Assembly: GCA_030526355.1 (NCBI GenBank)
Contig: JAUNDC010000016.1
Coordinates: 1-64,000 of the forward strand
DNA from: Bacillota bacterium
GTDB taxonomy: Bacteria; Bacillota; Clostridia; Peptostreptococcales; Anaerovoracaceae
DNA: 64,000 nt
Reading direction: 5' to 3'
The notes beneath the pieces were generated by a model that did not search any database, had not been told where the DNA came from, and was given only the letters and a program-made list of their open reading frames with translations. The first letter of the stretch is position 1, and each line of letters begins with the position of its first letter. Below, piece after piece: positions 1-64,000 of this stretch. The position numbers were made by a program, and so were the translations under genes.

Positions 1-42
1 AAAATGTACATTTTTATTTTCCACTTTTTGAGCATTTTTGTA

Positions 43-102
43 TTGACATTTACAATTGTACAAGAATAGAGCTTGTGAATGTAATTATTCGCAAGCTTTT
101 TA
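43..102 (+). promoter_or_regulatory. TTGACA box followed by hairpin with T-run (terminator or attenuator)
   Basis: A TTGACA hexamer lies at 43-48, with only a poor -10 candidate near 65-70. A stem then follows (71-80 pairing with 91-100, one G-T pair) and runs into a short T-run. It may end a gene to the left of the window, or act as an attenuator in front of the gene at 185. Nothing else coding is visible in 1-184. Confidence 0.4.
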
Positions 103-104
103 AT

Positions 105-146
105 TTAATGCTACATTAATGCTACAAAAGTATTGTTAATGCTACA
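105..146 (+). repeat. Three direct copies of TTAATGCTACA
   Basis: The 11-bp word TTAATGCTACA occurs exactly at 105-115, 116-126 and 136-146. Start-to-start steps are 11 and 20 bp, about one and two DNA turns, so all copies face the same side of the helix. They sit 39 bp ahead of a gene whose product begins with a MerR/excisionase-type helix-turn-helix. The natural inference is an operator array for that protein. An iteron or recombination accessory site is the alternative. Confidence 0.75.
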
Positions 147-184
147 AAACTGAGATATTATGTTGCCATAGAAGGAGAGCAGCC

Positions 185-673
185 ATGACTACATATAATG
201 TAAAAGAGATTTCTGAATTGCTAGGAACTAGCAAGGAGACCGTCCGCAGATGGATACGTAGCGGCAAACTTAAGGCGGAGCAGGATTCTAGAAAAGATGG
301 GAATTCAATATCTGAACTGGAATTACAGAAATTCTTAGAGAAAGCTCCAAAATACGCTGCAATAGCAGCAGGTAGCATAGCATCAATGCCGCTTATGGCT
401 ATTCCGGCTGCAGTAGGAAGTCTTAGTGGATTAATTAGCAGTATGGTGCTTGATTATCTTGATAGCGAAAAAAAGACCAATAAAGCTAAAGTTAATCCAT
501 CAGAATTAGTAGAGCACTTATCAAATGAAATAAAGAGACAAGAGATTAGTGTTGTAAAGAAAAAAGAGGCGATATTACAACTTCAAAAAGAAATTGATTC
601 AACTGAGAAGCAGATTAGCAATTTAAATAAGACAATAGAACTAATTCAAGAGAAAATGCGCGTTGATGAATAA
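185..673 (+). CDS. MerR/excisionase-type HTH protein with hydrophobic and coiled-coil segments
   Basis: The product has 162 residues. Residues about 1-55 form a helix-turn-helix of the MerR/excisionase type (VKEISELLGTSKETVRRWIR is diagnostic). Residues about 58-95 are hydrophobic and rich in Gly, Ala and Ser, and could enter a membrane. Residues about 108-160 are a Lys/Glu-rich coiled coil. A GGAGAG ribosome site precedes the ATG. Three TTAATGCTACA repeats lie just upstream and probably bind this protein. The gene at 686 follows after 12 bp, so the two form an operon. Base composition is visibly more AT-rich than the core genes to the right, which suggests an acquired segment. A DNA-binding domain joined to a possible membrane segment is unusual for a plain repressor. 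Function is unknown. Confidence 0.75.
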   Translation: MTTYNVKEISELLGTSKETVRRWIRSGKLKAEQDSRKDGNSISELELQKFLEKAPKYAAIAAGSIASMPLMAIPAAVGSLSGLISSMVLDYLDSEKKTNKAKVNPSELVEHLSNEIKRQEISVVKKKEAILQLQKEIDSTEKQISNLNKTIELIQEKMRVDE

Positions 674-685
674 GGAGGATAATTA

Positions 686-1306
686 ATGGGAGTTTACCAA
701 CCAGTATTTGATATTCCTGATGATATTCAGACAGGAGTTCTGTCCGGTATGTACAAAATAACAGGTGGTGTTGTAAGGTGGGCTACAGGACCAAACAAGG
801 GACAGATTGTAAAACATTTGAAAACTATCGATCAGAAAGAAGTTGATCAGGCAAAGAATGCGGTACAGGTTATAATGAACGCTGTTAAACAGAATAAGAA
901 AGCGGCCATAGTGGGAACAGCTGTTGTTGCAGCTGCTTCTGCAGGAGCGATTACTTACAAACAGCTAAAAAGCAGAGAACCAAAAGTAATAAAGGAATTC
1001 AGAGCAGCGCTTAGAGTTTACATAGATGCCATCCGCGCAGGTGAAATGACTATTGAGGTAATTGATTCTATGACGGATGCACTTGAGACTCTTAGGCAGA
1101 ACAAGAATTATGAGAAATATACCATACAACTATCTGCCGAGGATATTGGGACACTGGTTTGCAGAATTCAAGAATATACTATTCAACTTGCTGATGAGAA
1201 CAACATTCAGATTAGCGAAGCTGAAAAAACAATGTCAGATGATGTATTCATCAATTTCAATAACTATCTGAATATCCAGAGAAGAGTATTTGAGAACGCT
1301 GCATAG
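686..1306 (+). CDS. Unrecognised protein, partner of the HTH gene
   Basis: This 206-residue product belongs to no family I recognise. It has a polar N-terminus (1-70), a short Ala/Gly/Val-rich hydrophobic segment (about 72-92) that could be a single membrane helix, and a mostly helical C-terminal region (about 95-206). AAGGAGG precedes the start. It follows the HTH gene by 12 bp and shares its hydrophobic small-residue character, so both products may meet at a membrane. Possible roles include phage defence, a toxin-immunity pair or a remnant of an integrative element, but nothing in the sequence decides between them. Confidence 0.65.
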   Translation: MGVYQPVFDIPDDIQTGVLSGMYKITGGVVRWATGPNKGQIVKHLKTIDQKEVDQAKNAVQVIMNAVKQNKKAAIVGTAVVAAASAGAITYKQLKSREPKVIKEFRAALRVYIDAIRAGEMTIEVIDSMTDALETLRQNKNYEKYTIQLSAEDIGTLVCRIQEYTIQLADENNIQISEAEKTMSDDVFINFNNYLNIQRRVFENAA

Positions 1307-1435
1307 AGGTGGAAGCTATGAATACTGTGATATAATGACACTAAGGTGCTTCTTAATATACCTTCCATGAAGCAAAAGATATTGTCGCCCAGTATAATAG
1401 TGTATCCAATAACAGAAAGGGCTCTTAATAAAACA

Positions 1436-1729
1436 ATGAAAAGATTTATTAGGGAAATAATGGCATATGCTTTTTGTTTTATCGTATTCGTAGTTCTTGT
1501 TCCATTGATAATGTGGATAGTAGCCGGAAAATAGGAGTTAGTACGCATTGATATGGTCATATTCTGCATTTTTTCGGCTATAGGGATAGGAATAAGCCTT
1601 TGGTCAATAATTTACATGAGGCTTGTTGGCAAAGGCAATCCATTTGATGCATATGGACATGAGCTAGCACCACGAACAAAACATCTCATTAAAAGAACCT
1701 TTCGATTTATTCCAATTAGAAAGAGATAA
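1436..1729 (+). pseudogene. Isoprenylcysteine methyltransferase-like membrane protein fragment with in-frame TAG
   Basis: One reading frame runs from the ATG at 1436 to a TAA at 1727-1729, broken only by a TAG at 1532-1534. The first part gives a 32-residue hydrophobic helix ending IVAGK. The second part, from an ATG at 1553, gives a further 58 residues with a membrane helix and then GKGNPFDAYGHELAPRTKHL. That motif resembles the segment just before the catalytic region of bacterial isoprenylcysteine/phospholipid methyltransferases (ICMT/PEMT family). The RNPM-type active-site region expected next is absent, so the gene is also truncated at its 3' end. Neither part has a strong ribosome site. 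The family call comes from motif memory and needs a profile search. Two separate small membrane proteins is the less likely reading. Confidence 0.55.
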
Positions 1730-1962
1730 GTTGTGTGTTAAACATATACAATGTAATATACTACACTAAGATTATTATGAGACTGCGTTCACATGAGCGC
1801 TCTCAGTATGCATTATGTGGGAAATATCGTTTCAACATTTCGGTAGTTGCTTCTATCAAAGAGAATGCGTAAGGAATTCAAAGTTTCGTTATAAAATAAT
1901 TTGTGCAAATACTTGCAATTGCAAGCAAAAATGAATACAATAAAGAAAAAGGAGGCGATACT
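1730..1962 (+). promoter_or_regulatory. Toxin-antitoxin control region with 14-bp palindrome
   Basis: No gene is visible here. A perfect palindrome CTTGCAATTGCAAG lies at 1912-1925, with a further TTGTGCAAAT half-site just before it and a TATAAA box near 1891. Antitoxins of the RelB/DinJ type normally bind palindromes over their own promoter, so this is the likely autoregulatory operator of the pair at 1963-2594. The part from 1730 to about 1880 shows nothing definite. Confidence 0.5.
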
Positions 1963-2268
1963 ATGGCAAATACATCTGCTGTTTATGCAAGAATAGATAC
2001 CAATCTAAAGGATAATGCTGAAAGTATTCTTTCTCAGCTTGGCATTTCTCCATCCAGTGCAATTCAGATGCTTTATTGTCAGATTGTACTGAAGAAGGGT
2101 ATGCCATTTGAATTGAAACTTCCTTCCTCTAAGCCATTAGCTGTTGGTGAAATGACCAGAGAGCAGCTTGATGCAGAACTCCAGAGGGGCGTTGATTCTA
2201 TCAAAGCAGGAAAGGTATATTCTGCCGATGAAGTCGATGCAACACTTGCAAAGGAGTTTGGCATATGA
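1963..2268 (+). CDS. RelB/DinJ-family antitoxin
   Basis: The product has 101 residues. The N-terminal half resembles the RelB/DinJ ribbon-helix-helix antitoxins (residues about 1-50: ARIDTNLKDNAESILSQLGI, then a helix with SSAIQMLYCQIV). The C-terminal half would wrap the toxin. The ATG at 1963 was chosen because AAAGGAGG sits 7 bases before it; longer upstream starts have no ribosome site. The stop codon overlaps the toxin start by 4 bases (ATGA), which implies translational coupling. The expected role is to neutralise the toxin and to repress the shared promoter through the palindrome at 1912. Confidence 0.85.
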   Translation: MANTSAVYARIDTNLKDNAESILSQLGISPSSAIQMLYCQIVLKKGMPFELKLPSSKPLAVGEMTREQLDAELQRGVDSIKAGKVYSADEVDATLAKEFGI

Positions 2269-2594
2269 CAGATAGCTATAAGGTCAGTTATTCTGTAGAT
2301 GCACTTGACGATTTACGTGAAATCTATTCGTACATTGCGAATGAACTCCTTGTTCCGGAGATTGCTGTAGCTCAGCTGGGACGTATCAGAAGGGAAGTTC
2401 GTTCATTGGATTTTATGCCAGCTCGTTATGCGTTAGTTAGCTGGGAACCTTGGCATTCGATGAAAATGCATCAGCTACCGGTCGACAACTTTATTGTGTA
2501 TTATCTTGTAGATGACGAGGAGATGGCAGTTACAGTAATTCGAATATTCTATGGTGGTCGTAATATTGAAGGAATCATAAATTCAAATAAATAA
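2265..2594 (+). CDS. RelE/ParE-superfamily toxin
   Basis: This 109-residue protein has the RelE/ParE fold pattern: an N-terminal strand (YKVSYSVDALDDLREIYSYI), two helices, and a C-terminal sheet ending IRIFYGGRNIE. The IFYGGRN ending is typical of the mRNA-interferase branch that cuts ribosome-bound mRNA, although ParE-type gyrase poisoning cannot be excluded. It overlaps the antitoxin gene by 4 bases. The length is normal and no lesion is visible, so the pair should be functional. A terminator follows at 2602. Confidence 0.85.
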   Translation: MTDSYKVSYSVDALDDLREIYSYIANELLVPEIAVAQLGRIRREVRSLDFMPARYALVSWEPWHSMKMHQLPVDNFIVYYLVDDEEMAVTVIRIFYGGRNIEGIINSNK

Positions 2595-2601
2595 ACAGTA
2601 G

Positions 2602-2638
2602 TGGAGCTTTTGAGTAAAAAATAAGAGCTCCATTTTTT
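2602..2638 (+). terminator. Rho-independent terminator of the toxin-antitoxin operon
   Basis: TGGAGCT at 2602-2608 pairs with AGCTCCA at 2626-2632, followed by six T residues at 2633-2638. Confidence 0.8.
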
Positions 2639-2806
2639 ATGAACAAAATTCCTATGTCGTTGTAGACAGAAGTAATGATACTGCTTCATCTCACGTTTTC
2701 CGATTTGGTAATTGCATATTCTGACAACACGCTTGACACTGCACTTGGTATATGTAAAACTATACTATTCACATTTTTATTATGATTGCAAGGAGGAAGC
2801 GTAACG

Positions 2807-3427
2807 ATGAAGAAAAAATTATCTCAGCTGGTATGTGTCATGATGATTATAGCAGTAGCTTTTGTATTGACAGCATGCGGTGACAAGGCAAATGATGAAG
2901 AACAGCAGAGCGAACCGCCTGCACAGACCGAGGAGCAGAAGAACACTGATGTTTCGGATAGCGGTGACACATACAAAGAAGCTGTACACGGCAATATGAT
3001 GATTGAGTATCCGGCAGGATGGATTCCGGAGAAGCATGAATACATGATTTATGCAAGCAAAGATGGAAGTGGCAATCCTCCATTCTATTTTGTCGAAGAA
3101 ATCGGCTGGGTTGAGTCGCCGGGCAATTTCGTGACCTCGCAGATGAATGCCTTTTCTGAGAAGTACAGCAACCGAGTGGCAAGACAGCCTGAGGCTGCTA
3201 CAATGGAGGTTGCAGGGATGAAGCTGGCAGGATTTGCTGCACTTTACTCTTCAGAGGACGGCACTGCAACCATTACGCATCATGATTACATAGAAGTGAT
3301 AGATGATATCACCTATCATTTCGTGTGTGAATATGTGAGCAGCGCATCGGGCGATCAGCATGAGGATGAGACAACATATTTCGAGTTCATGCATGCGATT
3401 GAGAGCTTCAAGGTCAAGGGGGAGTAG
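2807..3427 (+). CDS. Small secreted lipoprotein, function unknown
   Basis: The product has 206 residues and starts with a lipoprotein signal peptide: Lys-rich n-region, hydrophobic core, then the lipobox LTAC. An acidic, Gln/Glu/Pro-rich linker follows (about residues 27-55). The remaining ~150-residue domain should lie outside the membrane and reads as a mixed alpha/beta fold (it includes MMIEYPAGWIPEKHEYMIYA). The ATG at 2807 is chosen over an in-frame ATG at 2786 because AGGAGG lies between them, correctly spaced for 2807, and because the signal peptide begins there. The gene at 3431 follows after 3 bp. No enzymatic motif is recognisable. Confidence 0.75.
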   Translation: MKKKLSQLVCVMMIIAVAFVLTACGDKANDEEQQSEPPAQTEEQKNTDVSDSGDTYKEAVHGNMMIEYPAGWIPEKHEYMIYASKDGSGNPPFYFVEEIGWVESPGNFVTSQMNAFSEKYSNRVARQPEAATMEVAGMKLAGFAALYSSEDGTATITHHDYIEVIDDITYHFVCEYVSSASGDQHEDETTYFEFMHAIESFKVKGE

Positions 3428-3430
3428 ACT

Positions 3431-3964
3431 ATGGACAAAAGCAGCATAAAAAAAACATGGGACTACACTTACCTTCTGACGAAACGATATGACTGGCTTG
3501 TGACGACTTTGATCATCGTGCTGATAACTAACGTTTTAATAGCAATTATTCTTGCTTTTGCCGCAGTAATCTGCGGAATAGGAATAATTGAGCTGCTTAT
3601 CGAATGCAGCTTTATTTTCTGGATTATTTTTGGCATATATCTTCTATCTTGCGTAATCACGCTGCTGTTCTATAAGGGTAAATACAGATATGAATATATA
3701 CTTACAGAAATTGAGCTTAAATCTCACAAGGGAAAGCTCGGCATTGTTCCATTCAACCACGAGATGACTGTTAATGAGAGGATAGGAAGCTGCTTTACCT
3801 ACGATTCCGTTTCGAGACTGACTTTGCTGCGAGACAGAAATGAGATCAGGGTGAGAGGATTTATGACATTAACAAGCGTGTATGCAGATGATGAAGATAT
3901 AGATGAGGTGTGGGATATTCTTACTGCTGTCTGCAAGAAAGCCAAGGTATTCATTCGTGGATAA
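3431..3964 (+). CDS. YcxB-like membrane protein
   Basis: The product has 177 residues with two predicted membrane helices (about 23-53 and 58-82). A C-terminal cytoplasmic domain of about 95 residues follows. Its layout, two helices followed by a beta-rich domain containing YEYILTEIEL, resembles the YcxB-like family, whose role is unknown. It follows the lipoprotein gene by 3 bp, so both are probably co-transcribed and may act together at the membrane. The family call is tentative. Confidence 0.6.
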   Translation: MDKSSIKKTWDYTYLLTKRYDWLVTTLIIVLITNVLIAIILAFAAVICGIGIIELLIECSFIFWIIFGIYLLSCVITLLFYKGKYRYEYILTEIELKSHKGKLGIVPFNHEMTVNERIGSCFTYDSVSRLTLLRDRNEIRVRGFMTLTSVYADDEDIDEVWDILTAVCKKAKVFIRG

Positions 3965-4015
3965 AAGGTAAATGAAAGTAAATAAGCAAGGACTCTCCCA
4001 ATATTGGCAATGACG

Positions 4016-4024
4016 TGGTATAAT
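4016..4024 (+). promoter_or_regulatory. Extended -10 promoter of the acyl-CoA dehydrogenase gene
   Basis: TGGTATAAT forms an extended -10 element about 45 bp ahead of the start at 4068. No convincing -35 hexamer is present, as is common with TGN-type promoters. Confidence 0.55.
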
Positions 4025-4067
4025 AGATTATATAACATTGTATCCACTGAAAGAGAGGCGAGAATAA

Positions 4068-5654
4068 ATGGAGTTTAGTTATTCTGAGAAACAGCTTGAA
4101 ATCAAGGCAATGCTTAAGGAATTTGCCGAGAAGGAAATTGTACCGATTCTTGACAAGATGGACAGGGATGCGGAGTATCCTCTGGAAACAGTCAAAAAGC
4201 TTGGCAAAATGGGCATTATGGGAATGCCTTTTCCTAAGGAATACGGCGGTGCCGGACTTGACTATGTTACATATGTAATGGCTGTAGAGGAAATATCAAA
4301 GATATGTCCTTCTCACGGTGTTATAGTGCAGACACATAATGCATTGTGCTGCTGGCCTATTTTTACATACGGCACAGAGGAACAGAAACGAAAATATCTG
4401 CCGGCACTTCTTTCGGGAGAAAAAATCGGAGCTTTCGGTCTTACGGAGCCAAATGCAGGAACAGATGCTGCAATGCAGCAGACAATAGCAGAGGATAAAG
4501 GCGATTATTATCTTCTTAACGGTTCAAAAGTGTTCATTTCGGGAGGCGGCATAGCAGATGTGTATGTTGTTATGGCAATGACCGATCAGTCAAAGGGAAC
4601 AAAGGGTATCAGTGCCTTTATTGTAGAAAAGGGAATGCCAGGCTTCTATAAAGGCAAAACCGAGGACAAAATGGGTATCAGAGGTTCGGTTGTATCAGAG
4701 CTGGTATTTGATGACTGTATAGTTCCTAAGGAAAATCTGCTGGGAGAACTGGGCAAGGGCTTCAAGGTTGCCATGACCTCTCTAGATGTAGGGCGTCTTG
4801 GAATAGCAGCGCAGGCACTTGGAATTGCGCAGGGAGCTTTTGATATGACTGTTGAATATATGCAGCATAGAGAACAGTTCGGTAAGAAACTCAGCGGATT
4901 TCAGGCAATGGCATTTGAGATGGCTGAGATGGAGACAAGAATTGATGCTTCAAGACTGTTGCTATACAAGGCAGCATACATTCGTGAAAAGGGTCTCCCG
5001 GAAACAACGGAATCAGCTGCCAAGGCCAAGCTGTCATGTTCATCCACAGCTATGGATGTTACAGTAAAGGCTGTGCAGTTCCATGGAGGCTACGGATATA
5101 TTAAGGATCTGCCGATTGAAAGATACATGCGTGATGCAAAGATAACCCAGATTTACGAGGGAACATCAGAGGTAATGAAGTTGGTTATTTCAGGCAAGAT
5201 ATTCCCTAAGAAAAAAGCTCCAAAGGAAGAAAAAGCACCTGCAGTATTGTTCGATACGGTTGACCAGCTGATAGAAGCTCTGTCTGATATAAAGAAGGAT
5301 GATATCATATGCTCAGGCGGAAGAGGCTTCAAGAAGACGGAAAGCCTCGAACTGGTTAAAAAACTGGCGGAGGTTACAGGTGGAACCTTTGCAGCATCCA
5401 GAGGTGCAGTATCTATGGGATGGGCTGATGAAGCTGATCAGGTAGGACTTACAGGAAAGAAGGTATCACCTGATATTTACTTCGCATGTGGCATATCAGG
5501 TATGAACCAGCATCTGGCAGGTATGAAGGGCTCATCTGTAATAGTTGCAATAAACAAAAATCCAAAGGCACCTATATTCAAGGCTGCTGACTTCGGTATT
5601 GTCGGCAATGTATATGATATTCTTCCAGAATTGATTGAGAAGTGGGATAAATAA
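4068..5654 (+). CDS. Acyl-CoA dehydrogenase fused to the C-terminal FAD domain of ETF-alpha
   Basis: The product has 528 residues and two parts. Residues 1-380 are a complete acyl-CoA dehydrogenase: N-terminal helical domain, middle domain with GAFGLTEPNAGTDA (122-135), and C-terminal domain with YEGTSE, in which Glu364 matches the catalytic base of butyryl-CoA-type enzymes. After a Lys/Glu/Pro linker (380-395), residues about 410-528 match the FAD-binding domain II of electron-transfer-flavoprotein alpha: SGGRG (416-420), ASRGAVSMGW, DQVGLTGKKVSP, CGISGMNQH and PIFKAADFGIVG. ETF-alpha normally serves as a separate subunit. No etfB or full etfA lies in the window. The tethered FAD domain may receive electrons from, or feed them to, the dehydrogenase. 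A substrate such as crotonyl-CoA/butyryl-CoA is plausible given the 4-hydroxybutyrate genes at 56196, but chain length is inferred. The gene stands alone between its promoter and a terminator. Confidence 0.88.
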   Translation: MEFSYSEKQLEIKAMLKEFAEKEIVPILDKMDRDAEYPLETVKKLGKMGIMGMPFPKEYGGAGLDYVTYVMAVEEISKICPSHGVIVQTHNALCCWPIFTYGTEEQKRKYLPALLSGEKIGAFGLTEPNAGTDAAMQQTIAEDKGDYYLLNGSKVFISGGGIADVYVVMAMTDQSKGTKGISAFIVEKGMPGFYKGKTEDKMGIRGSVVSELVFDDCIVPKENLLGELGKGFKVAMTSLDVGRLGIAAQALGIAQGAFDMTVEYMQHREQFGKKLSGFQAMAFEMAEMETRIDASRLLLYKAAYIREKGLPETTESAAKAKLSCSSTAMDVTVKAVQFHGGYGYIKDLPIERYMRDAKITQIYEGTSEVMKLVISGKIFPKKKAPKEEKAPAVLFDTVDQLIEALSDIKKDDIICSGGRGFKKTESLELVKKLAEVTGGTFAASRGAVSMGWADEADQVGLTGKKVSPDIYFACGISGMNQHLAGMKGSSVIVAINKNPKAPIFKAADFGIVGNVYDILPELIEKWDK

Positions 5655-5665
5655 TCAATTAAATA

Positions 5666-5702
5666 GGGGGCATCGCTTTGTGCGAAGCCCCCGTATTTTT
5701 TT
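5666..5702 (+). terminator. Terminator of the acyl-CoA dehydrogenase gene
   Basis: GGGGGC (5666-5671) pairs with GCCCCC (5687-5692), with an inner TCGC/GCGA stem, followed by a T-rich run. Confidence 0.85.
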
Positions 5703-5705
5703 GCG

Positions 5706-7091
5706 TTACTGAGTTAGACTTTCCATAAAATGAATGATATTAAGCATTGCAGATTCCTGATGGGAAGTGTCAAAGCTGTAGGAAACCATATTGAGTTTAT
5801 CATTTTTAGCAGCTATTATGCTGCATTCATCTGATTTCAGCGTAGCTTCTTCGATGTAATTGTCTGAACCCAGAGCATCTGTAAAGAAGCCTGAAAGAGA
5901 TTTTGTCTTATCGGAGGACCATGTCATTTCGGCGTCTGAGGCCTTGAAATCGATTTCACATAGTCCGGAGGTTGTAAGGAATACATTTTTCATCTCTTCA
6001 AGGACTGTTTTATCTGAGCTGTGAGAGTTGATAATAAGCTTGAATTTATTTCCGGATGTACTTACATATGAGATATCCGATGCGGAGATGATTTCGCCGC
6101 TTTCTTCATCCTGAAGATATACACCTGATTTCAGTGTGTACATGAGACTTATTATATTGTCTGAAGTTTCATTGGTAAGTACGGTATCAGGCATATCGGT
6201 TTCAGTAATGGTGTAAACGAAATTCTGCTCCAGCTTCTCGAATCTTTTTTTGATTTTCTCGTATGAACTGTCAAAACGTTTAGTGAAACTGTCCACGTCG
6301 TTATTGTCTATCACAACCACTGCAGTGGCAGACAGAGGAGTATATCCGTCTGCGGTATCACATTCGAATGAGGCCAGCTGAAAAAGCTGACCTGAGCTTT
6401 TTTCTGTAGCAAGAAGACTTCCTAATGTTTCTATAGGATTAGGATAGTGGTTTTCAAAATTGAAGGGATCTGAATAGGTTGTCGTTGTCATTGTTATTTT
6501 ATATGCATTGGGATATTCAGGGGAAGAAGTGTCAGTGGAAGCAGTCATAGTTCCCGTCATTGAATAGCACCCATCTGTGATAAGAAGAGATTCCTCTCCA
6601 TATTTAAGGTTTATGAAATTATCATAATCAGTGTACTTGGAAGCAAGAGCTTCAGCTCCGGTAAAGTGACCGTCATCATTTTCGGTGATTGTAAGCGCTA
6701 TGTCACCATGGTTATCAGGACCCATAAGCGATGTGAGAGCAACCGAAAGGGTGCGCAGTGAATTGCTCAGATCAGATGTGTTTATCTGACAGTGAAGCAT
6801 AGTGGTTTCTTTATCTTCAGAGCCTTCTGTTGCAGGATTAGTGAGCACCATATATGTATCAGCGCTTTTATTGACGGTTATAGAATTTTTTTTAGCCCAG
6901 GATTTGAGATATTCTGAAATAAGCGAATAATCTCCATCGGAACCGGAAAAGTTTGACTGGAGTTCTTCGGCGGTAGTTTCAAGTGCAGACTTGAGTTCCT
7001 TTTCGCGGTCGATTTCTTCAAGACCGCATCCTGTAAGGAATAACGATGCAATTAACATTATTGATATGATTAAGAGAAAAAACTTCTTCAT
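5706..7091 (-). CDS. Large extracytoplasmic lipoprotein, function unknown
   Basis: The product has 461 residues. It begins MKKFFLLI and has a clear lipobox LTGC near residue 19. The rest is Ser/Thr/Asp-rich and lacks further membrane segments, so it should be anchored to the outer face of the membrane. The start at 7091 is chosen because AAGGAGAAA precedes it on the minus strand and the signal peptide begins there; a longer reading to 7160 has neither. It is transcribed alone, convergent with the acyl-CoA dehydrogenase and divergent from the GNAT gene. No domain is recognisable. Confidence 0.75.
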   Translation of the reverse strand: MKKFFLLIISIMLIASLFLTGCGLEEIDREKELKSALETTAEELQSNFSGSDGDYSLISEYLKSWAKKNSITVNKSADTYMVLTNPATEGSEDKETTMLHCQINTSDLSNSLRTLSVALTSLMGPDNHGDIALTITENDDGHFTGAEALASKYTDYDNFINLKYGEESLLITDGCYSMTGTMTASTDTSSPEYPNAYKITMTTTTYSDPFNFENHYPNPIETLGSLLATEKSSGQLFQLASFECDTADGYTPLSATAVVVIDNNDVDSFTKRFDSSYEKIKKRFEKLEQNFVYTITETDMPDTVLTNETSDNIISLMYTLKSGVYLQDEESGEIISASDISYVSTSGNKFKLIINSHSSDKTVLEEMKNVFLTTSGLCEIDFKASDAEMTWSSDKTKSLSGFFTDALGSDNYIEEATLKSDECSIIAAKNDKLNMVSYSFDTSHQESAMLNIIHFMESLTQ

Positions 7092-7209
7092 ATTTGATAT
7101 TTCTCCTTGTTTATTGATTTTTTTATTAATATAATGATATAATAACACAAGGTAAATCAATTTTGTAGAGTTTAGATGAATCTTTGATAAAATCTGTAAG
7201 GAGACGGGA

Positions 7210-7743
7210 ATGGAAACTCAAAACTTTATAATTAGAGAAACTGAATTTGCAGACTATGAATTTTTCGCAAAATGGGAGACTGATCCCCAGGTTATTAAGT
7301 ATCTGAGTTTTGACGAAGGCAGGACTTATGAAGAGGTAGTTACAGAAGCTCTATATAATAAATTTTCGTCTGATAAACTGGATTATACCATTGTGGCCAG
7401 AGAAACAGGCAACCCTGTCGGAAGAGTATTCATATCCAGACTTGACAGACATTCAGATTCACTTGATATAACGAAATTCTATATAGGTGAGCCTGCTATG
7501 TGGGGAAATGGTGCAGGACGTGAAATCATGGAAGAGGTTCTCAAATACTGTTTTACATTCCTGCATATGGAGCGTGTGACACTTGATTATTACACAGGAA
7601 ACAAGAGAGCATCCACTTTGTATGAAAGCCTCGGATTCAAATCAGAGGGAACTGCGAGAAATGCGACGAAAAAAGACGGCAGATATTATGACCTTCACCT
7701 TATGTCGATGTTGAGGTCAGAGTTCTTTGATGAGAATCAGTAG
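7210..7743 (+). CDS. GNAT-family N-acetyltransferase (RimJ/RimL-like)
   Basis: The product has 177 residues, a normal length for a single GNAT domain. The pattern matches RimJ/RimL-type acetyltransferases: N-terminal IRETEFADYEFFAKW, and an acetyl-CoA pyrophosphate loop region near WGNGAGREIMEEVLKYCF. The C-terminal YTGNKRASTLYESLGFKSEG segment is typical of the family. It transfers acetyl from acetyl-CoA to an amine, either a protein N-terminus or a small molecule; the substrate cannot be read. TAAGGAGAC precedes the ATG. The gene stands alone with its own terminator. Confidence 0.85.
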   Translation: METQNFIIRETEFADYEFFAKWETDPQVIKYLSFDEGRTYEEVVTEALYNKFSSDKLDYTIVARETGNPVGRVFISRLDRHSDSLDITKFYIGEPAMWGNGAGREIMEEVLKYCFTFLHMERVTLDYYTGNKRASTLYESLGFKSEGTARNATKKDGRYYDLHLMSMLRSEFFDENQ

Positions 7744-7800
7744 TATTGTATACGCATAGCTGCAGAGATGGTGAATTAATATTGAGCTGGATAGAACAGG

Positions 7801-7834
7801 GTCTTATGTGAGTTTTCATATGAGGCTCTTTTTT
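7801..7834 (+). terminator. Terminator after the GNAT gene
   Basis: Positions 7801-7811 pair with 7816-7826 (three G-T pairs), followed by a T-rich run. Confidence 0.7.
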
Positions 7835-7895
7835 GCGGCTGTAAGGCTGGTGATTTCAATAGATGTAAAAGAACATGGAAATACAAAAAACAATA

Positions 7896-7923
7896 TTGAC
7901 TGAATCTGTATTTTGTGTATAAT
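7896..7923 (+). promoter_or_regulatory. Sigma-A promoter of nrdDG
   Basis: TTGACT at 7896-7901 and TATAAT at 7918-7923 are spaced by 16 bp, about 60 bp ahead of nrdD. Confidence 0.75.
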
Positions 7924-7944
7924 TTTCATTGTATTAAAAGTGGT

Positions 7945-7960
7945 TAACAATATGTAGTGG
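7945..7960 (+). promoter_or_regulatory. NrdR-box-like site downstream of the nrdD promoter
   Basis: TAACAATATGTAGTGG fits the core of the NrdR box (CwAtATaTwGtg) with small deviations. It lies about 20 bp past the -10 box, where a repressor would block transcription. NrdR boxes usually come as tandem pairs. No clear second copy is seen 31 bp upstream, so this is tentative. Confidence 0.45.
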
Positions 7961-7984
7961 TGTTCGCAGAGGAGATAAAAGAAT

Positions 7985-10264
7985 ATGGAACAGATTAAGA
8001 AAATAATAAAAAGAGATGGCAGAACGGTGGATTTTGATGTTGATAAAATCGCAGATGCCATTTACAAGGCTGCGCAGGTGCTTGGCGGCAGAGACAGAGA
8101 TATGGCCAAGTTTCTGGCCAGACAGGTAGAGGTCTACCTGATTGAAATATGTCATAATGATGTGCCGACAGTGGAACAGATTCAGGACACTGTGGAGAAG
8201 GTTCTCATCGAAAACGGACATGCCAGAACTGCCAAGGAATATATACTTTACAGGGCAGAACGTACCAGAGTGAGGGATATGAACACCAGACTCATGAAGA
8301 CATACGAGGACCTTACATTCAAAGAAGCCAAGGATAATGACACAAAGCGTGAGAACGCCAATATTGATGGTGACACCGCAATGGGCACTATGCTGAAATA
8401 CGGTTCGGAGGGTGCCAAGCAGTTTTATGAGATGTTTGTTCTGAAGCCTGAACATGCACAGGCTCACAGAGAAGGCGACATACATATTCATGATATGGAC
8501 TTCCTGACATTAACCACCACATGCTGCCAGATTGATATAGAAAAGCTTTTTAAGGGGGGATTTTCGACCGGCCACGGATTTCTCAGAGAGCCTAATGATA
8601 TCCAGAGCTATGCTGCACTGGCATGCATCGCCATTCAGTCGAATCAGAACGACCAGCATGGCGGACAGAGTATTCCGGATTTTGATTATGGCATGGCAAA
8701 TGGTGTCAAAAAGACTTTCAGGAAGCTGTACTGGACAAATCTCGGCAAAATGCTGAATCTGTTATTCGATATAGAGGACGGTGTTGAAAAAACAAAGGCA
8801 ATAGGTGCAGAAATCATGGAAAAGCACAATGTATTTCCTGTGCTTGCCGATGATAACGGATATAAAGATATAGAAAGAACATATCTCAAGGAAATAATAG
8901 ATGAGAAATTTATTGACAAGCTTCAGCAGAAGGCTACAAAATATGCCAACGAGGAGATAAAGAGAGCGACATATCAGGCAATGGAGGCATTTGTGCACAA
9001 TCTCAATACGATGCATTCAAGAGCCGGTGCGCAGATACCGTTCTCATCAATTAATTACGGCACGGATACTTCTCCTGAGGGAAGACTCATAATAGAGAAT
9101 ATCATGCTTGCAACAGAGGCGGGACTTGGAAATGGAGAAACCGCTATATTCCCGATACATATATTTAAAATCAAGGAAGGTGTCAACTATAATCCTGGAG
9201 ATCCTAATTATGATATGTTCAAGCTGGCATGCAGAGTGTCTGCCAAGAGACTCTTCCCGAACTTCTCGTTTATAGATGCTCCATATAATCTTCAGTATTA
9301 TAAAGAGGGAGACCCGAACACTGAGGTGGCTTATATGGGATGCAGAACAAGAGTAATAGGCAACCATTACGACCCTTCAAGGCAGGTGGTAGGAGGCAGA
9401 GGCAATCTCAGCTTCACATCGGTTAATCTGCCGAGGATAGGTATAAAGGCACACGGAGACATTGACTGGTTTTTTGAGGAGCTTGAAAGAAAGGTGGATC
9501 TGTGTATAGATCAGCTTATGGAGAGATATAAAATACAGGCATCAAAGAAAGTCAAGAATTATCCGTTCCTTATGGGTCAGGGCATATGGCTTGATTCAGA
9601 CAAGCTTAAGCCTGAGGATTCAGTTGCAGAGGTGCTGAAGCATGGTACGCTTACTGTAGGATTTATCGGACTTGCTGAATGCCTGAAAGCACTCATAGGA
9701 AATCATCATGGCGAAACTCAGGAGGCTCAGAGCCTTGGTCTTGAGATAATAGGATTCATGAGAAAGAAAATGGACGAAGCCACTGAGAGAACGGGTTTCA
9801 ATTATACGCTGATAGCAACTCCGGCAGAGGGTCTTTCGGGACGGTTTGTAAAAATGGACAGAGCCAGATACGGTGTAATTGAGGGTGTGACTGACAGAGA
9901 TTATTATACAAATTCATTCCATATACCGGTATATTATAGTATAAGCGCATTTGACAAGATAAGGCTGGAGGCTCCGTATCATGCACTTACAAATGCAGGG
10001 CATATCACTTATGTGGAGCTTGACGGGGATCCATGCAAGAATCTTGAAGCTTTTGAACAGGTAGTAAGATGCATGAAAGAGAACGGTGTAGGATACGGCT
10101 CGATAAATCACCCTGTTGACAGGGATCCTGTATGCGGATATACGGGAATAATAGACAACGAATGCCCTTGCTGCCATAGAACGGAAGATGACAGCGACAG
10201 AGGATTTGAAAGGGTAAAACGAATAACAGGGTATCCTGTGGGTGGAATGGAGTCTCTGCAATGA
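7985..10264 (+). CDS. nrdD: Anaerobic (class III) ribonucleoside-triphosphate reductase
   Basis: The product has 759 residues. An N-terminal ATP-cone domain (about 1-95, KIIKRDGRTVDFDVDKIADA) senses ATP/dATP and sets activity. The catalytic barrel follows. The C-terminal region has the zinc-site cysteines (CGYTG...CPCC) and the RITGY motif, in which Gly749 is the likely site of the stable glycyl radical. The enzyme reduces ribonucleoside triphosphates to deoxynucleotides for DNA synthesis without oxygen. Its stop overlaps the start of the activase gene nrdG by 4 bases (ATGA), so the two are coupled. A sigma-A promoter and an NrdR-like box precede it. Confidence 0.95.
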   Translation: MEQIKKIIKRDGRTVDFDVDKIADAIYKAAQVLGGRDRDMAKFLARQVEVYLIEICHNDVPTVEQIQDTVEKVLIENGHARTAKEYILYRAERTRVRDMNTRLMKTYEDLTFKEAKDNDTKRENANIDGDTAMGTMLKYGSEGAKQFYEMFVLKPEHAQAHREGDIHIHDMDFLTLTTTCCQIDIEKLFKGGFSTGHGFLREPNDIQSYAALACIAIQSNQNDQHGGQSIPDFDYGMANGVKKTFRKLYWTNLGKMLNLLFDIEDGVEKTKAIGAEIMEKHNVFPVLADDNGYKDIERTYLKEIIDEKFIDKLQQKATKYANEEIKRATYQAMEAFVHNLNTMHSRAGAQIPFSSINYGTDTSPEGRLIIENIMLATEAGLGNGETAIFPIHIFKIKEGVNYNPGDPNYDMFKLACRVSAKRLFPNFSFIDAPYNLQYYKEGDPNTEVAYMGCRTRVIGNHYDPSRQVVGGRGNLSFTSVNLPRIGIKAHGDIDWFFEELERKVDLCIDQLMERYKIQASKKVKNYPFLMGQGIWLDSDKLKPEDSVAEVLKHGTLTVGFIGLAECLKALIGNHHGETQEAQSLGLEIIGFMRKKMDEATERTGFNYTLIATPAEGLSGRFVKMDRARYGVIEGVTDRDYYTNSFHIPVYYSISAFDKIRLEAPYHALTNAGHITYVELDGDPCKNLEAFEQVVRCMKENGVGYGSINHPVDRDPVCGYTGIIDNECPCCHRTEDDSDRGFERVKRITGYPVGGMESLQ

Positions 10265-10800
10265 GGAAGGCAGATTCGCTGAGACTTGCAGGAATTGTGA
10301 GAGAATCTATAGTTGACGGTCCGGGTATCAGATTTGCGGTTTTCTGTCAGGGATGCCCTCACGGATGTCCCGGATGCCATAATCCGGAGACTCATGACTT
10401 TAATGGAGGAAGCGAGTGCAGTATTAGCAGACTTATGGAGGAAATAGATAAAAACCCGCTTATTTCAGGAGTCACATTTTCTGGAGGTGAGCCTCTCTGT
10501 CAGCCCGAAGCCTTTGCAGCTATGGCGGAGCAAATAAAATCGAGAGGATTGTCGCTGACGGTTTTCAGTGGATATACATACGAACAGATAATGGATATGT
10601 CAGAAACTGACATGGCAGTGAAACAGCTGATGGAGTTTACAGATATCCTTATAGACGGACCGTTTGTAAAAGAGAAACGTGATCTTACACTTCAGTTCAG
10701 AGGAAGCAGAAATCAGCGAATAATCGATATGAATGAGACGCGCAAGGCTGGATATCCTGTGCTGTGGGCGCCGGACCAGTGCAGCATGCAGAGCAAATGA
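10261..10800 (+). CDS. nrdG: Anaerobic ribonucleotide reductase activating enzyme (radical SAM)
   Basis: The product has 179 residues. The CPHGCPGC motif supplies the CxxxCxxC ligands of the radical-SAM [4Fe-4S] cluster, and SGGEP near residue 80 contacts S-adenosylmethionine. NrdG uses reduced iron-sulfur and SAM to abstract a hydrogen from the C-terminal glycine of NrdD, creating the glycyl radical. The length is slightly above the family norm because of a short C-terminal tail. The 4-base overlap with nrdD supports a two-gene operon. No canonical terminator follows; a short CACGT/ACGTG stem at 10806-10820 lacks a T-run. Confidence 0.93.
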   Translation: MRKADSLRLAGIVRESIVDGPGIRFAVFCQGCPHGCPGCHNPETHDFNGGSECSISRLMEEIDKNPLISGVTFSGGEPLCQPEAFAAMAEQIKSRGLSLTVFSGYTYEQIMDMSETDMAVKQLMEFTDILIDGPFVKEKRDLTLQFRGSRNQRIIDMNETRKAGYPVLWAPDQCSMQSK

Positions 10801-10830
10801 AAAAACACGTTAATTACGTGCAAAAAATCC

Positions 10831-10859
10831 TTGTCTTTAAAACGGCTCTGTGCTATAAT
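10831..10859 (+). promoter_or_regulatory. Sigma-A promoter of rpmB
   Basis: TTGTCT at 10831-10836 and TATAAT at 10854-10859, 17 bp apart, lead into rpmB. Confidence 0.75.
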
Positions 10860-10956
10860 GTCATTTGTTCGAGTCTGGAGGAGGAGATGCAGACTCATAA
10901 TCCAGCGGAAAATTGCGAAAGCATTTAGATACCATATGTATAAGGAGGTGCGGCAG

Positions 10957-11148
10957 ATGTCAAGAAAGTGTGAAATTTGTGGAAAAGGACAGGTTTCCGG
11001 AAATAATGTATCCCATTCAAACAGACACACAAGAAGAAAATGGAATGCAAATATTCAGACTGTAAGAATCGATGATAACGGAACAGTTAGAAAAGCTAAA
11101 GTATGTACAAGATGCTTAAGATCAGGCAAAGTTAACCGTGCCATCTAA
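10957..11148 (+). CDS. rpmB: 50S ribosomal protein L28
   Basis: The product has 63 residues and matches L28: MSRKCEICGKG, then NNVSHSNRHTRRKWNANIQ, and a C-terminal CTRCLRSGKV. The two CxxC pairs mark the zinc-binding (C+) form of L28. It binds 23S rRNA near the E site of the large subunit. The ATG at 10957 was chosen because AAGGAGGTG lies just before it; the reading frame extends upstream without family similarity. It is transcribed from its own promoter and ends in a terminator. Confidence 0.95.
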   Translation: MSRKCEICGKGQVSGNNVSHSNRHTRRKWNANIQTVRIDDNGTVRKAKVCTRCLRSGKVNRAI

Positions 11149-11158
11149 GAAGAAAATG

Positions 11159-11190
11159 AACGCTCACATCAGTGGGCGTTTTTAATTTTT
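11159..11190 (+). terminator. Terminator of rpmB
   Basis: AACGCTCAC (11159-11167) pairs with GTGGGCGTT (11172-11180) with one G-T pair, then a T-rich run. It overlaps the 3' end of the convergent gene at 11182. Confidence 0.8.
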
Positions 11191-11376
11191 AAGCAGTATT
11201 ACGCCGCATATTATCAATACCATACACAGGAATATCACCCACAGCTTCAAGGGGAAAAACATTGCCATGACAGTAATGCCGCCAAACAGCAGCATAATGA
11301 AGCCAGTATTTCTGCAGAAGGTTCTCCTTTTACGCTTTTTTTTGTGGCGGCAGCATGAATCGCAGTGTCTGTTCAT
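11182..11376 (-). CDS. Small basic membrane protein, unknown
   Basis: The product has 64 residues: a Cys/His/Lys/Arg-rich cytoplasmic head (four Cys and several His in the first 25 residues) and then two closely spaced membrane helices. The ATG at 11376 has GAGGTG before it on the minus strand. The cluster of Cys and His could bind a metal, but no family is recognised. It faces rpmB, with which it shares the terminator hairpin region. Confidence 0.6.
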   Translation of the reverse strand: MNRHCDSCCRHKKKRKRRTFCRNTGFIMLLFGGITVMAMFFPLKLWVIFLCMVLIICGVILLKN

Positions 11377-11491
11377 CAAAATCACCTCATATCAGCATAT
11401 GAAGTTCTGTTTAAGATTGTGCAGAAATATAATAATGTGCTAAAATGAGTATAATTATTATAGGCCGGTTAGTATTCAAAGGAGAAGCAGT

Positions 11492-11893
11492 ATGCTTGAA
11501 ATGGAAACAAAATATGGAAAGATCAGCTTTTCACAGAACATAATAAGCAGAATAGTGATTGAAGCAGTGGAAAACAGCCAAGGTAAAGCAGATATCCTGA
11601 ATTACAAGGGAAAATATATGAATGTTGTCCCGGGAATTGCGTCAAAAATGAATATATATGATGAAGAGGCAGGCGGAATTGAAATAACAGATACCGAAAA
11701 CGGGTTTCAGATACGTGTGTATATTGTAGTTAAATTCGGGACAAGTATAAAAGAAGTGACCGGCGATATAATTGATTTTATTTATAAAAAGACTGAAGAA
11801 ATGACAGGACAAAGGCCAGCAAAGGTAACGGTTGTCGTAACCGGAACCATATCCAAAAATATAGCCAGAAGGCATATTGAGGTGAGCAGATAG
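11492..11893 (+). CDS. Asp23/Gls24-family envelope stress protein
   Basis: The product has 133 residues with the Asp23/Gls24 pattern: an N-terminal GKISFSQNIISRIVIEAVE and a C-terminal VVTGTISKNIARR. Members are abundant cytoplasmic or membrane-associated proteins linked to envelope homeostasis; the exact activity is unknown. AAAGGAG lies before the ATG. The stop is followed immediately by recG at 11894, so the two genes are translationally close. This asp23-recG order is common in Firmicutes. Confidence 0.85.
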   Translation: MLEMETKYGKISFSQNIISRIVIEAVENSQGKADILNYKGKYMNVVPGIASKMNIYDEEAGGIEITDTENGFQIRVYIVVKFGTSIKEVTGDIIDFIYKKTEEMTGQRPAKVTVVVTGTISKNIARRHIEVSR

Positions 11894-13930
11894 ATGGAAT
11901 TAAAAGACAGTATCAGCTGCCTTAAGGGAGTAGGCCCTAGAAAATCGGAAGCACTTGCAAAACTGAATATCCGTACGGTTGAGGATCTGATGTTCTTTTT
12001 TCCCAGAAGCTATGAGGACAGACGCTGCCGCAAAGAGATATGCCAGCTTAGAGAGGATGAAACCGCGGTCATAAAAGCTGAAATCAAGCTGGCAGTCAGC
12101 GACAGGTACAGAAAGGGCAGAAAACAGATTCTCAGATTACTGGCAGCAGATGATACAGGCACGATAGAAGTGGTTTTCTTTAACGCCGGATACCTGCAGA
12201 AGAGCTTCAAGGTCGGGACAGAATATGTATTTTATGGTAAAGTATCAGCTGCATTCGGTAAATTGCAGATGGTGCATCCTGATTTTTCGAAGGACGAAGG
12301 ATTGACGGGGATAATACCTGTGTATCCGCTTACCAAAGGGATTACGCAGAAAGAAATGCGTACATGGCAGAAGACAGCGGGTTCCCTTTATGATAAAGCA
12401 GAGGAAATGCTTTCGGAGGAAACTATCGAAAGAAACAGGCTCTGCAGCATGGAGTATGCACTGCGTAACGTGCATTTTCCACAGGAAAAACAGAAACTGC
12501 TTGAGGGCAAATACAGACTAGTGTTTGACGAGCTTATGGTGTTGCAGACGGGTCTTATGGCAGCTAGACAAAACAGTATCGATGGCAGAAGCGGTATTGC
12601 GTTTTCTCGCCAGGTATCTGTGGATGAATATATCGGTTCACTGCCTTATGAGCTTACGGGTGCACAGAAAAGATGCATCGGAGAAATTAACGATGATCTT
12701 GAAAGCGAAAGAATCATGAACAGGCTTGTTCAGGGAGACGTGGGCTCGGGAAAGACGGCAGTCGCGGAGGCAGCTATTTATAAGGCTGTAAAAAGCGGTT
12801 TTCAGGCTGTTATGATGGCGCCTACGGAAATATTGGCAAAACAGCATTATGAGGGTCTCAAGGCAAATTTTGAGGCTCATGGAATAAAAGTGGGATTTCT
12901 CTCGGGTTCCATGAAGGCTTCAGAGAAAAGGGCTGTGCAGCAGGACCTAAGAGATGGGAAAATAGATGTAATTACAGGCACACATGCTATTATTCAGCCA
13001 GAAGTTGAATTTTGCAGGCTTGGTCTTGTAATAACCGATGAACAGCATAGATTTGGTGTGAATCAACGCATCAGGCTAAAGGAAAAGGGCACAAATCCCA
13101 ACATTCTTGTAATGACAGCAACTCCGATACCAAGAACTCTGGCGGTAGTGCTTTATGGGGATCTTGATGTGTCTGTAATAGATGAGCTTCCGCCGGGAAG
13201 ACAGCCCGTGAAAACAAGATGTGTCAGAAACAAGATGAGAAACAGCTGCTATGACTTTGTTGAAAAACAGCTGGAACAGGGCAGACAGGCATATGTTGTG
13301 ACGCCTTTGATTGAGGAATCGGAGGTAATGGATGTCAGATCAGCAAGACAGGTGGCACAGGAGCTTTCTGAAAAGTTTTCAGGATATAATGTGGCATTGA
13401 TACACGGTGCAATGAAGCAGCAGGAAAAGGATGAAAAAATGGCGCTTTTTTATAAAGGCGAAATTGATGTACTTGTTGCTACGGTGGTTATAGAAGTAGG
13501 AATAAATGTACCGAATGCCACCGTTATAGTTATCGAGAATGCGGAGCGATTCGGTCTTGCGCAGCTGCATCAGCTGCGAGGCAGAGTTGGAAGAGGAAAG
13601 TACAGCTCATACTGTTTCCTGATACTTGAGGGGAATTCCGAAATTGCTGAAAAACGGTGTGATATTATGGAAAAATCCTCAGATGGTTTTTTTATAGCGG
13701 AAGAGGATCTCAAGCTGCGCGGACCAGGAGAGATTTTCGGGATGAAACAGCATGGACTGCCGGATCTTAACATTTCAGATCTTGCAAAGCATCTGGATAT
13801 TCTGAATCATGCGAAAGCCGAAGCAAAAAAAATTATCGAAGACGATCCGTTGCTTCGAAAAAATCAGAATCAGCAGCTTAAACGCAGAGTAATCAGGCTT
13901 TTTGGCGAAGATTTCAGCTTGAATCTATAG
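11894..13930 (+). CDS. recG: ATP-dependent DNA helicase RecG
   Basis: The product has 678 residues, a full-length RecG. The N-terminal wedge/OB domain begins with LKGVGPRK (HhH-like) and handles branched DNA. The helicase core carries Walker A GDVGSGKT (about residue 278) and the DEQH box. The C-terminal motor half has the QLRGRVGRGK motif VI. RecG remodels stalled forks and Holliday junctions. It is directly downstream of the asp23-type gene with no gap, and its own downstream spacing allows an independent SASP gene. Confidence 0.97.
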   Translation: MELKDSISCLKGVGPRKSEALAKLNIRTVEDLMFFFPRSYEDRRCRKEICQLREDETAVIKAEIKLAVSDRYRKGRKQILRLLAADDTGTIEVVFFNAGYLQKSFKVGTEYVFYGKVSAAFGKLQMVHPDFSKDEGLTGIIPVYPLTKGITQKEMRTWQKTAGSLYDKAEEMLSEETIERNRLCSMEYALRNVHFPQEKQKLLEGKYRLVFDELMVLQTGLMAARQNSIDGRSGIAFSRQVSVDEYIGSLPYELTGAQKRCIGEINDDLESERIMNRLVQGDVGSGKTAVAEAAIYKAVKSGFQAVMMAPTEILAKQHYEGLKANFEAHGIKVGFLSGSMKASEKRAVQQDLRDGKIDVITGTHAIIQPEVEFCRLGLVITDEQHRFGVNQRIRLKEKGTNPNILVMTATPIPRTLAVVLYGDLDVSVIDELPPGRQPVKTRCVRNKMRNSCYDFVEKQLEQGRQAYVVTPLIEESEVMDVRSARQVAQELSEKFSGYNVALIHGAMKQQEKDEKMALFYKGEIDVLVATVVIEVGINVPNATVIVIENAERFGLAQLHQLRGRVGRGKYSSYCFLILEGNSEIAEKRCDIMEKSSDGFFIAEEDLKLRGPGEIFGMKQHGLPDLNISDLAKHLDILNHAKAEAKKIIEDDPLLRKNQNQQLKRRVIRLFGEDFSLNL

Positions 13931-14019
13931 TTTGGGAAAACACGGAATTGTATGTAATAATTGCATGTAATACTTTACTCGCCTCGGGTTAAATTATTAG
14001 TACAGGAGGTGAGAAACAA

Positions 14020-14220
14020 ATGTCATTACAGGATAAAATGAATGTAAGCGCTAAGCCTGCATTAAAGAACTTAAAGACAGAAGTTGCAAACGAGCTTGGA
14101 ATGGCCAATTATGACCAGACTGACAAGGGCAACCTGACTGCAAGACAGAATGGCTATGTTGGCGGATATATGACTAAGAAATTAGTTGAAATGGCCGAGC
14201 AGCAGCTGGCCGGCAAATAA
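14020..14220 (+). CDS. Small acid-soluble spore protein, alpha/beta type
   Basis: The product has 66 residues and shows both SASP signatures: LKTEVANELG, which includes the GPR cleavage region, and DKGNLTARQNGYVGGYMTKKLVEMAE at the C-terminus. These proteins saturate spore DNA, hold it in an A-like form, and protect it from UV and heat. They are degraded on germination by GPR, whose gene is at 48444. AGGAGGTGA precedes the ATG. The expected sigma-G promoter could not be placed with confidence. This gene is strong evidence that the organism makes endospores. Confidence 0.95.
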   Translation: MSLQDKMNVSAKPALKNLKTEVANELGMANYDQTDKGNLTARQNGYVGGYMTKKLVEMAEQQLAGK

Positions 14221-14260
14221 CCGTCATATAACGGTGAATGCATTAAACTGAACGAAAAGG

Positions 14261-14293
14261 GAGATATTTGCCTTCAGGTGAATATCTCTTTTT
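14261..14293 (+). terminator. Terminator of the SASP gene
   Basis: GAGATATT (14261-14268) pairs with AATATCTC (14281-14288), with an inner CCT/AGG stem, followed by five T residues. Confidence 0.9.
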
Positions 14294-14359
14294 CAATTGG
14301 GGTAGATATATTTCCCCGTTAGTGCTAGAATGATGAAGATAAACCACAGGAGGATGAAA

Positions 14360-14893
14360 ATGCGCGTTATAGCAGGAGAATATAAGGGAAGAAAGCTGCA
14401 GACACCTGCAGACTATACGGTGAGACCTACGACCGATAAAGTTAAGGAAGCGATGTTCAGCATTCTGGCAGACAGGATATGGGCAAGCAAGGTTCTGGAT
14501 CTGTTTTCCGGGACAGGCAGTCTGGGAATAGAAGCTCTGAGCAGAGGCGCGAAATCATGCGTTTTTGCTGATAATTCCAGGGAGAGCATCAGATTGATCA
14601 AGGAAAACATTGAGCACTGCCGGGCAGAAGGGGCTGTTGTAAAAGCAGGGGATTTCAAAAAGGTGCTGATGAATCTCAATGAAAAATTTGATATTATAAT
14701 ACTTGATCCTCCGTATGATAAAGGCTATATGGCCTCGTGCTTCGAGCTTATCAGGGAATATGAGCTTCTGGAAGAAGGTGGAGTAATAATTGCAGAGCAT
14801 AGGAAGCAGGAGGATCTGCCGGAGGATTTCTGCGGATTCAGTAAGATAAAAGAACGTAAATACGGCATAGTCAAGTTATCAATATATTGTTGA
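14360..14893 (+). CDS. rsmD: 16S rRNA (guanine966-N2)-methyltransferase
   Basis: The product has 177 residues and the RsmD order of motifs: N-terminal MRVIAGEYKGRKL, SAM-binding VLDLFSGTGSLGIEALSRGA (about residues 44-63), and catalytic LDPPY. It methylates N2 of G966 in 16S rRNA. The ATG at 14360 was chosen because CAGGAGG lies 6 bases upstream and family members begin MRVI; an upstream in-frame ATG at 14330 has neither. coaD follows, the usual Firmicute order. Confidence 0.93.
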   Translation: MRVIAGEYKGRKLQTPADYTVRPTTDKVKEAMFSILADRIWASKVLDLFSGTGSLGIEALSRGAKSCVFADNSRESIRLIKENIEHCRAEGAVVKAGDFKKVLMNLNEKFDIIILDPPYDKGYMASCFELIREYELLEEGGVIIAEHRKQEDLPEDFCGFSKIKERKYGIVKLSIYC

Positions 14894-14918
14894 ATGAAAT
14901 CAGGTGACATGATATAAT
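14890..14918 (+). promoter_or_regulatory. Sigma-A promoter of coaD
   Basis: TTGAAT (14890-14895) and TATAAT (14913-14918) are 17 bp apart. The -35 box overlaps the rsmD stop codon. Confidence 0.65.
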
Positions 14919-14945
14919 TACAGATATTAGCAGGAGGAACGACAC

Positions 14946-15434
14946 ATGAAGACAAAGGCTCTTTATACGGGCTCATTTGATCCGCTGACAAACGGACATT
15001 TAAATATAATACAGAGGGCTGCGAAGCTGTATGATGAGCTTACAATTGGAATTATAGTCAATCCTTCGAAGAAATCGATGTTTACCCTGCAGGAGCGAGA
15101 GGAAATGATCAGAGAGACAGTCAGAGGTCTTGATAATGTCAAGGTTGACTGTTTTTCGGGGCTGCTTGCAGATTACGTGAATGCGAACGGCTTCAACGTT
15201 GTTGTCAGAGGCTTGCGGGCTACGATGGATTTTGAATATGAAATACAGATGGCGCATATGAACGCCAGATTGTTTAATGATACAGTAGAGACTGTATTTC
15301 TTATGACGGATCCGAAATATTCTTTCATCAGCTCGAGTATGATGAAGGAGGTTCACTCGCTGGGAGGCTCCATAGAAGGTCTGGTACCTGACGGGATATT
15401 AAAAAAAATGGATAGATTGTCCGGCAATAAGTAG
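14946..15434 (+). CDS. coaD: Phosphopantetheine adenylyltransferase
   Basis: The product has 162 residues, the normal CoaD length. It has the nucleotidyltransferase motif TNGH (residues about 16-19), GSFDPLTNGH context, and the family signature YSFISSSMMKEV near residue 125. It transfers AMP from ATP to 4'-phosphopantetheine, the penultimate step of coenzyme A synthesis. CAGGAGG precedes the ATG. The CoA pool it feeds is needed by the acyl-CoA enzymes elsewhere in the window. Confidence 0.97.
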   Translation: MKTKALYTGSFDPLTNGHLNIIQRAAKLYDELTIGIIVNPSKKSMFTLQEREEMIRETVRGLDNVKVDCFSGLLADYVNANGFNVVVRGLRATMDFEYEIQMAHMNARLFNDTVETVFLMTDPKYSFISSSMMKEVHSLGGSIEGLVPDGILKKMDRLSGNK

Positions 15435-15443
15435 GAGGATATT

Positions 15444-16013
15444 ATGAGGGTTTTAGAACTTTTGGAAGAAATTGAAGAAATAGTTGATACAGCAGCAGGG
15501 TTTCCGCTTACAGGGAAGATTATGGTGGACTCACAGGAGCTTCTTGAGATCGTCAGAGAAATAAGAGCTGAACTGCCGGATGAGATTCAGCAGGCTCAGT
15601 GGATCAAGAATGAACGTGAGAGAATAATTGCAGAAGCGAAGACTCAGTATGAAGCGGTGATTGAGGACGCACAGAAGCAGGCCGATGCCCTCGTTGAGAA
15701 CAATGATATAACTGTTAAGGCGAAGATGAGAGCAGATGAGTTAATGAGAGTTACAGAGAATACTGCCAAGCAGCTCAAGATTGGAACATATGATTATCTT
15801 GATGGAATTCTCTACAGCTTCCAGGGTAAAATGGAGCACCTGAGCTCAATTTATTTCGGAGAAATGTTCTCAAGCATTGAAAAGGCATTTGATGATATTA
15901 ATTCAGCTCTTGCAGCAAACAGAGACGAGCTTAAGGACATGGCATACAGAACGCAGATGAATGCTGATGATATGCCGGAAGCCAAGCCGGCAACAGAGGG
16001 CGACGGCGAATAA
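15444..16013 (+). CDS. Coiled-coil ATPase-subunit-like protein, unknown
   Basis: The product has 189 residues, highly charged and largely helical (about 20-165), with a disordered acidic tail. Similar genes right after coaD in Clostridia are often labelled as ATPase or V-type ATPase subunit H-like, because of the heptad pattern in the region with AEAKTQYEAVIEDAQKQADA. A DivIVA-like scaffolding role is another possibility. No catalytic motif is present. It starts 9 bp after coaD with AGGAGG, so it is in the same operon, and ends before the strong hairpin at 16038. Confidence 0.7.
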   Translation: MRVLELLEEIEEIVDTAAGFPLTGKIMVDSQELLEIVREIRAELPDEIQQAQWIKNERERIIAEAKTQYEAVIEDAQKQADALVENNDITVKAKMRADELMRVTENTAKQLKIGTYDYLDGILYSFQGKMEHLSSIYFGEMFSSIEKAFDDINSALAANRDELKDMAYRTQMNADDMPEAKPATEGDGE

Positions 16014-16037
16014 CAAATAAAAACAGTATGATATCAT

Positions 16038-16080
16038 ATATCCATAGTCTTATGAATACTTATAGACTATGGATATTTTT
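16038..16080 (+). terminator. Perfect 13-bp hairpin with T-run overlapping the ylbJ start
   Basis: ATATCCATAGTCT (16038-16050) pairs perfectly with AGACTATGGATAT (16064-16076), followed by T residues to 16080. It ends the coaD operon. The apparent ATG of the next gene (16069) lies inside its right arm. Confidence 0.75.
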
Positions 16081-16989
16081 AATATAAGAAAAAAGAGAAT
16101 ACTGGTGGCAGGGCTTATTACCTTTACCTGCTGCATACTGATGGTGGCTTTCCCGACTATAGCCTTGTATTCCGCGAGAAAGGGTATATCCTTATGGCTC
16201 GGAAATGTGCTCCCTGCATTGCTGCCGTTTTTTATATGTGCCAATTTTCTGTACAATATCGGAGTAATCAGATTTTTGAAATCTGGTGTTTTCCCGTTTG
16301 CCATGAGTGTATTATCCGGTTATCCTATGGGCGCAAAGATAGTAGGGGATCTCAAAAGAGGAGGAGAAATATCTCTTAATGAAGCCAGACGGCTTATGAG
16401 CTTCTGCAGTACTTCAGGGCCTGCATTTATGGCAGGTGCAGTTGGTGCCGGAATGCTGGGCTCAGGGTTTCTCGGCGGGATAATAGCGGTTTCACACTAT
16501 GTCGGAGCCATTATGAATGGAGCGGTCTATACGTTTATATACGGAAAGTCGCAATATGAACCAGAGCTGCGCACTGCTGCTCCGGGAAAAAGTATACAGG
16601 AGGCTTTTACTGAGGCTATTCTTTCTGCCTTTAAATCTCTGGGGATAGTGCTGGCATATATAGTCCTTTTCATGTTCATTACAGATATATTTCACATGTG
16701 CGGAGGATTTTCACTTATTCAGAACCCGCAGCTCCGAGCATTGTTCAAAGGATTTCTGGAAATGACGGTCGGATGCGGCGCGGTAGCAGAACTGTCAGGC
16801 ACAGGAAAATGCGTTAAGTGTGTGCTTTGTACGGCAATAATGTCATGGGGAGGACTTTCTGTCATGGGACAGTCAATGAGCATGCTCTCGGGCACGGGCA
16901 TATCCTTGAGGTTCCTGTTTGTAAGCAAGCTGACTCATTGTGTTTTTTCAGCTCTGACGGCTTTAATTATATGCAGCTTTGTGTTATGA
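16069..16989 (+). CDS. ylbJ: YlbJ-like sporulation integral membrane protein
   Basis: The product has 306 residues with about eight membrane helices and the nucleoside-recognition (Gate) type motifs seen in YlbJ and SpoIIM-like proteins: FPFAMSVLSGYPMGAKIVGDL and MSFCSTSGPAFMAGAVG. YlbJ is needed for spore cortex formation in Bacillus. The ATG at 16069 has no good ribosome site and lies in a terminator-like hairpin. A GTG at 16105 is a possible alternative start. The next gene begins 7 bp after this one ends, as in the Bacillus ylbJ-ylbM neighbourhood. Confidence 0.85.
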   Translation: MDIFNIRKKRILVAGLITFTCCILMVAFPTIALYSARKGISLWLGNVLPALLPFFICANFLYNIGVIRFLKSGVFPFAMSVLSGYPMGAKIVGDLKRGGEISLNEARRLMSFCSTSGPAFMAGAVGAGMLGSGFLGGIIAVSHYVGAIMNGAVYTFIYGKSQYEPELRTAAPGKSIQEAFTEAILSAFKSLGIVLAYIVLFMFITDIFHMCGGFSLIQNPQLRALFKGFLEMTVGCGAVAELSGTGKCVKCVLCTAIMSWGGLSVMGQSMSMLSGTGISLRFLFVSKLTHCVFSALTALIICSFVL

Positions 16990-16996
16990 TACTTCC

Positions 16997-18193
16997 ATGA
17001 AAATATTAGGGATTACAGCAGAATATAACCCGTTTCATAACGGGCATAAATATCACATTGAGAAATCAAGAGAAATTACCGGTGCGGATTTTGTGATTGC
17101 AGTGATGAGCGGTAATTTTACACAGCGCGGAGAAGCTGCTGTGCTTGATAAGTGGCAGAGAAGCCGTCTGGCGGTTGAGAACGGGGTAGACCTTGTGCTT
17201 GAGCTTCCTTTTGTTTTTGCATGCTCGGGAGCAGAAAATTTTGCTGCCGGAGCTGTTGATATTCTGGCAGGAGCAGGAGCAACACATATCTCATTCGGTA
17301 CGGAATGCGAAAACATAGACAAGCTTCAGGCCGTGTTGCAGGAGCTGGAAGCCAGAAGTGCCAATATCAATGAAGTCAGATCTGAGTTTATGAGCAAAGG
17401 GTATTCATATGCCAGAAGCAATCAGTATGCAGTAGGTCAGGTTATAGGCAGTGAGGCGGCGGAGCTGATAAATACACCCAACAACATTCTGGCTCTGGAA
17501 TATCTGAAACGAATCAGCATGATGAAATATGACATGAAGCCGGTAGCTGTACCAAGGCATGGTTCAGGATATATGGAAAAAAATGAACGTGCCGGTTTTG
17601 CAGGAGCAACTGCAGTCAGAAGCATAATAAAGTCAGGTAATAAAGCTGATGCTGCACGATACGTTCCTGCTAATGTCTTCGAAACGCTGCTGGCTGAATC
17701 AGAGCGCGCCGGGGATCCGGAAGAATCGGCATTCAGGCTGATAAGAGCTGATATTGTCAGAAGCAGTGCTGATTCACTGGCTGAAATATACTGCATGGGA
17801 GAAGGTCTGGAGAATAAACTTAAAAAAGAGGTTATTAAAGCGGGGTCATTGCAGGAACTTATATCATCAGTGGTGTCAAGGCGATATACGGAGGCTGCGA
17901 TAAGAAGGCTGATGACATATATACTGCTGGGTATAAGAGAATACGAGCCGGAGAAAAAGATATACGGCAGGCTGCTGGCGGCAGGAGCAAAAGGTAAAGA
18001 GCTGATAAGGATTATAAAAAAACGTGAGTCTGCCATTCCGTTAATAACAAATATCAATAAAGAGAACGAGCTGTGCCGTCAGGTTCACAATACACTGAAA
18101 TATGATCTTCTGGCTTCAGATATGTATAACATTATTACAGGAAGAGATCTGTACAGCTTTTCTGACAGAGTGATGAAGCCGTACATTGAATAG
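16997..18193 (+). CDS. tmcAL: tRNA(Met) cytidine acetate ligase (YlbM family)
   Basis: The product has 398 residues. The N-terminus has the nucleotidyltransferase signature ITAEYNPFHNGHKYHI, with the HxGH motif, and VMSGNFTQRGEAAVLDKW, both typical of TmcAL. The enzyme uses acetate and ATP to form N4-acetylcytidine at the wobble position of elongator tRNA-Met. The ATG at 16997 matches the family N-terminus; an in-frame ATG at 16979 would overlap ylbJ. Neither has a clear ribosome site, so translation is probably coupled to ylbJ. Confidence 0.92.
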   Translation: MKILGITAEYNPFHNGHKYHIEKSREITGADFVIAVMSGNFTQRGEAAVLDKWQRSRLAVENGVDLVLELPFVFACSGAENFAAGAVDILAGAGATHISFGTECENIDKLQAVLQELEARSANINEVRSEFMSKGYSYARSNQYAVGQVIGSEAAELINTPNNILALEYLKRISMMKYDMKPVAVPRHGSGYMEKNERAGFAGATAVRSIIKSGNKADAARYVPANVFETLLAESERAGDPEESAFRLIRADIVRSSADSLAEIYCMGEGLENKLKKEVIKAGSLQELISSVVSRRYTEAAIRRLMTYILLGIREYEPEKKIYGRLLAAGAKGKELIRIIKKRESAIPLITNINKENELCRQVHNTLKYDLLASDMYNIITGRDLYSFSDRVMKPYIE

Positions 18194-18244
18194 ACACGTT
18201 ACAGTCAAACAATTAAGATAAGCAATATTATCCGGAGATTAGAT

Positions 18245-20035
18245 ATGTTTAAATCCATACAAACCAAGACAATGTTTTTTTTGCTGGCACTGGCAATAAG
18301 CCTGATTATAATAATAGGATATCTGACGGTATTTGCTATGGACTATGCAGCAGAGGATCTCAAGCATAATGATATGATGGATAAAGCAGAAGCAATTTCA
18401 TATATGTTGTCAGAGGAACTGACAGCAGATGCGAAATCTCCTGACGAAAAGCTTTTGGGAAAGGTTGTATCAAGCAAGCTGGAAGGTAATAATTTCATGA
18501 TAAACAGTAAAGGTGAAACTATCGGATATCAGGACAAAGAACTGCCTTACAAGCTGCCGCTAAAGGAAAGCTCCGAGATACAGGAAATATATAAAAATGA
18601 TAAATACTATGTTGCCGCCATAGCCGAGATTGAAGGAAGCGAGGGTTGGTATTTCTGTACCGAGGAAGCGACCTCTGACTATATGAGAACTCTGAATAAT
18701 ATCAAGACGATAATAATTATTGCAATTATTATTATTCTTTTTATACTGTGGCCTCTGGGTAAATGGATATCCTTCAGAATCCAGAAGCCTATTGAGAAGC
18801 TGGCATCTGATGCGGAACGAATTGCAGAGGGCGATATAAGCAGGGGAATTACTGTAAGTGAGGATAATGAACTGGCTGATATAGCGCAATCATTTAATCT
18901 GATGCTTAACAAGCTTAAGGATACAATGCAGCAGGTACTGGACAAATCTGCAGAAGCTGTGTCTATGCAGGAGGTTATGGCATATGTAGATGAAACCTAT
19001 AATGCCCTTCCGTCAGGAATAATAAGTATCAATAATATCGGTGAAATAACAACATTTAATTCTACAGCTGAAGCACTTACGGGGCTGTCTGCGAAAGAAC
19101 TGACCGGAATCAATATAGACAACCCGACTCCTCCTCAGATAAAAAAGCTTATCAAGGAGCTGAAGCGCTGCCTCAGCAGAGGTTCCCTGAAGCTCAAAAC
19201 CATAACGGATATAAAAAATCTTGCAGGAGAGACGATACCTGTAGAATACAGTATCAACATACAGTTCGGACTCAGAAATGAAGTTATAGGAGCTATATGC
19301 GTTTTTCGTAAAATAGATGATATAAGAAGCTTTGAGGAAAGTGCCAACAGAGTTAAAACCATGGAGGCTCTGGGAGAAATAGCTGCAAGTATGGCACATG
19401 AAATAAAAAACCCTCTGACAAGCATCAGGGGAAACGCCCAGTATCTTGAATTTATACTGAAGGAAAAGGAACTTTCCTTTGATGAGGTTGATATAATACT
19501 TCATGAAACCGACAGACTTACAACCATGCTTAATCGTTTTCTAAATTTTGCAAGGCCGAAGCTGCCTGAGCCTGAGAAGACAGACCTTTCAGAGATAATG
19601 GAATATGTTACTGTACTTATCAGCAGGGAAATGCCGGACAACATTAAGATAAAAAAGAATTTTGAAAAGATTCCGCTGGTAATGGCTGACAGGGAGATGT
19701 TTGAAAGCGTTTTTCTTAACCTTATGCTTAATGCGATTCAGGCAATGCCTGAAGGCGGCAAGGTGATTATGGAGACGCATTACGATAAGAAGCGAAATAT
19801 GGTTTGTGCGATTGTGAGGGATAACGGCAGTGGTATTCCTCCTGATATTTCAGATAAGATATTTGACCCGTTCTTCACCACAAAGGACACTGGAACAGGT
19901 ATGGGTCTTCCGATTGCATCAAGAATTGTTGAAATGCATAGAGGAATAATAGAGGTTGAAAGTATAGAAGGAGAGATGACTGAATTCAGAATCATGCTTC
20001 AGGCACTCCCGCAGGCAGACGATGAGGAGGAATAA
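18245..20035 (+). CDS. AtoS/NtrB-like sensor histidine kinase
   Basis: The product has 596 residues. A first membrane helix (about 10-31) and a second (about 153-171) enclose a ~120-residue extracytoplasmic sensor domain. HAMP (about 172-230) and PAS (about 245-365) follow, then HisKA with the phospho-acceptor His385 in MAHEIKNPLTSI, and a C-terminal HATPase with DNGSGIPPD, DPFFTTKDTGTGMGL. This order matches AtoS/NtrB-type kinases that pair with sigma-54 activators. The stop is directly followed by the response regulator gene, with no gap. The signal is unknown; a small organic molecule or nutrient is likely for this architecture. Confidence 0.93.
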   Translation: MFKSIQTKTMFFLLALAISLIIIIGYLTVFAMDYAAEDLKHNDMMDKAEAISYMLSEELTADAKSPDEKLLGKVVSSKLEGNNFMINSKGETIGYQDKELPYKLPLKESSEIQEIYKNDKYYVAAIAEIEGSEGWYFCTEEATSDYMRTLNNIKTIIIIAIIIILFILWPLGKWISFRIQKPIEKLASDAERIAEGDISRGITVSEDNELADIAQSFNLMLNKLKDTMQQVLDKSAEAVSMQEVMAYVDETYNALPSGIISINNIGEITTFNSTAEALTGLSAKELTGINIDNPTPPQIKKLIKELKRCLSRGSLKLKTITDIKNLAGETIPVEYSINIQFGLRNEVIGAICVFRKIDDIRSFEESANRVKTMEALGEIAASMAHEIKNPLTSIRGNAQYLEFILKEKELSFDEVDIILHETDRLTTMLNRFLNFARPKLPEPEKTDLSEIMEYVTVLISREMPDNIKIKKNFEKIPLVMADREMFESVFLNLMLNAIQAMPEGGKVIMETHYDKKRNMVCAIVRDNGSGIPPDISDKIFDPFFTTKDTGTGMGLPIASRIVEMHRGIIEVESIEGEMTEFRIMLQALPQADDEEE

Positions 20036-21409
20036 ATGACACAGACTAAGAAGATCCTTATAGTGGATGATGAACAGCATGTAAGACAGCTTCTGAGCAA
20101 GGTTCTCAGGAAGGAAGGCTATGAGATATATACGGCTGCCGACGGCATTGAGGGACTGCAGGTGTTTCAGGACAATAATATAGATGTCATAATAAGTGAT
20201 ATTAAAATGCCCGGAATGGATGGCATAGAGTTTCTTCATGAGGTTAAATCACAGCAGCCTGATGTAGGGTTTATCCTGATAACTGCCTTTGCTACCACTG
20301 AAACTGCAATAGACGCTATTAAGAGCGGAGCGCAGGATTATGTGACAAAGCCTTTTGATATCAATGAAATAATAAATGCAGTCAAGAAAATAGTGGCATC
20401 AAATGAGGCGGATTCCGATATGCCTTTTAAGGGCACAGAGTTGGAGCAAACAAAGGTTACAAGCAAGAGCCCTGCTATGAATGCAGTAATAGAGCTGGCA
20501 AAGCGAGTAGCTCAATCAGATGCAACAGTATTGATTCTGGGAGAAACAGGTACAGGCAAGGAAGTTATTTCCACAGCAATACATAACTGGAGTAAGAGAA
20601 AAGATAACCCTATGATTAAGGTCAACTGTGGTGCTATCCCGGACAATCTTCTGGAAAGTGAACTTTTCGGATATGAAAAAGGTGCATTCACAGGAGCAGC
20701 ATCATCAAAGCCGGGAAGGTTTGAATTCGCAGACGGGGGTACGATATTCCTTGATGAAATAGGTGATATTTCACCGTCTCTGCAGGTAAAACTGCTGAGG
20801 GTGCTGCAGGAAAAAACATTTGAAAGACTTGGTGGAATCAAAACCATTACTTCAAATGTCAGAGTTATTGCAGCAACAAATAAGGATCTTAAGGAAGCTG
20901 TGAAAAGAGGCGAATTCAGAGAGGATCTGTATTACAGACTTAACGTGGTTCCGATAAATCTTGTCCCATTGCGGGAACGAAAGGAGGATATCGAGGATCT
21001 GGTGGAATATTTCCTCCATTCCGCGGCCAGAATTTCCGGTATGGACAGACCGAAAACTGTAAATGCAGCGGCAATGGAATGCTTGAAAAACTACTATTGG
21101 CCGGGAAATATCAGAGAACTTGAAAACATAATAGAACGATGCGTGGTAATAACCCCCGAGGATGTTATAGGAGTTGACAGCCTTCCGGCTGAGATAGTAT
21201 CCGGCAGCGCTGGAGATAACGGTGGAAACAGTACGGGTGAAAACAGCTCCAGAGATCTGCTTAACGATGCCATAGATGATAAGGAAAAGGAAGTAATAAT
21301 AAAGGTGCTGAAAGAAAATAACGGAAATAAAACGAAATCTGCACTGGCTCTGGGTATAAGCAGAAGGTCACTTCACAGAAAAATTCAGAAGTATGGTATA
21401 ACTGACTGA
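20036..21409 (+). CDS. Sigma-54-dependent response regulator (NtrC/AtoC family)
   Basis: The product has 457 residues in three domains. The receiver domain (1-120) has the acidic pocket and phospho-acceptor Asp55. The AAA+ domain has Walker A GETGTGKE (169-176) and an intact GAFTGA loop (216-221), the part that contacts sigma-54. The C-terminal Fis-type HTH (about 425-457) ends with SRRSLHRKIQKYGI. It therefore activates, rather than represses, sigma-54 promoters. A sigma-54 promoter lies ahead of the convergent permease gene (23080-23096), making that gene the most likely target. A second one lies ahead of the 4-hydroxybutyrate genes. Confidence 0.95.
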   Translation: MTQTKKILIVDDEQHVRQLLSKVLRKEGYEIYTAADGIEGLQVFQDNNIDVIISDIKMPGMDGIEFLHEVKSQQPDVGFILITAFATTETAIDAIKSGAQDYVTKPFDINEIINAVKKIVASNEADSDMPFKGTELEQTKVTSKSPAMNAVIELAKRVAQSDATVLILGETGTGKEVISTAIHNWSKRKDNPMIKVNCGAIPDNLLESELFGYEKGAFTGAASSKPGRFEFADGGTIFLDEIGDISPSLQVKLLRVLQEKTFERLGGIKTITSNVRVIAATNKDLKEAVKRGEFREDLYYRLNVVPINLVPLRERKEDIEDLVEYFLHSAARISGMDRPKTVNAAAMECLKNYYWPGNIRELENIIERCVVITPEDVIGVDSLPAEIVSGSAGDNGGNSTGENSSRDLLNDAIDDKEKEVIIKVLKENNGNKTKSALALGISRRSLHRKIQKYGITD

Positions 21410-21446
21410 TATTTTTATAAGGAATTGCATATTCTGCAGAAGCTTT

Positions 21447-21493
21447 AGACGTCGAAACCGCAACAGCATATTGCTGTTGCGGTTTCGGCGTTT
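21447..21493. terminator. Long bidirectional terminator between convergent genes
   Basis: CGAAACCGCAACAGCA (21453-21468) pairs perfectly with 21472-21487 around a three-base loop, and the stem extends further with a G-T pair. It lies between the response regulator and the convergent permease and could serve both. Confidence 0.85.
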
Positions 21494-21547
21494 GTCATTT
21501 ATTCAGTTATTTAGTAAGAGAAGGGTAATGTCATTAATTTCTATTTT

Positions 21548-23008
21548 TTATGCTGCCGGTTTATGTTCATCTGTTGCCGGAGCTTTTTTGATATCTGCAT
21601 CGTCGTCATCAAGTACTGTTTCTTCGTTGATCATTGCTTCAACTTCAGGTGACCACAGGTGACCGAATGTTGTGTCTCCCTTGAAGAAATCTTTGCCATA
21701 GCAGAGGAGGCATGCCAGAATTCCTACTGCAAGTCCCCATGCGGATCCGTTTACTACCAGGACTCCGGCAATAACTCCGGCGATTCCAAGATCCTTGAAG
21801 CTTTTAGCCTGCTGAACACCGATACGAACACTTACAAATCCCTGAACGATCATTGTAAGAGAAAGTGCTACAGAGAGAATTGGCTGAACCAGTGTTACTA
21901 TCGGCATGAGCCAGTAGCCTGTAAAAGTTCCGAAACGGAAGCAGGCAGCTCCACCGAATATTGAGCCCATACTCTTCTTGCCCTTCTTGTAACGCTCGCA
22001 TACAACTACCTGCATTGCTGCCCACAGAGGTCCGCACATTGTAAGGTCAGGACCTATAACACCCATGATGGTATTTCTGATACCAAAGATGAGATGAGCT
22101 CGGTTAGGATTGTAGTCAACCTTTTCATCGGGTCTTGTAACATCGGCATCATGTACGAGTGCTTTACTCTGAACAACATCTCCGAATAATACGATGTATA
22201 TTGCTATTACAGTAGGGATTGATTTGATGAACATTGTCAGTGTTGGCCAGCCGAGAGCACCCCATGGTACCCAGTCGGTCCACAATGTTGCAAAATCAGG
22301 ATTCGAGAATCCCCATTCGATTTCAGGCCATGCAGTTTCGCCTACCAGAGGTGCTACTATTACTGCTACAAGTACAGCAGGCAGAATACCCAGATTGGCT
22401 ATAGTCTGAAATACTTTGTTTTTTGTACTGAGTCTTTTGAAGCCGTTTGAAAACAGCAGATAAAAGGCTACGATAAGGCATATTGTTGTGGTGTAAGGCA
22501 TTGCCTGGAATTTAGCTTCATCATTGAATATCATGTAAATTGCGGATATTCCTGCACCCAAGATAACACCTGATTTGATTGCAGGCGGTACAAGATTGAT
22601 AATCTTACCGGCTATACCTGTGAGACCAAGGACTATTGAGAATATTCCCAGTGTGATCTCAAAGGCAACAAGTGCCTGCATTCTGGCCTGTCCTTCAGGG
22701 AAGGTCAGACAATATGCTATAAGAAGCGGAATTGCCGGAGTAATCCATCCCGGAACTACCGGGTCACCCAGCAGAGTGTGCCAGCAGTAGAAGAATCCAT
22801 TGAGGATTACTATTGCCAGAGCTACTTCAAACGGCATGCCCAGATTTTCCTGAAGAAGTGGAATTGCTCCCAGACATACTGCACACATCAGCAGACCTTG
22901 AATATAATCTGCAATTTCAAAACGATAGTGAATGAATGGTAAACGGATCTTAAAAGGTCCTGCTTTGATAAACGGCTGCTCTTCGCCGTAAGGCATGTAC
23001 TCTTTCAT
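21548..23008 (-). CDS. Putative NCS2-like solute permease
   Basis: The product has 486 residues with about 12 membrane helices and an acidic, Asp-rich cytoplasmic C-terminal tail. The overall pattern resembles the NCS2 (xanthine/uracil/ascorbate) permease superfamily, including GDPVVPGWITPAIPLL near residue 80 and GIRNTIMGVIGPDLTMCGPL near residue 310. It is divergent from the classic purine transporters, so the substrate is open. AAGGAGAA precedes the start. A good sigma-54 promoter lies about 70 bp upstream and an AtoSC-like two-component system is convergent with it. The natural reading is that the kinase senses the transported compound or a related nutrient. Confidence 0.7.
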   Translation of the reverse strand: MKEYMPYGEEQPFIKAGPFKIRLPFIHYRFEIADYIQGLLMCAVCLGAIPLLQENLGMPFEVALAIVILNGFFYCWHTLLGDPVVPGWITPAIPLLIAYCLTFPEGQARMQALVAFEITLGIFSIVLGLTGIAGKIINLVPPAIKSGVILGAGISAIYMIFNDEAKFQAMPYTTTICLIVAFYLLFSNGFKRLSTKNKVFQTIANLGILPAVLVAVIVAPLVGETAWPEIEWGFSNPDFATLWTDWVPWGALGWPTLTMFIKSIPTVIAIYIVLFGDVVQSKALVHDADVTRPDEKVDYNPNRAHLIFGIRNTIMGVIGPDLTMCGPLWAAMQVVVCERYKKGKKSMGSIFGGAACFRFGTFTGYWLMPIVTLVQPILSVALSLTMIVQGFVSVRIGVQQAKSFKDLGIAGVIAGVLVVNGSAWGLAVGILACLLCYGKDFFKGDTTFGHLWSPEVEAMINEETVLDDDDADIKKAPATDEHKPAA

Positions 23009-23079
23009 AGCGTTCTCCTTTACATAATAAAAATATGATTTCTTTTAAAAACTTTATTTGTTTTACGCCTATTTATACT

Positions 23080-23096
23080 CGCAAACCGTATGCCAA
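23080..23096 (-). promoter_or_regulatory. Sigma-54 (-24/-12) promoter of the permease gene
   Basis: On the minus strand the sequence is TTGGCATACGGTTTGCG. It has GG and GC exactly 10 bp apart and matches the TGGCAYR-N4-TTGC consensus. Transcription should begin near 23068, leaving a 60-base leader. Confidence 0.8.
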
Positions 23097-23236
23097 CATG
23101 TAGAAAAAACTATAAAAAAATTGAAGTGTGGTAAAGACTGTTGGAATTTCAACGCAAATTAATTCTACTGCGTATGTAAAGGTACGTGCAGTCGCATTCT
23201 AAAGGGGGCGAGAACAACCGGGCACAGGGGGCGCAG

Positions 23237-23257
23237 GTGGGCGCATGCCCACTTTTT
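23237..23257 (+). terminator. Orphan hairpin with T-run upstream of ackA
   Basis: GTGGGC (23237-23242) pairs with GCCCAC (23247-23252), followed by five T residues. No gene on this strand lies upstream, and the ackA promoter is downstream. It may end a small RNA. Confidence 0.55.
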
Positions 23258-23308
23258 AGTGACAAAAGTGTCTCAGCTGCGTGAGATGGATAAATATGCC
23301 TAAAATCC

Positions 23309-23337
23309 TTGAAATAAGAATAATTAGGCGTTATAAT
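23309..23337 (+). promoter_or_regulatory. Sigma-A promoter of ackA
   Basis: TTGAAA (23309-23314) and TATAAT (23332-23337) are 17 bp apart, 43 bp ahead of the ackA start. Confidence 0.8.
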
Positions 23338-23379
23338 AATGTAGTTATATATAAATAATTCAAATACGGAGGAATGTAA

Positions 23380-24579
23380 ATGAAAGTATTAGTAATTAAC
23401 TGCGGCAGTTCTTCACTGAAGTATCAGGTGCTTGACATGACAAATGAAGTGCTTGAGTGCAAGGGCTTGGTTGAAAGAATAGGAATGGATGGATCTGCTA
23501 TCACTCATGAGAAAATAGGAATGGAAAAGTTCAAGAATATCGTTCCTATGCAGGATCACAAGGATGCCATAGGTCATGTTCTTGATGCTATTCAGGATGA
23601 AGATCACGGTGTTATAAAAGATATGAGTGAAATCGGAGCTGTAGGACACAGAGTTGTACATGCCGGAGAAAAATATGCTCATTCGGTTCTTATCGATGAC
23701 ACAGTAATGGCAGCTCTTGAAGACTGTGTTGAACTGGCACCTCTGCACAATCCACCTAACCTTCTTGGTATCAGAGCTTGTCAGGACCTTATGCCGAATA
23801 CTCCGATGGTAGCTGTATTTGATACTGCATTCCATCAGACAATGCCTCCTGAATCATACATTTATGCTATACCTTATGAATATTATCAGAAGTATGGAAT
23901 CAGAAGATACGGATTCCATGGAACAAGCCATAAATATGTAGCAGAAAGAGCTGCAGACATGCTTAACGTAAATCTTGAGGATCTGAAGCTCATCACATGC
24001 CACCTTGGTAATGGAGCATCAGTTTCAGCTATCAAGAGAGGTAAATGTCTGGATACATCAATGGGCTTCACTCCGCTTGAAGGTCTCGTAATGGGAACAC
24101 GAAGCGGTGATATCGACCCTGCTATCGTTACATATATCAGAGAAAAGGAAGGCCTTGATCAGGGCGTTGCCAATGAGATTCTGAACAAGAAATCAGGCGT
24201 GCTCGGTATTTCAGGAGTTTCAAGTGACTTCAGAGATCTGGAAGCTGCTGCAGAGGATGGTAACGAAAGAGCACTGCTGGCACTTAAGGTGTTTGCTCAC
24301 AAGGTTAAGTCATATATCGGAGCTTACATTGCTGAAATGAACGGTGTAGATGCTATTATTTTCACAGCAGGCGTAGGTGAAAATGATATAGGCATGAGAG
24401 ATATCATATGCAATGATATGGGTAACCTGGGAATCAAGCTTGACCTGGTAAAGAATAAGGTTAGAGGTAAGGAAATGATCATTTCCAGAGATGACTCCAA
24501 GGTAAAGGTTCTTCTTATCCCTACCAATGAGGAACTCATGATTGCCAGAGATACTTATGACATCGTAACCAAACTGTAA
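23380..24579 (+). CDS. ackA: Acetate kinase
   Basis: The product has 399 residues, normal for AckA. It has the N-terminal signature [13 protein letters not shown], the mid-protein [10 protein letters not shown] and [10 protein letters not shown], and [10 protein letters not shown], all of the ASKHA-fold acetate/butyrate kinase family; the length and motifs favour acetate over butyrate kinase. It makes ATP from acetyl phosphate and ADP, the main substrate-level step in acetate fermentation. CGGAGG precedes the ATG. No phosphotransacetylase gene is nearby, so acetyl phosphate must come from an enzyme coded elsewhere. Confidence 0.96.
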
Positions 24580-24587
24580 AAATATTA

Positions 24588-24616
24588 TTGACAAGCAGTG
24601 AAACAAAATGTATAAT
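24588..24616 (+). promoter_or_regulatory. Consensus sigma-A promoter of rpmF
   Basis: TTGACA (24588-24593) and TATAAT (24611-24616) match consensus exactly with a 17-bp spacer. A small palindrome CGTTCAGTGAACG lies at 24649-24661 in the leader. Confidence 0.9.
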
Positions 24617-24697
24617 TTAGAAGTTGCAAATTATTCATTGGAATTTTACGTTCAGTGAACGGATTATACACAAATGGCGCAAAAGGAGGTGTAAAAC

Positions 24698-24880
24698 ATG
24701 GCAGTACCTAAGAGAAAAACTTCAAAAGCAAAGAGAGATCAGAGAAGATCACCTAACATGAAGATGAAAGCACCTGGACTTTCAATTTGTCCTCAGTGCC
24801 ACGAGCCAAAGCTTCCGCATAGAGTTTGCCCTAACTGTAACTACTACAACGGCAAAGAAGTCGTTGCGTCAGAGGCGTAG
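24698..24880 (+). CDS. rpmF: 50S ribosomal protein L32
   Basis: The product has 60 residues and the L32 pattern: [18 protein letters not shown] at the N-terminus and a zinc ribbon with CPQC and CPNC. It binds the large ribosomal subunit. AAAGGAGGTG precedes the ATG. In many Firmicutes a DUF177 (YceD) gene lies before rpmF and plsX after it; here both are absent and the gene has its own consensus promoter and terminator. Confidence 0.96.
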
Positions 24881-24921
24881 GACAGAGGTCAGCAGGTGGA
24901 AATTAAAACAGAAACGAAAGA

Positions 24922-24950
24922 AACGGTGTCCTGGTGACACCGTTTTTTTT
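24922..24950 (+). terminator. Terminator of rpmF
   Basis: ACGGTGTC (24923-24930) pairs with GACACCGT (24936-24943), followed by a run of T residues. Confidence 0.88.
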
Positions 24951-24987
24951 CGGTTTTCATGAAGTTTAATAGAACAAGGATTGATAT

Positions 24988-25884
24988 ATGAAACACAGTG
25001 CAAAAGGCAATATAATACTTATGCTGGCAGCAATGATCTGGGGATGTGGTCTTGTGGCACAGAAAGCAGGTATGAATTATATGGGCCCTCTGGGATTTAC
25101 ATCGGTCAGATGTCTCATGGGCGGTATCGTTCTGCTGCCGCTTGTCTGGTTCATGGACAGAAGAAAAACAGAAGATGAAAGAAAGCCTGAGGCAAGCCGG
25201 GCTCAGATAGTAAAAGGGGCGATTTTCTGCGGAGCTGCACTTACTACACTTATTCTCTGCCAGCAGTTTGGGCTTCCTCACACGACTGTAGGAAAAGCAG
25301 GCTTTATTACAGCGTTAAACATATTGATAACACCGATTATCGGGCTTTTTCTGGGTAAAAAAGCAGGATACAACCTATGGATTGGCGTATTTATAGGAAT
25401 TTTTGGCATTTATCTTCTATGTCTTTCAGGAGGAATATCGGATATTACCTTCGGAGATGCAATGATGCTGGGAGCTGCTCTAGTTTGTGCAATACATATT
25501 CATCTTATTGACCATTTTGTGGAGACGGTTGATCCTGTCAAGCTGTCATCATATCAGTTCCTTTTCACAGGTATTGTATGCTTTGTTCCTGCGTTGATAT
25601 TTGAAGGACTGACATGGAATGCGATTGTTGACTGCATAATACCTCTGTTGTATTCAGGTATAGCATCTGCAGGAATAGGGTATACGCTTCAGGTTATAGG
25701 ACAAAAAATGACAAGTCCGAATCTGGCGTGTCTTATAATGTCGCTTGAAACTGTGTTTTCACTGCTTGCGGGATGGCTGTTCTTTCATGAAATACTTGAG
25801 CCGCATGAATATGTAGGCTGCATACTGATGTTTGCAGCGATAATAATTTCACAGCTGCCGGAAAAAGAAAAGGCTGCTGACTGA
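24988..25884 (+). CDS. DMT-superfamily (EamA) transporter
   Basis: The product has 298 residues with ten predicted membrane helices arranged as two EamA repeats (about 8-145 and 155-290). Typical motifs are MIWGCGLVAQKAG in the first helix and SLETVFSLLAGWLFFHE near the C-terminus. Such proteins usually export amino acids, metabolites or toxic compounds; the substrate cannot be read. The gene at 25909 begins 24 bp after its stop, so they may be co-transcribed. The ribosome site is weak. Confidence 0.88.
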   Translation: MKHSAKGNIILMLAAMIWGCGLVAQKAGMNYMGPLGFTSVRCLMGGIVLLPLVWFMDRRKTEDERKPEASRAQIVKGAIFCGAALTTLILCQQFGLPHTTVGKAGFITALNILITPIIGLFLGKKAGYNLWIGVFIGIFGIYLLCLSGGISDITFGDAMMLGAALVCAIHIHLIDHFVETVDPVKLSSYQFLFTGIVCFVPALIFEGLTWNAIVDCIIPLLYSGIASAGIGYTLQVIGQKMTSPNLACLIMSLETVFSLLAGWLFFHEILEPHEYVGCILMFAAIIISQLPEKEKAAD

Positions 25885-25908
25885 TATAACATGAAAGGAG
25901 TGTATGAA

Positions 25909-26247
25909 ATGTTGTTTATTGAATATCCTAAATGTACTACCTGCAGAAAAGCAAAAAAGCATCTTGAAAGCAGGGGAATTGAATTTGAAGACAGACATAT
26001 AGCAGAGGATAACCCAACTGCTGATGAGCTTAAGGCGTGGATATCAAAAAGTGGGTATCCTGTGAAGAAATTCTTTAATACCAGCGGTATCAAATACAGA
26101 GAGTTGGGACTCAAGGATAAGCTGCCTGAGATGACAGATGATGAAAAAATTGAACTTCTGGCATCTGACGGTATGTTGGTCAAACGGCCGCTGCTGATTA
26201 CTGAAGACAAAATCCTGGTAGGACTGAAAGAAATCGAGCAGTTATAA
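25909..26247 (+). CDS. ArsC/Spx-family thioredoxin-fold protein
   Basis: The product has 112 residues and belongs to the ArsC/Spx superfamily: an N-terminal CTTC active site (LFIEYPKCTTCRKAKKHL), a central FFNTSG motif, and the C-terminal VKRPLLI. This matches YffB/YfgD-like members rather than classic arsenate reductases, so a redox or stress role is as likely as arsenate reduction. The ATG at 25909 is chosen because AAAGGAG is properly spaced; an in-frame ATG at 25891 lies ahead of that site. Confidence 0.85.
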   Translation: MLFIEYPKCTTCRKAKKHLESRGIEFEDRHIAEDNPTADELKAWISKSGYPVKKFFNTSGIKYRELGLKDKLPEMTDDEKIELLASDGMLVKRPLLITEDKILVGLKEIEQL

Positions 26248-26257
26248 AAAAGGCGGC

Positions 26258-26286
26258 TTGACAATCTAACCGTAAGAATGTAATAT
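26258..26286 (+). promoter_or_regulatory. Sigma-A promoter of the riboswitch-controlled ATPase gene
   Basis: TTGACA (26258-26263) and TAATAT (26281-26286) are 17 bp apart, just ahead of the riboswitch. Confidence 0.85.
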
Positions 26287-26291
26287 AGTTT

Positions 26292-26421
26292 TTAATAAAA
26301 GGGAGTAGCAGGCACAGCCAAGTGTTTACGCTATCGTCAGCGCGACGGTGTATATCGTCCGGTGCGTAATGAAATTGCGAGACTTTTATTGCATTTTAAA
26401 TGCAATAAGGGTCTCTTTTTT
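26292..26421 (+). ncRNA. yybP-ykoY (manganese) riboswitch with terminator
   Basis: The leader begins AAAAGGGAGTAGC and contains the ATCGTCAGCGCGAC segment, the two conserved parts of the yybP-ykoY aptamer that bind Mn2+ between stacked loops. The expression platform is a strong terminator: GAGAC (26379-26383) pairs with GTCTC (26411-26415) around a near-perfect ATTGCATTT palindrome, then a T-run. By the known mechanism of this class, Mn2+ binding prevents termination and switches on the downstream gene, here a P-type ATPase. Confidence 0.88.
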
Positions 26422-26459
26422 GTTATTCGGGCATAATAAACGAAGGTAGGGAGGTTAAT

Positions 26460-29117
26460 ATGAGAGACTATTATCAGCTTACAGCGGAAGAAGTAAGGCT
26501 GCAGATAAATGGAAGCCTTGAGTCGCTGACAGAAAAACAACTGTCGGAGAGAAGGGAAACGTACGGTCCTAACGAATTGGCAGAGGGAAAAAAGAAATCC
26601 GTTCTGAGAATATTTCTTGAGCAGTTCAGGGATTTTCTGGTGATAATTCTGATAGCTGCAGCTGTTATATCCGGTGTTCTGGGAGATCTGGAAAGTACAA
26701 TAGTTATTCTGGTGGTTATAACGATCAATGCTGTTCTGGGCACCGTGCAGACGGTAAAGGCTGAGCAATCGCTTGAGAGCCTGAAGAGAATGTCAGCTCC
26801 CGAAGCTAAGGTACTCAGGGGAGGGAAGGTAATAAAGATTCCTGCATCAGAAATTACAATAGGAGATTATGTGAGCCTTGAGGCAGGTGATTTCGTACCT
26901 GCAGATGGCAGAATAACTGTTAATGCAGGAATGAAAATAGATGAAAGTGCACTTACGGGAGAGAGCTTCGGTGTGGAAAAAGATACTGAAGCGATAGATG
27001 GAAGTGTTCCTCTGGGTGACAGGCTGAATATGGTATATTCGGGAAGCTTTGTTACTTATGGCAGAGGAGAGTTTATTGCAACTTCTATAGGCATGGAAAC
27101 GGAAGTGGGTAAAATAGCAACAATGCTTAAAACAACCTCTGAAAAGAAAACTCCACTCCAGATAAACCTTGATAATTTCGGTAAGAAGCTTTCGATTATG
27201 ATAATGGTGTTCTGTGGTGTTCTGTTCGGAATCAGTGTTTTGAGGGGAGAGCCTGCTGCGGATTCCTTCATGTTCGCAGTAGCTTTAGCCGTGGCGGCAA
27301 TTCCGGAAGCACTGAGTTCGATTGTAACTATAGTTTTGTCCTTCGGAACTCAGAAGATGGCAAAGGAACATGCAATAATAAGGAAGCTGCAGGCGGTTGA
27401 GGGTCTGGGAAGTGTATCAGTAATATGTTCTGACAAGACAGGCACGTTGACTCAGAATAAAATGACCGTTGAAGCGTATTATGTTCACGGCAGGAAAATA
27501 AATTCACAGGATATTGATACAGAATGTAAAGAGCAAAGGCAGTTGCTTCAGGCAAGTATGCTCTGTAATGATGCTTCTGTTGCAGAAAGCGGAGAGATTG
27601 GTGATCCTACGGAAACAGCACTGATAAATATGGGTGTAATGCTTGGCGAGGATTATTCAAAGGAGCGTGATGACAACCCAAGAACTGCTGAGCTTCCTTT
27701 TGACAGTGACAGGAAGCTCATGTCCACATGTCACAGGCTGTCGGAGCCGATTCATGGCATTTCATATATGATGATAACCAAGGGTGCAGTTGACGTTCTT
27801 TTACAAAGGCTTGACAGGATACAGACCGATGAAGGCGTGCGGCAGATTACAGATGAAGACAGACAGGCAATAGAAGAATGTAACCGTCAGTTTTCGGAGA
27901 GCGGGCTCAGAGTTCTGGCATTTGCATATAAAGAAGCCGACAGTGATTTCAGGCCTGGCTCCGAGGATGAAAAAAACATGGTATTTCTTGGTCTTATTTC
28001 AATGATGGATCCACCGAGGGAAGAGTCGGCAGCAGCAGTTGCTGAGTGCATACGTGCAGGCATCAAGCCGGTAATGATTACAGGCGATCATAAGGTGACA
28101 GCTGCAGCAATAGCAAGAAGGATAGGAATATTAAAGAATGATTCTGAGGCTTGCGAAGGTTCATCCATAGATGGCATGAGCGATGATGAGCTTATGGATT
28201 ATGTCGGGAATATTTCCGTATATGCCAGAGTATCTCCGGAGCATAAGATAAGAATCGTCAGGGCATGGCAGGAAAGAGGCAACATTGTTGCAATGACCGG
28301 AGATGGTGTAAATGATGCTCCGGCTCTGAAGCAGGCTGATATTGGGGTTGCCATGGGAATAACAGGCAGTGAGGTTTCAAAGGATGCAGCAGCTATGGTG
28401 CTGACGGATGATAATTTTGCTACTATTGTTAAAGCTGTTGAAAACGGCAGGAATATATACAAGAATATCAAGAATTCCATACTGTTTCTGCTTTCGGGAA
28501 ATTTTGGAGCCATACTGGCTGTTCTGTATGCTTCTCTGATGGCACTGCCGCTGCCCTTCGCGCCGGTTCACCTGTTGTTCATCAATCTGCTTACAGACAG
28601 TCTGCCTGCTATCGCACTTGGTCTGGAACCTCACAGCAGTGAGCTTATGAATGAGAAACCAAGACCGGCAGGAGAATCCATACTGACAAAATCATTTATG
28701 GCAAAAATCGGAATCGGAGGGTTATCCATATGCATTATGACAATTCTGGCTTTTCTTATCGGGCTTAACGGCTGGTTTACTGCCGGAGAGCTTGGAGGAA
28801 GTGCCTTGCTTGGGAGCACAATGGCATTCGGGACGTTATGTATAAGCAGGTTGTTTCATGGGTTCAACTGCAAATCAGACCGACCGGTTGTGTTTACAAA
28901 AGCTTTATGGAATAATAAAGCTCTTATCGGCGCGTTTCTTATCGGAATGGTGCTGATAACCTTCGCGCTGGTCGTTCCCGGAGTGAATCATATTTTCAAG
29001 GTTCAGACTCTGGCGATGCCGCAGCTGCTGACTGTTTATGGGCTGGCATTTCTCAATATTCCTGTGATACAGCTTATCAAATGGATACAGCTGAAGGCAG
29101 GAAAGAAAACAGTGTAA
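26460..29117 (+). CDS. Cation-translocating P-type ATPase (Ca2+/Mn2+ type)
   Basis: The product has 885 residues and the full P2-type ATPase layout. An N-terminal cation-ATPase domain leads in, followed by the actuator domain with LTGES (165-169), helix M4 with PEALS (282-286), the phosphorylation site DKTGTLT with Asp325, the hinge MTGDGVNDAP, and a six-helix C-terminal transport domain. Sequence alone would call it a calcium pump of the SERCA/PMCA type. The yybP-ykoY riboswitch in its leader argues that Mn2+ is the inducer and probably the exported ion. It is followed by a bidirectional terminator. Confidence 0.92.
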   Translation: MRDYYQLTAEEVRLQINGSLESLTEKQLSERRETYGPNELAEGKKKSVLRIFLEQFRDFLVIILIAAAVISGVLGDLESTIVILVVITINAVLGTVQTVKAEQSLESLKRMSAPEAKVLRGGKVIKIPASEITIGDYVSLEAGDFVPADGRITVNAGMKIDESALTGESFGVEKDTEAIDGSVPLGDRLNMVYSGSFVTYGRGEFIATSIGMETEVGKIATMLKTTSEKKTPLQINLDNFGKKLSIMIMVFCGVLFGISVLRGEPAADSFMFAVALAVAAIPEALSSIVTIVLSFGTQKMAKEHAIIRKLQAVEGLGSVSVICSDKTGTLTQNKMTVEAYYVHGRKINSQDIDTECKEQRQLLQASMLCNDASVAESGEIGDPTETALINMGVMLGEDYSKERDDNPRTAELPFDSDRKLMSTCHRLSEPIHGISYMMITKGAVDVLLQRLDRIQTDEGVRQITDEDRQAIEECNRQFSESGLRVLAFAYKEADSDFRPGSEDEKNMVFLGLISMMDPPREESAAAVAECIRAGIKPVMITGDHKVTAAAIARRIGILKNDSEACEGSSIDGMSDDELMDYVGNISVYARVSPEHKIRIVRAWQERGNIVAMTGDGVNDAPALKQADIGVAMGITGSEVSKDAAAMVLTDDNFATIVKAVENGRNIYKNIKNSILFLLSGNFGAILAVLYASLMALPLPFAPVHLLFINLLTDSLPAIALGLEPHSSELMNEKPRPAGESILTKSFMAKIGIGGLSICIMTILAFLIGLNGWFTAGELGGSALLGSTMAFGTLCISRLFHGFNCKSDRPVVFTKALWNNKALIGAFLIGMVLITFALVVPGVNHIFKVQTLAMPQLLTVYGLAFLNIPVIQLIKWIQLKAGKKTV

Positions 29118-29144
29118 GTTTTATATAAAAGGGGTTTAGATAAA

Positions 29145-29188
29145 AAAACTGCTGTACAATGATGAAAATTCATCTGTACAGCAGTTTT
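29145..29188. terminator. Bidirectional terminator between ATPase and asd
   Basis: AAAACTGCTGTACA (29145-29158) pairs perfectly with TGTACAGCAGTTTT (29175-29188), with an inner GATG/CATC stem. It separates two convergent genes and works in both directions. Confidence 0.88.
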
Positions 29189-29204
29189 GTATTATACAGA
29201 ATTG

Positions 29205-30206
29205 CTACATGTTTTTAAGCAGCTCTTCAGCTATCTGGACTGCGTTGGTAGCAGCTCCTTTTCTGATGTTGTCTGCAACTACCCAGATATTGAGACCGTT
29301 GTCAACAGAGAAGTCTCTTCTGATACGTCCGATATATACTTCATCTGTTCCTGCAGCATCTCTTGCCAGCGGATATACATTGTTGGCGACATCATCCTGA
29401 ACGATGATTCCCGGTGAGTTTTTGAAGAGTTCAACAACGTCCTCGAGTTCAAACGGCTTTTCGAGCTCGATGTTGATCGATTCACTGTGAGAATCGAAGA
29501 CAGGAACTCTTACGGTTGTAGCTGTTACCTTGATGCTGTCGTCTCCGAGGATTTTGTGAGTCTCGTTTATCATTTTCATTTCTTCTTTGGTATATCCGTT
29601 TTCTGTGAAAACGTCGATATGAGGCAGACAGTTACCTGCGATAGGGTGTGCATATGCCTGGAGCTCCTCATCGTTTCCAGCAAGGCCGTTTTTGAGGTCA
29701 TTTATACCCTTCACGCCGGAGCCGGATACAGCCTGATATGTGGAGTATACTACTCTCTTGATGCCGTATTTATCCTGAAGCGGCTTGAGTGCAACCATAG
29801 CCTGAATAGTTGAACAGTTAGGGTTGGCAATTATGCCCTTGTTCCACTTTATATCCTGAGGGTTTACTTCAGGCACGACAAGAGGAACCTCCTTGTCCAT
29901 TCTCCACTGGCTGCTGTTATCGACAACCGTCACACCGTGAGCTGCAGCGATTGGAGCAAACTTGGCACTTGTTCCGCCGCCTGCTGAAAACAGAGCGATG
30001 TCGATAGGCTTATCGAAGGAATGCTCTGTCAGTTCTTCTACTATGTATTCTTTTCCTTTGAAAGGTAATTTCTTACCTGCTGATTTAGCTGATGCCATGA
30101 AGTAGATGTTTTCAAAAGGGAAATCTCTTTCTTCAAGGACTTTAAGGAAAGTTGACCCTACGACACCAGTAGCGCCAACAACTGCAACGTTTGGTTTTCT
30201 GTTCAT
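29205..30206 (-). CDS. asd: Aspartate-semialdehyde dehydrogenase
   Basis: The product has 333 residues. The NADP-binding loop GATGVVGSTF (11-20) starts the protein; the active site Cys131 lies in NPNCSTIQ. The enzyme reduces aspartyl phosphate to aspartate semialdehyde, feeding lysine/diaminopimelate, threonine and methionine synthesis, and so peptidoglycan. CAGGAGGA precedes the start on the minus strand. No dapA or lysC is adjacent, which is less common in Firmicutes. Confidence 0.96.
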   Translation of the reverse strand: MNRKPNVAVVGATGVVGSTFLKVLEERDFPFENIYFMASAKSAGKKLPFKGKEYIVEELTEHSFDKPIDIALFSAGGGTSAKFAPIAAAHGVTVVDNSSQWRMDKEVPLVVPEVNPQDIKWNKGIIANPNCSTIQAMVALKPLQDKYGIKRVVYSTYQAVSGSGVKGINDLKNGLAGNDEELQAYAHPIAGNCLPHIDVFTENGYTKEEMKMINETHKILGDDSIKVTATTVRVPVFDSHSESINIELEKPFELEDVVELFKNSPGIIVQDDVANNVYPLARDAAGTDEVYIGRIRRDFSVDNGLNIWVVADNIRKGAATNAVQIAEELLKNM

Positions 30207-30266
30207 TTTACTGTCCTCCTGAATATATATTAATTATTATATGCTTAAAAATCGTACTTGATAGCA

Positions 30267-30296
30267 ATTATACTACTGTAACTGCATTAAAGTAAA
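30267..30296 (-). promoter_or_regulatory. Sigma-A promoter of asd
   Basis: On the minus strand TTTACT (30291-30296) and TATAAT (30267-30272) are 18 bp apart. Confidence 0.6.
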
Positions 30297-30382
30297 GGGG
30301 CATAGGCAAATTAATAATAAGTTTCATCACAAATAACACACAAACGAATCAGAACATGCCGCTTTTTTTTAAATCAATGCTG

Positions 30383-30391
30383 TGATATAAT
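30383..30391 (+). promoter_or_regulatory. Extended -10 promoter of uppP
   Basis: TGATATAAT forms an extended -10 box 38 bp ahead of the uppP start, with no good -35 box. Confidence 0.5.
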
Positions 30392-30428
30392 CTACTATGT
30401 ATGAAAAAAAGGCAGGGAGGATTTAATA

Positions 30429-31265
30429 ATGACATATTTACAGGCGATTATACTAGGATTGGCGCAGGGACTTTCGGAGTTTCTTCCGATAAGCAGTTCG
30501 GGCCATCTGGCGCTTTTGCAATATTTTTTCGGGATAAATGCTGATAATGTTCTGCCATTTGCGGTTCTGCTGCATATGGGAACTCTTGTATCGGTATTTA
30601 TAGTATACTGGAAGGATATTGTGGAGCTGGTGCTGGAGCTTATAGCTGTTATAAAGGATATTTTTACAGGGAAAGGATTGAGAATAAATGCAAATCCTAC
30701 AAGAAGGCTGGGTTTCATGATAATAGTTGCCACTATACCTACAGCTATCATAGGTCTTCTTTTCAATGATTTATTTGAAGCTCTCTATCTTTCTCTGATA
30801 TCGATAGGAATAGGATTGCTTATTACAGGTACGATTCTGTGTATCGCAGAACGAATGGGGAGAAACAACAAAAGCGTTAAGGAAATGAAGTTCAGAAACG
30901 CTCTGTTTGTGGGCATAATGCAGGGTGTGGCTATATGTCCCGGAATATCCAGATCAGGCTCTACGCTGTTTGGAGGTCTTATATCAGGAATGAACAAGGA
31001 ATTTGCAGTAAAGTTTGCTTTTCTTATTTCTATACCATCAATACTTGGCTCGGTTATCATGGAAGCTCCCGATGCATTTGAGGCAGGAATGGATATATCC
31101 TTGCTGGGTCCGGTGATAGCAGGTGTTGTGGTATCGGCTCTGTCAGGCCTGTTTGCGATAAAGGCTATGATAAAGCTGGTATCGGATAAGAAGCTTATAG
31201 GTTTTTCGATATATACATGGGCAATAGGCCTGGCGGTTATCGTATATGCATTGATGTTCGCTTAA
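30429..31265 (+). CDS. uppP: Undecaprenyl-diphosphatase (BacA type)
   Basis: The product has 278 residues with about eight membrane helices and both UppP signatures: GLSEFLPISSSGHLAL near the N-terminus and CPGISRSGST near residue 178. It removes a phosphate from undecaprenyl diphosphate at the membrane, recycling the lipid carrier for peptidoglycan and conferring bacitracin tolerance. GGGAGG precedes the ATG. It is followed after 34 bp by ftsK. Confidence 0.96.
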   Translation: MTYLQAIILGLAQGLSEFLPISSSGHLALLQYFFGINADNVLPFAVLLHMGTLVSVFIVYWKDIVELVLELIAVIKDIFTGKGLRINANPTRRLGFMIIVATIPTAIIGLLFNDLFEALYLSLISIGIGLLITGTILCIAERMGRNNKSVKEMKFRNALFVGIMQGVAICPGISRSGSTLFGGLISGMNKEFAVKFAFLISIPSILGSVIMEAPDAFEAGMDISLLGPVIAGVVVSALSGLFAIKAMIKLVSDKKLIGFSIYTWAIGLAVIVYALMFA

Positions 31266-31299
31266 TTCTGCATGATTATATACGCACAGAGGTTTGATA

Positions 31300-33855
31300 A
31301 TGGCAGGTACCAGAAAAGGATCCGGAAGGCCTCCGGGAAGCAGAAATAAAAATAATGGAAAAAAAACGGCAGCCGGTAAAACGAAGAGCCGTAGCACAAC
31401 AGGGAGAGGCAGAAATAACGACAGCACTCCCAAAACAGAAAACAGACTTAGAGATGAAATTGTATCATTGATACTCGTTGCAGTCGGAATTTTTCTGATA
31501 ATAGCTTTTCAGACAAAAGCAGCAGGAGCAGCCGGTCTGGCCCTTTCTCATTTTTTCAAGGGCTGTTTCGGATTTGCGGCATATATTCTACCGTACTATT
31601 TTATAATATACGGAATATTGCTTTTCATGAAAAAAACGATACACACAGGCGTGAAATCTGCAGTGCTGCTTTTCATAATATTCCTGATGATATCTCTGAT
31701 AAACTCAGCGAGGTTTATAAATGCAGGCACATTGACAGGAGGTCTGAGCAAGGCGGCTGTATTCTATAACAATGGTATGGTTCTGGATGACGGCGGTCTT
31801 TTCGGAATGGCAATCGGCGGTCTGATTGTGAAATTTATAGGGACCCCGGGACTTTATATCCTGTCTGTGGTGGTTATTATAATATGTCTGCTTCTTATTA
31901 TTGATACACCGGTATCGCGATTTCTTGAGAGCATTAAGGCGAAAAAGGAACGTCGGGCATCTGAACGTGAGGAACGTCGCCTGGAAAAGGAACGTGAACA
32001 TGAGCTGTATCAGCAGCAGATAGAGATGGAGCGTATTGCACGTGCACATCGCTCTCAACATAACTGCCAACAGGACGACAACTATATGCAGGATGATGAT
32101 AGAGCAGGAATGTCTGCAGGGCAGAAGAAGATAATGGGATATATGAACGATGATGGTCGTGTATACGGTAAAGGAAATATCCCGGTGGATGAAGAACTTG
32201 ATTTTTCTTTAGGTGAAGATAAAGAAAAAGCCAAAGCTCCAGAGGCTCCTGAAGCAGAACAGTTTGTTAAAGAACCGATAATAGTTGGAGGATTTTCGCC
32301 TAAGGCTGTTGAAGAAAAGCTGACAAAATCGGAAGCTGCAAAAATTCGCCTGAATGAGGAGGATTTCAATAATACAGCTGCAGCAGGAGGTGAATATAAA
32401 TTTCCGCCGATTGATTTGCTCAAAAAAGCATCAAAGAAATCCAAAAATGCTGCAGAGGAGGAAAATGCACTGCGGGCAAAGGCTGAGAAGCTGGAGGATA
32501 CTCTGCACAGCTTCAATATAGATGCGCAGGTTACAAATGTAACTCAGGGTCCGGCAGTTACGAGGTATGAGGTGCATCCTAACAGCGGGGTAAAGGTCAA
32601 GGGAATAAAAAACCTGGCCGACGATATCGCGCTTAATATGGAGGCTAAGAGCATAAGAATAGAAGCTCCGATACCGGGAAAGGCCGCAGTGGGAATCGAA
32701 ATTGAGAATGACAGAATAAATATGGTTACTGTCAGGGAAATAATAGATTCGGCCGCTTTTAAAAAATCGGAGTCAAAGATAACCTTTGCAGTAGGCAAGG
32801 ATATTGCAGGCAAGGCTATTGTTGCAGATCTGAAGTCAATGCCTCATATGCTTATTGCAGGCTCTACAGGCTCCGGAAAGAGCGTATGTATCAACAGTAT
32901 AATAACAAGTATTTTATATAAGGCAACGCCGGATGAGGTCAAGCTTGTGCTGATAGATCCTAAGGTGGTTGAGTTAGCTAATTATAATGGAATACCGCAT
33001 CTTCTGATTCCTGTGGTGACTGACCCTGCCAAGGCTGCGGCAGCCCTGAACTGGGCTGTTGCGGAGATGGATGAAAGGTACAGACGGTTTGCAGAAGAAG
33101 GTGTAAGGGAGCTTTCGAGCTACAACAGGACAATGAAAGAAAAAGACGAGGCTGACAAGGTGATGCCGCAGGTGGTTATCATAATAGATGAGCTTGCTGA
33201 TCTGATGATGGCGGCACCGTCACAGGTTGAGGAATCTATCTGCAGGCTGGCACAGAAAGCCAGAGCGGCGGGGATGCATCTTATTGTAGCTACCCAGCGT
33301 CCGTCGGTGGATGTCATTACAGGTGTGATAAAGGCTAATATACCATCACGTATTGCATTTGCTGTATCCTCTCAGTTTGATTCCAGGACGATACTGGACA
33401 TGGCAGGAGCGGAGAAGCTTGTGGGTAAAGGTGATATGCTGTTTAATCCTCTTGGAAGCGGCAAGCCGGTGAGAGTTCAGGGCACCTTCATATCCGATCA
33501 GGAGGTTCATGATGTGATTGAATTTGTCAAGAGTCAGGTGGAGGAAGCCGAGTATTCAGAAAACGTAATGGATACTATTGAACGCGCCAATATGCCCGAC
33601 TGCGAGAAAGGAAACAGAGACCTGGAGGATGAACTGCTGCCGGAGGCTGTCGAACTTGTGGTACAGGCACAGCAGGCTTCGGTGTCTATGCTTCAGAGAA
33701 GGTTCAGGATAGGCTACAACAGAGCCGCTCGTATTGTTGATATGATGGAGGATCGTCAGATAATAGGACCGGCAGATGGAAGCAGACCTAGGCAGGTGCT
33801 GCTGACAGAAGCAGAGCTTGAAAGTATGAAAACGGAAACAGAGGATATGGAATAA
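31300..33855 (+). CDS. ftsK: DNA translocase FtsK/SpoIIIE
   Basis: The product has 851 residues. A basic, Gly/Lys-rich N-terminus (1-50) is followed by four membrane helices (about 50-200), a charged linker, and the motor: AGSTGSGKS (Walker A), VVIIIDELADLMM (Walker B), and a C-terminal gamma domain (QRRFRIGYNRAARIVDMM) that reads KOPS/SRS-like sites. It pumps chromosome ends through the septum during division or sporulation. The ATG at 31300 is chosen over the TTG at 31294. The stop is 2 bp before rimO. Confidence 0.96.
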   Translation: MAGTRKGSGRPPGSRNKNNGKKTAAGKTKSRSTTGRGRNNDSTPKTENRLRDEIVSLILVAVGIFLIIAFQTKAAGAAGLALSHFFKGCFGFAAYILPYYFIIYGILLFMKKTIHTGVKSAVLLFIIFLMISLINSARFINAGTLTGGLSKAAVFYNNGMVLDDGGLFGMAIGGLIVKFIGTPGLYILSVVVIIICLLLIIDTPVSRFLESIKAKKERRASEREERRLEKEREHELYQQQIEMERIARAHRSQHNCQQDDNYMQDDDRAGMSAGQKKIMGYMNDDGRVYGKGNIPVDEELDFSLGEDKEKAKAPEAPEAEQFVKEPIIVGGFSPKAVEEKLTKSEAAKIRLNEEDFNNTAAAGGEYKFPPIDLLKKASKKSKNAAEEENALRAKAEKLEDTLHSFNIDAQVTNVTQGPAVTRYEVHPNSGVKVKGIKNLADDIALNMEAKSIRIEAPIPGKAAVGIEIENDRINMVTVREIIDSAAFKKSESKITFAVGKDIAGKAIVADLKSMPHMLIAGSTGSGKSVCINSIITSILYKATPDEVKLVLIDPKVVELANYNGIPHLLIPVVTDPAKAAAALNWAVAEMDERYRRFAEEGVRELSSYNRTMKEKDEADKVMPQVVIIIDELADLMMAAPSQVEESICRLAQKARAAGMHLIVATQRPSVDVITGVIKANIPSRIAFAVSSQFDSRTILDMAGAEKLVGKGDMLFNPLGSGKPVRVQGTFISDQEVHDVIEFVKSQVEEAEYSENVMDTIERANMPDCEKGNRDLEDELLPEAVELVVQAQQASVSMLQRRFRIGYNRAARIVDMMEDRQIIGPADGSRPRQVLLTEAELESMKTETEDME

Positions 33856-33857
33856 GT

Positions 33858-35201
33858 ATGAAACTATTTATAGAAACTCTCGGATGCCCAAAAAATTTCA
33901 ACGATTCAGAGGGCATTGCAGGGATTTGGGAAAAAGCGGGTATGTCTGTGACAGAAAAACTGGATGAAGCAGGTGCAATACTTGTTAATACATGCGGCTT
34001 CATTAATGATGCCAAGAAAGAGTCGATTGACAGGATATTTGATATGGCAAGATACATAGAAGAATACTGTGAAGCTGAGCCGGATAGTGAAAAAAAGCTG
34101 CTTATTGTTTCAGGATGCCTTTCTGAACGTTATGGAAACGAGCTTTTTGATGAAATGCCGGAGGTTGATATTTTTCTTGGGGTAAATGATTACGAAAAGC
34201 TTCCTGAGATTGTCAGAAGCTTTCAGCGGGGAAAACGTATGAAGTCCTTCAGCTGTCAGCCGGATGCATTCAGTGAGTTTTCCGCAAGAAAAATCGGAGA
34301 AAACCCATACAGCATGACATTGCGTATAGCTGAAGGGTGCAACAATTGCTGTGCATATTGCGTTATTCCGCAGATACGAGGCAGATATAGAAGCAGACCT
34401 GTTGAAAGCATTATAGAAGAAGCAAAGCTGCTGGCTTCAAAGGGATGCCGCGAGCTGATGCTTGTGGCTCAGGATGTGACTGAGTACGGCAGAGATCTGT
34501 ATGGGAAACTGAAGCTGCCGGAGCTTCTGCGTTCACTTTGCAGGATTGATGGCATAGAATGGATACGTTTAATGTACTGTTATGAAGATAAAATAACGGA
34601 TGAGCTTATTGAGGTGATGGCATCGGAGGAGAAAATATGCAATTATATAGATATTCCTCTGCAGCATGTTTCAGATGATGTGCTGAAAGGGATGAACCGT
34701 CATTCTACATCTGAAAGCATAAGAAACACAATAGACCGTCTGAGAAATGCAATATCGGATATTCATATCAGAACTACCTTGATAACCGGATTTCCGGGAG
34801 AGACGGAAGTGGATTTTGATGAGCTCCTGGATTTTGTTGAGGAATATCGTTTAGAAAGACTTGGGGTGTTTGCATATTCCAGGGAAGAAGGCACCGAAGC
34901 AGGTGACAGGGAGGATCAGATTGACGAGGATGTAAAAGCAGCACGTGCAGATGCTGTGATGAGGATGCAGCTGGAAATTTCCAGGGAAATAAATGAGGCA
35001 AAAGTGGGAAATACTATGAAGGTTCTCGTTGAAGCAATCGATGAAGAGGGTGCATATACAGGAAGAACTCAGTATGATGCACCTGAGATAGATGATACGG
35101 TGATTTTTAGAGCTGACAGGACGCTTGCTCCTGGAGATTTCGTTAATGTGAGGATTACAGATGCTTTTGATTATGATCTGGTAGGCAGAATGGAGGAATA
35201 A
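33858..35201 (+). CDS. rimO: Ribosomal protein S12 methylthiotransferase RimO
   Basis: The product has 447 residues. The N-terminal UPF0004 domain binds the second iron-sulfur cluster through Cys10, Cys46 and Cys87. The radical-SAM domain has the CxxxCxxC ligands at Cys161, Cys165 and Cys168. A C-terminal TRAM domain begins near residue 380. The GCPKN-x-x-DSE start and overall length distinguish RimO from MiaB, and RimO modifies Asp88 of ribosomal protein S12. It is followed after 1 bp by pgsA. Confidence 0.94.
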   Translation: MKLFIETLGCPKNFNDSEGIAGIWEKAGMSVTEKLDEAGAILVNTCGFINDAKKESIDRIFDMARYIEEYCEAEPDSEKKLLIVSGCLSERYGNELFDEMPEVDIFLGVNDYEKLPEIVRSFQRGKRMKSFSCQPDAFSEFSARKIGENPYSMTLRIAEGCNNCCAYCVIPQIRGRYRSRPVESIIEEAKLLASKGCRELMLVAQDVTEYGRDLYGKLKLPELLRSLCRIDGIEWIRLMYCYEDKITDELIEVMASEEKICNYIDIPLQHVSDDVLKGMNRHSTSESIRNTIDRLRNAISDIHIRTTLITGFPGETEVDFDELLDFVEEYRLERLGVFAYSREEGTEAGDREDQIDEDVKAARADAVMRMQLEISREINEAKVGNTMKVLVEAIDEEGAYTGRTQYDAPEIDDTVIFRADRTLAPGDFVNVRITDAFDYDLVGRMEE

Positions 35202-35202
35202 A

Positions 35203-35736
35203 ATGAATTTACCTAACAAGCTTACAATGGGAAGAATATTTGCGATACCTGTGTTTATAGTGGTTTTTCTGATGGGATACCGCTATGCGGCAACAATTAT
35301 TTTTGTACTGGCAGCAGTTACAGATATGCTTGACGGGCATATCGCCAGAAAACATAACCTTGTTACGAATTTCGGCAAGCTTATGGATCCGCTGGCGGAC
35401 AAGCTTCTGGTAATGTCGGCACTTATCTGTCTGGCACAGGTTGGCGATGTGGCAGGATGGATGGTAATTGTGATACTTGGCAGAGAATTCATTATCACAG
35501 GAATGAGGCAGGTGGCTGCAGCTCAGGGAATAGTCATTGCTGCAGGAACTACGGGGAAAATCAAGACTATTACGCAGATGATCGCAATTCCTCTGTTGCT
35601 TCTTGATAACTGGCCGTTTACTTTGCTGCCTTTCAATCTGCCGATGGATATGATTTTCCTGTGGATTGCCCTTGTTATGACGGTGGTATCAGGTACAGAA
35701 TACATAGTGAAAAACAAGAATCTGTTTTCTATGTAA
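35203..35736 (+). CDS. pgsA: CDP-diacylglycerol-glycerol-3-phosphate 3-phosphatidyltransferase
   Basis: The product has 177 residues with about five membrane helices and the CDP-alcohol phosphotransferase motif D41xxDG..AR49..G58..D62..D66. It makes phosphatidylglycerol phosphate, the precursor of phosphatidylglycerol and cardiolipin. The gene starts 1 bp after the rimO stop. The ftsK-rimO-pgsA-cinA-recA order is typical of Firmicutes. Confidence 0.95.
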   Translation: MNLPNKLTMGRIFAIPVFIVVFLMGYRYAATIIFVLAAVTDMLDGHIARKHNLVTNFGKLMDPLADKLLVMSALICLAQVGDVAGWMVIVILGREFIITGMRQVAAAQGIVIAAGTTGKIKTITQMIAIPLLLLDNWPFTLLPFNLPMDMIFLWIALVMTVVSGTEYIVKNKNLFSM

Positions 35737-35796
35737 AAGAAAAAAGCGGGGCTGCAGCGGCAGCGTTCGTATACAGAAGAAAAGAGGCTTATTGCA

Positions 35797-37026
35797 ATGA
35801 AAACAGCTATATTAAGTGTAGGAACAGAATTACTGTTCGGGCAGATAACAAATACCAATACAGTGTATCTTTCGCAGCAGCTGAATATGCTGGGATTTGA
35901 TGTTATGTACCATTATACGGTTGGTGATAATCCGCAGCGTGTTGCAGAGATAATTCAGCTAGCCTTCAAGGATTGTGATCTTGTGCTTACTACAGGAGGA
36001 CTTGGTCCGACGCAGGATGACCTGACCAAGGAGGTAGCATGCAGAGTGCTTGGTGATGAGCTGGTCATGATGGATGATGTGTTGGAGGAGCTTACAGCCT
36101 ATTTCAAAAAGAACGGGCGGCAGATGACTGAAAACAACAAGAAGCAGGCTATAATGCCGTCGCGTGCGGAAATATTCAGAAACGATGCAGGTACAGCTCC
36201 GGGCTTTGCTCTGGAAAAAGACGGCAAATACATTATCTGTATGCCGGGACCTCCTCGTGAAATGACCCGTATGTTCCAGAAAAGTGTACTGCCTTTCCTT
36301 CAAAAGATGTCAGAGGATGTAATATATTACAGGATGATAAGGTTTTTCGGAATCGGAGAATCCCAGCTTGAGACTTCACTCCTTGAGCTGATTGACTCTC
36401 AGACAGATCCCACTCTGGCAACCTATGCCAAGGAGGGTGAGTGTTCTCTTCGTATTGCATCGAAGCGCAGGAGCATGGAAGAGGCCAGAGCTGCAGTAGA
36501 TGAAATGCTGAGCAAAGTGCAGGGACTGGTCGGTGAATATATATATAGTAGCGATGATGAAGAGCTTGTAGAGGTTGTGTGCAGGAAACTGCTGGAAAAA
36601 AAGCTGACAATCGCTTCGGCGGAATCATGCACAGGGGGAATGTTTGCGGCGGCACTTACGGATATACCCGGAATATCAGGTTCATTTCAGCGAAGCCTTG
36701 TGACTTACAGCAATGAAGCTAAAATGGATGAACTAGGTGTCAGCGCGCAGACTCTGGAAAAGCACGGTGCCGTAAGCGAGGAAACTGCACTTGAAATGGC
36801 AGAGGGACTCAAGGCTGTCAGCGGCTGTGATGTATGCATTTCTGTAACAGGTGTCGCTGGTCCCGGAGGAGGAAGCAAAGAAAAGCCTGTGGGGCTTGTA
36901 TATATAGGCCTTATATGTGGCGAACGGAAGCTGTGCAAGCGGATTCAGATGAGAAATGTCAGCCGCAAATGGAACAGGCATTATGCTGTGCTCAGTATGC
37001 TGGATTTGATTAATAAAAATATATAA
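35797..37026 (+). CDS. cinA: CinA-family protein (nicotinamide-nucleotide amidase domain)
   Basis: The product has 409 residues in two domains: an N-terminal MoCF-like domain (about 1-170, TAILSVGTELLFGQI and TTGGLGPTQDD) and a C-terminal CinA domain (about 250-409, IASAESCTGGM and VSVTGVAGPGGGS) that hydrolyses nicotinamide mononucleotide. CinA was first seen as a competence-damage protein linked to recA. Here it lies just ahead of recA, but a VOC gene (37075) intervenes. Translation starts at the ATG after AGAAAAGAGG. Confidence 0.93.
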   Translation: MKTAILSVGTELLFGQITNTNTVYLSQQLNMLGFDVMYHYTVGDNPQRVAEIIQLAFKDCDLVLTTGGLGPTQDDLTKEVACRVLGDELVMMDDVLEELTAYFKKNGRQMTENNKKQAIMPSRAEIFRNDAGTAPGFALEKDGKYIICMPGPPREMTRMFQKSVLPFLQKMSEDVIYYRMIRFFGIGESQLETSLLELIDSQTDPTLATYAKEGECSLRIASKRRSMEEARAAVDEMLSKVQGLVGEYIYSSDDEELVEVVCRKLLEKKLTIASAESCTGGMFAAALTDIPGISGSFQRSLVTYSNEAKMDELGVSAQTLEKHGAVSEETALEMAEGLKAVSGCDVCISVTGVAGPGGGSKEKPVGLVYIGLICGERKLCKRIQMRNVSRKWNRHYAVLSMLDLINKNI

Positions 37027-37074
37027 ATATATCGAAGTTGCATTAACGGTTTTATTGGAGTGAGGAGAATTGTT

Positions 37075-37428
37075 ATGAAAATGGTTCATGTTACTGTTCA
37101 GACAGCTTGTTTTGAAGAAGAAATAGGATTTTATCAAGAGCATGCTGGTCTTAAAATTGTCAGAGATATGAGGTCTGCAGGTAGAAATATGGTATTTCTG
37201 GCAAACGGAGACGGTGAAACGAATATTGAAATAATTGAAAATAAAGAAGCCGATAATTCAGGAAACCCTAACCTGTCTGTAGGTTTTTGTACTGAAGATG
37301 TTGATAAGAAAAGGGAAAAATTGATTGAATGTGGGTTTGATGTTACGCCGATTATTGCGCCTGCACCGGATGTAAAGTTCTTTTTTGTAACGGATCCAGC
37401 AGGTGTGAAAGTTCAGTTTATTAATTAG
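37075..37428 (+). CDS. VOC/glyoxalase-fold protein
   Basis: The product has 117 residues and a single vicinal-oxygen-chelate domain: MVHVTVQTACFEEEIGFYQE at the start, and a C-terminal FFFVTDPAGVKVQFIN in which a Glu-like metal ligand is replaced by Gln. Metal positions can be traced to His4 in the first strand, but the set is incomplete. Function could be lyase, isomerase or a binding role. GAGGAG precedes the ATG. It is inserted between cinA and recA, which are usually adjacent. Confidence 0.82.
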   Translation: MKMVHVTVQTACFEEEIGFYQEHAGLKIVRDMRSAGRNMVFLANGDGETNIEIIENKEADNSGNPNLSVGFCTEDVDKKREKLIECGFDVTPIIAPAPDVKFFFVTDPAGVKVQFIN

Positions 37429-37602
37429 AGGAATAAGAAACATCCAACTGTACATATTACGATGTGGCTTTGCTGCTGAGTTGTGATATTTTGACATTAT
37501 GTCACATATTGTTATTGACAATTATTACCATATGGTATAAAATGGAAATATAAAATACAAAACAAGCGACATAATTGGTGCATTGGAAGTATTAAAATAT
37601 CC

Positions 37603-37631
37603 TTGACCTCATAAAAGAAATGAGGTATCAT
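37603..37631 (+). promoter_or_regulatory. Sigma-A promoter of recA
   Basis: TTGACC (37603-37608) and TATCAT (37626-37631) are 17 bp apart. Confidence 0.75.
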
Positions 37632-37638
37632 AAATAAA

Positions 37639-37650
37639 GAACAAATGTTC
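37639..37650 (+). promoter_or_regulatory. LexA (SOS) box upstream of recA
   Basis: GAACAAATGTTC is a perfect match to the Firmicute SOS box GAAC-N4-GTTC. It lies just past the -10 box, where LexA would block initiation. The recA ribosome site begins about 5 bp further on. Confidence 0.88.
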
Positions 37651-37669
37651 ACATCTTGGAGGTAAGTAA

Positions 37670-38782
37670 ATGGCAGTTAACAAAAACCAACCCAAAAACA
37701 GCGATGACAGAGAAAAAGCGCTTGAGGCGGCTTTAGCACAGATACAGAAACAGTTTGGCAAGGGAGCTGTAATGAAGCTCGGCGACGATGATGCTAAATT
37801 GAATATAGAATCCATATCAACAGGCTCTATGAGCCTCGACCTCGCAACGGGCATAGGAGGAGTCCCGAGAGGTAGAATTGTCGAAATATACGGTCCAGAA
37901 TCATCCGGTAAAACGACTCTTACATTACATATTATTGCAGAGGCTCAGAAGGAGGGCGGAAGAGCAGCATTTATAGATGCAGAGCATGCTCTCGATCCTG
38001 AATATGCCAGAAATCTGGGCGTGGATGTGGATGAGCTGCTGGTTTCACAGCCGGATTACGGAGAGCAGGCGCTTGAAATTACCGAGATGCTTGTCAGAAG
38101 CGGTGCAGTTGATGTAGTTGTGGTCGACTCTGTAGCAGCACTTGTACCAAAGCATGAAATTGACGGAGCTATGGGGGATGCAACTGTAGGTATGCAGGCA
38201 AGGCTTATGTCTCAGGCTCTGAGAAAACTTGCCGGGGTAATAAACAAGACCAATACCACAATAGTATTTATCAATCAGCTCAGAGAAAAAATCGGCGTGA
38301 TGTTCGGCAATCCGGAAACGACTACAGGTGGAAGAGCGCTTAAATTTTTTGCTTCTATGAGAATAGATGTCAGAAAGGTGGAGAGTATTAAATCGGGAGA
38401 CCAGATACTTGGCAACAGAACAAGAGTTAAAATTGTCAAGAACAAGGTGGCACCTCCGTTCAAGCAGGCAGAATTCGATATCATGTACGGCAAGGGAATA
38501 TCCAAATCAGGAGATGTGCTTGACTGTGCCGTAGCAGAAAAAATTATCGAGAAGGCAGGCTCATGGTACAGCTTTGAAGGAAACAGAATCGGACAGGGCA
38601 GAGAGAATGTTAAAACATATCTTGAAGATAATCCTGATATTATGGACAAAGTAGAGGGCCTTCTGCTGGATACGCTTAACAGCAAAGACACAGATAATGC
38701 TGATCACGATATGGCTGGTTCAGACATTCCTGATGGCATGGATGAAATGATGATTGATGAAGACGGAGTTATTATTGAATAG
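37670..38782 (+). CDS. recA: Recombinase RecA
   Basis: The product has 370 residues and is a full RecA: an N-terminal [21 protein letters not shown], Walker [11 protein letters not shown] (about residues 80-89), [14 protein letters not shown] in loop L1/L2, and an acidic C-terminal tail ([10 protein letters not shown]). It forms filaments on single-stranded DNA, drives strand exchange and triggers LexA self-cleavage. TTGGAGG precedes the ATG. A LexA box and a sigma-A promoter control it. The downstream genes recX and rny, usual in this position, are absent. Confidence 0.98.
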
Positions 38783-38808
38783 TATCCATAAATATTGAAA
38801 AATTCTGC

Positions 38809-38837
38809 TTTACAAGCAGTTAAAAATGTAGTAACAT
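38809..38837 (+). promoter_or_regulatory. Sigma-A promoter of rplU
   Basis: TTTACA (38809-38814) and TAACAT (38832-38837) are 17 bp apart. They precede an approximately 100-base leader that could hold an L21-type autoregulatory structure, which I could not confirm. Confidence 0.6.
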
Positions 38838-38945
38838 ATATGAATGTAAGCCGCTCGAAAAAGGCTATTGGAAAGCAGTTTATCTGTAGAATTAAAAACT
38901 GCTGCCTTGTTAGGCGAGACTGGATAGAGGAGGTAAATTTTTAGA

Positions 38946-39443
38946 ATGTACGCAATTATTGAAACAGGCGGAAAACAGTACAGAGTACAGAATGGTGACA
39001 GAATTGCTGTCGAGAAGCTTAATGTTGCCGAAGGTGAACAGGTTGTATTTGACAAGGTTTTAGTAGTGGGAGAGGGTGCTGATGTTAAAGTTGGAGCTCC
39101 TTATGTTGACACTACAGTAGAAGGTAAAGTAATCGAAAACGGCAAAGGTAAGAAAGTAGTTATCTTTAAGTATAAGGCTAAGAAGGATTACAGGAAGAAA
39201 CAGGGTCACAGACAGCCGTACACATTAGTGGAAATCACTGCTATTGGCGGAGAAAAGGCTCCTGCAGCACCGGTAGCACCAGCTGCTGATGAAGTTCAGG
39301 AAGACAAGCCTGCTAAGAAGCCTGCATTAAAGTCAATGAGAAAGGCTGAGCTTATCGAGTTTGCTAAGGAAAACAACATTGAAATCGATGAGAAGGCTAC
39401 AAACGCAGTAATGATTGAAACAATCGAAGCTGCTTTGAACTAA
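38946..39443 (+). CDS. rplU: 50S ribosomal protein L21 with extra C-terminal domain
   Basis: The product has 165 residues; a normal L21 has about 103. The core (1-100, [24 protein letters not shown] and [18 protein letters not shown]) is complete. A flexible Ala/Pro/Lys linker (about 101-125) leads to a helical tail (about 128-165, [20 protein letters not shown]) that resembles a Rho-N/SAP/HeH-type nucleic-acid-binding fold. L21 sits on 23S rRNA; the extra domain could contact RNA or another factor. rpmA follows after 54 bp, without the prp gene usually between them. Confidence 0.93.
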
Positions 39444-39497
39444 TTATTAAAACAGGAAACAGTAATTTAGATTGATATAGCGAGGAGGTGTCTGGAC

Positions 39498-39758
39498 ATG
39501 GCAAGTAAGAAAGGTGTAGGAAGCTCCAAGAACGGTCGTGACAGTGAGTCGAAACGTTTAGGTGTTAAGACAGGTAACGGTCAGTTTGTAAGTGCCGGAA
39601 GCATTCTGGTTAGACAGAGAGGAACAAAGTTCCACCCTGGTAACAATGTAGGCATCGGTGGAGACGATACTTTATTTGCAAAGATTGACGGAGCTGTAAA
39701 GTTCGAGAGATATGACAAAACAAGAAAGCAAGTAAGTGTATATCCGAAAGAAGCTTAA
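39498..39758 (+). CDS. rpmA: 50S ribosomal protein L27
   Basis: The product has 86 residues and starts directly with [18 protein letters not shown], the mature L27 N-terminus that reaches the peptidyl-transferase centre. Many Firmicutes instead encode a short N-terminal extension that the protease Prp must remove. Neither the extension nor prp is present here. GAGGAGGTG precedes the ATG. It is transcribed with rplU and ends in a terminator. Confidence 0.97.
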
Positions 39759-39769
39759 TTCGGAATTTG

Positions 39770-39800
39770 AGCCCCTAATTTATTTAGGGGCTTTAATATT
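39770..39800 (+). terminator. Terminator of rplU-rpmA
   Basis: AGCCCCTAA (39770-39778) pairs with TTAGGGGCT (39784-39792), followed by a T-rich run. Confidence 0.82.
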
Positions 39801-39866
39801 TATATAGTGATATCATCGCAATGATATGGGAATAATAAATTTGATTGATGATGATATAACAGATAA

Positions 39867-41183
<1,317 letters not shown>

Positions 41184-41220
41184 GAAAAACTGAACACATA
41201 TGTCTTATAAAATAAGAATC

Positions 41221-41249
41221 GACCGGCTGTAAAGTGCCGGTCTTTTTTT
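41221..41249 (+). terminator. Terminator of obg
   Basis: GACCGGC (41221-41227) pairs with GCCGGTC (41236-41242), followed by seven T residues. Confidence 0.92.
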
Positions 41250-41287
41250 GCACCACGGACAATATAAATAATACCGGAGGTGTAAAA

Positions 41288-41794
41288 ATGAAAAAAAAGC
41301 TTTTGGAACAGACATGTCTCTGTATTATTATTGCCCTTGCTCTTTTGATCTCGAATAACTCAAATATTAAAATACTTGAAAGAGGGGCTGGTGCGGTTAT
41401 GACGTATATGGAAAAAAGTTATACAGCTGAGGACATAAAAAAAGCGGTTAACAAGGGTGCAGAACTGGCCTCCGCAGTACCGTCAAAAATCACAGGCACC
41501 ATAGCTGTAATCACCGGCAGCCCGGTGTTGGGAGAGCCTGTTGATATGGACAGCGATGAACAGATGATACCTGTGCGTGCAGTAGCAGGGGGAGAGGTTG
41601 ATGCTGTAGGTGAGAGCGAAACAATAGGAAAGTATATCAGAATAACTCATGGCAGCACTGGAGAAAGCCTTTATGGTAATATGAAGGAAGTGAAAACAGA
41701 GGTTCCGGCGAGAGTAAAAAAAGGTCAGATTATAGGCATTTATGATAAAAACTCTGATGAAGAATTTTACTATTCATTTAAGGAATTTAACTGA
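41288..41794 (+). CDS. Membrane protein with degenerate M23 peptidase (LytM-like) domain
   Basis: The product has 168 residues: a single N-terminal membrane helix (about 8-25), a linker, and a C-terminal LytM-like domain (about 105-165). Its GGEVDAVGESETIGKYIRITHG and SLYGNMKEV match M23 beta strands, but the catalytic HxH is missing (N in its place), so it should be inactive. Sporulation proteins SpoIVFA and SpoIIQ carry such degenerate LytM folds as docking domains. Being next to obg, close to where spoIVFA lies in Bacillus, supports a SpoIVFA-like role. It has CGGAGGTG before the ATG at 41288. Confidence 0.65.
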   Translation: MKKKLLEQTCLCIIIALALLISNNSNIKILERGAGAVMTYMEKSYTAEDIKKAVNKGAELASAVPSKITGTIAVITGSPVLGEPVDMDSDEQMIPVRAVAGGEVDAVGESETIGKYIRITHGSTGESLYGNMKEVKTEVPARVKKGQIIGIYDKNSDEEFYYSFKEFN

Positions 41795-41812
41795 TAAAAA
41801 CCAATAATAATA

Positions 41813-41821
41813 TGGTATAAT
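41813..41821 (+). promoter_or_regulatory. Extended -10 promoter of the HD hydrolase gene
   Basis: TGGTATAAT lies 47 bp ahead of the start at 41868; no clear -35 box. Confidence 0.5.
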
Positions 41822-41867
41822 GAATCCTGGATTTTGCGGAAAAACCGCAGGGAAGGATTCAAGAATT

Positions 41868-42398
41868 ATGAAACATCCGACTAAAGAAGAATGTATGGAA
41901 TTACTGAACGAATATGGAACACCTGAACACGTGAAACGTCACTGCAGCGCGGTTGCACATACTGCATACAGGATTGCAGAAGCACTGAATCAGCATGGGT
42001 TCAATATGGATCTGAAACTGATTATAGCAGCGGGAATGCTGCATGACATAGCCAGAAAAGAAGACAGACACTGGGATGTTGCAGCAGATTATCTCAGCAG
42101 ACTGGGGTATATCGGAGAAAGTGAGATAATAAGAGTACATATGACATATTCACCGTTTTCTCAAATCGATAATGTCAATGAAACTGATATGGTATGTCTT
42201 GGGGACAGGCTTGTCAAGGAAGACGAATATGTAGGAATTGACGAAAGAATACAGTATATTATTGATAAGGCGGTCAGCCACGGGCATGAAGAAAAAATAC
42301 CGTTCATACTTGAAAAAAAGAAGGATACACAACGTCTGATTGACCAGATCGAGGAAAGAATCGGGAAATCAGTAGATGAACTGATGAAAGGAAAATAA
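41868..42398 (+). CDS. HD-domain phosphohydrolase
   Basis: The product has 176 residues and an HD fold: His-containing HVKRHCSAVAHTAYRIAEAL (metal ligand) and AAGMLHDIARK, the HD pair itself, around residues 58-70. Such proteins hydrolyse phosphate from nucleotides or related compounds; the substrate is open. The ATG at 41868 follows GGGAAGGA. The stop codon overlaps the next start by one base, so this gene and the B12/radical-SAM gene are co-translated. Confidence 0.87.
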   Translation: MKHPTKEECMELLNEYGTPEHVKRHCSAVAHTAYRIAEALNQHGFNMDLKLIIAAGMLHDIARKEDRHWDVAADYLSRLGYIGESEIIRVHMTYSPFSQIDNVNETDMVCLGDRLVKEDEYVGIDERIQYIIDKAVSHGHEEKIPFILEKKKDTQRLIDQIEERIGKSVDELMKGK

Positions 42399-44251
42399 TG
42401 TTGATAGATAAAGAACTGGATAGAGTTTTAAAGAAAGTAGAGAAGCCGGCGAGATATATAGGCGGTGAAGTTAACAGCGTAATAAAGGATCCTGAGCAGG
42501 TTGCTGTCAGGGTTGGATTTGCATTTCCGGATACCTATGAAATAGGAATGTCATATCTGGGATTGCAGATTCTGTATAATATCCTTAATGCCAATGAAGA
42601 AATTTATTGTGAAAGGGTGTTTGCACCGGCGCCGGACATGGAGAAAATCATGCGGGAGGAAGGCAGAGTGCTCTTTACACTTGAGACCTTTACCCCAGTC
42701 AGAGAAATGGATATTCTCGGGTTTACTCTGCAATATGAACTCTCTTTTACCAACGTGCTCAATATGCTCGAGCTTGGCGGAATACCCCTCAGACGTACCG
42801 ACAGAGATGACAGTTATCCTGTAATAATTGCCGGAGGACCATGTGCCTACAATCCAGAACCGCTGGCCGATTTTGTTGATGCATTTCTTATCGGCGATGG
42901 AGAGGAGCTACTGGAAGCGGTTTGCATTGCCAGAAAGGAAGCCCTGTCAAAGGAAGAATTCCTTAAAAGCATATGTAAAATGGACGGTGTGTATGTTCCG
43001 GAGTTTTATGAACCGGAGTATAATGATGACGGGACAATAAAATCTGTAAGAAAAATATATGAAGGTGCTCCGGACAGAATTAAAAGAGCTGTTATCAGCG
43101 ATATCGAAAAAGCCGAATTTCCGGTAAATAATATAGTTCCTTTTATAGATACGGTTCACGACAGATCAGTTGTTGAAACGTTCAGAGGATGCACGAGAGG
43201 GTGCAGATTCTGTCAGGCCGGAATGATATACAGACCTGTAAGAGAGAGAAGCAAGGAGACGATAAAGAAGCTGGCTGTGAATCAGCTTGAAAATACCGGA
43301 CATGAAGAGCTTTCTCTGCTGTCACTTTCAACAAGTGATTATTCACGGTTTGAAGAGCTGGCTACAGAGCTGATGGATATATGCAGCGAAAGAAATGTTG
43401 CTTTGTCGCTGCCGTCACTTCGGCTCGACTCCTTCTCATTCAAGGTGTTGCAGGAAATACAGAAGTACAGAAAATCAGGACTTACCTTCGCACCGGAAGC
43501 GGGAAGCCAGAGACTTCGGGATATAATAAACAAGAACATTACGGAGGATGATATATACAGTGCAGTAGAGCAGGCAATAGATCTGGGATGGGAGCATATC
43601 AAGCTTTATTTTATGGCAGGGCTGCCGGGAGAAACCTATGAGGATCTGGATGGAATAGGTGAGATAGCACGTAATATAATGGATATCAATTTCAAAAAGA
43701 GAGGCAGAAAGGGAGGACGTTTCAGAGTGACCGTAAGCGTTTCGAATTTTGTGCCGAAGGCGCATACACCTTTTCAGTGGGCTGCGCAGGATACTAAGGA
43801 AATATTTATTGAGAAGCATAATTATCTTGCGAAGAAGCTCCATATTAAAGGTGTTACTTTCAATTATCATGAAACTGAGACAAGCAGTCTCGAAGCGGTT
43901 TTTGCCAGAGGTGACAGGAGAGTGGGCAGGCTTCTTGAGAAGGCTCATGAACTCGGATGCAGATTTGATGGTTGGACAGAGTATTTTAATGCAGAGCTTT
44001 GGCAGAAGGCATTTGCGGAAACAGGAACGGATATTGCCTTTTACAGCAGCAGAGAAAGAAGCTATGATGAGATTCTGCCTTGGAGTATTATAGATCCGCT
44101 GGTAAGTGACGCATTTCTCAGACGTGAGAATGATAAAGCGTGTGCGGGCAAGGTCACACCTGATTGCCGTCAGGGCTGCGCAGGATGTGGTATCAATAAA
44201 TACACCGAATGCTTCAAGGGAGCAGTCGGAGATTACGGGAAGGAGGCGTGA
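42398..44251 (+). CDS. B12-binding radical SAM protein (TIGR03960 type)
   Basis: The product has 617 residues. The N-terminal half contains a B12-binding-like fold; the radical-SAM motif is CTRGCRFC (about residues 263-270) in the segment with CQAGMIYRPVRERS. A C-terminal Cys cluster (CRQGCAGCGINKYTEC) may bind a second cluster. This architecture is typical of the TIGR03960 family, which is nearly always followed by a TIGR03936 protein, as here. The reaction is unknown, and because the partner genes resemble the ribosome/tRNA-related islands, RNA modification is a guess. Confidence 0.87.
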   Translation: MLIDKELDRVLKKVEKPARYIGGEVNSVIKDPEQVAVRVGFAFPDTYEIGMSYLGLQILYNILNANEEIYCERVFAPAPDMEKIMREEGRVLFTLETFTPVREMDILGFTLQYELSFTNVLNMLELGGIPLRRTDRDDSYPVIIAGGPCAYNPEPLADFVDAFLIGDGEELLEAVCIARKEALSKEEFLKSICKMDGVYVPEFYEPEYNDDGTIKSVRKIYEGAPDRIKRAVISDIEKAEFPVNNIVPFIDTVHDRSVVETFRGCTRGCRFCQAGMIYRPVRERSKETIKKLAVNQLENTGHEELSLLSLSTSDYSRFEELATELMDICSERNVALSLPSLRLDSFSFKVLQEIQKYRKSGLTFAPEAGSQRLRDIINKNITEDDIYSAVEQAIDLGWEHIKLYFMAGLPGETYEDLDGIGEIARNIMDINFKKRGRKGGRFRVTVSVSNFVPKAHTPFQWAAQDTKEIFIEKHNYLAKKLHIKGVTFNYHETETSSLEAVFARGDRRVGRLLEKAHELGCRFDGWTEYFNAELWQKAFAETGTDIAFYSSRERSYDEILPWSIIDPLVSDAFLRRENDKACAGKVTPDCRQGCAGCGINKYTECFKGAVGDYGKEA

Positions 44252-44252
44252 G

Positions 44253-44930
44253 ATGAACAGATATGTGATAACCTTCTCCAAAACCGGAACGATATGTTAT
44301 ATTTCACATCTGGATTTGATGAGGATGTTCCAGAGAACATTCAAGAAAGCAGGAATTAAGCTGGTTTATTCTCAAGGCTTCAACCCTCATCCGAAAATGG
44401 GATTCGCACAGCCGCTGTCGCTGGGATACTGGGGGCTCAAAGAACTGATGGAATTTGAGACAGTAAATGAATACGACACTGAAGAGCTAAAAAAGATGAT
44501 TGCTTCAATGATGCCTGAAGGAATTGAAATAATAGATTGCAGACCGCTTGAGGGAGTCAGGAAAACACTTGCTGCAAATACAGTGGCTGCTGAGTATATT
44601 ATTGCGATACCTGTGTCGGAATCTTGTGACTTGACAGTCGAAGAGATAAGAGAGCGATATCTGGGGCAGGAAGCTATTGTAGCGCTAAAAAAGCAAAAGA
44701 AAAAGAAAGAGCTGGCAGAAGTTGATATAAAGCCTATGATAAGAAATATTGAATTTGCGCTTTGCGATGAAACATTGTTTGTGACTGCTGAGCTGGACTC
44801 CGGCAGCACATCAAATCTCAGCCCGGAGCTTGTTATAGACACATTGCTGAAGTGTTTGGAGCTTGATATTGACAGAAGTGAGATAGCTGTAATGCGAAAG
44901 AATATTGTTTTTGATTTTAAAGAATTCTAA
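44253..44930 (+). CDS. TIGR03936-type protein linked to radical SAM partner
   Basis: The product has 225 residues and matches the DUF2344/TIGR03936 group: N-terminal RYVITFSKTGTICYISHLDLMRMFQRTFKKAGI and a GFNPHPKMGFAQPLSLG motif. Members form an obligate pair with the preceding B12/radical-SAM protein, and the 1-bp gap here agrees. It has no catalytic motif I recognise and may present the substrate. The ATG at 44253 is chosen because AAGGAGG lies before it. Function unknown. Confidence 0.88.
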   Translation: MNRYVITFSKTGTICYISHLDLMRMFQRTFKKAGIKLVYSQGFNPHPKMGFAQPLSLGYWGLKELMEFETVNEYDTEELKKMIASMMPEGIEIIDCRPLEGVRKTLAANTVAAEYIIAIPVSESCDLTVEEIRERYLGQEAIVALKKQKKKKELAEVDIKPMIRNIEFALCDETLFVTAELDSGSTSNLSPELVIDTLLKCLELDIDRSEIAVMRKNIVFDFKEF

Positions 44931-44941
44931 ACACCTAAATA

Positions 44942-44970
44942 TTGACAAATAATCCTGAATATGGTAACAT
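44942..44970 (+). promoter_or_regulatory. Sigma-A promoter of comEA
   Basis: TTGACA (44942-44947) and TAACAT (44965-44970) are 17 bp apart. Confidence 0.8.
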
Positions 44971-44997
44971 GTACACCATAAGCGGGAGGTATTTGTA

Positions 44998-45666
44998 ATG
45001 AAGAGATTGATGGAGCTGATTCACGAGAAAATAGGATACAGATTTGATATTGAAGCGTTCTGCAGGAATAACAGACAAATGCTTATTAAAGTGGCAGCTG
45101 CTGCACTGGCGGTGGTTGTTGCTTTTTTTGTTTTTGCGTCGGAAGGAACCGGTGAGAATCAGGAAAACAGCGATAATATGGCTTCTGATACAGAAGTGGA
45201 GCAGCCTGTTTCGGAAAGTATATATGTGGATATCGGAGGCGAGGTTCGAACTCCTATTATGGCGGAGCTTCCTGAAGGAAGTCGCGTAGACGATGCTATT
45301 AAGGCGGCTGGCGGTCTTACAGAAAAAGCAGATATGACAGATGTAAACAGAGCAGCATTTCTAGAGGATGGTGAGAAGATATATATTCCAGCTGTTATAG
45401 AAGAGGCTGATGGATTATCTGACGGAAACGAATTGGAAATGGCAAACGGAGGTAGTGGCATATCACATCAGGACAGCAAGGTGAATATTAATACGGCGGA
45501 TTCTGCAGAGCTTCAGACGCTGACCGGAATAGGACCCGCTACCGCGCAGAAAATAATTGATTACAGACAGGAAAACGGCAGGTTCTCATCTCCGGAAGAT
45601 ATCAAGACTGTTTCAGGTATAGGGGATAAGACTTTTGAGAAATTCAAGGATAATATCAAGGTATAG
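44998..45666 (+). CDS. comEA: ComEA-like helix-hairpin-helix DNA-binding protein
   Basis: The product has 222 residues. A membrane anchor lies at about 30-47, an SLBB-type domain at about 75-135 (YVDIGGEVRTPIMAELPEGSR), and a C-terminal helix-hairpin-helix domain at about 160-222 (VNINTADSAELQTLTGIGPA). ComEA binds DNA outside the membrane and feeds it to the ComEC channel in competent cells. No comEB or comEC follows, unlike Bacillus, so uptake partners must lie elsewhere. GCGGGAGGT precedes the ATG. Confidence 0.9.
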   Translation: MKRLMELIHEKIGYRFDIEAFCRNNRQMLIKVAAAALAVVVAFFVFASEGTGENQENSDNMASDTEVEQPVSESIYVDIGGEVRTPIMAELPEGSRVDDAIKAAGGLTEKADMTDVNRAAFLEDGEKIYIPAVIEEADGLSDGNELEMANGGSGISHQDSKVNINTADSAELQTLTGIGPATAQKIIDYRQENGRFSSPEDIKTVSGIGDKTFEKFKDNIKV

Positions 45667-45692
45667 ACTTACAATGAAGACGCGATAAATGT

Positions 45693-45729
45693 GCGTGCAG
45701 CACTGGGCAACATAAACGGTGCTGCACGC
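45693..45729. terminator. 11-bp stem between convergent comEA and DtxR-type gene
   Basis: GCGTGCAGCAC (45693-45703) pairs perfectly with GTGCTGCACGC (45719-45729). It sits between two convergent genes but lacks a strong T-run on either side, so its terminator role is probable, not certain. Confidence 0.55.
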
Positions 45730-45736
45730 TGCAAGA

Positions 45737-46108
45737 TTATTTGTTATGAGTTTCGTAATGTTTTTTGATGCATTCGAATGTTTCGGCACTGATATCGTGT
45801 TCTATTTTGCATGCATCAGCGCGTGCCGTTTCTTCTGATACGCCAAGCATTACAAACAGTCTGGTAAGAAGTGTATGGCGTTCATAAATCTGAGCGGCTA
45901 TTTCAGAGCCGTCATCCGTCAGGCTGATATTTCCGGCACTGTTGCGGACGATAAAGCCATTGTTTTCAAGCTGCTTAAGAGCTACACTGACGCTGGGTTT
46001 AGAAAATCCCAGATAGTGAGCGATATCAATAGCTCTGACGGTTCCTTTCTCGTCTTTGATTATTAAAATGGATTCCAGATAGTTTTCTGCGGATTCTGGT
46101 ACTTTCAT
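45737..46108 (-). CDS. DtxR/MntR-family metal-dependent regulator
   Basis: The product has 123 residues with an N-terminal winged HTH (about 1-65, SAENYLESILIIKDEKGTVRAI and SKPSVSVALKQLENNGFI). The C-terminal half is a DtxR-type dimerisation and metal-binding region (ACKIEHDIS). Compared with MntR from memory, the first metal-site Asp appears as Asn in ENYLE, which may tune metal selectivity. Such proteins repress metal transporters when Mn2+ or Fe2+ is high. The ATG at 46108 is chosen because AGGAGC precedes it; a longer frame to 46150 would overlap deoD. It follows deoD on the same strand. A Mn2+ riboswitch-controlled pump lies at 26292. Confidence 0.85.
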   Translation of the reverse strand: MKVPESAENYLESILIIKDEKGTVRAIDIAHYLGFSKPSVSVALKQLENNGFIVRNSAGNISLTDDGSEIAAQIYERHTLLTRLFVMLGVSEETARADACKIEHDISAETFECIKKHYETHNK

Positions 46109-46130
46109 TTTGCTTCTGCTCCTGTTCACA

Positions 46131-46838
46131 TTATCTGATAGCTGTTTCAAGTGCCAGCTTCATCATATCGGTAAAGGTTGACTGCCTTTCTTCGGCAGTA
46201 GCTTTTTCACCTGTTACGAAATGGTCGCTGATGGTCATGATTGCCATGGCATTGATCCTGTTATATGCTGCGTTCATATATAATGCAGCTGCTTCCATTT
46301 CCACGGCGAGAATTCCCATGGACGCCCATTTTTTCCACCAGTCCTCTTTCAGCTCATAAAACACATCGCAGGATACGATATTGCCTGCCTTGAATGGAAT
46401 ATCATTTTCCCTTGATGCCTCACTAAGCTTCACCATCAGCTCATAGCTTGCACATGGTGCATAATTTCCCGGCACATCAAAAGCGTGTATATAGTTGGAA
46501 TCAGTGGATGCTGCCATTCCCACAACAATGTCCTTCACCTTGATATCTTCATGGAAAGAGCCGGCAGTACCGATTCTTATAATGTTTTTTACGCCATATT
46601 CAGTGATAAGCTCCCACGAGTAAATCCCCATGGACGGCATTCCCATACCGGAGCCTTGAACTGAAACGGGAACTCCTTTATATGTGCCGGTATATCCCAG
46701 CATGCCTCTTATTTCATTGTAGCATTTTGGATTGTTCAGAAAGTTTTCTGCAATAAATTTGGCTCTCAGCGGGTCTCCCGGCATAAGAACTGTTTCTGCT
46801 ATATCACCCTTATTGGCGGCATTGATATGTGTACTCAT
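46131..46838 (-). CDS. deoD: Purine-nucleoside phosphorylase, DeoD type
   Basis: The product has 235 residues and is the hexameric DeoD type: an N-terminal GDPLRAKFIAENFL, the phosphate-binding RIGTAGSFH region, and the VEMEAAALYMNA motif. It cleaves purine nucleosides with phosphate to base and ribose-1-phosphate for salvage or catabolism. It lies directly upstream of the DtxR-type regulator, with a gap of 22 bp between them. GAAAGAGGATAAT precedes the start. Confidence 0.95.
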   Translation of the reverse strand: MSTHINAANKGDIAETVLMPGDPLRAKFIAENFLNNPKCYNEIRGMLGYTGTYKGVPVSVQGSGMGMPSMGIYSWELITEYGVKNIIRIGTAGSFHEDIKVKDIVVGMAASTDSNYIHAFDVPGNYAPCASYELMVKLSEASRENDIPFKAGNIVSCDVFYELKEDWWKKWASMGILAVEMEAAALYMNAAYNRINAMAIMTISDHFVTGEKATAEERQSTFTDMMKLALETAIR

Positions 46839-46906
46839 AGATTATCCTCTTTCTGTATGGTTTTTTCATATTGTTTAATAAAATCAGTATACCACAATGA
46901 TGTGAT

Positions 46907-47824
46907 TTATAAAACAGATATGTTAGCCGATTCTGATCCATTCAGTTCAATTCTTATGGAGGCTCCCAAAGGGAGAGTAATCTGAGTATCAAGGTGTCCG
47001 GCCTGCAGACTGCATAGTATCGGTTTTTGCAGAGGTGCAATTATTTCTGCGGCGACATCGCTGGCTGCTTCGCATCCTGTAAAGTCTCCCAGGACAACTC
47101 CGCTGCAGTCTCTGAATTTTCCTGCAAGAGAAAGGGAGATGAGCATTCTGTCGATTCTGTAGGACGGCTCGCCAATATCCTCGATAAAGAGAATTTTGCC
47201 TTTTGTGTCTATTTCGTAAGGTGAACCCAAAGTGGCTGCCAGCATAGAAAGATTGCCGCCTGTAAGTATGCCTTCTGCTGTGCCTGAATGGAGAACTGTC
47301 ATTTTATTGTGTTCAGGGTTTAATATGTGGTAACCGCCTGAAGTTTCAAAAATACTGTGGTGTAATGAATTATATGTGAATTCATCGGCAAGGCTGTAAT
47401 CGGAGGATGGCATAGGCCCATGAAATGTAATGAAACCGCATCGAGAATTAATCACGGTGTGCAGGGCGGTGATGTCGCTGAATCCTATAAATATCTTCGG
47501 ATGTGCAGCAATAATATGGTAATCCAGAAGTGGGAGAATGCGCATAGAGCCATAACCGCCTCTCAGACAGAATATCCCTTTTATATCATTGCAGGCAAAT
47601 GCACTGTTCAGGTCATATGCACGTCTCTGGTCGGAACCGGCAATATATCCGTATGAGTTTTTACAGCCAGGCATGACAACGGGTTCAAGCTCCAGAAACC
47701 TCAGAGAATTTACAGCTGCTCTCAGTTTATCAGAAGATACAGGAGAAGCCGGAGCAGTAACAGCTACTTTATCACCGGGTTTAAGAGGAGCTGGCCAAAG
47801 CAGGCCATCAGGTGACTTTTTCAT
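46907..47824 (-). CDS. Peptidase S66 / LD-carboxypeptidase
   Basis: The product has 305 residues of the S66 family (LdcA/MccF). The nucleophile Ser lies in GFSDITALH; the Glu and His members lie in LFIEDIGE and GHLDTQITLPLG; GGYGSMRILPLLD is the usual loop. LdcA-type enzymes trim the terminal D-Ala from muropeptide tetrapeptides; MccF-type ones cleave microcin-like conjugates. The cytoplasmic location favours peptidoglycan recycling. The start at 47824 is chosen because TGGAGG lies 8 bases upstream on the minus strand; a longer frame to 47944 lacks one. A set of repeats lies immediately ahead. Confidence 0.88.
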   Translation of the reverse strand: MKKSPDGLLWPAPLKPGDKVAVTAPASPVSSDKLRAAVNSLRFLELEPVVMPGCKNSYGYIAGSDQRRAYDLNSAFACNDIKGIFCLRGGYGSMRILPLLDYHIIAAHPKIFIGFSDITALHTVINSRCGFITFHGPMPSSDYSLADEFTYNSLHHSIFETSGGYHILNPEHNKMTVLHSGTAEGILTGGNLSMLAATLGSPYEIDTKGKILFIEDIGEPSYRIDRMLISLSLAGKFRDCSGVVLGDFTGCEAASDVAAEIIAPLQKPILCSLQAGHLDTQITLPLGASIRIELNGSESANISVL

Positions 47825-47836
47825 AAATACCTCCAT

Positions 47837-47882
47837 CTCAGATATATATGTCGTATATCTGAGTAATAAGCTTATATCTGAG
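47837..47882 (-). repeat. Inverted pair plus third half-site before the LD-carboxypeptidase gene
   Basis: CTCAGATATA (47837-47846) is the exact inverse of TATATCTGAG at 47854-47863, and the same TATATCTGAG recurs at 47873-47882, 19 bp further. It lies just upstream of the ribosome site on the minus strand. It may be a repressor operator with three half-sites or an RNA hairpin over the translation start. Confidence 0.6.
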
Positions 47883-47895
47883 GATTTTTGCAAAA

Positions 47896-47926
47896 AATAA
47901 AAAAGATGGGAGACACATCCATCTTT
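47896..47926 (-). terminator. Terminator of rpsT
   Basis: AAAGATGG (47902-47909) pairs with CCATCTTT (47919-47926); on the minus strand a T-rich run follows. Confidence 0.75.
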
Positions 47927-47986
47927 TTCTTTAGTATTTCTCATAGCTGTGCATTTAACTTATGCACGGGTGGGGACGGGTGAGAA

Positions 47987-48253
47987 TTAAGCGTTCGCTT
48001 TGTTGAATCTCTTTGCTAATCTTGAAACTTTTCTTGAAGCAGCGTTCTTGTGAATAGTGTTCTTAGCAGCAGCCTGCATGAGCTTCTTCTCTGCTAAAGC
48101 CAGCTTTTCCTTGGCTGTTTCCATATCTCCAGCTTCCAGAGCAGCATCATATGCCTTCAGGATAGTCTTGAGATGGCCCTTGATACGTCTGTTTCTAGCA
48201 GTTTTCTTGTCGATAACACGGATTCTTTTCTTTGCGGATTTAATATTAGCCAT
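47987..48253 (-). CDS. rpsT: 30S ribosomal protein S20
   Basis: The product has 88 residues, Lys/Arg-rich and helical throughout: MANIKSAKKRIRVIDKKTARN at the start, and KNTIHKNAASRKVSRLAKRFN near the end, both diagnostic for S20. It binds 16S rRNA early in small-subunit assembly. AAAGTGGGGTAAAT precedes the start on the minus strand. It is divergent from gpr, as in Bacillus. Confidence 0.96.
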   Translation of the reverse strand: MANIKSAKKRIRVIDKKTARNRRIKGHLKTILKAYDAALEAGDMETAKEKLALAEKKLMQAAAKNTIHKNAASRKVSRLAKRFNKANA

Positions 48254-48443
48254 TAAATTTACCCCACTTTCATTAATTTAAGCTCGTTGTGACTTATTTC
48301 ACAACATAAAATCGCAACTATAAGTATAAACGAATAAAAGGAGCATTGCAAGGGAAAAATCTAACATGCAGATAAAAAAGCGAAATGAGGCTGATAAAGC
48401 GAAGTGTCGGCAGGAAAGAGCCGTGGGAGGAGATAAGGGTAAA

Positions 48444-49334
48444 ATGTTAAAATACAGAACGGATCTGGCTGTGGAAAGTAAGGATATGTATGAGAAGGAA
48501 AATCATGTACTGAGCGATAAGGATGGAGTGATAACAGAAGAGATTGTTTACGATGAAGATATCAGAGCCGTCAGGATAAAAATAACAAGCCCTGCAGGAG
48601 AGCTGAAGCTTCAGAAGCCAATGGGCAATTATATCACAATTGAAGCTTCTGGTGTGCTTGAGGAGAAGGAAGGCATCAAGGAAAAGGCTGAGCATGCTGT
48701 TGCAGAGGAACTCAAAAAGCTTATAAAGTTTCATTATAATCTCAAGGTGCTCGTGGCAGGACTTGGAAACAGCAGCGTTACTCCTGACGCACTAGGGCCA
48801 TCAACCGCATCAAAGATAAAGGTCACAAGGCATCTTTTTATTATCTATGATGCTGACGGAGATGATGAGATGGCTAATGTAAGCTGCATCGTTCCCAATG
48901 TCACTGCAATGACTGGTATGGAAACTGCTGATATTATCAGAAAGGCGGTTGAAATCGCACAGCCGGAAATTGTTATAGTCATAGATTCACTGGCTGCCAG
49001 GGATATTAACAGAGTAAGCACAACAATTCAGATAACAGATACAGGAATAAGTCCGGGTGCCGGAATGGGAAACAGAAGGAAAGGAATAAACAGGCAAACG
49101 GTAGGTGCGGAGGTAATAGCCATAGGGGTTCCCACTGTGATAGATGCATCTACTATAATACGTGATACGCTGGCGGACAATATAGACAGCATCGAAAAAA
49201 TAGATGAATATATCCAAAAACATGACAGCCCTATGATAGTGACCTCAACGGATATTGATATGATAATCAAAGATTTCTCTGACATAATTGCAAATGGAAT
49301 TAATAAAACGTTGCATCCAGGCATATATTTTTAA
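48444..49334 (+). CDS. gpr: Spore germination protease GPR
   Basis: The product has 296 residues from this start. RTDLAVE near the N-terminus is the GPR motif and itself resembles the SASP cleavage site; DALGPSTASKI and IDSLAARDINRVSTTIQ are typical of the aspartic-type GPR fold. It degrades SASPs (for example 14020) during germination. The ATG at 48444 is chosen because GGGAGG lies upstream and families start close to RTDLA; an earlier in-frame ATG at 48366 would give a 26-residue longer protein. Followed by spoIIP, the conserved order. Confidence 0.93.
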   Translation: MLKYRTDLAVESKDMYEKENHVLSDKDGVITEEIVYDEDIRAVRIKITSPAGELKLQKPMGNYITIEASGVLEEKEGIKEKAEHAVAEELKKLIKFHYNLKVLVAGLGNSSVTPDALGPSTASKIKVTRHLFIIYDADGDDEMANVSCIVPNVTAMTGMETADIIRKAVEIAQPEIVIVIDSLAARDINRVSTTIQITDTGISPGAGMGNRRKGINRQTVGAEVIAIGVPTVIDASTIIRDTLADNIDSIEKIDEYIQKHDSPMIVTSTDIDMIIKDFSDIIANGINKTLHPGIYF

Positions 49335-49357
49335 AAGAAACAACTGGAGGACAACTA

Positions 49358-50254
49358 ATGAGAAGGAAATATATGAAGCTGGCAGCGGCAGCTTTACTGG
49401 TGTTTCTTGGCTCTGCTGCTTTTTTTTGCAGAATGGACCCGTCAGCAGCTATAAGCACGGCCTGGATAGATGAAAAGGAGCTTGGTGAGATGTGCGTTCG
49501 GCAGATAGTGCCTGCAGTAAAGAAAATTGAACAGCAGAATCAGGGAAAACAGAATGTGGCAGATGCATCGGAGGTTAAGAATGCAGACGAACCAGAAAAG
49601 GAAGACAATACATCAGGAAGCGATAAAGAAATAAAAGTATCAGAAATCACAGATGAGCCTCTGGTAATTATCTATCATACTCATGCCAGTGAATCATATA
49701 TGCCGTACAAGGAAAGCAATTATCATCGCGAAGCAGAAAAGGGCACTGTCAGAGATGTAGGAAATGTGATAGAAAAAGAACTGAAAAAGGAAGGTATCAA
49801 TGTAATACATGACAAGACCGTACATGACCGCCCCTCATATAACGAATCATACAGCAAATCTTTGGCAACTGTTCAGAAGCTGAGAAAGCAGTATCCTTCT
49901 GCAGTATACATAATAGATCTCCACAGAGATGCTGCTACAGCATCGGCAAAAGAAGGAAAATATGTAGATATTAAGGGAAAACGTACGGCAAAATTCAGTA
50001 TGGTGGTAGGTCAGGCAAATGAAAACTATGTGGAATTATACGATTTTGCCGAAAAAATACGCGATAAAGCAGAGAATATGTATGAGGGTTTCGGTGGAGC
50101 TATAATAGAGAGAAATTATAATTATAATGAATATCTGAGCAACAAGTGCGTTTTGCTTGAAGTGGGGAACAATAAAAACACAATAGAGGAAGCCCGTCTG
50201 TGCGGCAAGTATTTTGCTAAGGTGCTGGCGGAAATAATTAAAGAGGAACAATAG
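49358..50254 (+). CDS. spoIIP: Stage II sporulation protein P (engulfment peptidoglycan hydrolase)
   Basis: The product has 298 residues. A membrane anchor at about 8-25 is followed by a Glu/Asp-rich linker and the SpoIIP amidase domain (about 100-298) with VIIYHTHASESYMPY and IDLHRDAA. SpoIIP is an amidase/endopeptidase that thins septal peptidoglycan with SpoIID and SpoIIM to let the membrane engulf the forespore. ACTGGAGGAC precedes the ATG. It lies in the conserved gpr-spoIIP run. Confidence 0.95.
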   Translation: MRRKYMKLAAAALLVFLGSAAFFCRMDPSAAISTAWIDEKELGEMCVRQIVPAVKKIEQQNQGKQNVADASEVKNADEPEKEDNTSGSDKEIKVSEITDEPLVIIYHTHASESYMPYKESNYHREAEKGTVRDVGNVIEKELKKEGINVIHDKTVHDRPSYNESYSKSLATVQKLRKQYPSAVYIIDLHRDAATASAKEGKYVDIKGKRTAKFSMVVGQANENYVELYDFAEKIRDKAENMYEGFGGAIIERNYNYNEYLSNKCVLLEVGNNKNTIEEARLCGKYFAKVLAEIIKEEQ

Positions 50255-50270
50255 AGAAAGAGTGTTGAGC

Positions 50271-50423
50271 ATGAAAAAAAGAATTCTAGAATTTCTGATA
50301 ATATTCATGATATTTTTTGCTGGAGCAGGAAGCATACTGTTTCTGGATGAAATGTGCCGTGAAACTACCGGAGAAGGCGGCAATTTGGTTTTGGATATTG
50401 ATAAATTAAAGTTTTTCCATTAA
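50271..50423 (+). CDS. Small membrane protein in the yqxA position
   Basis: The product has only 50 residues: MKKRILEFLIIFMIFF begins a single membrane helix (about 6-26), then a short polar tail ending KLKFFH. In Bacillus the small gene yqxA lies in this place between spoIIP and lepA, but the sequence similarity is too short to judge. The reading frame is intact with a start 16 bp after spoIIP and GAGTGTTGAG before it. Function unknown. Confidence 0.55.
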   Translation: MKKRILEFLIIFMIFFAGAGSILFLDEMCRETTGEGGNLVLDIDKLKFFH

Positions 50424-50462
50424 AATACAATATATAATAAATTATTAGCATGAGAGGCAGAA

Positions 50463-52257
50463 ATGAGAGATTATAAGCAGTATATCAGAAACTTCAGTAT
50501 CATAGCACATATAGATCATGGCAAATCGACATTGGCTGACAGAATAATTGAGAAAACCGGTCTCGTATCAGAGAGGGAGATGAGGGAGCAGTTCCTTGAC
50601 AATATGGATCTGGAAAGAGAACGCGGCATAACCATCAAGCTCCAGACCACAAGACTTGTTTTCAAGTCAAAGGACGGTAATGAATATATATTTAATCTGA
50701 TTGACACTCCGGGACATGTGGATTTTACTTATGAGGTGTCAAGAAGTCTTGCTGCCTGCGAGGGAGCAGTACTTGTTGTGGATGCAACTCAAGGTGTCGA
50801 GGCTCAGACTCTGGCGAATGTTTATCTGGCCCTGGATGAGGACCTGGAGATAATGCCGGTGCTGAATAAAATAGATCTGGCTTCAGCAAGACCGGATGAA
50901 GTCAAGCAGGAGATAGAGGATGTTATCGGAGTGGATGCCCAGGAGGCTCCGCTGGTATCTGCCAAGGAGGGCATAGGAATAGAGGAACTGCTGGAAAAGG
51001 TGGTGACCGATATTCCTGCACCCGAGGGTGATGAAACAGCTAGACTGAAAGCGCTTATATTCGATTCATATTATGACAATTATAAGGGCGTTGTTATATA
51101 TACACGTGTATTTGACGGTACTGTGAAAAAGGGCGATATGATACGCCTTATGAATACCGGCAAGAAATATGAAGTCACAGAAGTAGGTGTGTATTCTCCG
51201 CGACCGGTAGAGTGCAAGTCATTGAGAGCAGGTGAAGTAGGCTACATCTGTGCCAGCATCAAGCAGGTGGCCGATGCCAGAGTGGGCGACACAATAACTA
51301 TAGATGATGAACCAACAGACGAACCTCTGCCGGGCTATAAAAAGGTACAGCCTATGGTTTATTGTGGCATTTATCCAGCAGAAGGAGAAAAGTATGAGAA
51401 TGTCAAGGATGCGCTGGAGAAGCTGCAGGTAAATGATGCTGCGTTCCATTTTGAGCCGGAAACATCTACTGCGCTAGGCTTCGGCTTCAGATGCGGGTTT
51501 CTGGGACTGCTTCATATGGAAATAATTGTGGAAAGACTGGAACGTGAATTCGATCTTGCTGTTGTTACAACATCTCCGAGTGTAATATACAAAGTTGTGA
51601 TGACAGATGGTACAGTGCAGATGGTGCAGAATCCATCAAATCTGCCGGATGCTGTACTTATCGACCATATCGAAGAGCCTATGGTCAAGGCTGACATAAT
51701 GGTGCCGAAGGAATATGTTGGAAATATTATGGAAATCTGCCAGGAACGAAGAGGCAGACTGATCCATATGGAATATATAACTGAAACCAGAGTAAATCTT
51801 CATTACGATATGCCTCTGAATGAAGTTATTTATGATTTTTTTGATGCGCTTAAATCAAAGACAAGAGGATACGGCTCACTTGATTATGAATTTACCAGAT
51901 ATGAACCGTCAAAGGTAGTGAAGCTGGACATCCTTCTCAATAAGGAACTGGTGGATGCATTCTCAATGATAGTGCATGAATCCAAAGCATACGCCAGAGG
52001 AAGATTCGTATGCTCCAAGCTGAAGGAGATAATCCCTATGCATCAGTTTGAAGTGCCTATTCAGGCATCTATAGGGCAGAAGGTAATCGCCAGAGAAACA
52101 GTGAGAGCATATCGTAAGGACGTTATCGCAAAGTGCTACGGCGGCGATATTTCAAGAAAGAAGAAGCTGCTGGAGAAACAGAAGGAAGGAAAGAAAAGAA
52201 TGCGCCAGTTCGGTACTGTTGAGGTACCTCAGGAGGCATTCACTGCGGTGCTCAAAT

Positions 52258-52274
<17 letters not shown>
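50463..52274 (+). CDS. lepA: Elongation factor 4 (LepA)
   Basis: The product has 603 residues, a full-length LepA. The GTPase domain has [14 protein letters not shown] (G1), DTPGHVDF (G3) and NKIDL (G4); the EF-G-like domains II, III and V follow; the C-terminal LepA-specific domain holds [20 protein letters not shown]. It acts on ribosomes stalled under stress. GAGAGGC precedes the ATG. hemW overlaps its 3' end by 17 bases, as is frequent in Firmicutes. Confidence 0.97.
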
Positions 52275-54929
<2,655 letters not shown>

Positions 54930-55027
54930 TTCGAGTAAGAAGAATTTAATTTCCTGAACGGAAATATATTTCCTTAAAGCTGCTGCTTTAAAATGCTTTC
55001 AGTGCATTAAAAAAGAAAAAAACAAAA

Positions 55028-55660
55028 TTATTTTTTTGAGATTACAACCAGAAGAGTGCCGTTTTCGATGGAGACAACGGCCTCTTTTTTTATAAATTCG
55101 TTACTCACTCCAAGGGGAAAATCCTGGGTGAGTGTATATCGATCAAGCGTATATTTAACTCCGCGCAATGTAACTCCGGTGCATTTTTCCGAAAGGGAAA
55201 AAAACGAAAGATAACTGTCTTCTTCTGCCGGAATCACTATTGTACTTCTTTTTCTGCTGTCAACGACAAAGCACTTGTTTCTTCCGTCAAGCATTATCAG
55301 TGAACTGAAGCTGCAGCAGTAGTGGGACAGAAGCTGCAGATTGGCCACGGTGTGATCAAGTCTTCCTCCAATGCCGCCTGCGATTATAACATCACTAAAG
55401 TCGTTTTCCGCAGAGAATTTTAATGCAAGATCCAAATCTGTAAAATCCTTTTCAGGGTTGAATTCTATGGCTCTGATGTTGTCAGGCAGGGGCGATGTGA
55501 CAGAGTCGAAATCACCCATAATAAGATCTGGAATAATACCGCTCCGGGAGGCTATATCATATCCCCCATCAGTGCAGATAACGAAATCATCAGAATCGAT
55601 AAATTCGCCTAAATTTAGAGAATTTTCTATATATGATGTTATTATTACAGTTTTTTTCAT
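55028..55660 (-). CDS. thiN: Thiamine pyrophosphokinase
   Basis: The product has 210 residues and matches the ThiN/TPK family: an N-terminal FVICTDGGYDIASRSGIIPDL, the GDFDSV motif, and GGIGGRLDHTVANLQLL. It transfers pyrophosphate from ATP to thiamine to make the cofactor TPP. It lies convergent with glpK and divergent from the NifU-like gene. No THI-box riboswitch was seen in its leader. Confidence 0.92.
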   Translation of the reverse strand: MKKTVIITSYIENSLNLGEFIDSDDFVICTDGGYDIASRSGIIPDLIMGDFDSVTSPLPDNIRAIEFNPEKDFTDLDLALKFSAENDFSDVIIAGGIGGRLDHTVANLQLLSHYCCSFSSLIMLDGRNKCFVVDSRKRSTIVIPAEEDSYLSFFSLSEKCTGVTLRGVKYTLDRYTLTQDFPLGVSNEFIKKEAVVSIENGTLLVVISKK

Positions 55661-55709
55661 TTTTTTTAACTTCCTTATAAATATTTGTACTTTTGATAAT
55701 TATAACCTC

Positions 55710-55738
55710 TTGAAAAACGTTAAATCAAGTTATATAAT
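55710..55738 (+). promoter_or_regulatory. Sigma-A promoter of the NifU-like gene
   Basis: TTGAAA (55710-55715) and TATAAT (55733-55738) are 17 bp apart. Confidence 0.75.
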
Positions 55739-55801
55739 AAACATGTTCGGAATTTTGAGAGGTTGAATATAAATCGGCTTTGACTTTGGAAGGTGAGGCA
55801 T

Positions 55802-56080
55802 ATGGAAGATCAAATCAGAAAAGTATTAAAAGACAAGGTGGATCCTGTACTGGCTGCTCATTACGGAGGTGCTGTACTTACACATTTTGAAGATGGTGTG
55901 GCTTATGTTAAGCTGACAGGCTCCTGTGCCGGATGTCCTTCTGCACAGCAGACCATTGAGGACATAGTAAAGCAGATTGTGATGGAGAATCTGAACGGTA
56001 TCAAGGATGTTGTATTGGATACATCGGTAAGTGAGGATCTTCTTGAAATGGCCAGAAAGATTTTGAACAAGGAGATATAG
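55802..56080 (+). CDS. NifU C-terminal-like iron-sulfur cluster carrier
   Basis: The product has 92 residues, a stand-alone NifU C-terminal (Nfu) domain: the CAGC (CxxC) pair in LTGSCAGCPSAQQTIEDI holds a [4Fe-4S] cluster for delivery to target enzymes. It lies 115 bp upstream of the 4-hydroxybutyryl-CoA dehydratase, itself a [4Fe-4S]-FAD enzyme, so delivery to that enzyme is an attractive but unproven link. The ATG at 55802 follows GGAAGGTGAGG. Confidence 0.9.
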   Translation: MEDQIRKVLKDKVDPVLAAHYGGAVLTHFEDGVAYVKLTGSCAGCPSAQQTIEDIVKQIVMENLNGIKDVVLDTSVSEDLLEMARKILNKEI

Positions 56081-56097
56081 ACTATATATCGGATAAA

Positions 56098-56115
56098 GTG
56101 GTATAAAACTTGCAT
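56098..56115 (+). promoter_or_regulatory. Sigma-54-type promoter of the 4-hydroxybutyrate cluster
   Basis: GTGGTATAAAACTTGCAT shows TGG and TTGCA with GG and GC exactly 10 bp apart, matching TGGYRY-N5-TTGCW. Position 4 is T rather than the usual C. Transcription would start near 56126, about 70 bp ahead of abfD. Confidence 0.65.
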
Positions 56116-56195
56116 TATGTTTTTAATGTGGTTTATAATTATCATGACACAATAAAGTGACATGAGGTTAATAATAATAAAGGAGTGATTTAATT

Positions 56196-57668
56196 ATGTT
56201 AATGACAGGAGCTCAGTACATCGAAAGCTTAAGAAAGTTAAAGACAAGAGTTTATATGTTTGGTGAACAGATCGAAAATTGGGTGGATCATCCAATCATC
56301 AGACCATCAATCAACTGCGTTGCAGTAACATATGATCTCGCACAGGATCCTGAATATGCTGACCTGATGACAACTAAATCAAGTCTTACTGGTGAAACAA
56401 TCAACAGATTCGCTCATCTGCACCAGAGCACAGATGATTTAAGAAAGAAAGTTAAGATGCAGAGATTATGCGGACAGAAGACTGCTTCATGCTTCCAGAG
56501 ATGCGTAGGTATGGACGCTTTCAACGCTGTATTCTCAACAACTTATGAAACAGATAAGAAATATGGAACTAACTATCACGAAAACTTCAAGAACTTCCTG
56601 ATCGAAGTACAGCAGAACGACTGGATCGTTGATGGTGCTATGACTGACCCTAAGGGTGACAGAGGTCTTGCTCCACATGCTCAGAGAGATGCTGACATGT
56701 TCGTACATATCGTTGAAAGAAGAGAAGACGGTATCGTAGTAAGAGGAGCTAAGGTTCACCAGACTGGTTCAATCAACTCACACTGGCACATCATCATGCC
56801 TACACAGGCAATGAGAGAAGAAGATAAAGACTACGCTGTATCATTCGCATGCCCTTCAGATGTAGAAGGTATGTACATGATCTACGGAAGACAGTCATGT
56901 GATACAAGAAAATTAGAAGATGGCGCTGACGTTGACCTCGGTAACAAGCAGTTCGGCGGACAGGAAGCATTAGTAGTATTTGACGATGTATTCATCCCTA
57001 ACAAGTATGTATTCCAGGCTGGAGAATATGATTTCGCAGGAATGATGGTAGAAAGATTTGCTGGATACCACAGACAGTCATACGGTGGATGTAAAGTTGG
57101 TGTTGGTGACGTTGTTATCGGTGCTGCTGCACTGGCTGCTGAATACAATGGTGCTCAGAAAGCTTCACACATCAAGGACAAGCTCATCGAAATGACTCAC
57201 CTGAATGAAACTCTGTACTGCTGCGGTATCGCTTGCTCAGCTGAAGGTTGGCAGACAGAAGCTGGTAACTACCAGATTGACCTGCTGTTAGCTAACGTAT
57301 GTAAGCAGAACGTAACTAGATTCCCTTACGAAATCGTTAGATTAGCAGAAGACATCGCAGGCGGACTCATGGTAACTATGCCTTCAGAAGCTGACTTCAA
57401 GTCAGACAAGGTAGTTGGTAAGAACGGCGAAACTATCGGCGACATCTGCAACAAGTACTTCGCAGCTTCACCTGCTTGCACTACAGAAGAAAGAATGAGA
57501 GTATTAAGATTCCTCGAAAACATCTGTTTAGGAGCATCAGCAGTTGGATACAGAACAGAATCAATGCACGGAGCAGGTTCACCTCAGGCTCAGAGAATCA
57601 TGATCTCAAGACAGGGCAACATTGAAGGAAAGAAAGCTCTTGCTAAGGCAATCGCTGGAATTAAATAG
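56196..57668 (+). CDS. abfD: 4-hydroxybutyryl-CoA dehydratase / vinylacetyl-CoA isomerase
   Basis: The product has 490 residues and resembles AbfD of Clostridium aminobutyricum closely, including MLMTGAQYIESLRKL at the start. The four ligands of the unusual [4Fe-4S] cluster are present: Cys99 and Cys103 in CFQRC, and the His and Cys seven residues apart in YHRQSYGGC (His292 and Cys299 by family numbering). The enzyme removes water from 4-hydroxybutyryl-CoA through a radical mechanism and isomerises vinylacetyl-CoA to crotonyl-CoA. AAGGAG precedes the ATG. The codon choice is strikingly uniform (many TCA, GCT, GTA and AAG), suggesting strong expression. A terminator follows before the next gene. 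Confidence 0.96.
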   Translation: MLMTGAQYIESLRKLKTRVYMFGEQIENWVDHPIIRPSINCVAVTYDLAQDPEYADLMTTKSSLTGETINRFAHLHQSTDDLRKKVKMQRLCGQKTASCFQRCVGMDAFNAVFSTTYETDKKYGTNYHENFKNFLIEVQQNDWIVDGAMTDPKGDRGLAPHAQRDADMFVHIVERREDGIVVRGAKVHQTGSINSHWHIIMPTQAMREEDKDYAVSFACPSDVEGMYMIYGRQSCDTRKLEDGADVDLGNKQFGGQEALVVFDDVFIPNKYVFQAGEYDFAGMMVERFAGYHRQSYGGCKVGVGDVVIGAAALAAEYNGAQKASHIKDKLIEMTHLNETLYCCGIACSAEGWQTEAGNYQIDLLLANVCKQNVTRFPYEIVRLAEDIAGGLMVTMPSEADFKSDKVVGKNGETIGDICNKYFAASPACTTEERMRVLRFLENICLGASAVGYRTESMHGAGSPQAQRIMISRQGNIEGKKALAKAIAGIK

Positions 57669-57707
57669 TTTTTAGTCTTGGATTTACAGGGTATAAACTA
57701 GAAATTT

Positions 57708-57741
57708 GAGGCCGCTTTGTAGCCCAAAGCGGCCTCATTTT
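57708..57741 (+). terminator. Terminator after abfD
   Basis: GAGGCCGCTTTG (57708-57719) pairs perfectly with CAAAGCGGCCTC (57725-57736), followed by ATTTT. Readthrough or a weak internal promoter must serve the genes beyond. Confidence 0.85.
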
Positions 57742-57766
57742 ACGATAACGACATTGAGAGGCAATT

Positions 57767-58033
57767 ATGAAGTGTGGAATTAAATTTTGCGGAGGATGTA
57801 ATCCTGGTTATGACAGGAGACAGGCTTGTGAGGAGATTAAGGAAGCATTTGAGAATAAGGAGCTTGAATTCCTTCACGCTGTTGAAAATGATCCGTATGA
57901 CTGCCTTCTGGTGATAGGCGGATGCAGTAATTGCTGTGCTTCATATAACCAGTATAATGTAAAAGGCAATGTATATAAAATGTGGAACAGAGACCACATA
58001 GATAAAATCAAAGAAAAGCTATCTTCAATCTAG
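57767..58033 (+). CDS. Small Cys-rich protein in the 4-hydroxybutyrate cluster
   Basis: The product has 88 residues and eight Cys, two groups of which look like metal or iron-sulfur ligands: CGIKFCGGCNPGYDRRQAC and GGCSNCC. CGGCNP-x-YDR is a motif I associate with small uncharacterised proteins of anaerobes. It sits between abfD and the CoA-transferase gene, so it may help mature or protect one of them, or act as a redox sensor. Its ribosome site is GAGAGG. Function unknown. Confidence 0.7.
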   Translation: MKCGIKFCGGCNPGYDRRQACEEIKEAFENKELEFLHAVENDPYDCLLVIGGCSNCCASYNQYNVKGNVYKMWNRDHIDKIKEKLSSI

Positions 58034-58060
58034 CTTTTCTGATTGGAGGGAGAAAGCACT

Positions 58061-59377
58061 ATGGATTGGAAAGAAATATATGAGAGCAGAAAGTGTTCAG
58101 CTGATGAAGCTATGAAGCTGATCCAGTCAGGAGACAGAATCCTTTTTGCTCACGCTGTTGCAGAGCCTCAGGTTCTCGTTGACGCAATGGTTGCTAACAA
58201 GCATTTATACAAAGATATCACAGTTTCACACATGGTTACATTAGGTAAGGGAGAATATTCACTTCCTGAAAACCATGATGTATTCACTTTTGAAGGATGG
58301 TTCACAAGCCCTTCAACAAGAAAGTCACTTGCTCAGGGACACGGCGAATTCGTACCTGTATTCTTCCACGAAGTTCCTAAGTACATAAGACAGGATATCT
58401 TCCATGAAGATGTACTGCTGGTATCAGTATCAGAACCGGACGAGCATGGATACTGCAACGTAGGTGTATCATCCGACTACACAATGCAGGCTATCAAATC
58501 ATGCAGAACAGTTATCGCTGAAGTTAACAATCAGGTTCCTACAGTATTCGGTGATACATTCGTACATGTAAGTGAAATCGATGCGTTTGTTGAAAATTCA
58601 CATCCACTGTTCGAAAGCAAGCCTGCCAAGATTGGTCCTGTTGAAGAAGCTATCGGTAAAAACTGTGCTTCACTCATCGAAGATGGATCAACTCTGCAGT
58701 TAGGTATCGGAGCTATTCCTGATGCTGTACTTTCACAGCTGGGAGATAAGAAACACCTCGGTATCCACTCAGAAATGATCGCTGACGGTGTTGTAGATCT
58801 TTTCGAAAAAGGCGCTATCGACTGCACTCAGAAGGGTATCGACGAAGGCAAAATGGTTGTTACATTCCTGATGGGAACTAAGAAATTATATGATTTCTGT
58901 GACAAGAACCCAATGGTTGAATTAAGACCTGTTGACTATGTAAACCATCCTGAAGTAGTAGCTCAGTTAAAGAATCTGGTTTGCATCAATGCATGCGTAC
59001 AGGTTGACTTCATGGGACAGATTGTATCAGAATGTATCGGTACAAAGCAGATTTCAGGTGTAGGCGGACAGGTTGACTTCGTAAGAGGTGCAGCTATGGC
59101 TCATGATAACAACGCTAAGGCCATCATCGCTATGCCTTCAGTAACAGTAATGAAGGATGGAACAAAGGTTTCAAAGATTGTTCCGTTTATCGATCATGGT
59201 GCTGCTGTTACAACTTCAAGATGTGATGCTGACTACATCGTAACTGAGTACGGTATCGCCAGAATGAAGGGCAGAACTCTGAAAGACAGAGCAAGACAGC
59301 TGATAAATATCGCTCACCCTGACTTCAGGGAAGAACTCAAGGTTCAGTTCAAAGAAAGATTCAATGATGAATTTTAA
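58061..59377 (+). CDS. abfT: 4-hydroxybutyrate CoA-transferase
   Basis: The product has 438 residues and resembles AbfT. The glyoxal-like loop GIGAIPDAVLSQL and the active-site Glu238 in GIHSEM match the class I CoA-transferase family, where Glu forms the covalent thioester. It moves CoA from acetyl-CoA or butyryl-CoA to 4-hydroxybutyrate, yielding the substrate of AbfD. The ATG at 58061 follows GGAGGGAG; a TTG 18 bases upstream is ruled out. It ends 55 bp before the dehydrogenase gene. Confidence 0.95.
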   Translation: MDWKEIYESRKCSADEAMKLIQSGDRILFAHAVAEPQVLVDAMVANKHLYKDITVSHMVTLGKGEYSLPENHDVFTFEGWFTSPSTRKSLAQGHGEFVPVFFHEVPKYIRQDIFHEDVLLVSVSEPDEHGYCNVGVSSDYTMQAIKSCRTVIAEVNNQVPTVFGDTFVHVSEIDAFVENSHPLFESKPAKIGPVEEAIGKNCASLIEDGSTLQLGIGAIPDAVLSQLGDKKHLGIHSEMIADGVVDLFEKGAIDCTQKGIDEGKMVVTFLMGTKKLYDFCDKNPMVELRPVDYVNHPEVVAQLKNLVCINACVQVDFMGQIVSECIGTKQISGVGGQVDFVRGAAMAHDNNAKAIIAMPSVTVMKDGTKVSKIVPFIDHGAAVTTSRCDADYIVTEYGIARMKGRTLKDRARQLINIAHPDFREELKVQFKERFNDEF

Positions 59378-59432
59378 TTCATGATGAATATGATATTTAG
59401 TTAAAGTTTAGTTTAAGAAAAGAGGTACAATT

Positions 59433-60557
59433 ATGCAAGCATTAAGAGTAGTTCCTGCAATTAATTACTTTGATACTTTCAAGGAATTCAATGATGAATT
59501 CAAATTAGGAAAGGGTGACATCCTGGTAACTAACCAGTGGATGTATGATCCGTATGTAAAGCCGCTCGGAATTGATATTCCTGTAATTTACCAGGAAAAA
59601 TACGGTGCAGGCGAGCCTACTGACGAAATGATGGACGCTATGAAGAAGGATATGGATCAGTATGAATTCGACAGAATCATCGCTTTCGGTGGCGGTACTA
59701 TCGTTGACATCTGTAAGGTTCTGGCTTGTGAGATCCCTGACAAGGCTGCAGATCTCTACACTGGTAAGGTTGCTCCTAAGAGAATTAAGAAGCTGGTTCT
59801 GATTCCTACAACTTGCGGAACAGGCTCAGAAGTAACAAATGTTGCAGTAGCTTCAATTCCTTCACTTAATCTGAAGAAGGGTATCGCTGACGAACAGACT
59901 TATGCAGACGTTGCAGTTCTTATTCCTGAATCTCTGGCAGGACTGCCTGACAAAGTATTCGCTACTTCATCAGTAGACGCTCTGATTCACGCAGTAGAAT
60001 CATTCCTGTCACCTAAGGCTTCACCTTTCACAGAAATGTATTCACTGAAGGCTATCGAAATGATTATGGCTGGATACAAGACAATTATCGAAAGAGGCGG
60101 AAACACTAAAGAAAATAGAGCAGACCTGCTTAAGGACTTCTGCCTGGCTTCAAACTATGCAGGTATCGCTTTCGGTAATGCTGGATGCGGTGCTGTACAC
60201 GCTCTGTCTTATGCACATGGCGGTGCTTTCCACATTCCTCACGGCGAAGCTAACTTCATCTGCTTCACAGAAGTATTCAAGATGTACATGAGAAAACAGC
60301 CTGTAGGTAAGATTCAGGTTGCTAACAAGCTGTTTGCAGATGTATTAGGATGTGCAGAAGCTGATGTATATCCTGAACTGGACAAGTTCTTAGGCAAGAT
60401 TCTTGAAAAGAAACCGCTTAAGGAATATGGAATGACTGAAGATCAGGTTGCTTCATTTGCTAAATCAACTGTTGACAATCAGCAGAGACTTCTCGGAAAC
60501 AACTACGTTCCTCTTACAGAAGAAGAAATCGCAGAAATCTTCCAGAACCTGTACTAA
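59433..60557 (+). CDS. 4-hydroxybutyrate dehydrogenase (iron-type alcohol dehydrogenase)
   Basis: The product has 374 residues of the iron-dependent alcohol dehydrogenase family. The NAD-binding region has FGGGTIVDICK and TTCGTGSEVTN; metal ligands include the His of DALIHAVESF and HIPHGEAN. Homologues (4HbD) reduce succinate semialdehyde to 4-hydroxybutyrate. In this context that step feeds the CoA-transferase and dehydratase next door. AAAAGAGG precedes the ATG. A strong terminator follows. Confidence 0.92.
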   Translation: MQALRVVPAINYFDTFKEFNDEFKLGKGDILVTNQWMYDPYVKPLGIDIPVIYQEKYGAGEPTDEMMDAMKKDMDQYEFDRIIAFGGGTIVDICKVLACEIPDKAADLYTGKVAPKRIKKLVLIPTTCGTGSEVTNVAVASIPSLNLKKGIADEQTYADVAVLIPESLAGLPDKVFATSSVDALIHAVESFLSPKASPFTEMYSLKAIEMIMAGYKTIIERGGNTKENRADLLKDFCLASNYAGIAFGNAGCGAVHALSYAHGGAFHIPHGEANFICFTEVFKMYMRKQPVGKIQVANKLFADVLGCAEADVYPELDKFLGKILEKKPLKEYGMTEDQVASFAKSTVDNQQRLLGNNYVPLTEEEIAEIFQNLY

Positions 60558-60591
60558 AAACAAATATTGCGCATATAATTAATGCGAATGA

Positions 60592-60614
60592 CCCCGGCAT
60601 TCTGCCGGGGTTTT
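60592..60614 (+). terminator. Terminator of the 4-hydroxybutyrate cluster
   Basis: CCCCGGCA (60592-60599) pairs with TGCCGGGG (60603-60610), followed by four T residues. Confidence 0.9.
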
Positions 60615-60641
60615 ATATTGCTATTATGCATAGCGTATATG

Positions 60642-60670
60642 TTGAAGTTTTTATATTTTTATGGTAATAT
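60642..60670 (+). promoter_or_regulatory. Sigma-A promoter of the DUF975 gene
   Basis: TTGAAG (60642-60647) and TAATAT (60665-60670) are 17 bp apart. Confidence 0.65.
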
Positions 60671-60714
60671 GAATTATCAGTTTATACAGAAATTAAAATG
60701 AAATGAGGGTAAAT

Positions 60715-61731
60715 ATGCAACAGAATATGATGGGACATAATATTATTATTACAGAGCCGAGCAGCAACCTGAGGGCACTTGGCAGAAATTCACTGGCAGG
60801 TAAATGGAAGGTGGCTGTATTGGCATATATAATATATATTGTTTGTACGGAGTTTCCTCCAGCTGTTTTCAACTCGTTTTTTGGATTGAATATAGGTGAA
60901 ATGTACAATAATATGTACGGATACGGAGCCGGTTCAATGAGTGCTGATATGTACAGCCAGATATACAACAGTACACCAAGTTATTCTCTGCTCAGCGCAG
61001 TTTATCTGTTAATCGTATCAGGTCCGTTTACTCTGGGTGTTACTATTTTTTTCCTTGCTCTGTTCAGGAAACAGAATGCAGGAGTAATTGATATATTTCT
61101 TGGCTTCGAACGGTTCGGTAAGGCATTGGGACTGATGCTGTTCCAGGGACTCTTTATCGTTCTGTGGTCTCTTATCGGTGTGGCTGTTATGGTACTGGGT
61201 ATAGTAATATCTGCATTTACTATTATCGGTGGTATGGTCGTAATCATAATTGGGTGTATAGTAGCTGCCGTATTCGGGACAATAGCTACCCTCAAATACA
61301 GCCAGGCTGTATATATCCTTGCTGACAATCCTGATAAGGGAATAAGAGAATGCGTTGATGAGAGTAAGATAATGATGAAGGGCAACAAAGCTAAACTGTT
61401 CTGGCTCCAGTTGTCATTTATCGGATGGATTCTTCTGGCTAGTATCCCGACGGGAATTCTCTCCGGCGTAGCTGAAGCTATGCAGATGACAGGTATAGCA
61501 TTGATAATAATAAATGTTATAGCCGCTCTGTTCATGGCACCTGTAGGCGCTTATACGTATTCATCAGTTACCGGGTTTTATGAAATTCTTGCAGGTCATC
61601 TGATCAAGGAAACAGAGCCGGCACCAATAAATACAGATGTATTTGCTGCTAATGAACAGTTGGTACAGACTTCCGAGCCTTCTGATCATATTCCTGAAAT
61701 AGTGGAAGATAATAATGAAAAGGAAAACTGA
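60715..61731 (+). CDS. DUF975-family membrane protein
   Basis: The product has 338 residues with about six membrane helices and the DUF975 pattern (SGPFTLGVTIFFLALFRKQ, and a Tyr-rich KYSQAVYILADNP segment). A disordered acidic tail closes the protein. Members occur in many Gram-positive bacteria; their role is unknown. The ATG at 60715 follows ATGAGGG; the in-frame ATG at 60703 overlaps that site. The next gene starts 5 bp after its stop. Confidence 0.83.
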   Translation: MQQNMMGHNIIITEPSSNLRALGRNSLAGKWKVAVLAYIIYIVCTEFPPAVFNSFFGLNIGEMYNNMYGYGAGSMSADMYSQIYNSTPSYSLLSAVYLLIVSGPFTLGVTIFFLALFRKQNAGVIDIFLGFERFGKALGLMLFQGLFIVLWSLIGVAVMVLGIVISAFTIIGGMVVIIIGCIVAAVFGTIATLKYSQAVYILADNPDKGIRECVDESKIMMKGNKAKLFWLQLSFIGWILLASIPTGILSGVAEAMQMTGIALIIINVIAALFMAPVGAYTYSSVTGFYEILAGHLIKETEPAPINTDVFAANEQLVQTSEPSDHIPEIVEDNNEKEN

Positions 61732-61736
61732 TTTTT

Positions 61737-62033
61737 ATGTGTAAAGAAAAGAAATCAGCAGAAATGCCGATAATTGAAACGGAAAATTATAAGTTTTTCA
61801 GCCACAGGGAGTGCGAGTGTTTTCCTTGTCACGATGTTAAAAACACTGATGACTTTAACTGTCTGTTCTGCTACTGTCCTCTATATGCACTTGGTGACAA
61901 GTGTGGAGGGAATTTTGAATATCTGGAAAACGGTGTAAAGAGCTGCAGTGAGTGTATGATACCGCACAGCAGAGATGCATTTGATTATATTATCTCCAGA
62001 TGCAGTGATATTATAGATCTCGCAAGAAAATAA
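61737..62033 (+). CDS. Cysteine-rich small domain protein
   Basis: The product has 98 residues and fits the Cys-rich small domain family (PF04071 as I remember it): FFSHRECECFPCHDVK and FNCLFCYCPLY carry the ordered Cys and His. Such proteins occur near cobalamin or radical-SAM genes and probably bind a metal. It follows the DUF975 gene by 5 bp, so they form an operon with its terminator at 62044. Confidence 0.85.
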   Translation: MCKEKKSAEMPIIETENYKFFSHRECECFPCHDVKNTDDFNCLFCYCPLYALGDKCGGNFEYLENGVKSCSECMIPHSRDAFDYIISRCSDIIDLARK

Positions 62034-62043
62034 ACTAAAAAAA

Positions 62044-62086
62044 CAAATCCTATGGGGAGTATAATTCCATGGGATTTGCTTTTTTA
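62044..62086 (+). terminator. Terminator after the Cys-rich domain gene
   Basis: CAAATCCTATGG (62044-62055) pairs with CCATGGGATTTG (62067-62078), one G-T pair, followed by a T-run. Confidence 0.85.
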
Positions 62087-62114
62087 TTGATACAAAGTAA
62101 TAATCTGAAGCGTA

Positions 62115-62510
62115 TTACCTGCGGCTTCTGCGGCGCGGTTCGTTAATCTGGAATTCAAGCTGCTGACCGTCGTCTATAGATGAAAAACCGTCATAATCAA
62201 AATATGAAGATATGCGGTTGTTGTTAAGCTGCAGAACGGCTTCGTAAATATTTTTCTGAAGTCTGTTTAGTGTAGTAAGAATAACGGCACCTGTCAATGT
62301 TACAAGCCCTGCAATGAAATATATAATGGATGAGCCGGCAATGTACTGAATAATATTCTGGTCAGTGACAAATGAACTGTTCTGATAAGAGCTTATGTAA
62401 TCTATGGAGATTTTGATATTGAACAAACCGTATGCGAAAAAAGCTGCAGTGAGAATATACAGAATGATTATGAAAATCAGGTTCATTAATTTAGGCTGTT
62501 GTTTTTTCAT
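62115..62510 (-). CDS. Two-helix membrane protein, unknown
   Basis: The product has 131 residues: two membrane helices (about 9-32 and 57-80), an intervening extracytoplasmic loop, and a cytoplasmic tail with Asn- and Asp-rich and finally Arg-rich stretches (RRRSRR). GAAGAGG precedes the start on the minus strand. No family is recognised. It is convergent with the Cys-rich domain gene and divergent from the ATPase at 62622. Confidence 0.65.
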   Translation of the reverse strand: MKKQQPKLMNLIFIIILYILTAAFFAYGLFNIKISIDYISSYQNSSFVTDQNIIQYIAGSSIIYFIAGLVTLTGAVILTTLNRLQKNIYEAVLQLNNNRISSYFDYDGFSSIDDGQQLEFQINEPRRRSRR

Positions 62511-62621
62511 TTTGTAAACCTCTTCCTATTGTTTAGTTTAAAATATAAGATAATGTCTTTATCATAGCAACTTCCCAGTATATCTGCATAGAATACTATG
62601 AAGACTATAAGGAGGTCGTGT

Positions 62622-63734
62622 ATGAAAGGTCAGCAGAGATATCTATATCCTGGCGGCAATACGCCACAGGGATTCTATTCATATTATAACTATATATTGT
62701 CCCAAAAGGAAGCAGAAAAAATATTTTGTATCAAAGGAGGGCCAGGAGTAGGGAAATCAACCATGATGAAGCATATAGGGGAACATTTTCTTGAAAAAGG
62801 AGAAAATGTTGATTTCTTCAGGTGCTCTTCTGATCCGGGTTCAATAGATGGAGTACTGATAAAAACAAGGGCGGTTGCGGTTATTGATGCAACAGCCCCT
62901 CATATTATTGATCCCCGTAATCCTGGTGCAGTTGATGTGATTCTGAACCTGGGAGATCTCCTGAACGTAAATAAACTGAAAAAGCATAGGCTTGAAATCG
63001 TTGATTCGGGTGAACGAACAAGTGCTTATTTTAAGATGGCGTATCATTATCTGAGATGCGCCTCCTCAAATTACGATTTTATGTCAGCGATATTTAATGA
63101 ACTGATATGTGAAGAAAAGACAGCTGAAATTATAGCTGCTCTATTAGATGAAATAAACAAAGCTGCTGGAATGGAAAGGGAGCACGGTAGAGGGCGGCGA
63201 AGAAAATTCTTTGCATGTGCAGTGACCCCGGCAGGTGTAATAAACGAAATAGAATCAATAGCTACAGGAGTGGAGAAGATAATCAGAGTTGAAGCTCCTG
63301 ATGGATTTGGAAATCAGAGGGTTTTGAAGCCGTTGTCTGATGAGCTGATTAAGGCAGGACATGATATAGAAGAATACTACTGCTCAATGGATCCCGATAA
63401 CAGGCTGGAGCATATAATCATTCCTGAATATGGAATAGCATTATTTACATGTAATTCATATCATGGAGTTTCAGATATGAGGAAAGAAAAAGACTTTTCA
63501 AATTATATTATAGATGTTGACGCATATGGCAAAGACATTGTTAATGATATACTTGAGGATCAGAAGAAGTCTGCAGCCGCAAACATTGCAAAGGCTGTTA
63601 AAATGCTTAAAAATGCGAAGCTGCAGCATGACATGCTGGAAAGATATTATATAGAAGCGATGAGCTTTAACAAATTGAAGAAAATGGAAGAAGCTGTTAT
63701 AAAGGAAATAGAGCAAATAAAGTTAAGTATATGA
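62622..63734 (+). CDS. PRK06851-type ATPase
   Basis: The product has 370 residues with a Walker A KGGPGVGKST near residue 39 and a family-typical N-terminus YLYPGGNTPQGFYSYY. A second, degenerate nucleotide-binding half follows, as in the duplicated P-loop proteins of this group; the basic GRGRRRKFFACAVTPAG starts it. The role is unknown; members are widespread in Clostridia and Bacilli. The ATG at 62622 follows AAGGAGG; an upstream in-frame start at 62598 lies before it. Confidence 0.85.
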   Translation: MKGQQRYLYPGGNTPQGFYSYYNYILSQKEAEKIFCIKGGPGVGKSTMMKHIGEHFLEKGENVDFFRCSSDPGSIDGVLIKTRAVAVIDATAPHIIDPRNPGAVDVILNLGDLLNVNKLKKHRLEIVDSGERTSAYFKMAYHYLRCASSNYDFMSAIFNELICEEKTAEIIAALLDEINKAAGMEREHGRGRRRKFFACAVTPAGVINEIESIATGVEKIIRVEAPDGFGNQRVLKPLSDELIKAGHDIEEYYCSMDPDNRLEHIIIPEYGIALFTCNSYHGVSDMRKEKDFSNYIIDVDAYGKDIVNDILEDQKKSAAANIAKAVKMLKNAKLQHDMLERYYIEAMSFNKLKKMEEAVIKEIEQIKLSI

Positions 63735-63775
63735 TATATTTTACCAGTTTATATGCATTATGAAAAAAATTACAT

Positions 63776-63812
63776 GGCAAACAGGAAATTAATTTCTGAT
63801 TTGCCTTTTTTA
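63776..63812 (+). terminator. Terminator after the ATPase gene
   Basis: GGCAAA (63776-63781) pairs with TTTGCC (63800-63805), with an inner AGGAAAT/ATTTCTG stem, followed by a T-run. Confidence 0.88.
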
Positions 63813-63824
63813 TTTCCTTAAAAA

Positions 63825-63939
63825 AGCAAGCAGGATTTATTTGAGTATCTAAAATCAAAATATGAACAGATTAATAACATTGAAATTTCAAGGATTATAA
63901 CTGATTATAAAAAAACAGCAAAAAAAATCGTTAAATAAA
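63825..63939 (+). other. Possible gene remnant without a start codon
   Basis: An open stretch of about 35 codons reads KSKQDLFEYLKSKYEQ and further, ending at a TAA near 63939. It has a protein-like, Lys-rich helical composition. There is no ATG, GTG or TTG start and no ribosome site, so it may be the tail of a decayed gene. The support is weak. Confidence 0.25.
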
Positions 63940-63944
63940 TAACT

Positions 63945-63962
63945 ATGGCATGAAACTTGTTT
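63945..63962 (+). promoter_or_regulatory. Sigma-54-like promoter at the window edge
   Basis: TGGCATGAAACTTGTTT keeps the TGGCA element and 10-bp spacing, but has TTGT instead of TTGC at -12. The layout resembles the promoter ahead of abfD. It would drive a gene beyond the window. Confidence 0.35.
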
Positions 63963-64000
63963 ATTATAGGTACAGAAATATGAGAGAATAATCTATCATT

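Follow-up and report, generated by a model that had tools for sequence, protein, structure and literature searches.

A conserved sigma-54-type promoter element ahead of abfD in the 4-hydroxybutyrate cluster of an Anaerovoracaceae bacterium

The window analysed here is a 64,000-nucleotide stretch of contig JAUNDC010000016.1 from a gut-type Bacillota bacterium of the family Anaerovoracaceae, which carries a 4-hydroxybutyrate cluster on the plus strand. A nifU-domain gene (55793–56080) lies directly upstream of abfD (56196–57668), whose product is a 4-hydroxybutyryl-CoA dehydratase/vinylacetyl-CoA isomerase that matches 1U8V (gamma-aminobutyrate metabolism dehydratase/isomerase; E = 1.4e-295). 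The cluster continues with an 88-aa cysteine-rich ORF that is kept within it (57767–58033), abfT (58061–59377, in an ORF open from 58043), which matches the 4-hydroxybutyrate CoA-transferase 3GK7 (E = 1.4e-225), and a 4hbD-like iron alcohol dehydrogenase gene (59433–60557), which scores below the NCBIfam cut-offs and is assigned to 4-hydroxybutyrate dehydrogenase by its context. 1U8V and 3GK7 are presumably the enzymes of C. aminobutyricum. Through 4-hydroxybutyryl-CoA dehydratase, gut anaerobes feed GABA and 4-hydroxybutyrate into the formation of butyrate. An intrinsic terminator-like hairpin is located behind 4hbD (60590–60612, plus strand). Another, 13-bp GC-rich hairpin occupies the gap between abfD and the 88-aa ORF (57707–57737), with the plus-strand tail ATTTTACG; the terminator scan calls it as a terminator only for the minus strand, and the hairpin may serve as a partial terminator or processing site.

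Ahead of abfD, the sequence reads ...aaagTGGTATAAAACTTGCAttatg... and contains the -24/-12 element TGGTAT-AAAAC-TTGCA (56099–56114, plus strand). As described in the first-pass annotation, the GG (56100–56101) and GC (56112–56113) are 10 bp apart, which fits TGGYAY-N5-TTGCW, and this type and spacing recur exactly in relatives. The position given there, about 70 bp before abfD, suits the predicted transcription start (56125–56126, placed 12 nt downstream of the C at 56113 in the -12 element) and not the element itself, of which the 3´ end is separated by 82 bp from the ATG at 56196. We regard 56099–56114 as very probably a working sigma-54 promoter.

The frequency of the motif does not contribute to this assignment. 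The window contains 9 matches with at most one mismatch (2 exact), in comparison with 9.99 expected from shuffles, and the 24 exact genome-wide sites with the N5 spacer do not exceed the 26 with the wrong spacer N6, so site counts carry no significance by themselves and were dropped as evidence; the reversed-pattern controls give 1 (N5) and 6 (N6). The significant evidence is the clustering of N5 sites at activator genes, together with the conservation of the site upstream of abfD. A strong sigma-54 activator domain is encoded within 6 kb of 11 of the 24 N5 sites and of none of the 26 N6 sites (Fisher p = 7e-5). The same genome encodes one full sigma-54 (PF04552, E = 4.2e-63; contig C19, open frame of 489 aa) and 17 PF00158 activator domains over the cut-off, 15 of which are strong when two weak partial matches are excluded. 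The GAFTGA-type loop, G-x-[FYLT]-[TS]-G-[AS], is present in 14 of these 15 domains.

Of 126 non-redundant abfD upstreams, 21 contain the exact motif TGGYAY-N5-TTGCW in their last 200 nt, on the sense strand only and at -65 to -122, the 21 loci being exact by selection because they were chosen on this match. One of the site-bearing loci, L090, belongs to the cultured relative Sinanaerobacter chloroacetimidivorans. No other spacing occurs: spacers N2–N4 and N6–N9 and the reversed motif all give 0, and shuffles give a mean of 0.05 with a maximum of 2. In the window and its nearest relatives (L018–L021 and L153), the -24/-12 elements are invariant while the spacer and flanks drift. On an AbfD tree with 97 rows, presence of the site costs 8 changes versus 19.2 after shuffling, and none of 500 shuffles is as low. 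The exact site is missing in the other 105 of the 126 upstreams, including those of same-genus relatives with the whole cluster, and in 29 of the 46 upstreams with a recognisable nifU, same-genus genomes among them. Close relatives can thus retain the cluster and lack the motif, an outcome that the first-pass annotation had named as refuting the promoter and that applies here in part. Absence of the sigma-54 gene is ruled out as the cause of site loss, since 43 of the 46 genomes searched have one. Taken as a sequence-based prediction, the abfD sigma-54 promoter is strongly supported by conservation and not by frequency.

A second source of abfD transcripts may lie further upstream. A promoter scan places a sigma-A promoter-like site, TTGAAA-N17-TATAAT, ahead of nifU (55710–55738, plus strand), which has the same sequence in the sister locus L018, and the terminator scan calls no terminator between nifU and abfD, so that basal read-through into abfD is likely. 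It is quite possible, although somewhat short of probable, that abfD is mainly transcribed by this read-through and that a genuine but minor sigma-54 promoter adds a condition-specific boost; the many relatives that hold the cluster without a sigma-54 site are consistent with such an arrangement. However, promoter strength is not given by the sequence, the window clade shows clear constraint on the sigma-54 elements, and the scan of this region returns 13 sigma-A-like sites versus 14.1 in shuffles, which makes the single site at nifU unremarkable by itself. The first-pass annotation had expected sigma-54 control to make 4-hydroxybutyrate use depend on an enhancer-binding activator. The sigma-54 promoter behind that expectation is well supported, while strict dependence is too strong a claim given the likely basal read-through.

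Since a sigma-54-type promoter very probably lies in front, abfD is likely switched on by a dedicated activator. In the proposed mechanism, sigma-54 RNA polymerase would sit on the -24/-12 element and start near 56125, and abfD transcription would require an ATP-driven enhancer-binding activator. The output would boost abfD, plus abfT and 4hbD via read-through, on top of the basal supply that may come from the sigma-A promoter before nifU. The trigger may be the presence of 4-hydroxybutyrate or of a precursor such as GABA.

To locate the binding site of such an activator, palindrome-pattern and dyad searches were applied to the region upstream of abfD. No enhancer is recognised there in the window, where one would be expected roughly 80–250 bp ahead of the promoter, and the dyad search yields no palindrome common to the whole window clade. 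The best dyad, TTTGAGA-N6-TCGCAAA, is located inside nifU of other site-bearing relatives (L020, L021 and L153 included) and not in the window or L018; it lies at -211 to -238 in 8 relatives. The major codon frequency in these 8 loci is 0.89 over the 7 codons of the palindrome versus 0.58 over 44 others, a constraint that is partly circular because the loci were picked for holding the palindrome. In a scan of 17 genomes, 6 have it at nifU, where it is the sole exact match of the genome or one of two, and the genome of the window contains a single exact copy of the nifU-type palindrome on another contig (C20).

The best candidates for the abfD activator are a kinase/regulator pair within the window and a GABA-linked protein on another contig, C48. 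The pair consists of a sensor histidine kinase (18245–20035, plus strand), the candidate signal sensor, and an NtrC-type response regulator with a GAFTGA AAA+ domain (20036–21409, plus strand), the candidate activator. An NCS2/PurT-like permease gene (21548–23008, minus strand) is linked to this two-component system. It is preceded by the sigma-54 site TGGCATACGGTTTGCG, one base off (23080–23095, minus strand), and, 179 bp upstream of that site, by the enhancer-like palindrome GAGACACTTTTGTCAC (23259–23274, minus strand). The best NCBIfam match of both proteins is AtoS/AtoC, although the scores are far below the equivalog cut-offs (286 of 646 bits for the kinase and 518 of 714 bits for the regulator). 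AtoS/AtoC is the E. coli two-component system for short-chain fatty acids. The sensor region of the kinase was modelled with moderate confidence (pLDDT 73), and the fold comparison gives weak matches to CACHE-type sensor domains only, none with E < 0.001.

That this pair activates abfD, with the permease as a co-target, is possible but doubtful. Kinase orthologues (at least 52% identity, nearly full length) occur in 6 of 296 family genomes, in a search that scored the best four candidates per genome and whose absences are not airtight, and the regulator follows the kinase each time. The permease, 83–96% identical, is adjacent in four of these genomes and is the first gene of the shared apparent operon in the remaining two; a sigma-54 site lies in front of it in all six. 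In the latter two, G134 and G186 (L028, Anaerovorax sp. IOR16), the permease, nifU, abfD, abfT, kinase and regulator genes form one apparent operon, which is fronted by a sigma-54 site with GTGACA-N4-TGTCAC approximately 150 bp upstream. However, the 600 bp that precede the abfD sigma-54 site in the window, L018 and G093 contain no copy of this palindrome, with up to 2 mismatches allowed. The occurrence of the pair also does not follow that of the abfD site: the pair is present in 2 of 19 site-bearing genomes and in 4 of the 64 others that were scanned (p = 0.62), or in 2 of 19 versus 4 of 119 when genomes unscanned for the site are included, and C. aminobutyricum (G175) contains the pair while no abfD sigma-54 site was found. 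With at most one mismatch, the permease enhancer pattern occurs 18 times in the genome of the window versus 29 times for the reversed control (per strand), and only exact copies stand out. A link between the pair and abfD had been called speculation. It now stands above that because two Anaerovorax-type genomes carry the orthologues and abfD in one apparent operon, and it is still unproven because the region ahead of abfD in the window lacks the presumed enhancer palindrome; the support, read from gene order and sequence, appears real but indirect.

The second candidate is a one-component PrdR-like enhancer-binding protein (contig C48, L323, 135–1925), for which a role as the abfD activator is likewise entertained tentatively. 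Its orthologues precede a GABA transaminase gene: in G333 (L324) and in G175 (L284), the gene beside the orthologue is of the GABA-transaminase type, and the pathway would fit. An orthologue with at least 60% identity is found in 13 of 19 site-bearing versus 19 of 64 other scanned genomes (Fisher p = 0.003, a value that ignores kinship), or in 13 of 19 versus 25 of 119 (p = 7e-5) when the 55 genomes unscanned for the site are counted as negatives. In contrast, six site-bearing genomes gave no orthologue in a search that scored the best four candidates per genome, so that absences are not airtight, and several site-less same-genus genomes have one. Further points against this protein are that neither its own short contig nor L324 contains a sigma-54 site, even when one mismatch is allowed, and that its neighbour gene in the genome of the window lies past the contig end.

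Downstream of the predicted start, the abfD leader contains the hairpin TCATGACAC-AATAAA-GTGACATGA (56142–56165, plus strand), of which the pairing is kept by covariation in relatives. A search of positions 55000–61000 with 4227 Rfam models gives no match at this hairpin; the lone match in the interval (60548–60694) is far under its gathering score. A start near 56125 would leave the hairpin whole, and it may act on the mRNA whichever promoter produced it.

It is very improbable that abfD is instead read from a sigma-A promoter and that the sigma-54 look is accidental, the promoter then being formed by a weak -35, TTGCAT (56110–56115), and a -10, TATAAT (56134–56139, plus strand; spacer 18), or by TGGTATAAA as an extended -10. 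The full TATAAT at spacer 18 is present in the window and L018, and the extended -10 (TG-N-TATAAA) is matched at 4 or 5 of 6 positions in the window clade and at 5 of 6 in L060. However, no -35/-10 pair with a 16–18 bp spacer is conserved among the 21 site-bearing loci: the -35 of the window matches 3 of 6, and the full -10 is confined to the window and L018, L019 having 5 of 6 with a spacer of 15. In the other 18, the best hexamer 15–19 nt downstream matches 2–5 of 6 without fixed spacing (the single 5-of-6 case being L224, spacer 15), and the extended -10 drops to 3 or 4 of 6 in deeper relatives except L060. A start from TATAAT would also cut the 5´ arm of the conserved leader hairpin.

Control may have more layers than the sigma-54 promoter, as the covarying leader hairpin and the sigma-A promoter-like site of nifU suggest. 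We would only speculate that abfD is a double-layered switch, in which the sigma-54 promoter was kept or regained as the activator changed: a nifU-embedded enhancer in some lineages, the permease-linked two-component system in the Anaerovorax lineage, and possibly that pair or the GABA-linked activator in the lineage of the window. The second layer would be the covarying hairpin, without an Rfam match, which would work below any such promoter. The conserved sigma-54 promoter implies that the abfD step would be held back, at least partly, until a dedicated signal and its activator are in place. Tests of that signal can start from the two candidate activators, the permease and the leader hairpin.

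The AbfD and AbfT proteins are orthologues of the GABA/4-hydroxybutyrate enzymes of C. aminobutyricum, which differs in that no sigma-54 site was found ahead of its abfD (L037 and L289). Closer in regulation is the XanR regulon of Clostridium, where Table 1 of PMC6615313 lists abfD-nifU-hyp-ach-golB as a sigma-54 target with the consensus TTGGCATNNNNNTTGCT. That cluster likewise combines abfD with nifU, a hypothetical gene and ach, which we take from its name to be a CoA-hydrolase/transferase, behind a predicted sigma-54 promoter. For other promoters, that study used gel shifts with purified sigma-54. In contrast to the order abfD-nifU-hyp-ach listed there, nifU precedes abfD here and has its own sigma-A-like promoter, in a different lineage. 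In the part of PMC12316311 that concerns COG2368, the 4-hydroxybutyryl-CoA dehydratase family is predicted as a sigma-54 target in Clostridia, which is the same enzyme family and the same predicted sigma factor, although the prediction is statistical and made over classes. Sigma-54 control of abfD is thus already predicted in print for Clostridium and is here extended to another lineage.

At 56099–56114 (plus strand) the sequence reads TGGTAT-AAAAC-TTGCA with GG and GC 10 bp apart, which confirms the sigma-54-type -24/-12 element described in the first-pass annotation. Downstream of the element lie, in this order, abfD (56196–57668), an 88-aa ORF, abfT and a 4hbD-like gene; the abfD and abfT products are clearly related to 1U8V and 3GK7, respectively. 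The 88-aa protein (57767–58033) is cysteine-rich and has no Pfam or NCBIfam match at 0.001; in most relatives having nifU upstream, its gene separates abfD from abfT. Between abfD and this ORF, a very stable 13-bp hairpin with a weak T tail (57707–57737) may render the abfD transcript more abundant than the genes 3´ of it.

Conservation was examined in the abfD upstreams of 80 loci from named genomes, 88 usable upstreams from same-family genomes and the window (169 in total; 126 after identical upstreams were merged). Exact TGGYAY-N5-TTGCW is present in 21 of the 126 and absent from 105. All 21 copies lie on the sense strand at -65 to -122; spacers of 2–4 and 6–9 and the reversed motif occur in 0/126, and dinucleotide shuffles contain a mean of 0.05 exact sites. 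In the window and five relatives (loci L018, L019, L020, L021 and L153), neither element varies, whereas changes occur in the spacer, the -10-like TATAAT and the flanks. The site is strongly clustered on the AbfD tree (8 changes versus 19.2 shuffled). Loss of the motif in relatives that keep the cluster, which was expected to count against the promoter, is partly observed: nifU is recognisable in 46 upstreams, and 29 of these lack the exact site. The 29 include several from the genus of the window, as well as the L235 upstream (genome G093), which is one base off. A lack of sigma-54 does not generally explain the missing site, since the factor was detected in 43 of 46 genomes examined. The simplest reading is that the abfD promoter was gained and lost across relatives.

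Motif frequency by itself proves nothing. The window shows no excess (9 matches with at most one mismatch versus 9.99 expected), nor does the genome (24 exact sites with the N5 spacer versus 26 with the wrong N6 spacer; reversed patterns give 1 and 6). However, a strong activator domain lies within 6 kb of 11/24 N5 sites versus 0/26 N6 sites (p = 7e-5, using 15 strong domains of 17 matches over the cut-off in the genome, with two weak partial ones dropped); real promoters are enriched among the N5-class sites. The genome also encodes sigma-54 itself. A second exact match in the window (13117–13132, minus strand), antisense within a long ORF (11894–13930), is probably due to chance.

TTGCAT-N18-TATAAT at abfD could instead be a sigma-A promoter, but TTGCAT matches a -35 at 3/6 positions, the full TATAAT is found only in the window and L018 among site-bearing loci, and in the others the best hexamer has no constant spacing (5/6 at 15 in L019 and L224, lower elsewhere). 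Besides the predicted sigma-54 promoter, a good sigma-A-like site lies upstream of nifU (55710–55738). This call is weak taken alone because the region contains 13 such sites versus 14.1 in shuffles; the copy in L018 is the better argument. With nothing terminator-like called between nifU and abfD, part of the abfD mRNA is probably made without sigma-54.

The first-pass annotation had speculatively linked abfD to the sensor histidine kinase and NtrC-type response regulator at 18245–21409. Kinase orthologues occur in 6/296 family genomes (best four candidates scored per genome), followed by the regulator in all six. Beside this pair in the window is a PurT-like permease with its own sigma-54 site and enhancer-like palindrome (21548–23274, minus strand). 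The permease adjoins the pair in four genomes and heads the same apparent operon in G134 and G186 (Anaerovorax sp. IOR16, locus L028). A sigma-54 site precedes it in 6/6 genomes, differing by one base in the window and G333 and matching exactly in the other four, and GTGACA-N4-TGTCAC lies 147–182 bp upstream of that site in 5/6, with one base changed in the window and no copy at this position in G093. Exact GWGACA-N4-TGTCWC is rare: G134 has two copies and G000, G333, G175 (C. aminobutyricum) and G186 have one each, in every case including the one at the permease; the single copy of G093 lies away from the permease. With one mismatch, the motif shows no excess over the reversed control in the genome of the window. 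The order in G134 and G186 is sigma-54 site, permease, nifU, abfD, abfT, kinase, regulator (the 88-aa ORF is called in G134 only), and this shared order ties the pair to abfD in their lineage. In the window, L018 and G093, the 600 bp preceding the abfD site contain no copy of the palindrome with up to two mismatches. The pair also does not track the site (2/19 site-bearing versus 4/64 other scanned genomes, p = 0.62).

The site-bearing loci L060 and L244 carry a different kinase and NtrC-type regulator near the cluster (regulator 43% identical). A second candidate activator of abfD is a one-component protein (135–1925 of L323, in the same genome as the window). Its orthologues adjoin a GABA-transaminase-type gene, scoring under curated cut-offs, in G333 and G175; an orthologue is present in 13/19 site-bearing versus 19/64 other scanned genomes (p = 0.003, uncorrected for kinship). 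In eight relatives (L020, L021, L050, L061, L080, L153, L231 and L236), the nifU coding sequence contains, 211–238 bp ahead of the sigma-54 site, the palindrome TTTGAGA-N6-TCGCAAA; one arm base varies in L080. Synonymous drift there is small, and the palindrome, which is missing from the window and L018, may be an enhancer embedded in the gene. An inverted repeat, AACAAATGCGATTTGTT, directly 5´ of the -24 element in L020, L021 and L153 (varied in L153), is a possible repressor or activator site.

The abfD leader contains a covarying hairpin (56142–56165; 5 bp, a 1x1 mismatch, 3 bp and a six-base loop, often AAUNNN), which is retained in relatives despite different stem sequences, both with and without the sigma-54 site. 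RNAalifold predicts a single helix for 20 near leaders. With the relatedness of the leaders left in the shuffle statistics, pairing is 84.4% of cells versus 62.2% shuffled and the covariation score 0.611 versus 0.269 (0/500 shuffles as high for either); slid controls are all ≤0.142. Stricter measures show no excess of pairs changed on both sides (4 versus 3.6 shuffled, 318/500) or of further pair types (12 versus 10.7, 130/500). The z-score is ≤-1.9 in 22/25 leaders, the exceptions being L044, L034 and L035; the whole 70-nt leader of the window folds unremarkably (z -0.74) with the hairpin as its core. The hairpin of the window, the one leader searched, has no Rfam match.

Neither the permease/two-component arrangement nor the leader hairpin, neither of which was searched by name, appears in the available portions of the literature found. 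In the portions available, sigma-54 control is predicted for abfD in Clostridium (XanR; PMC6615313) and for the same enzyme family in Clostridia (PMC12316311); the abfD promoter proposed here therefore adds to sigma-54 targets already predicted there.
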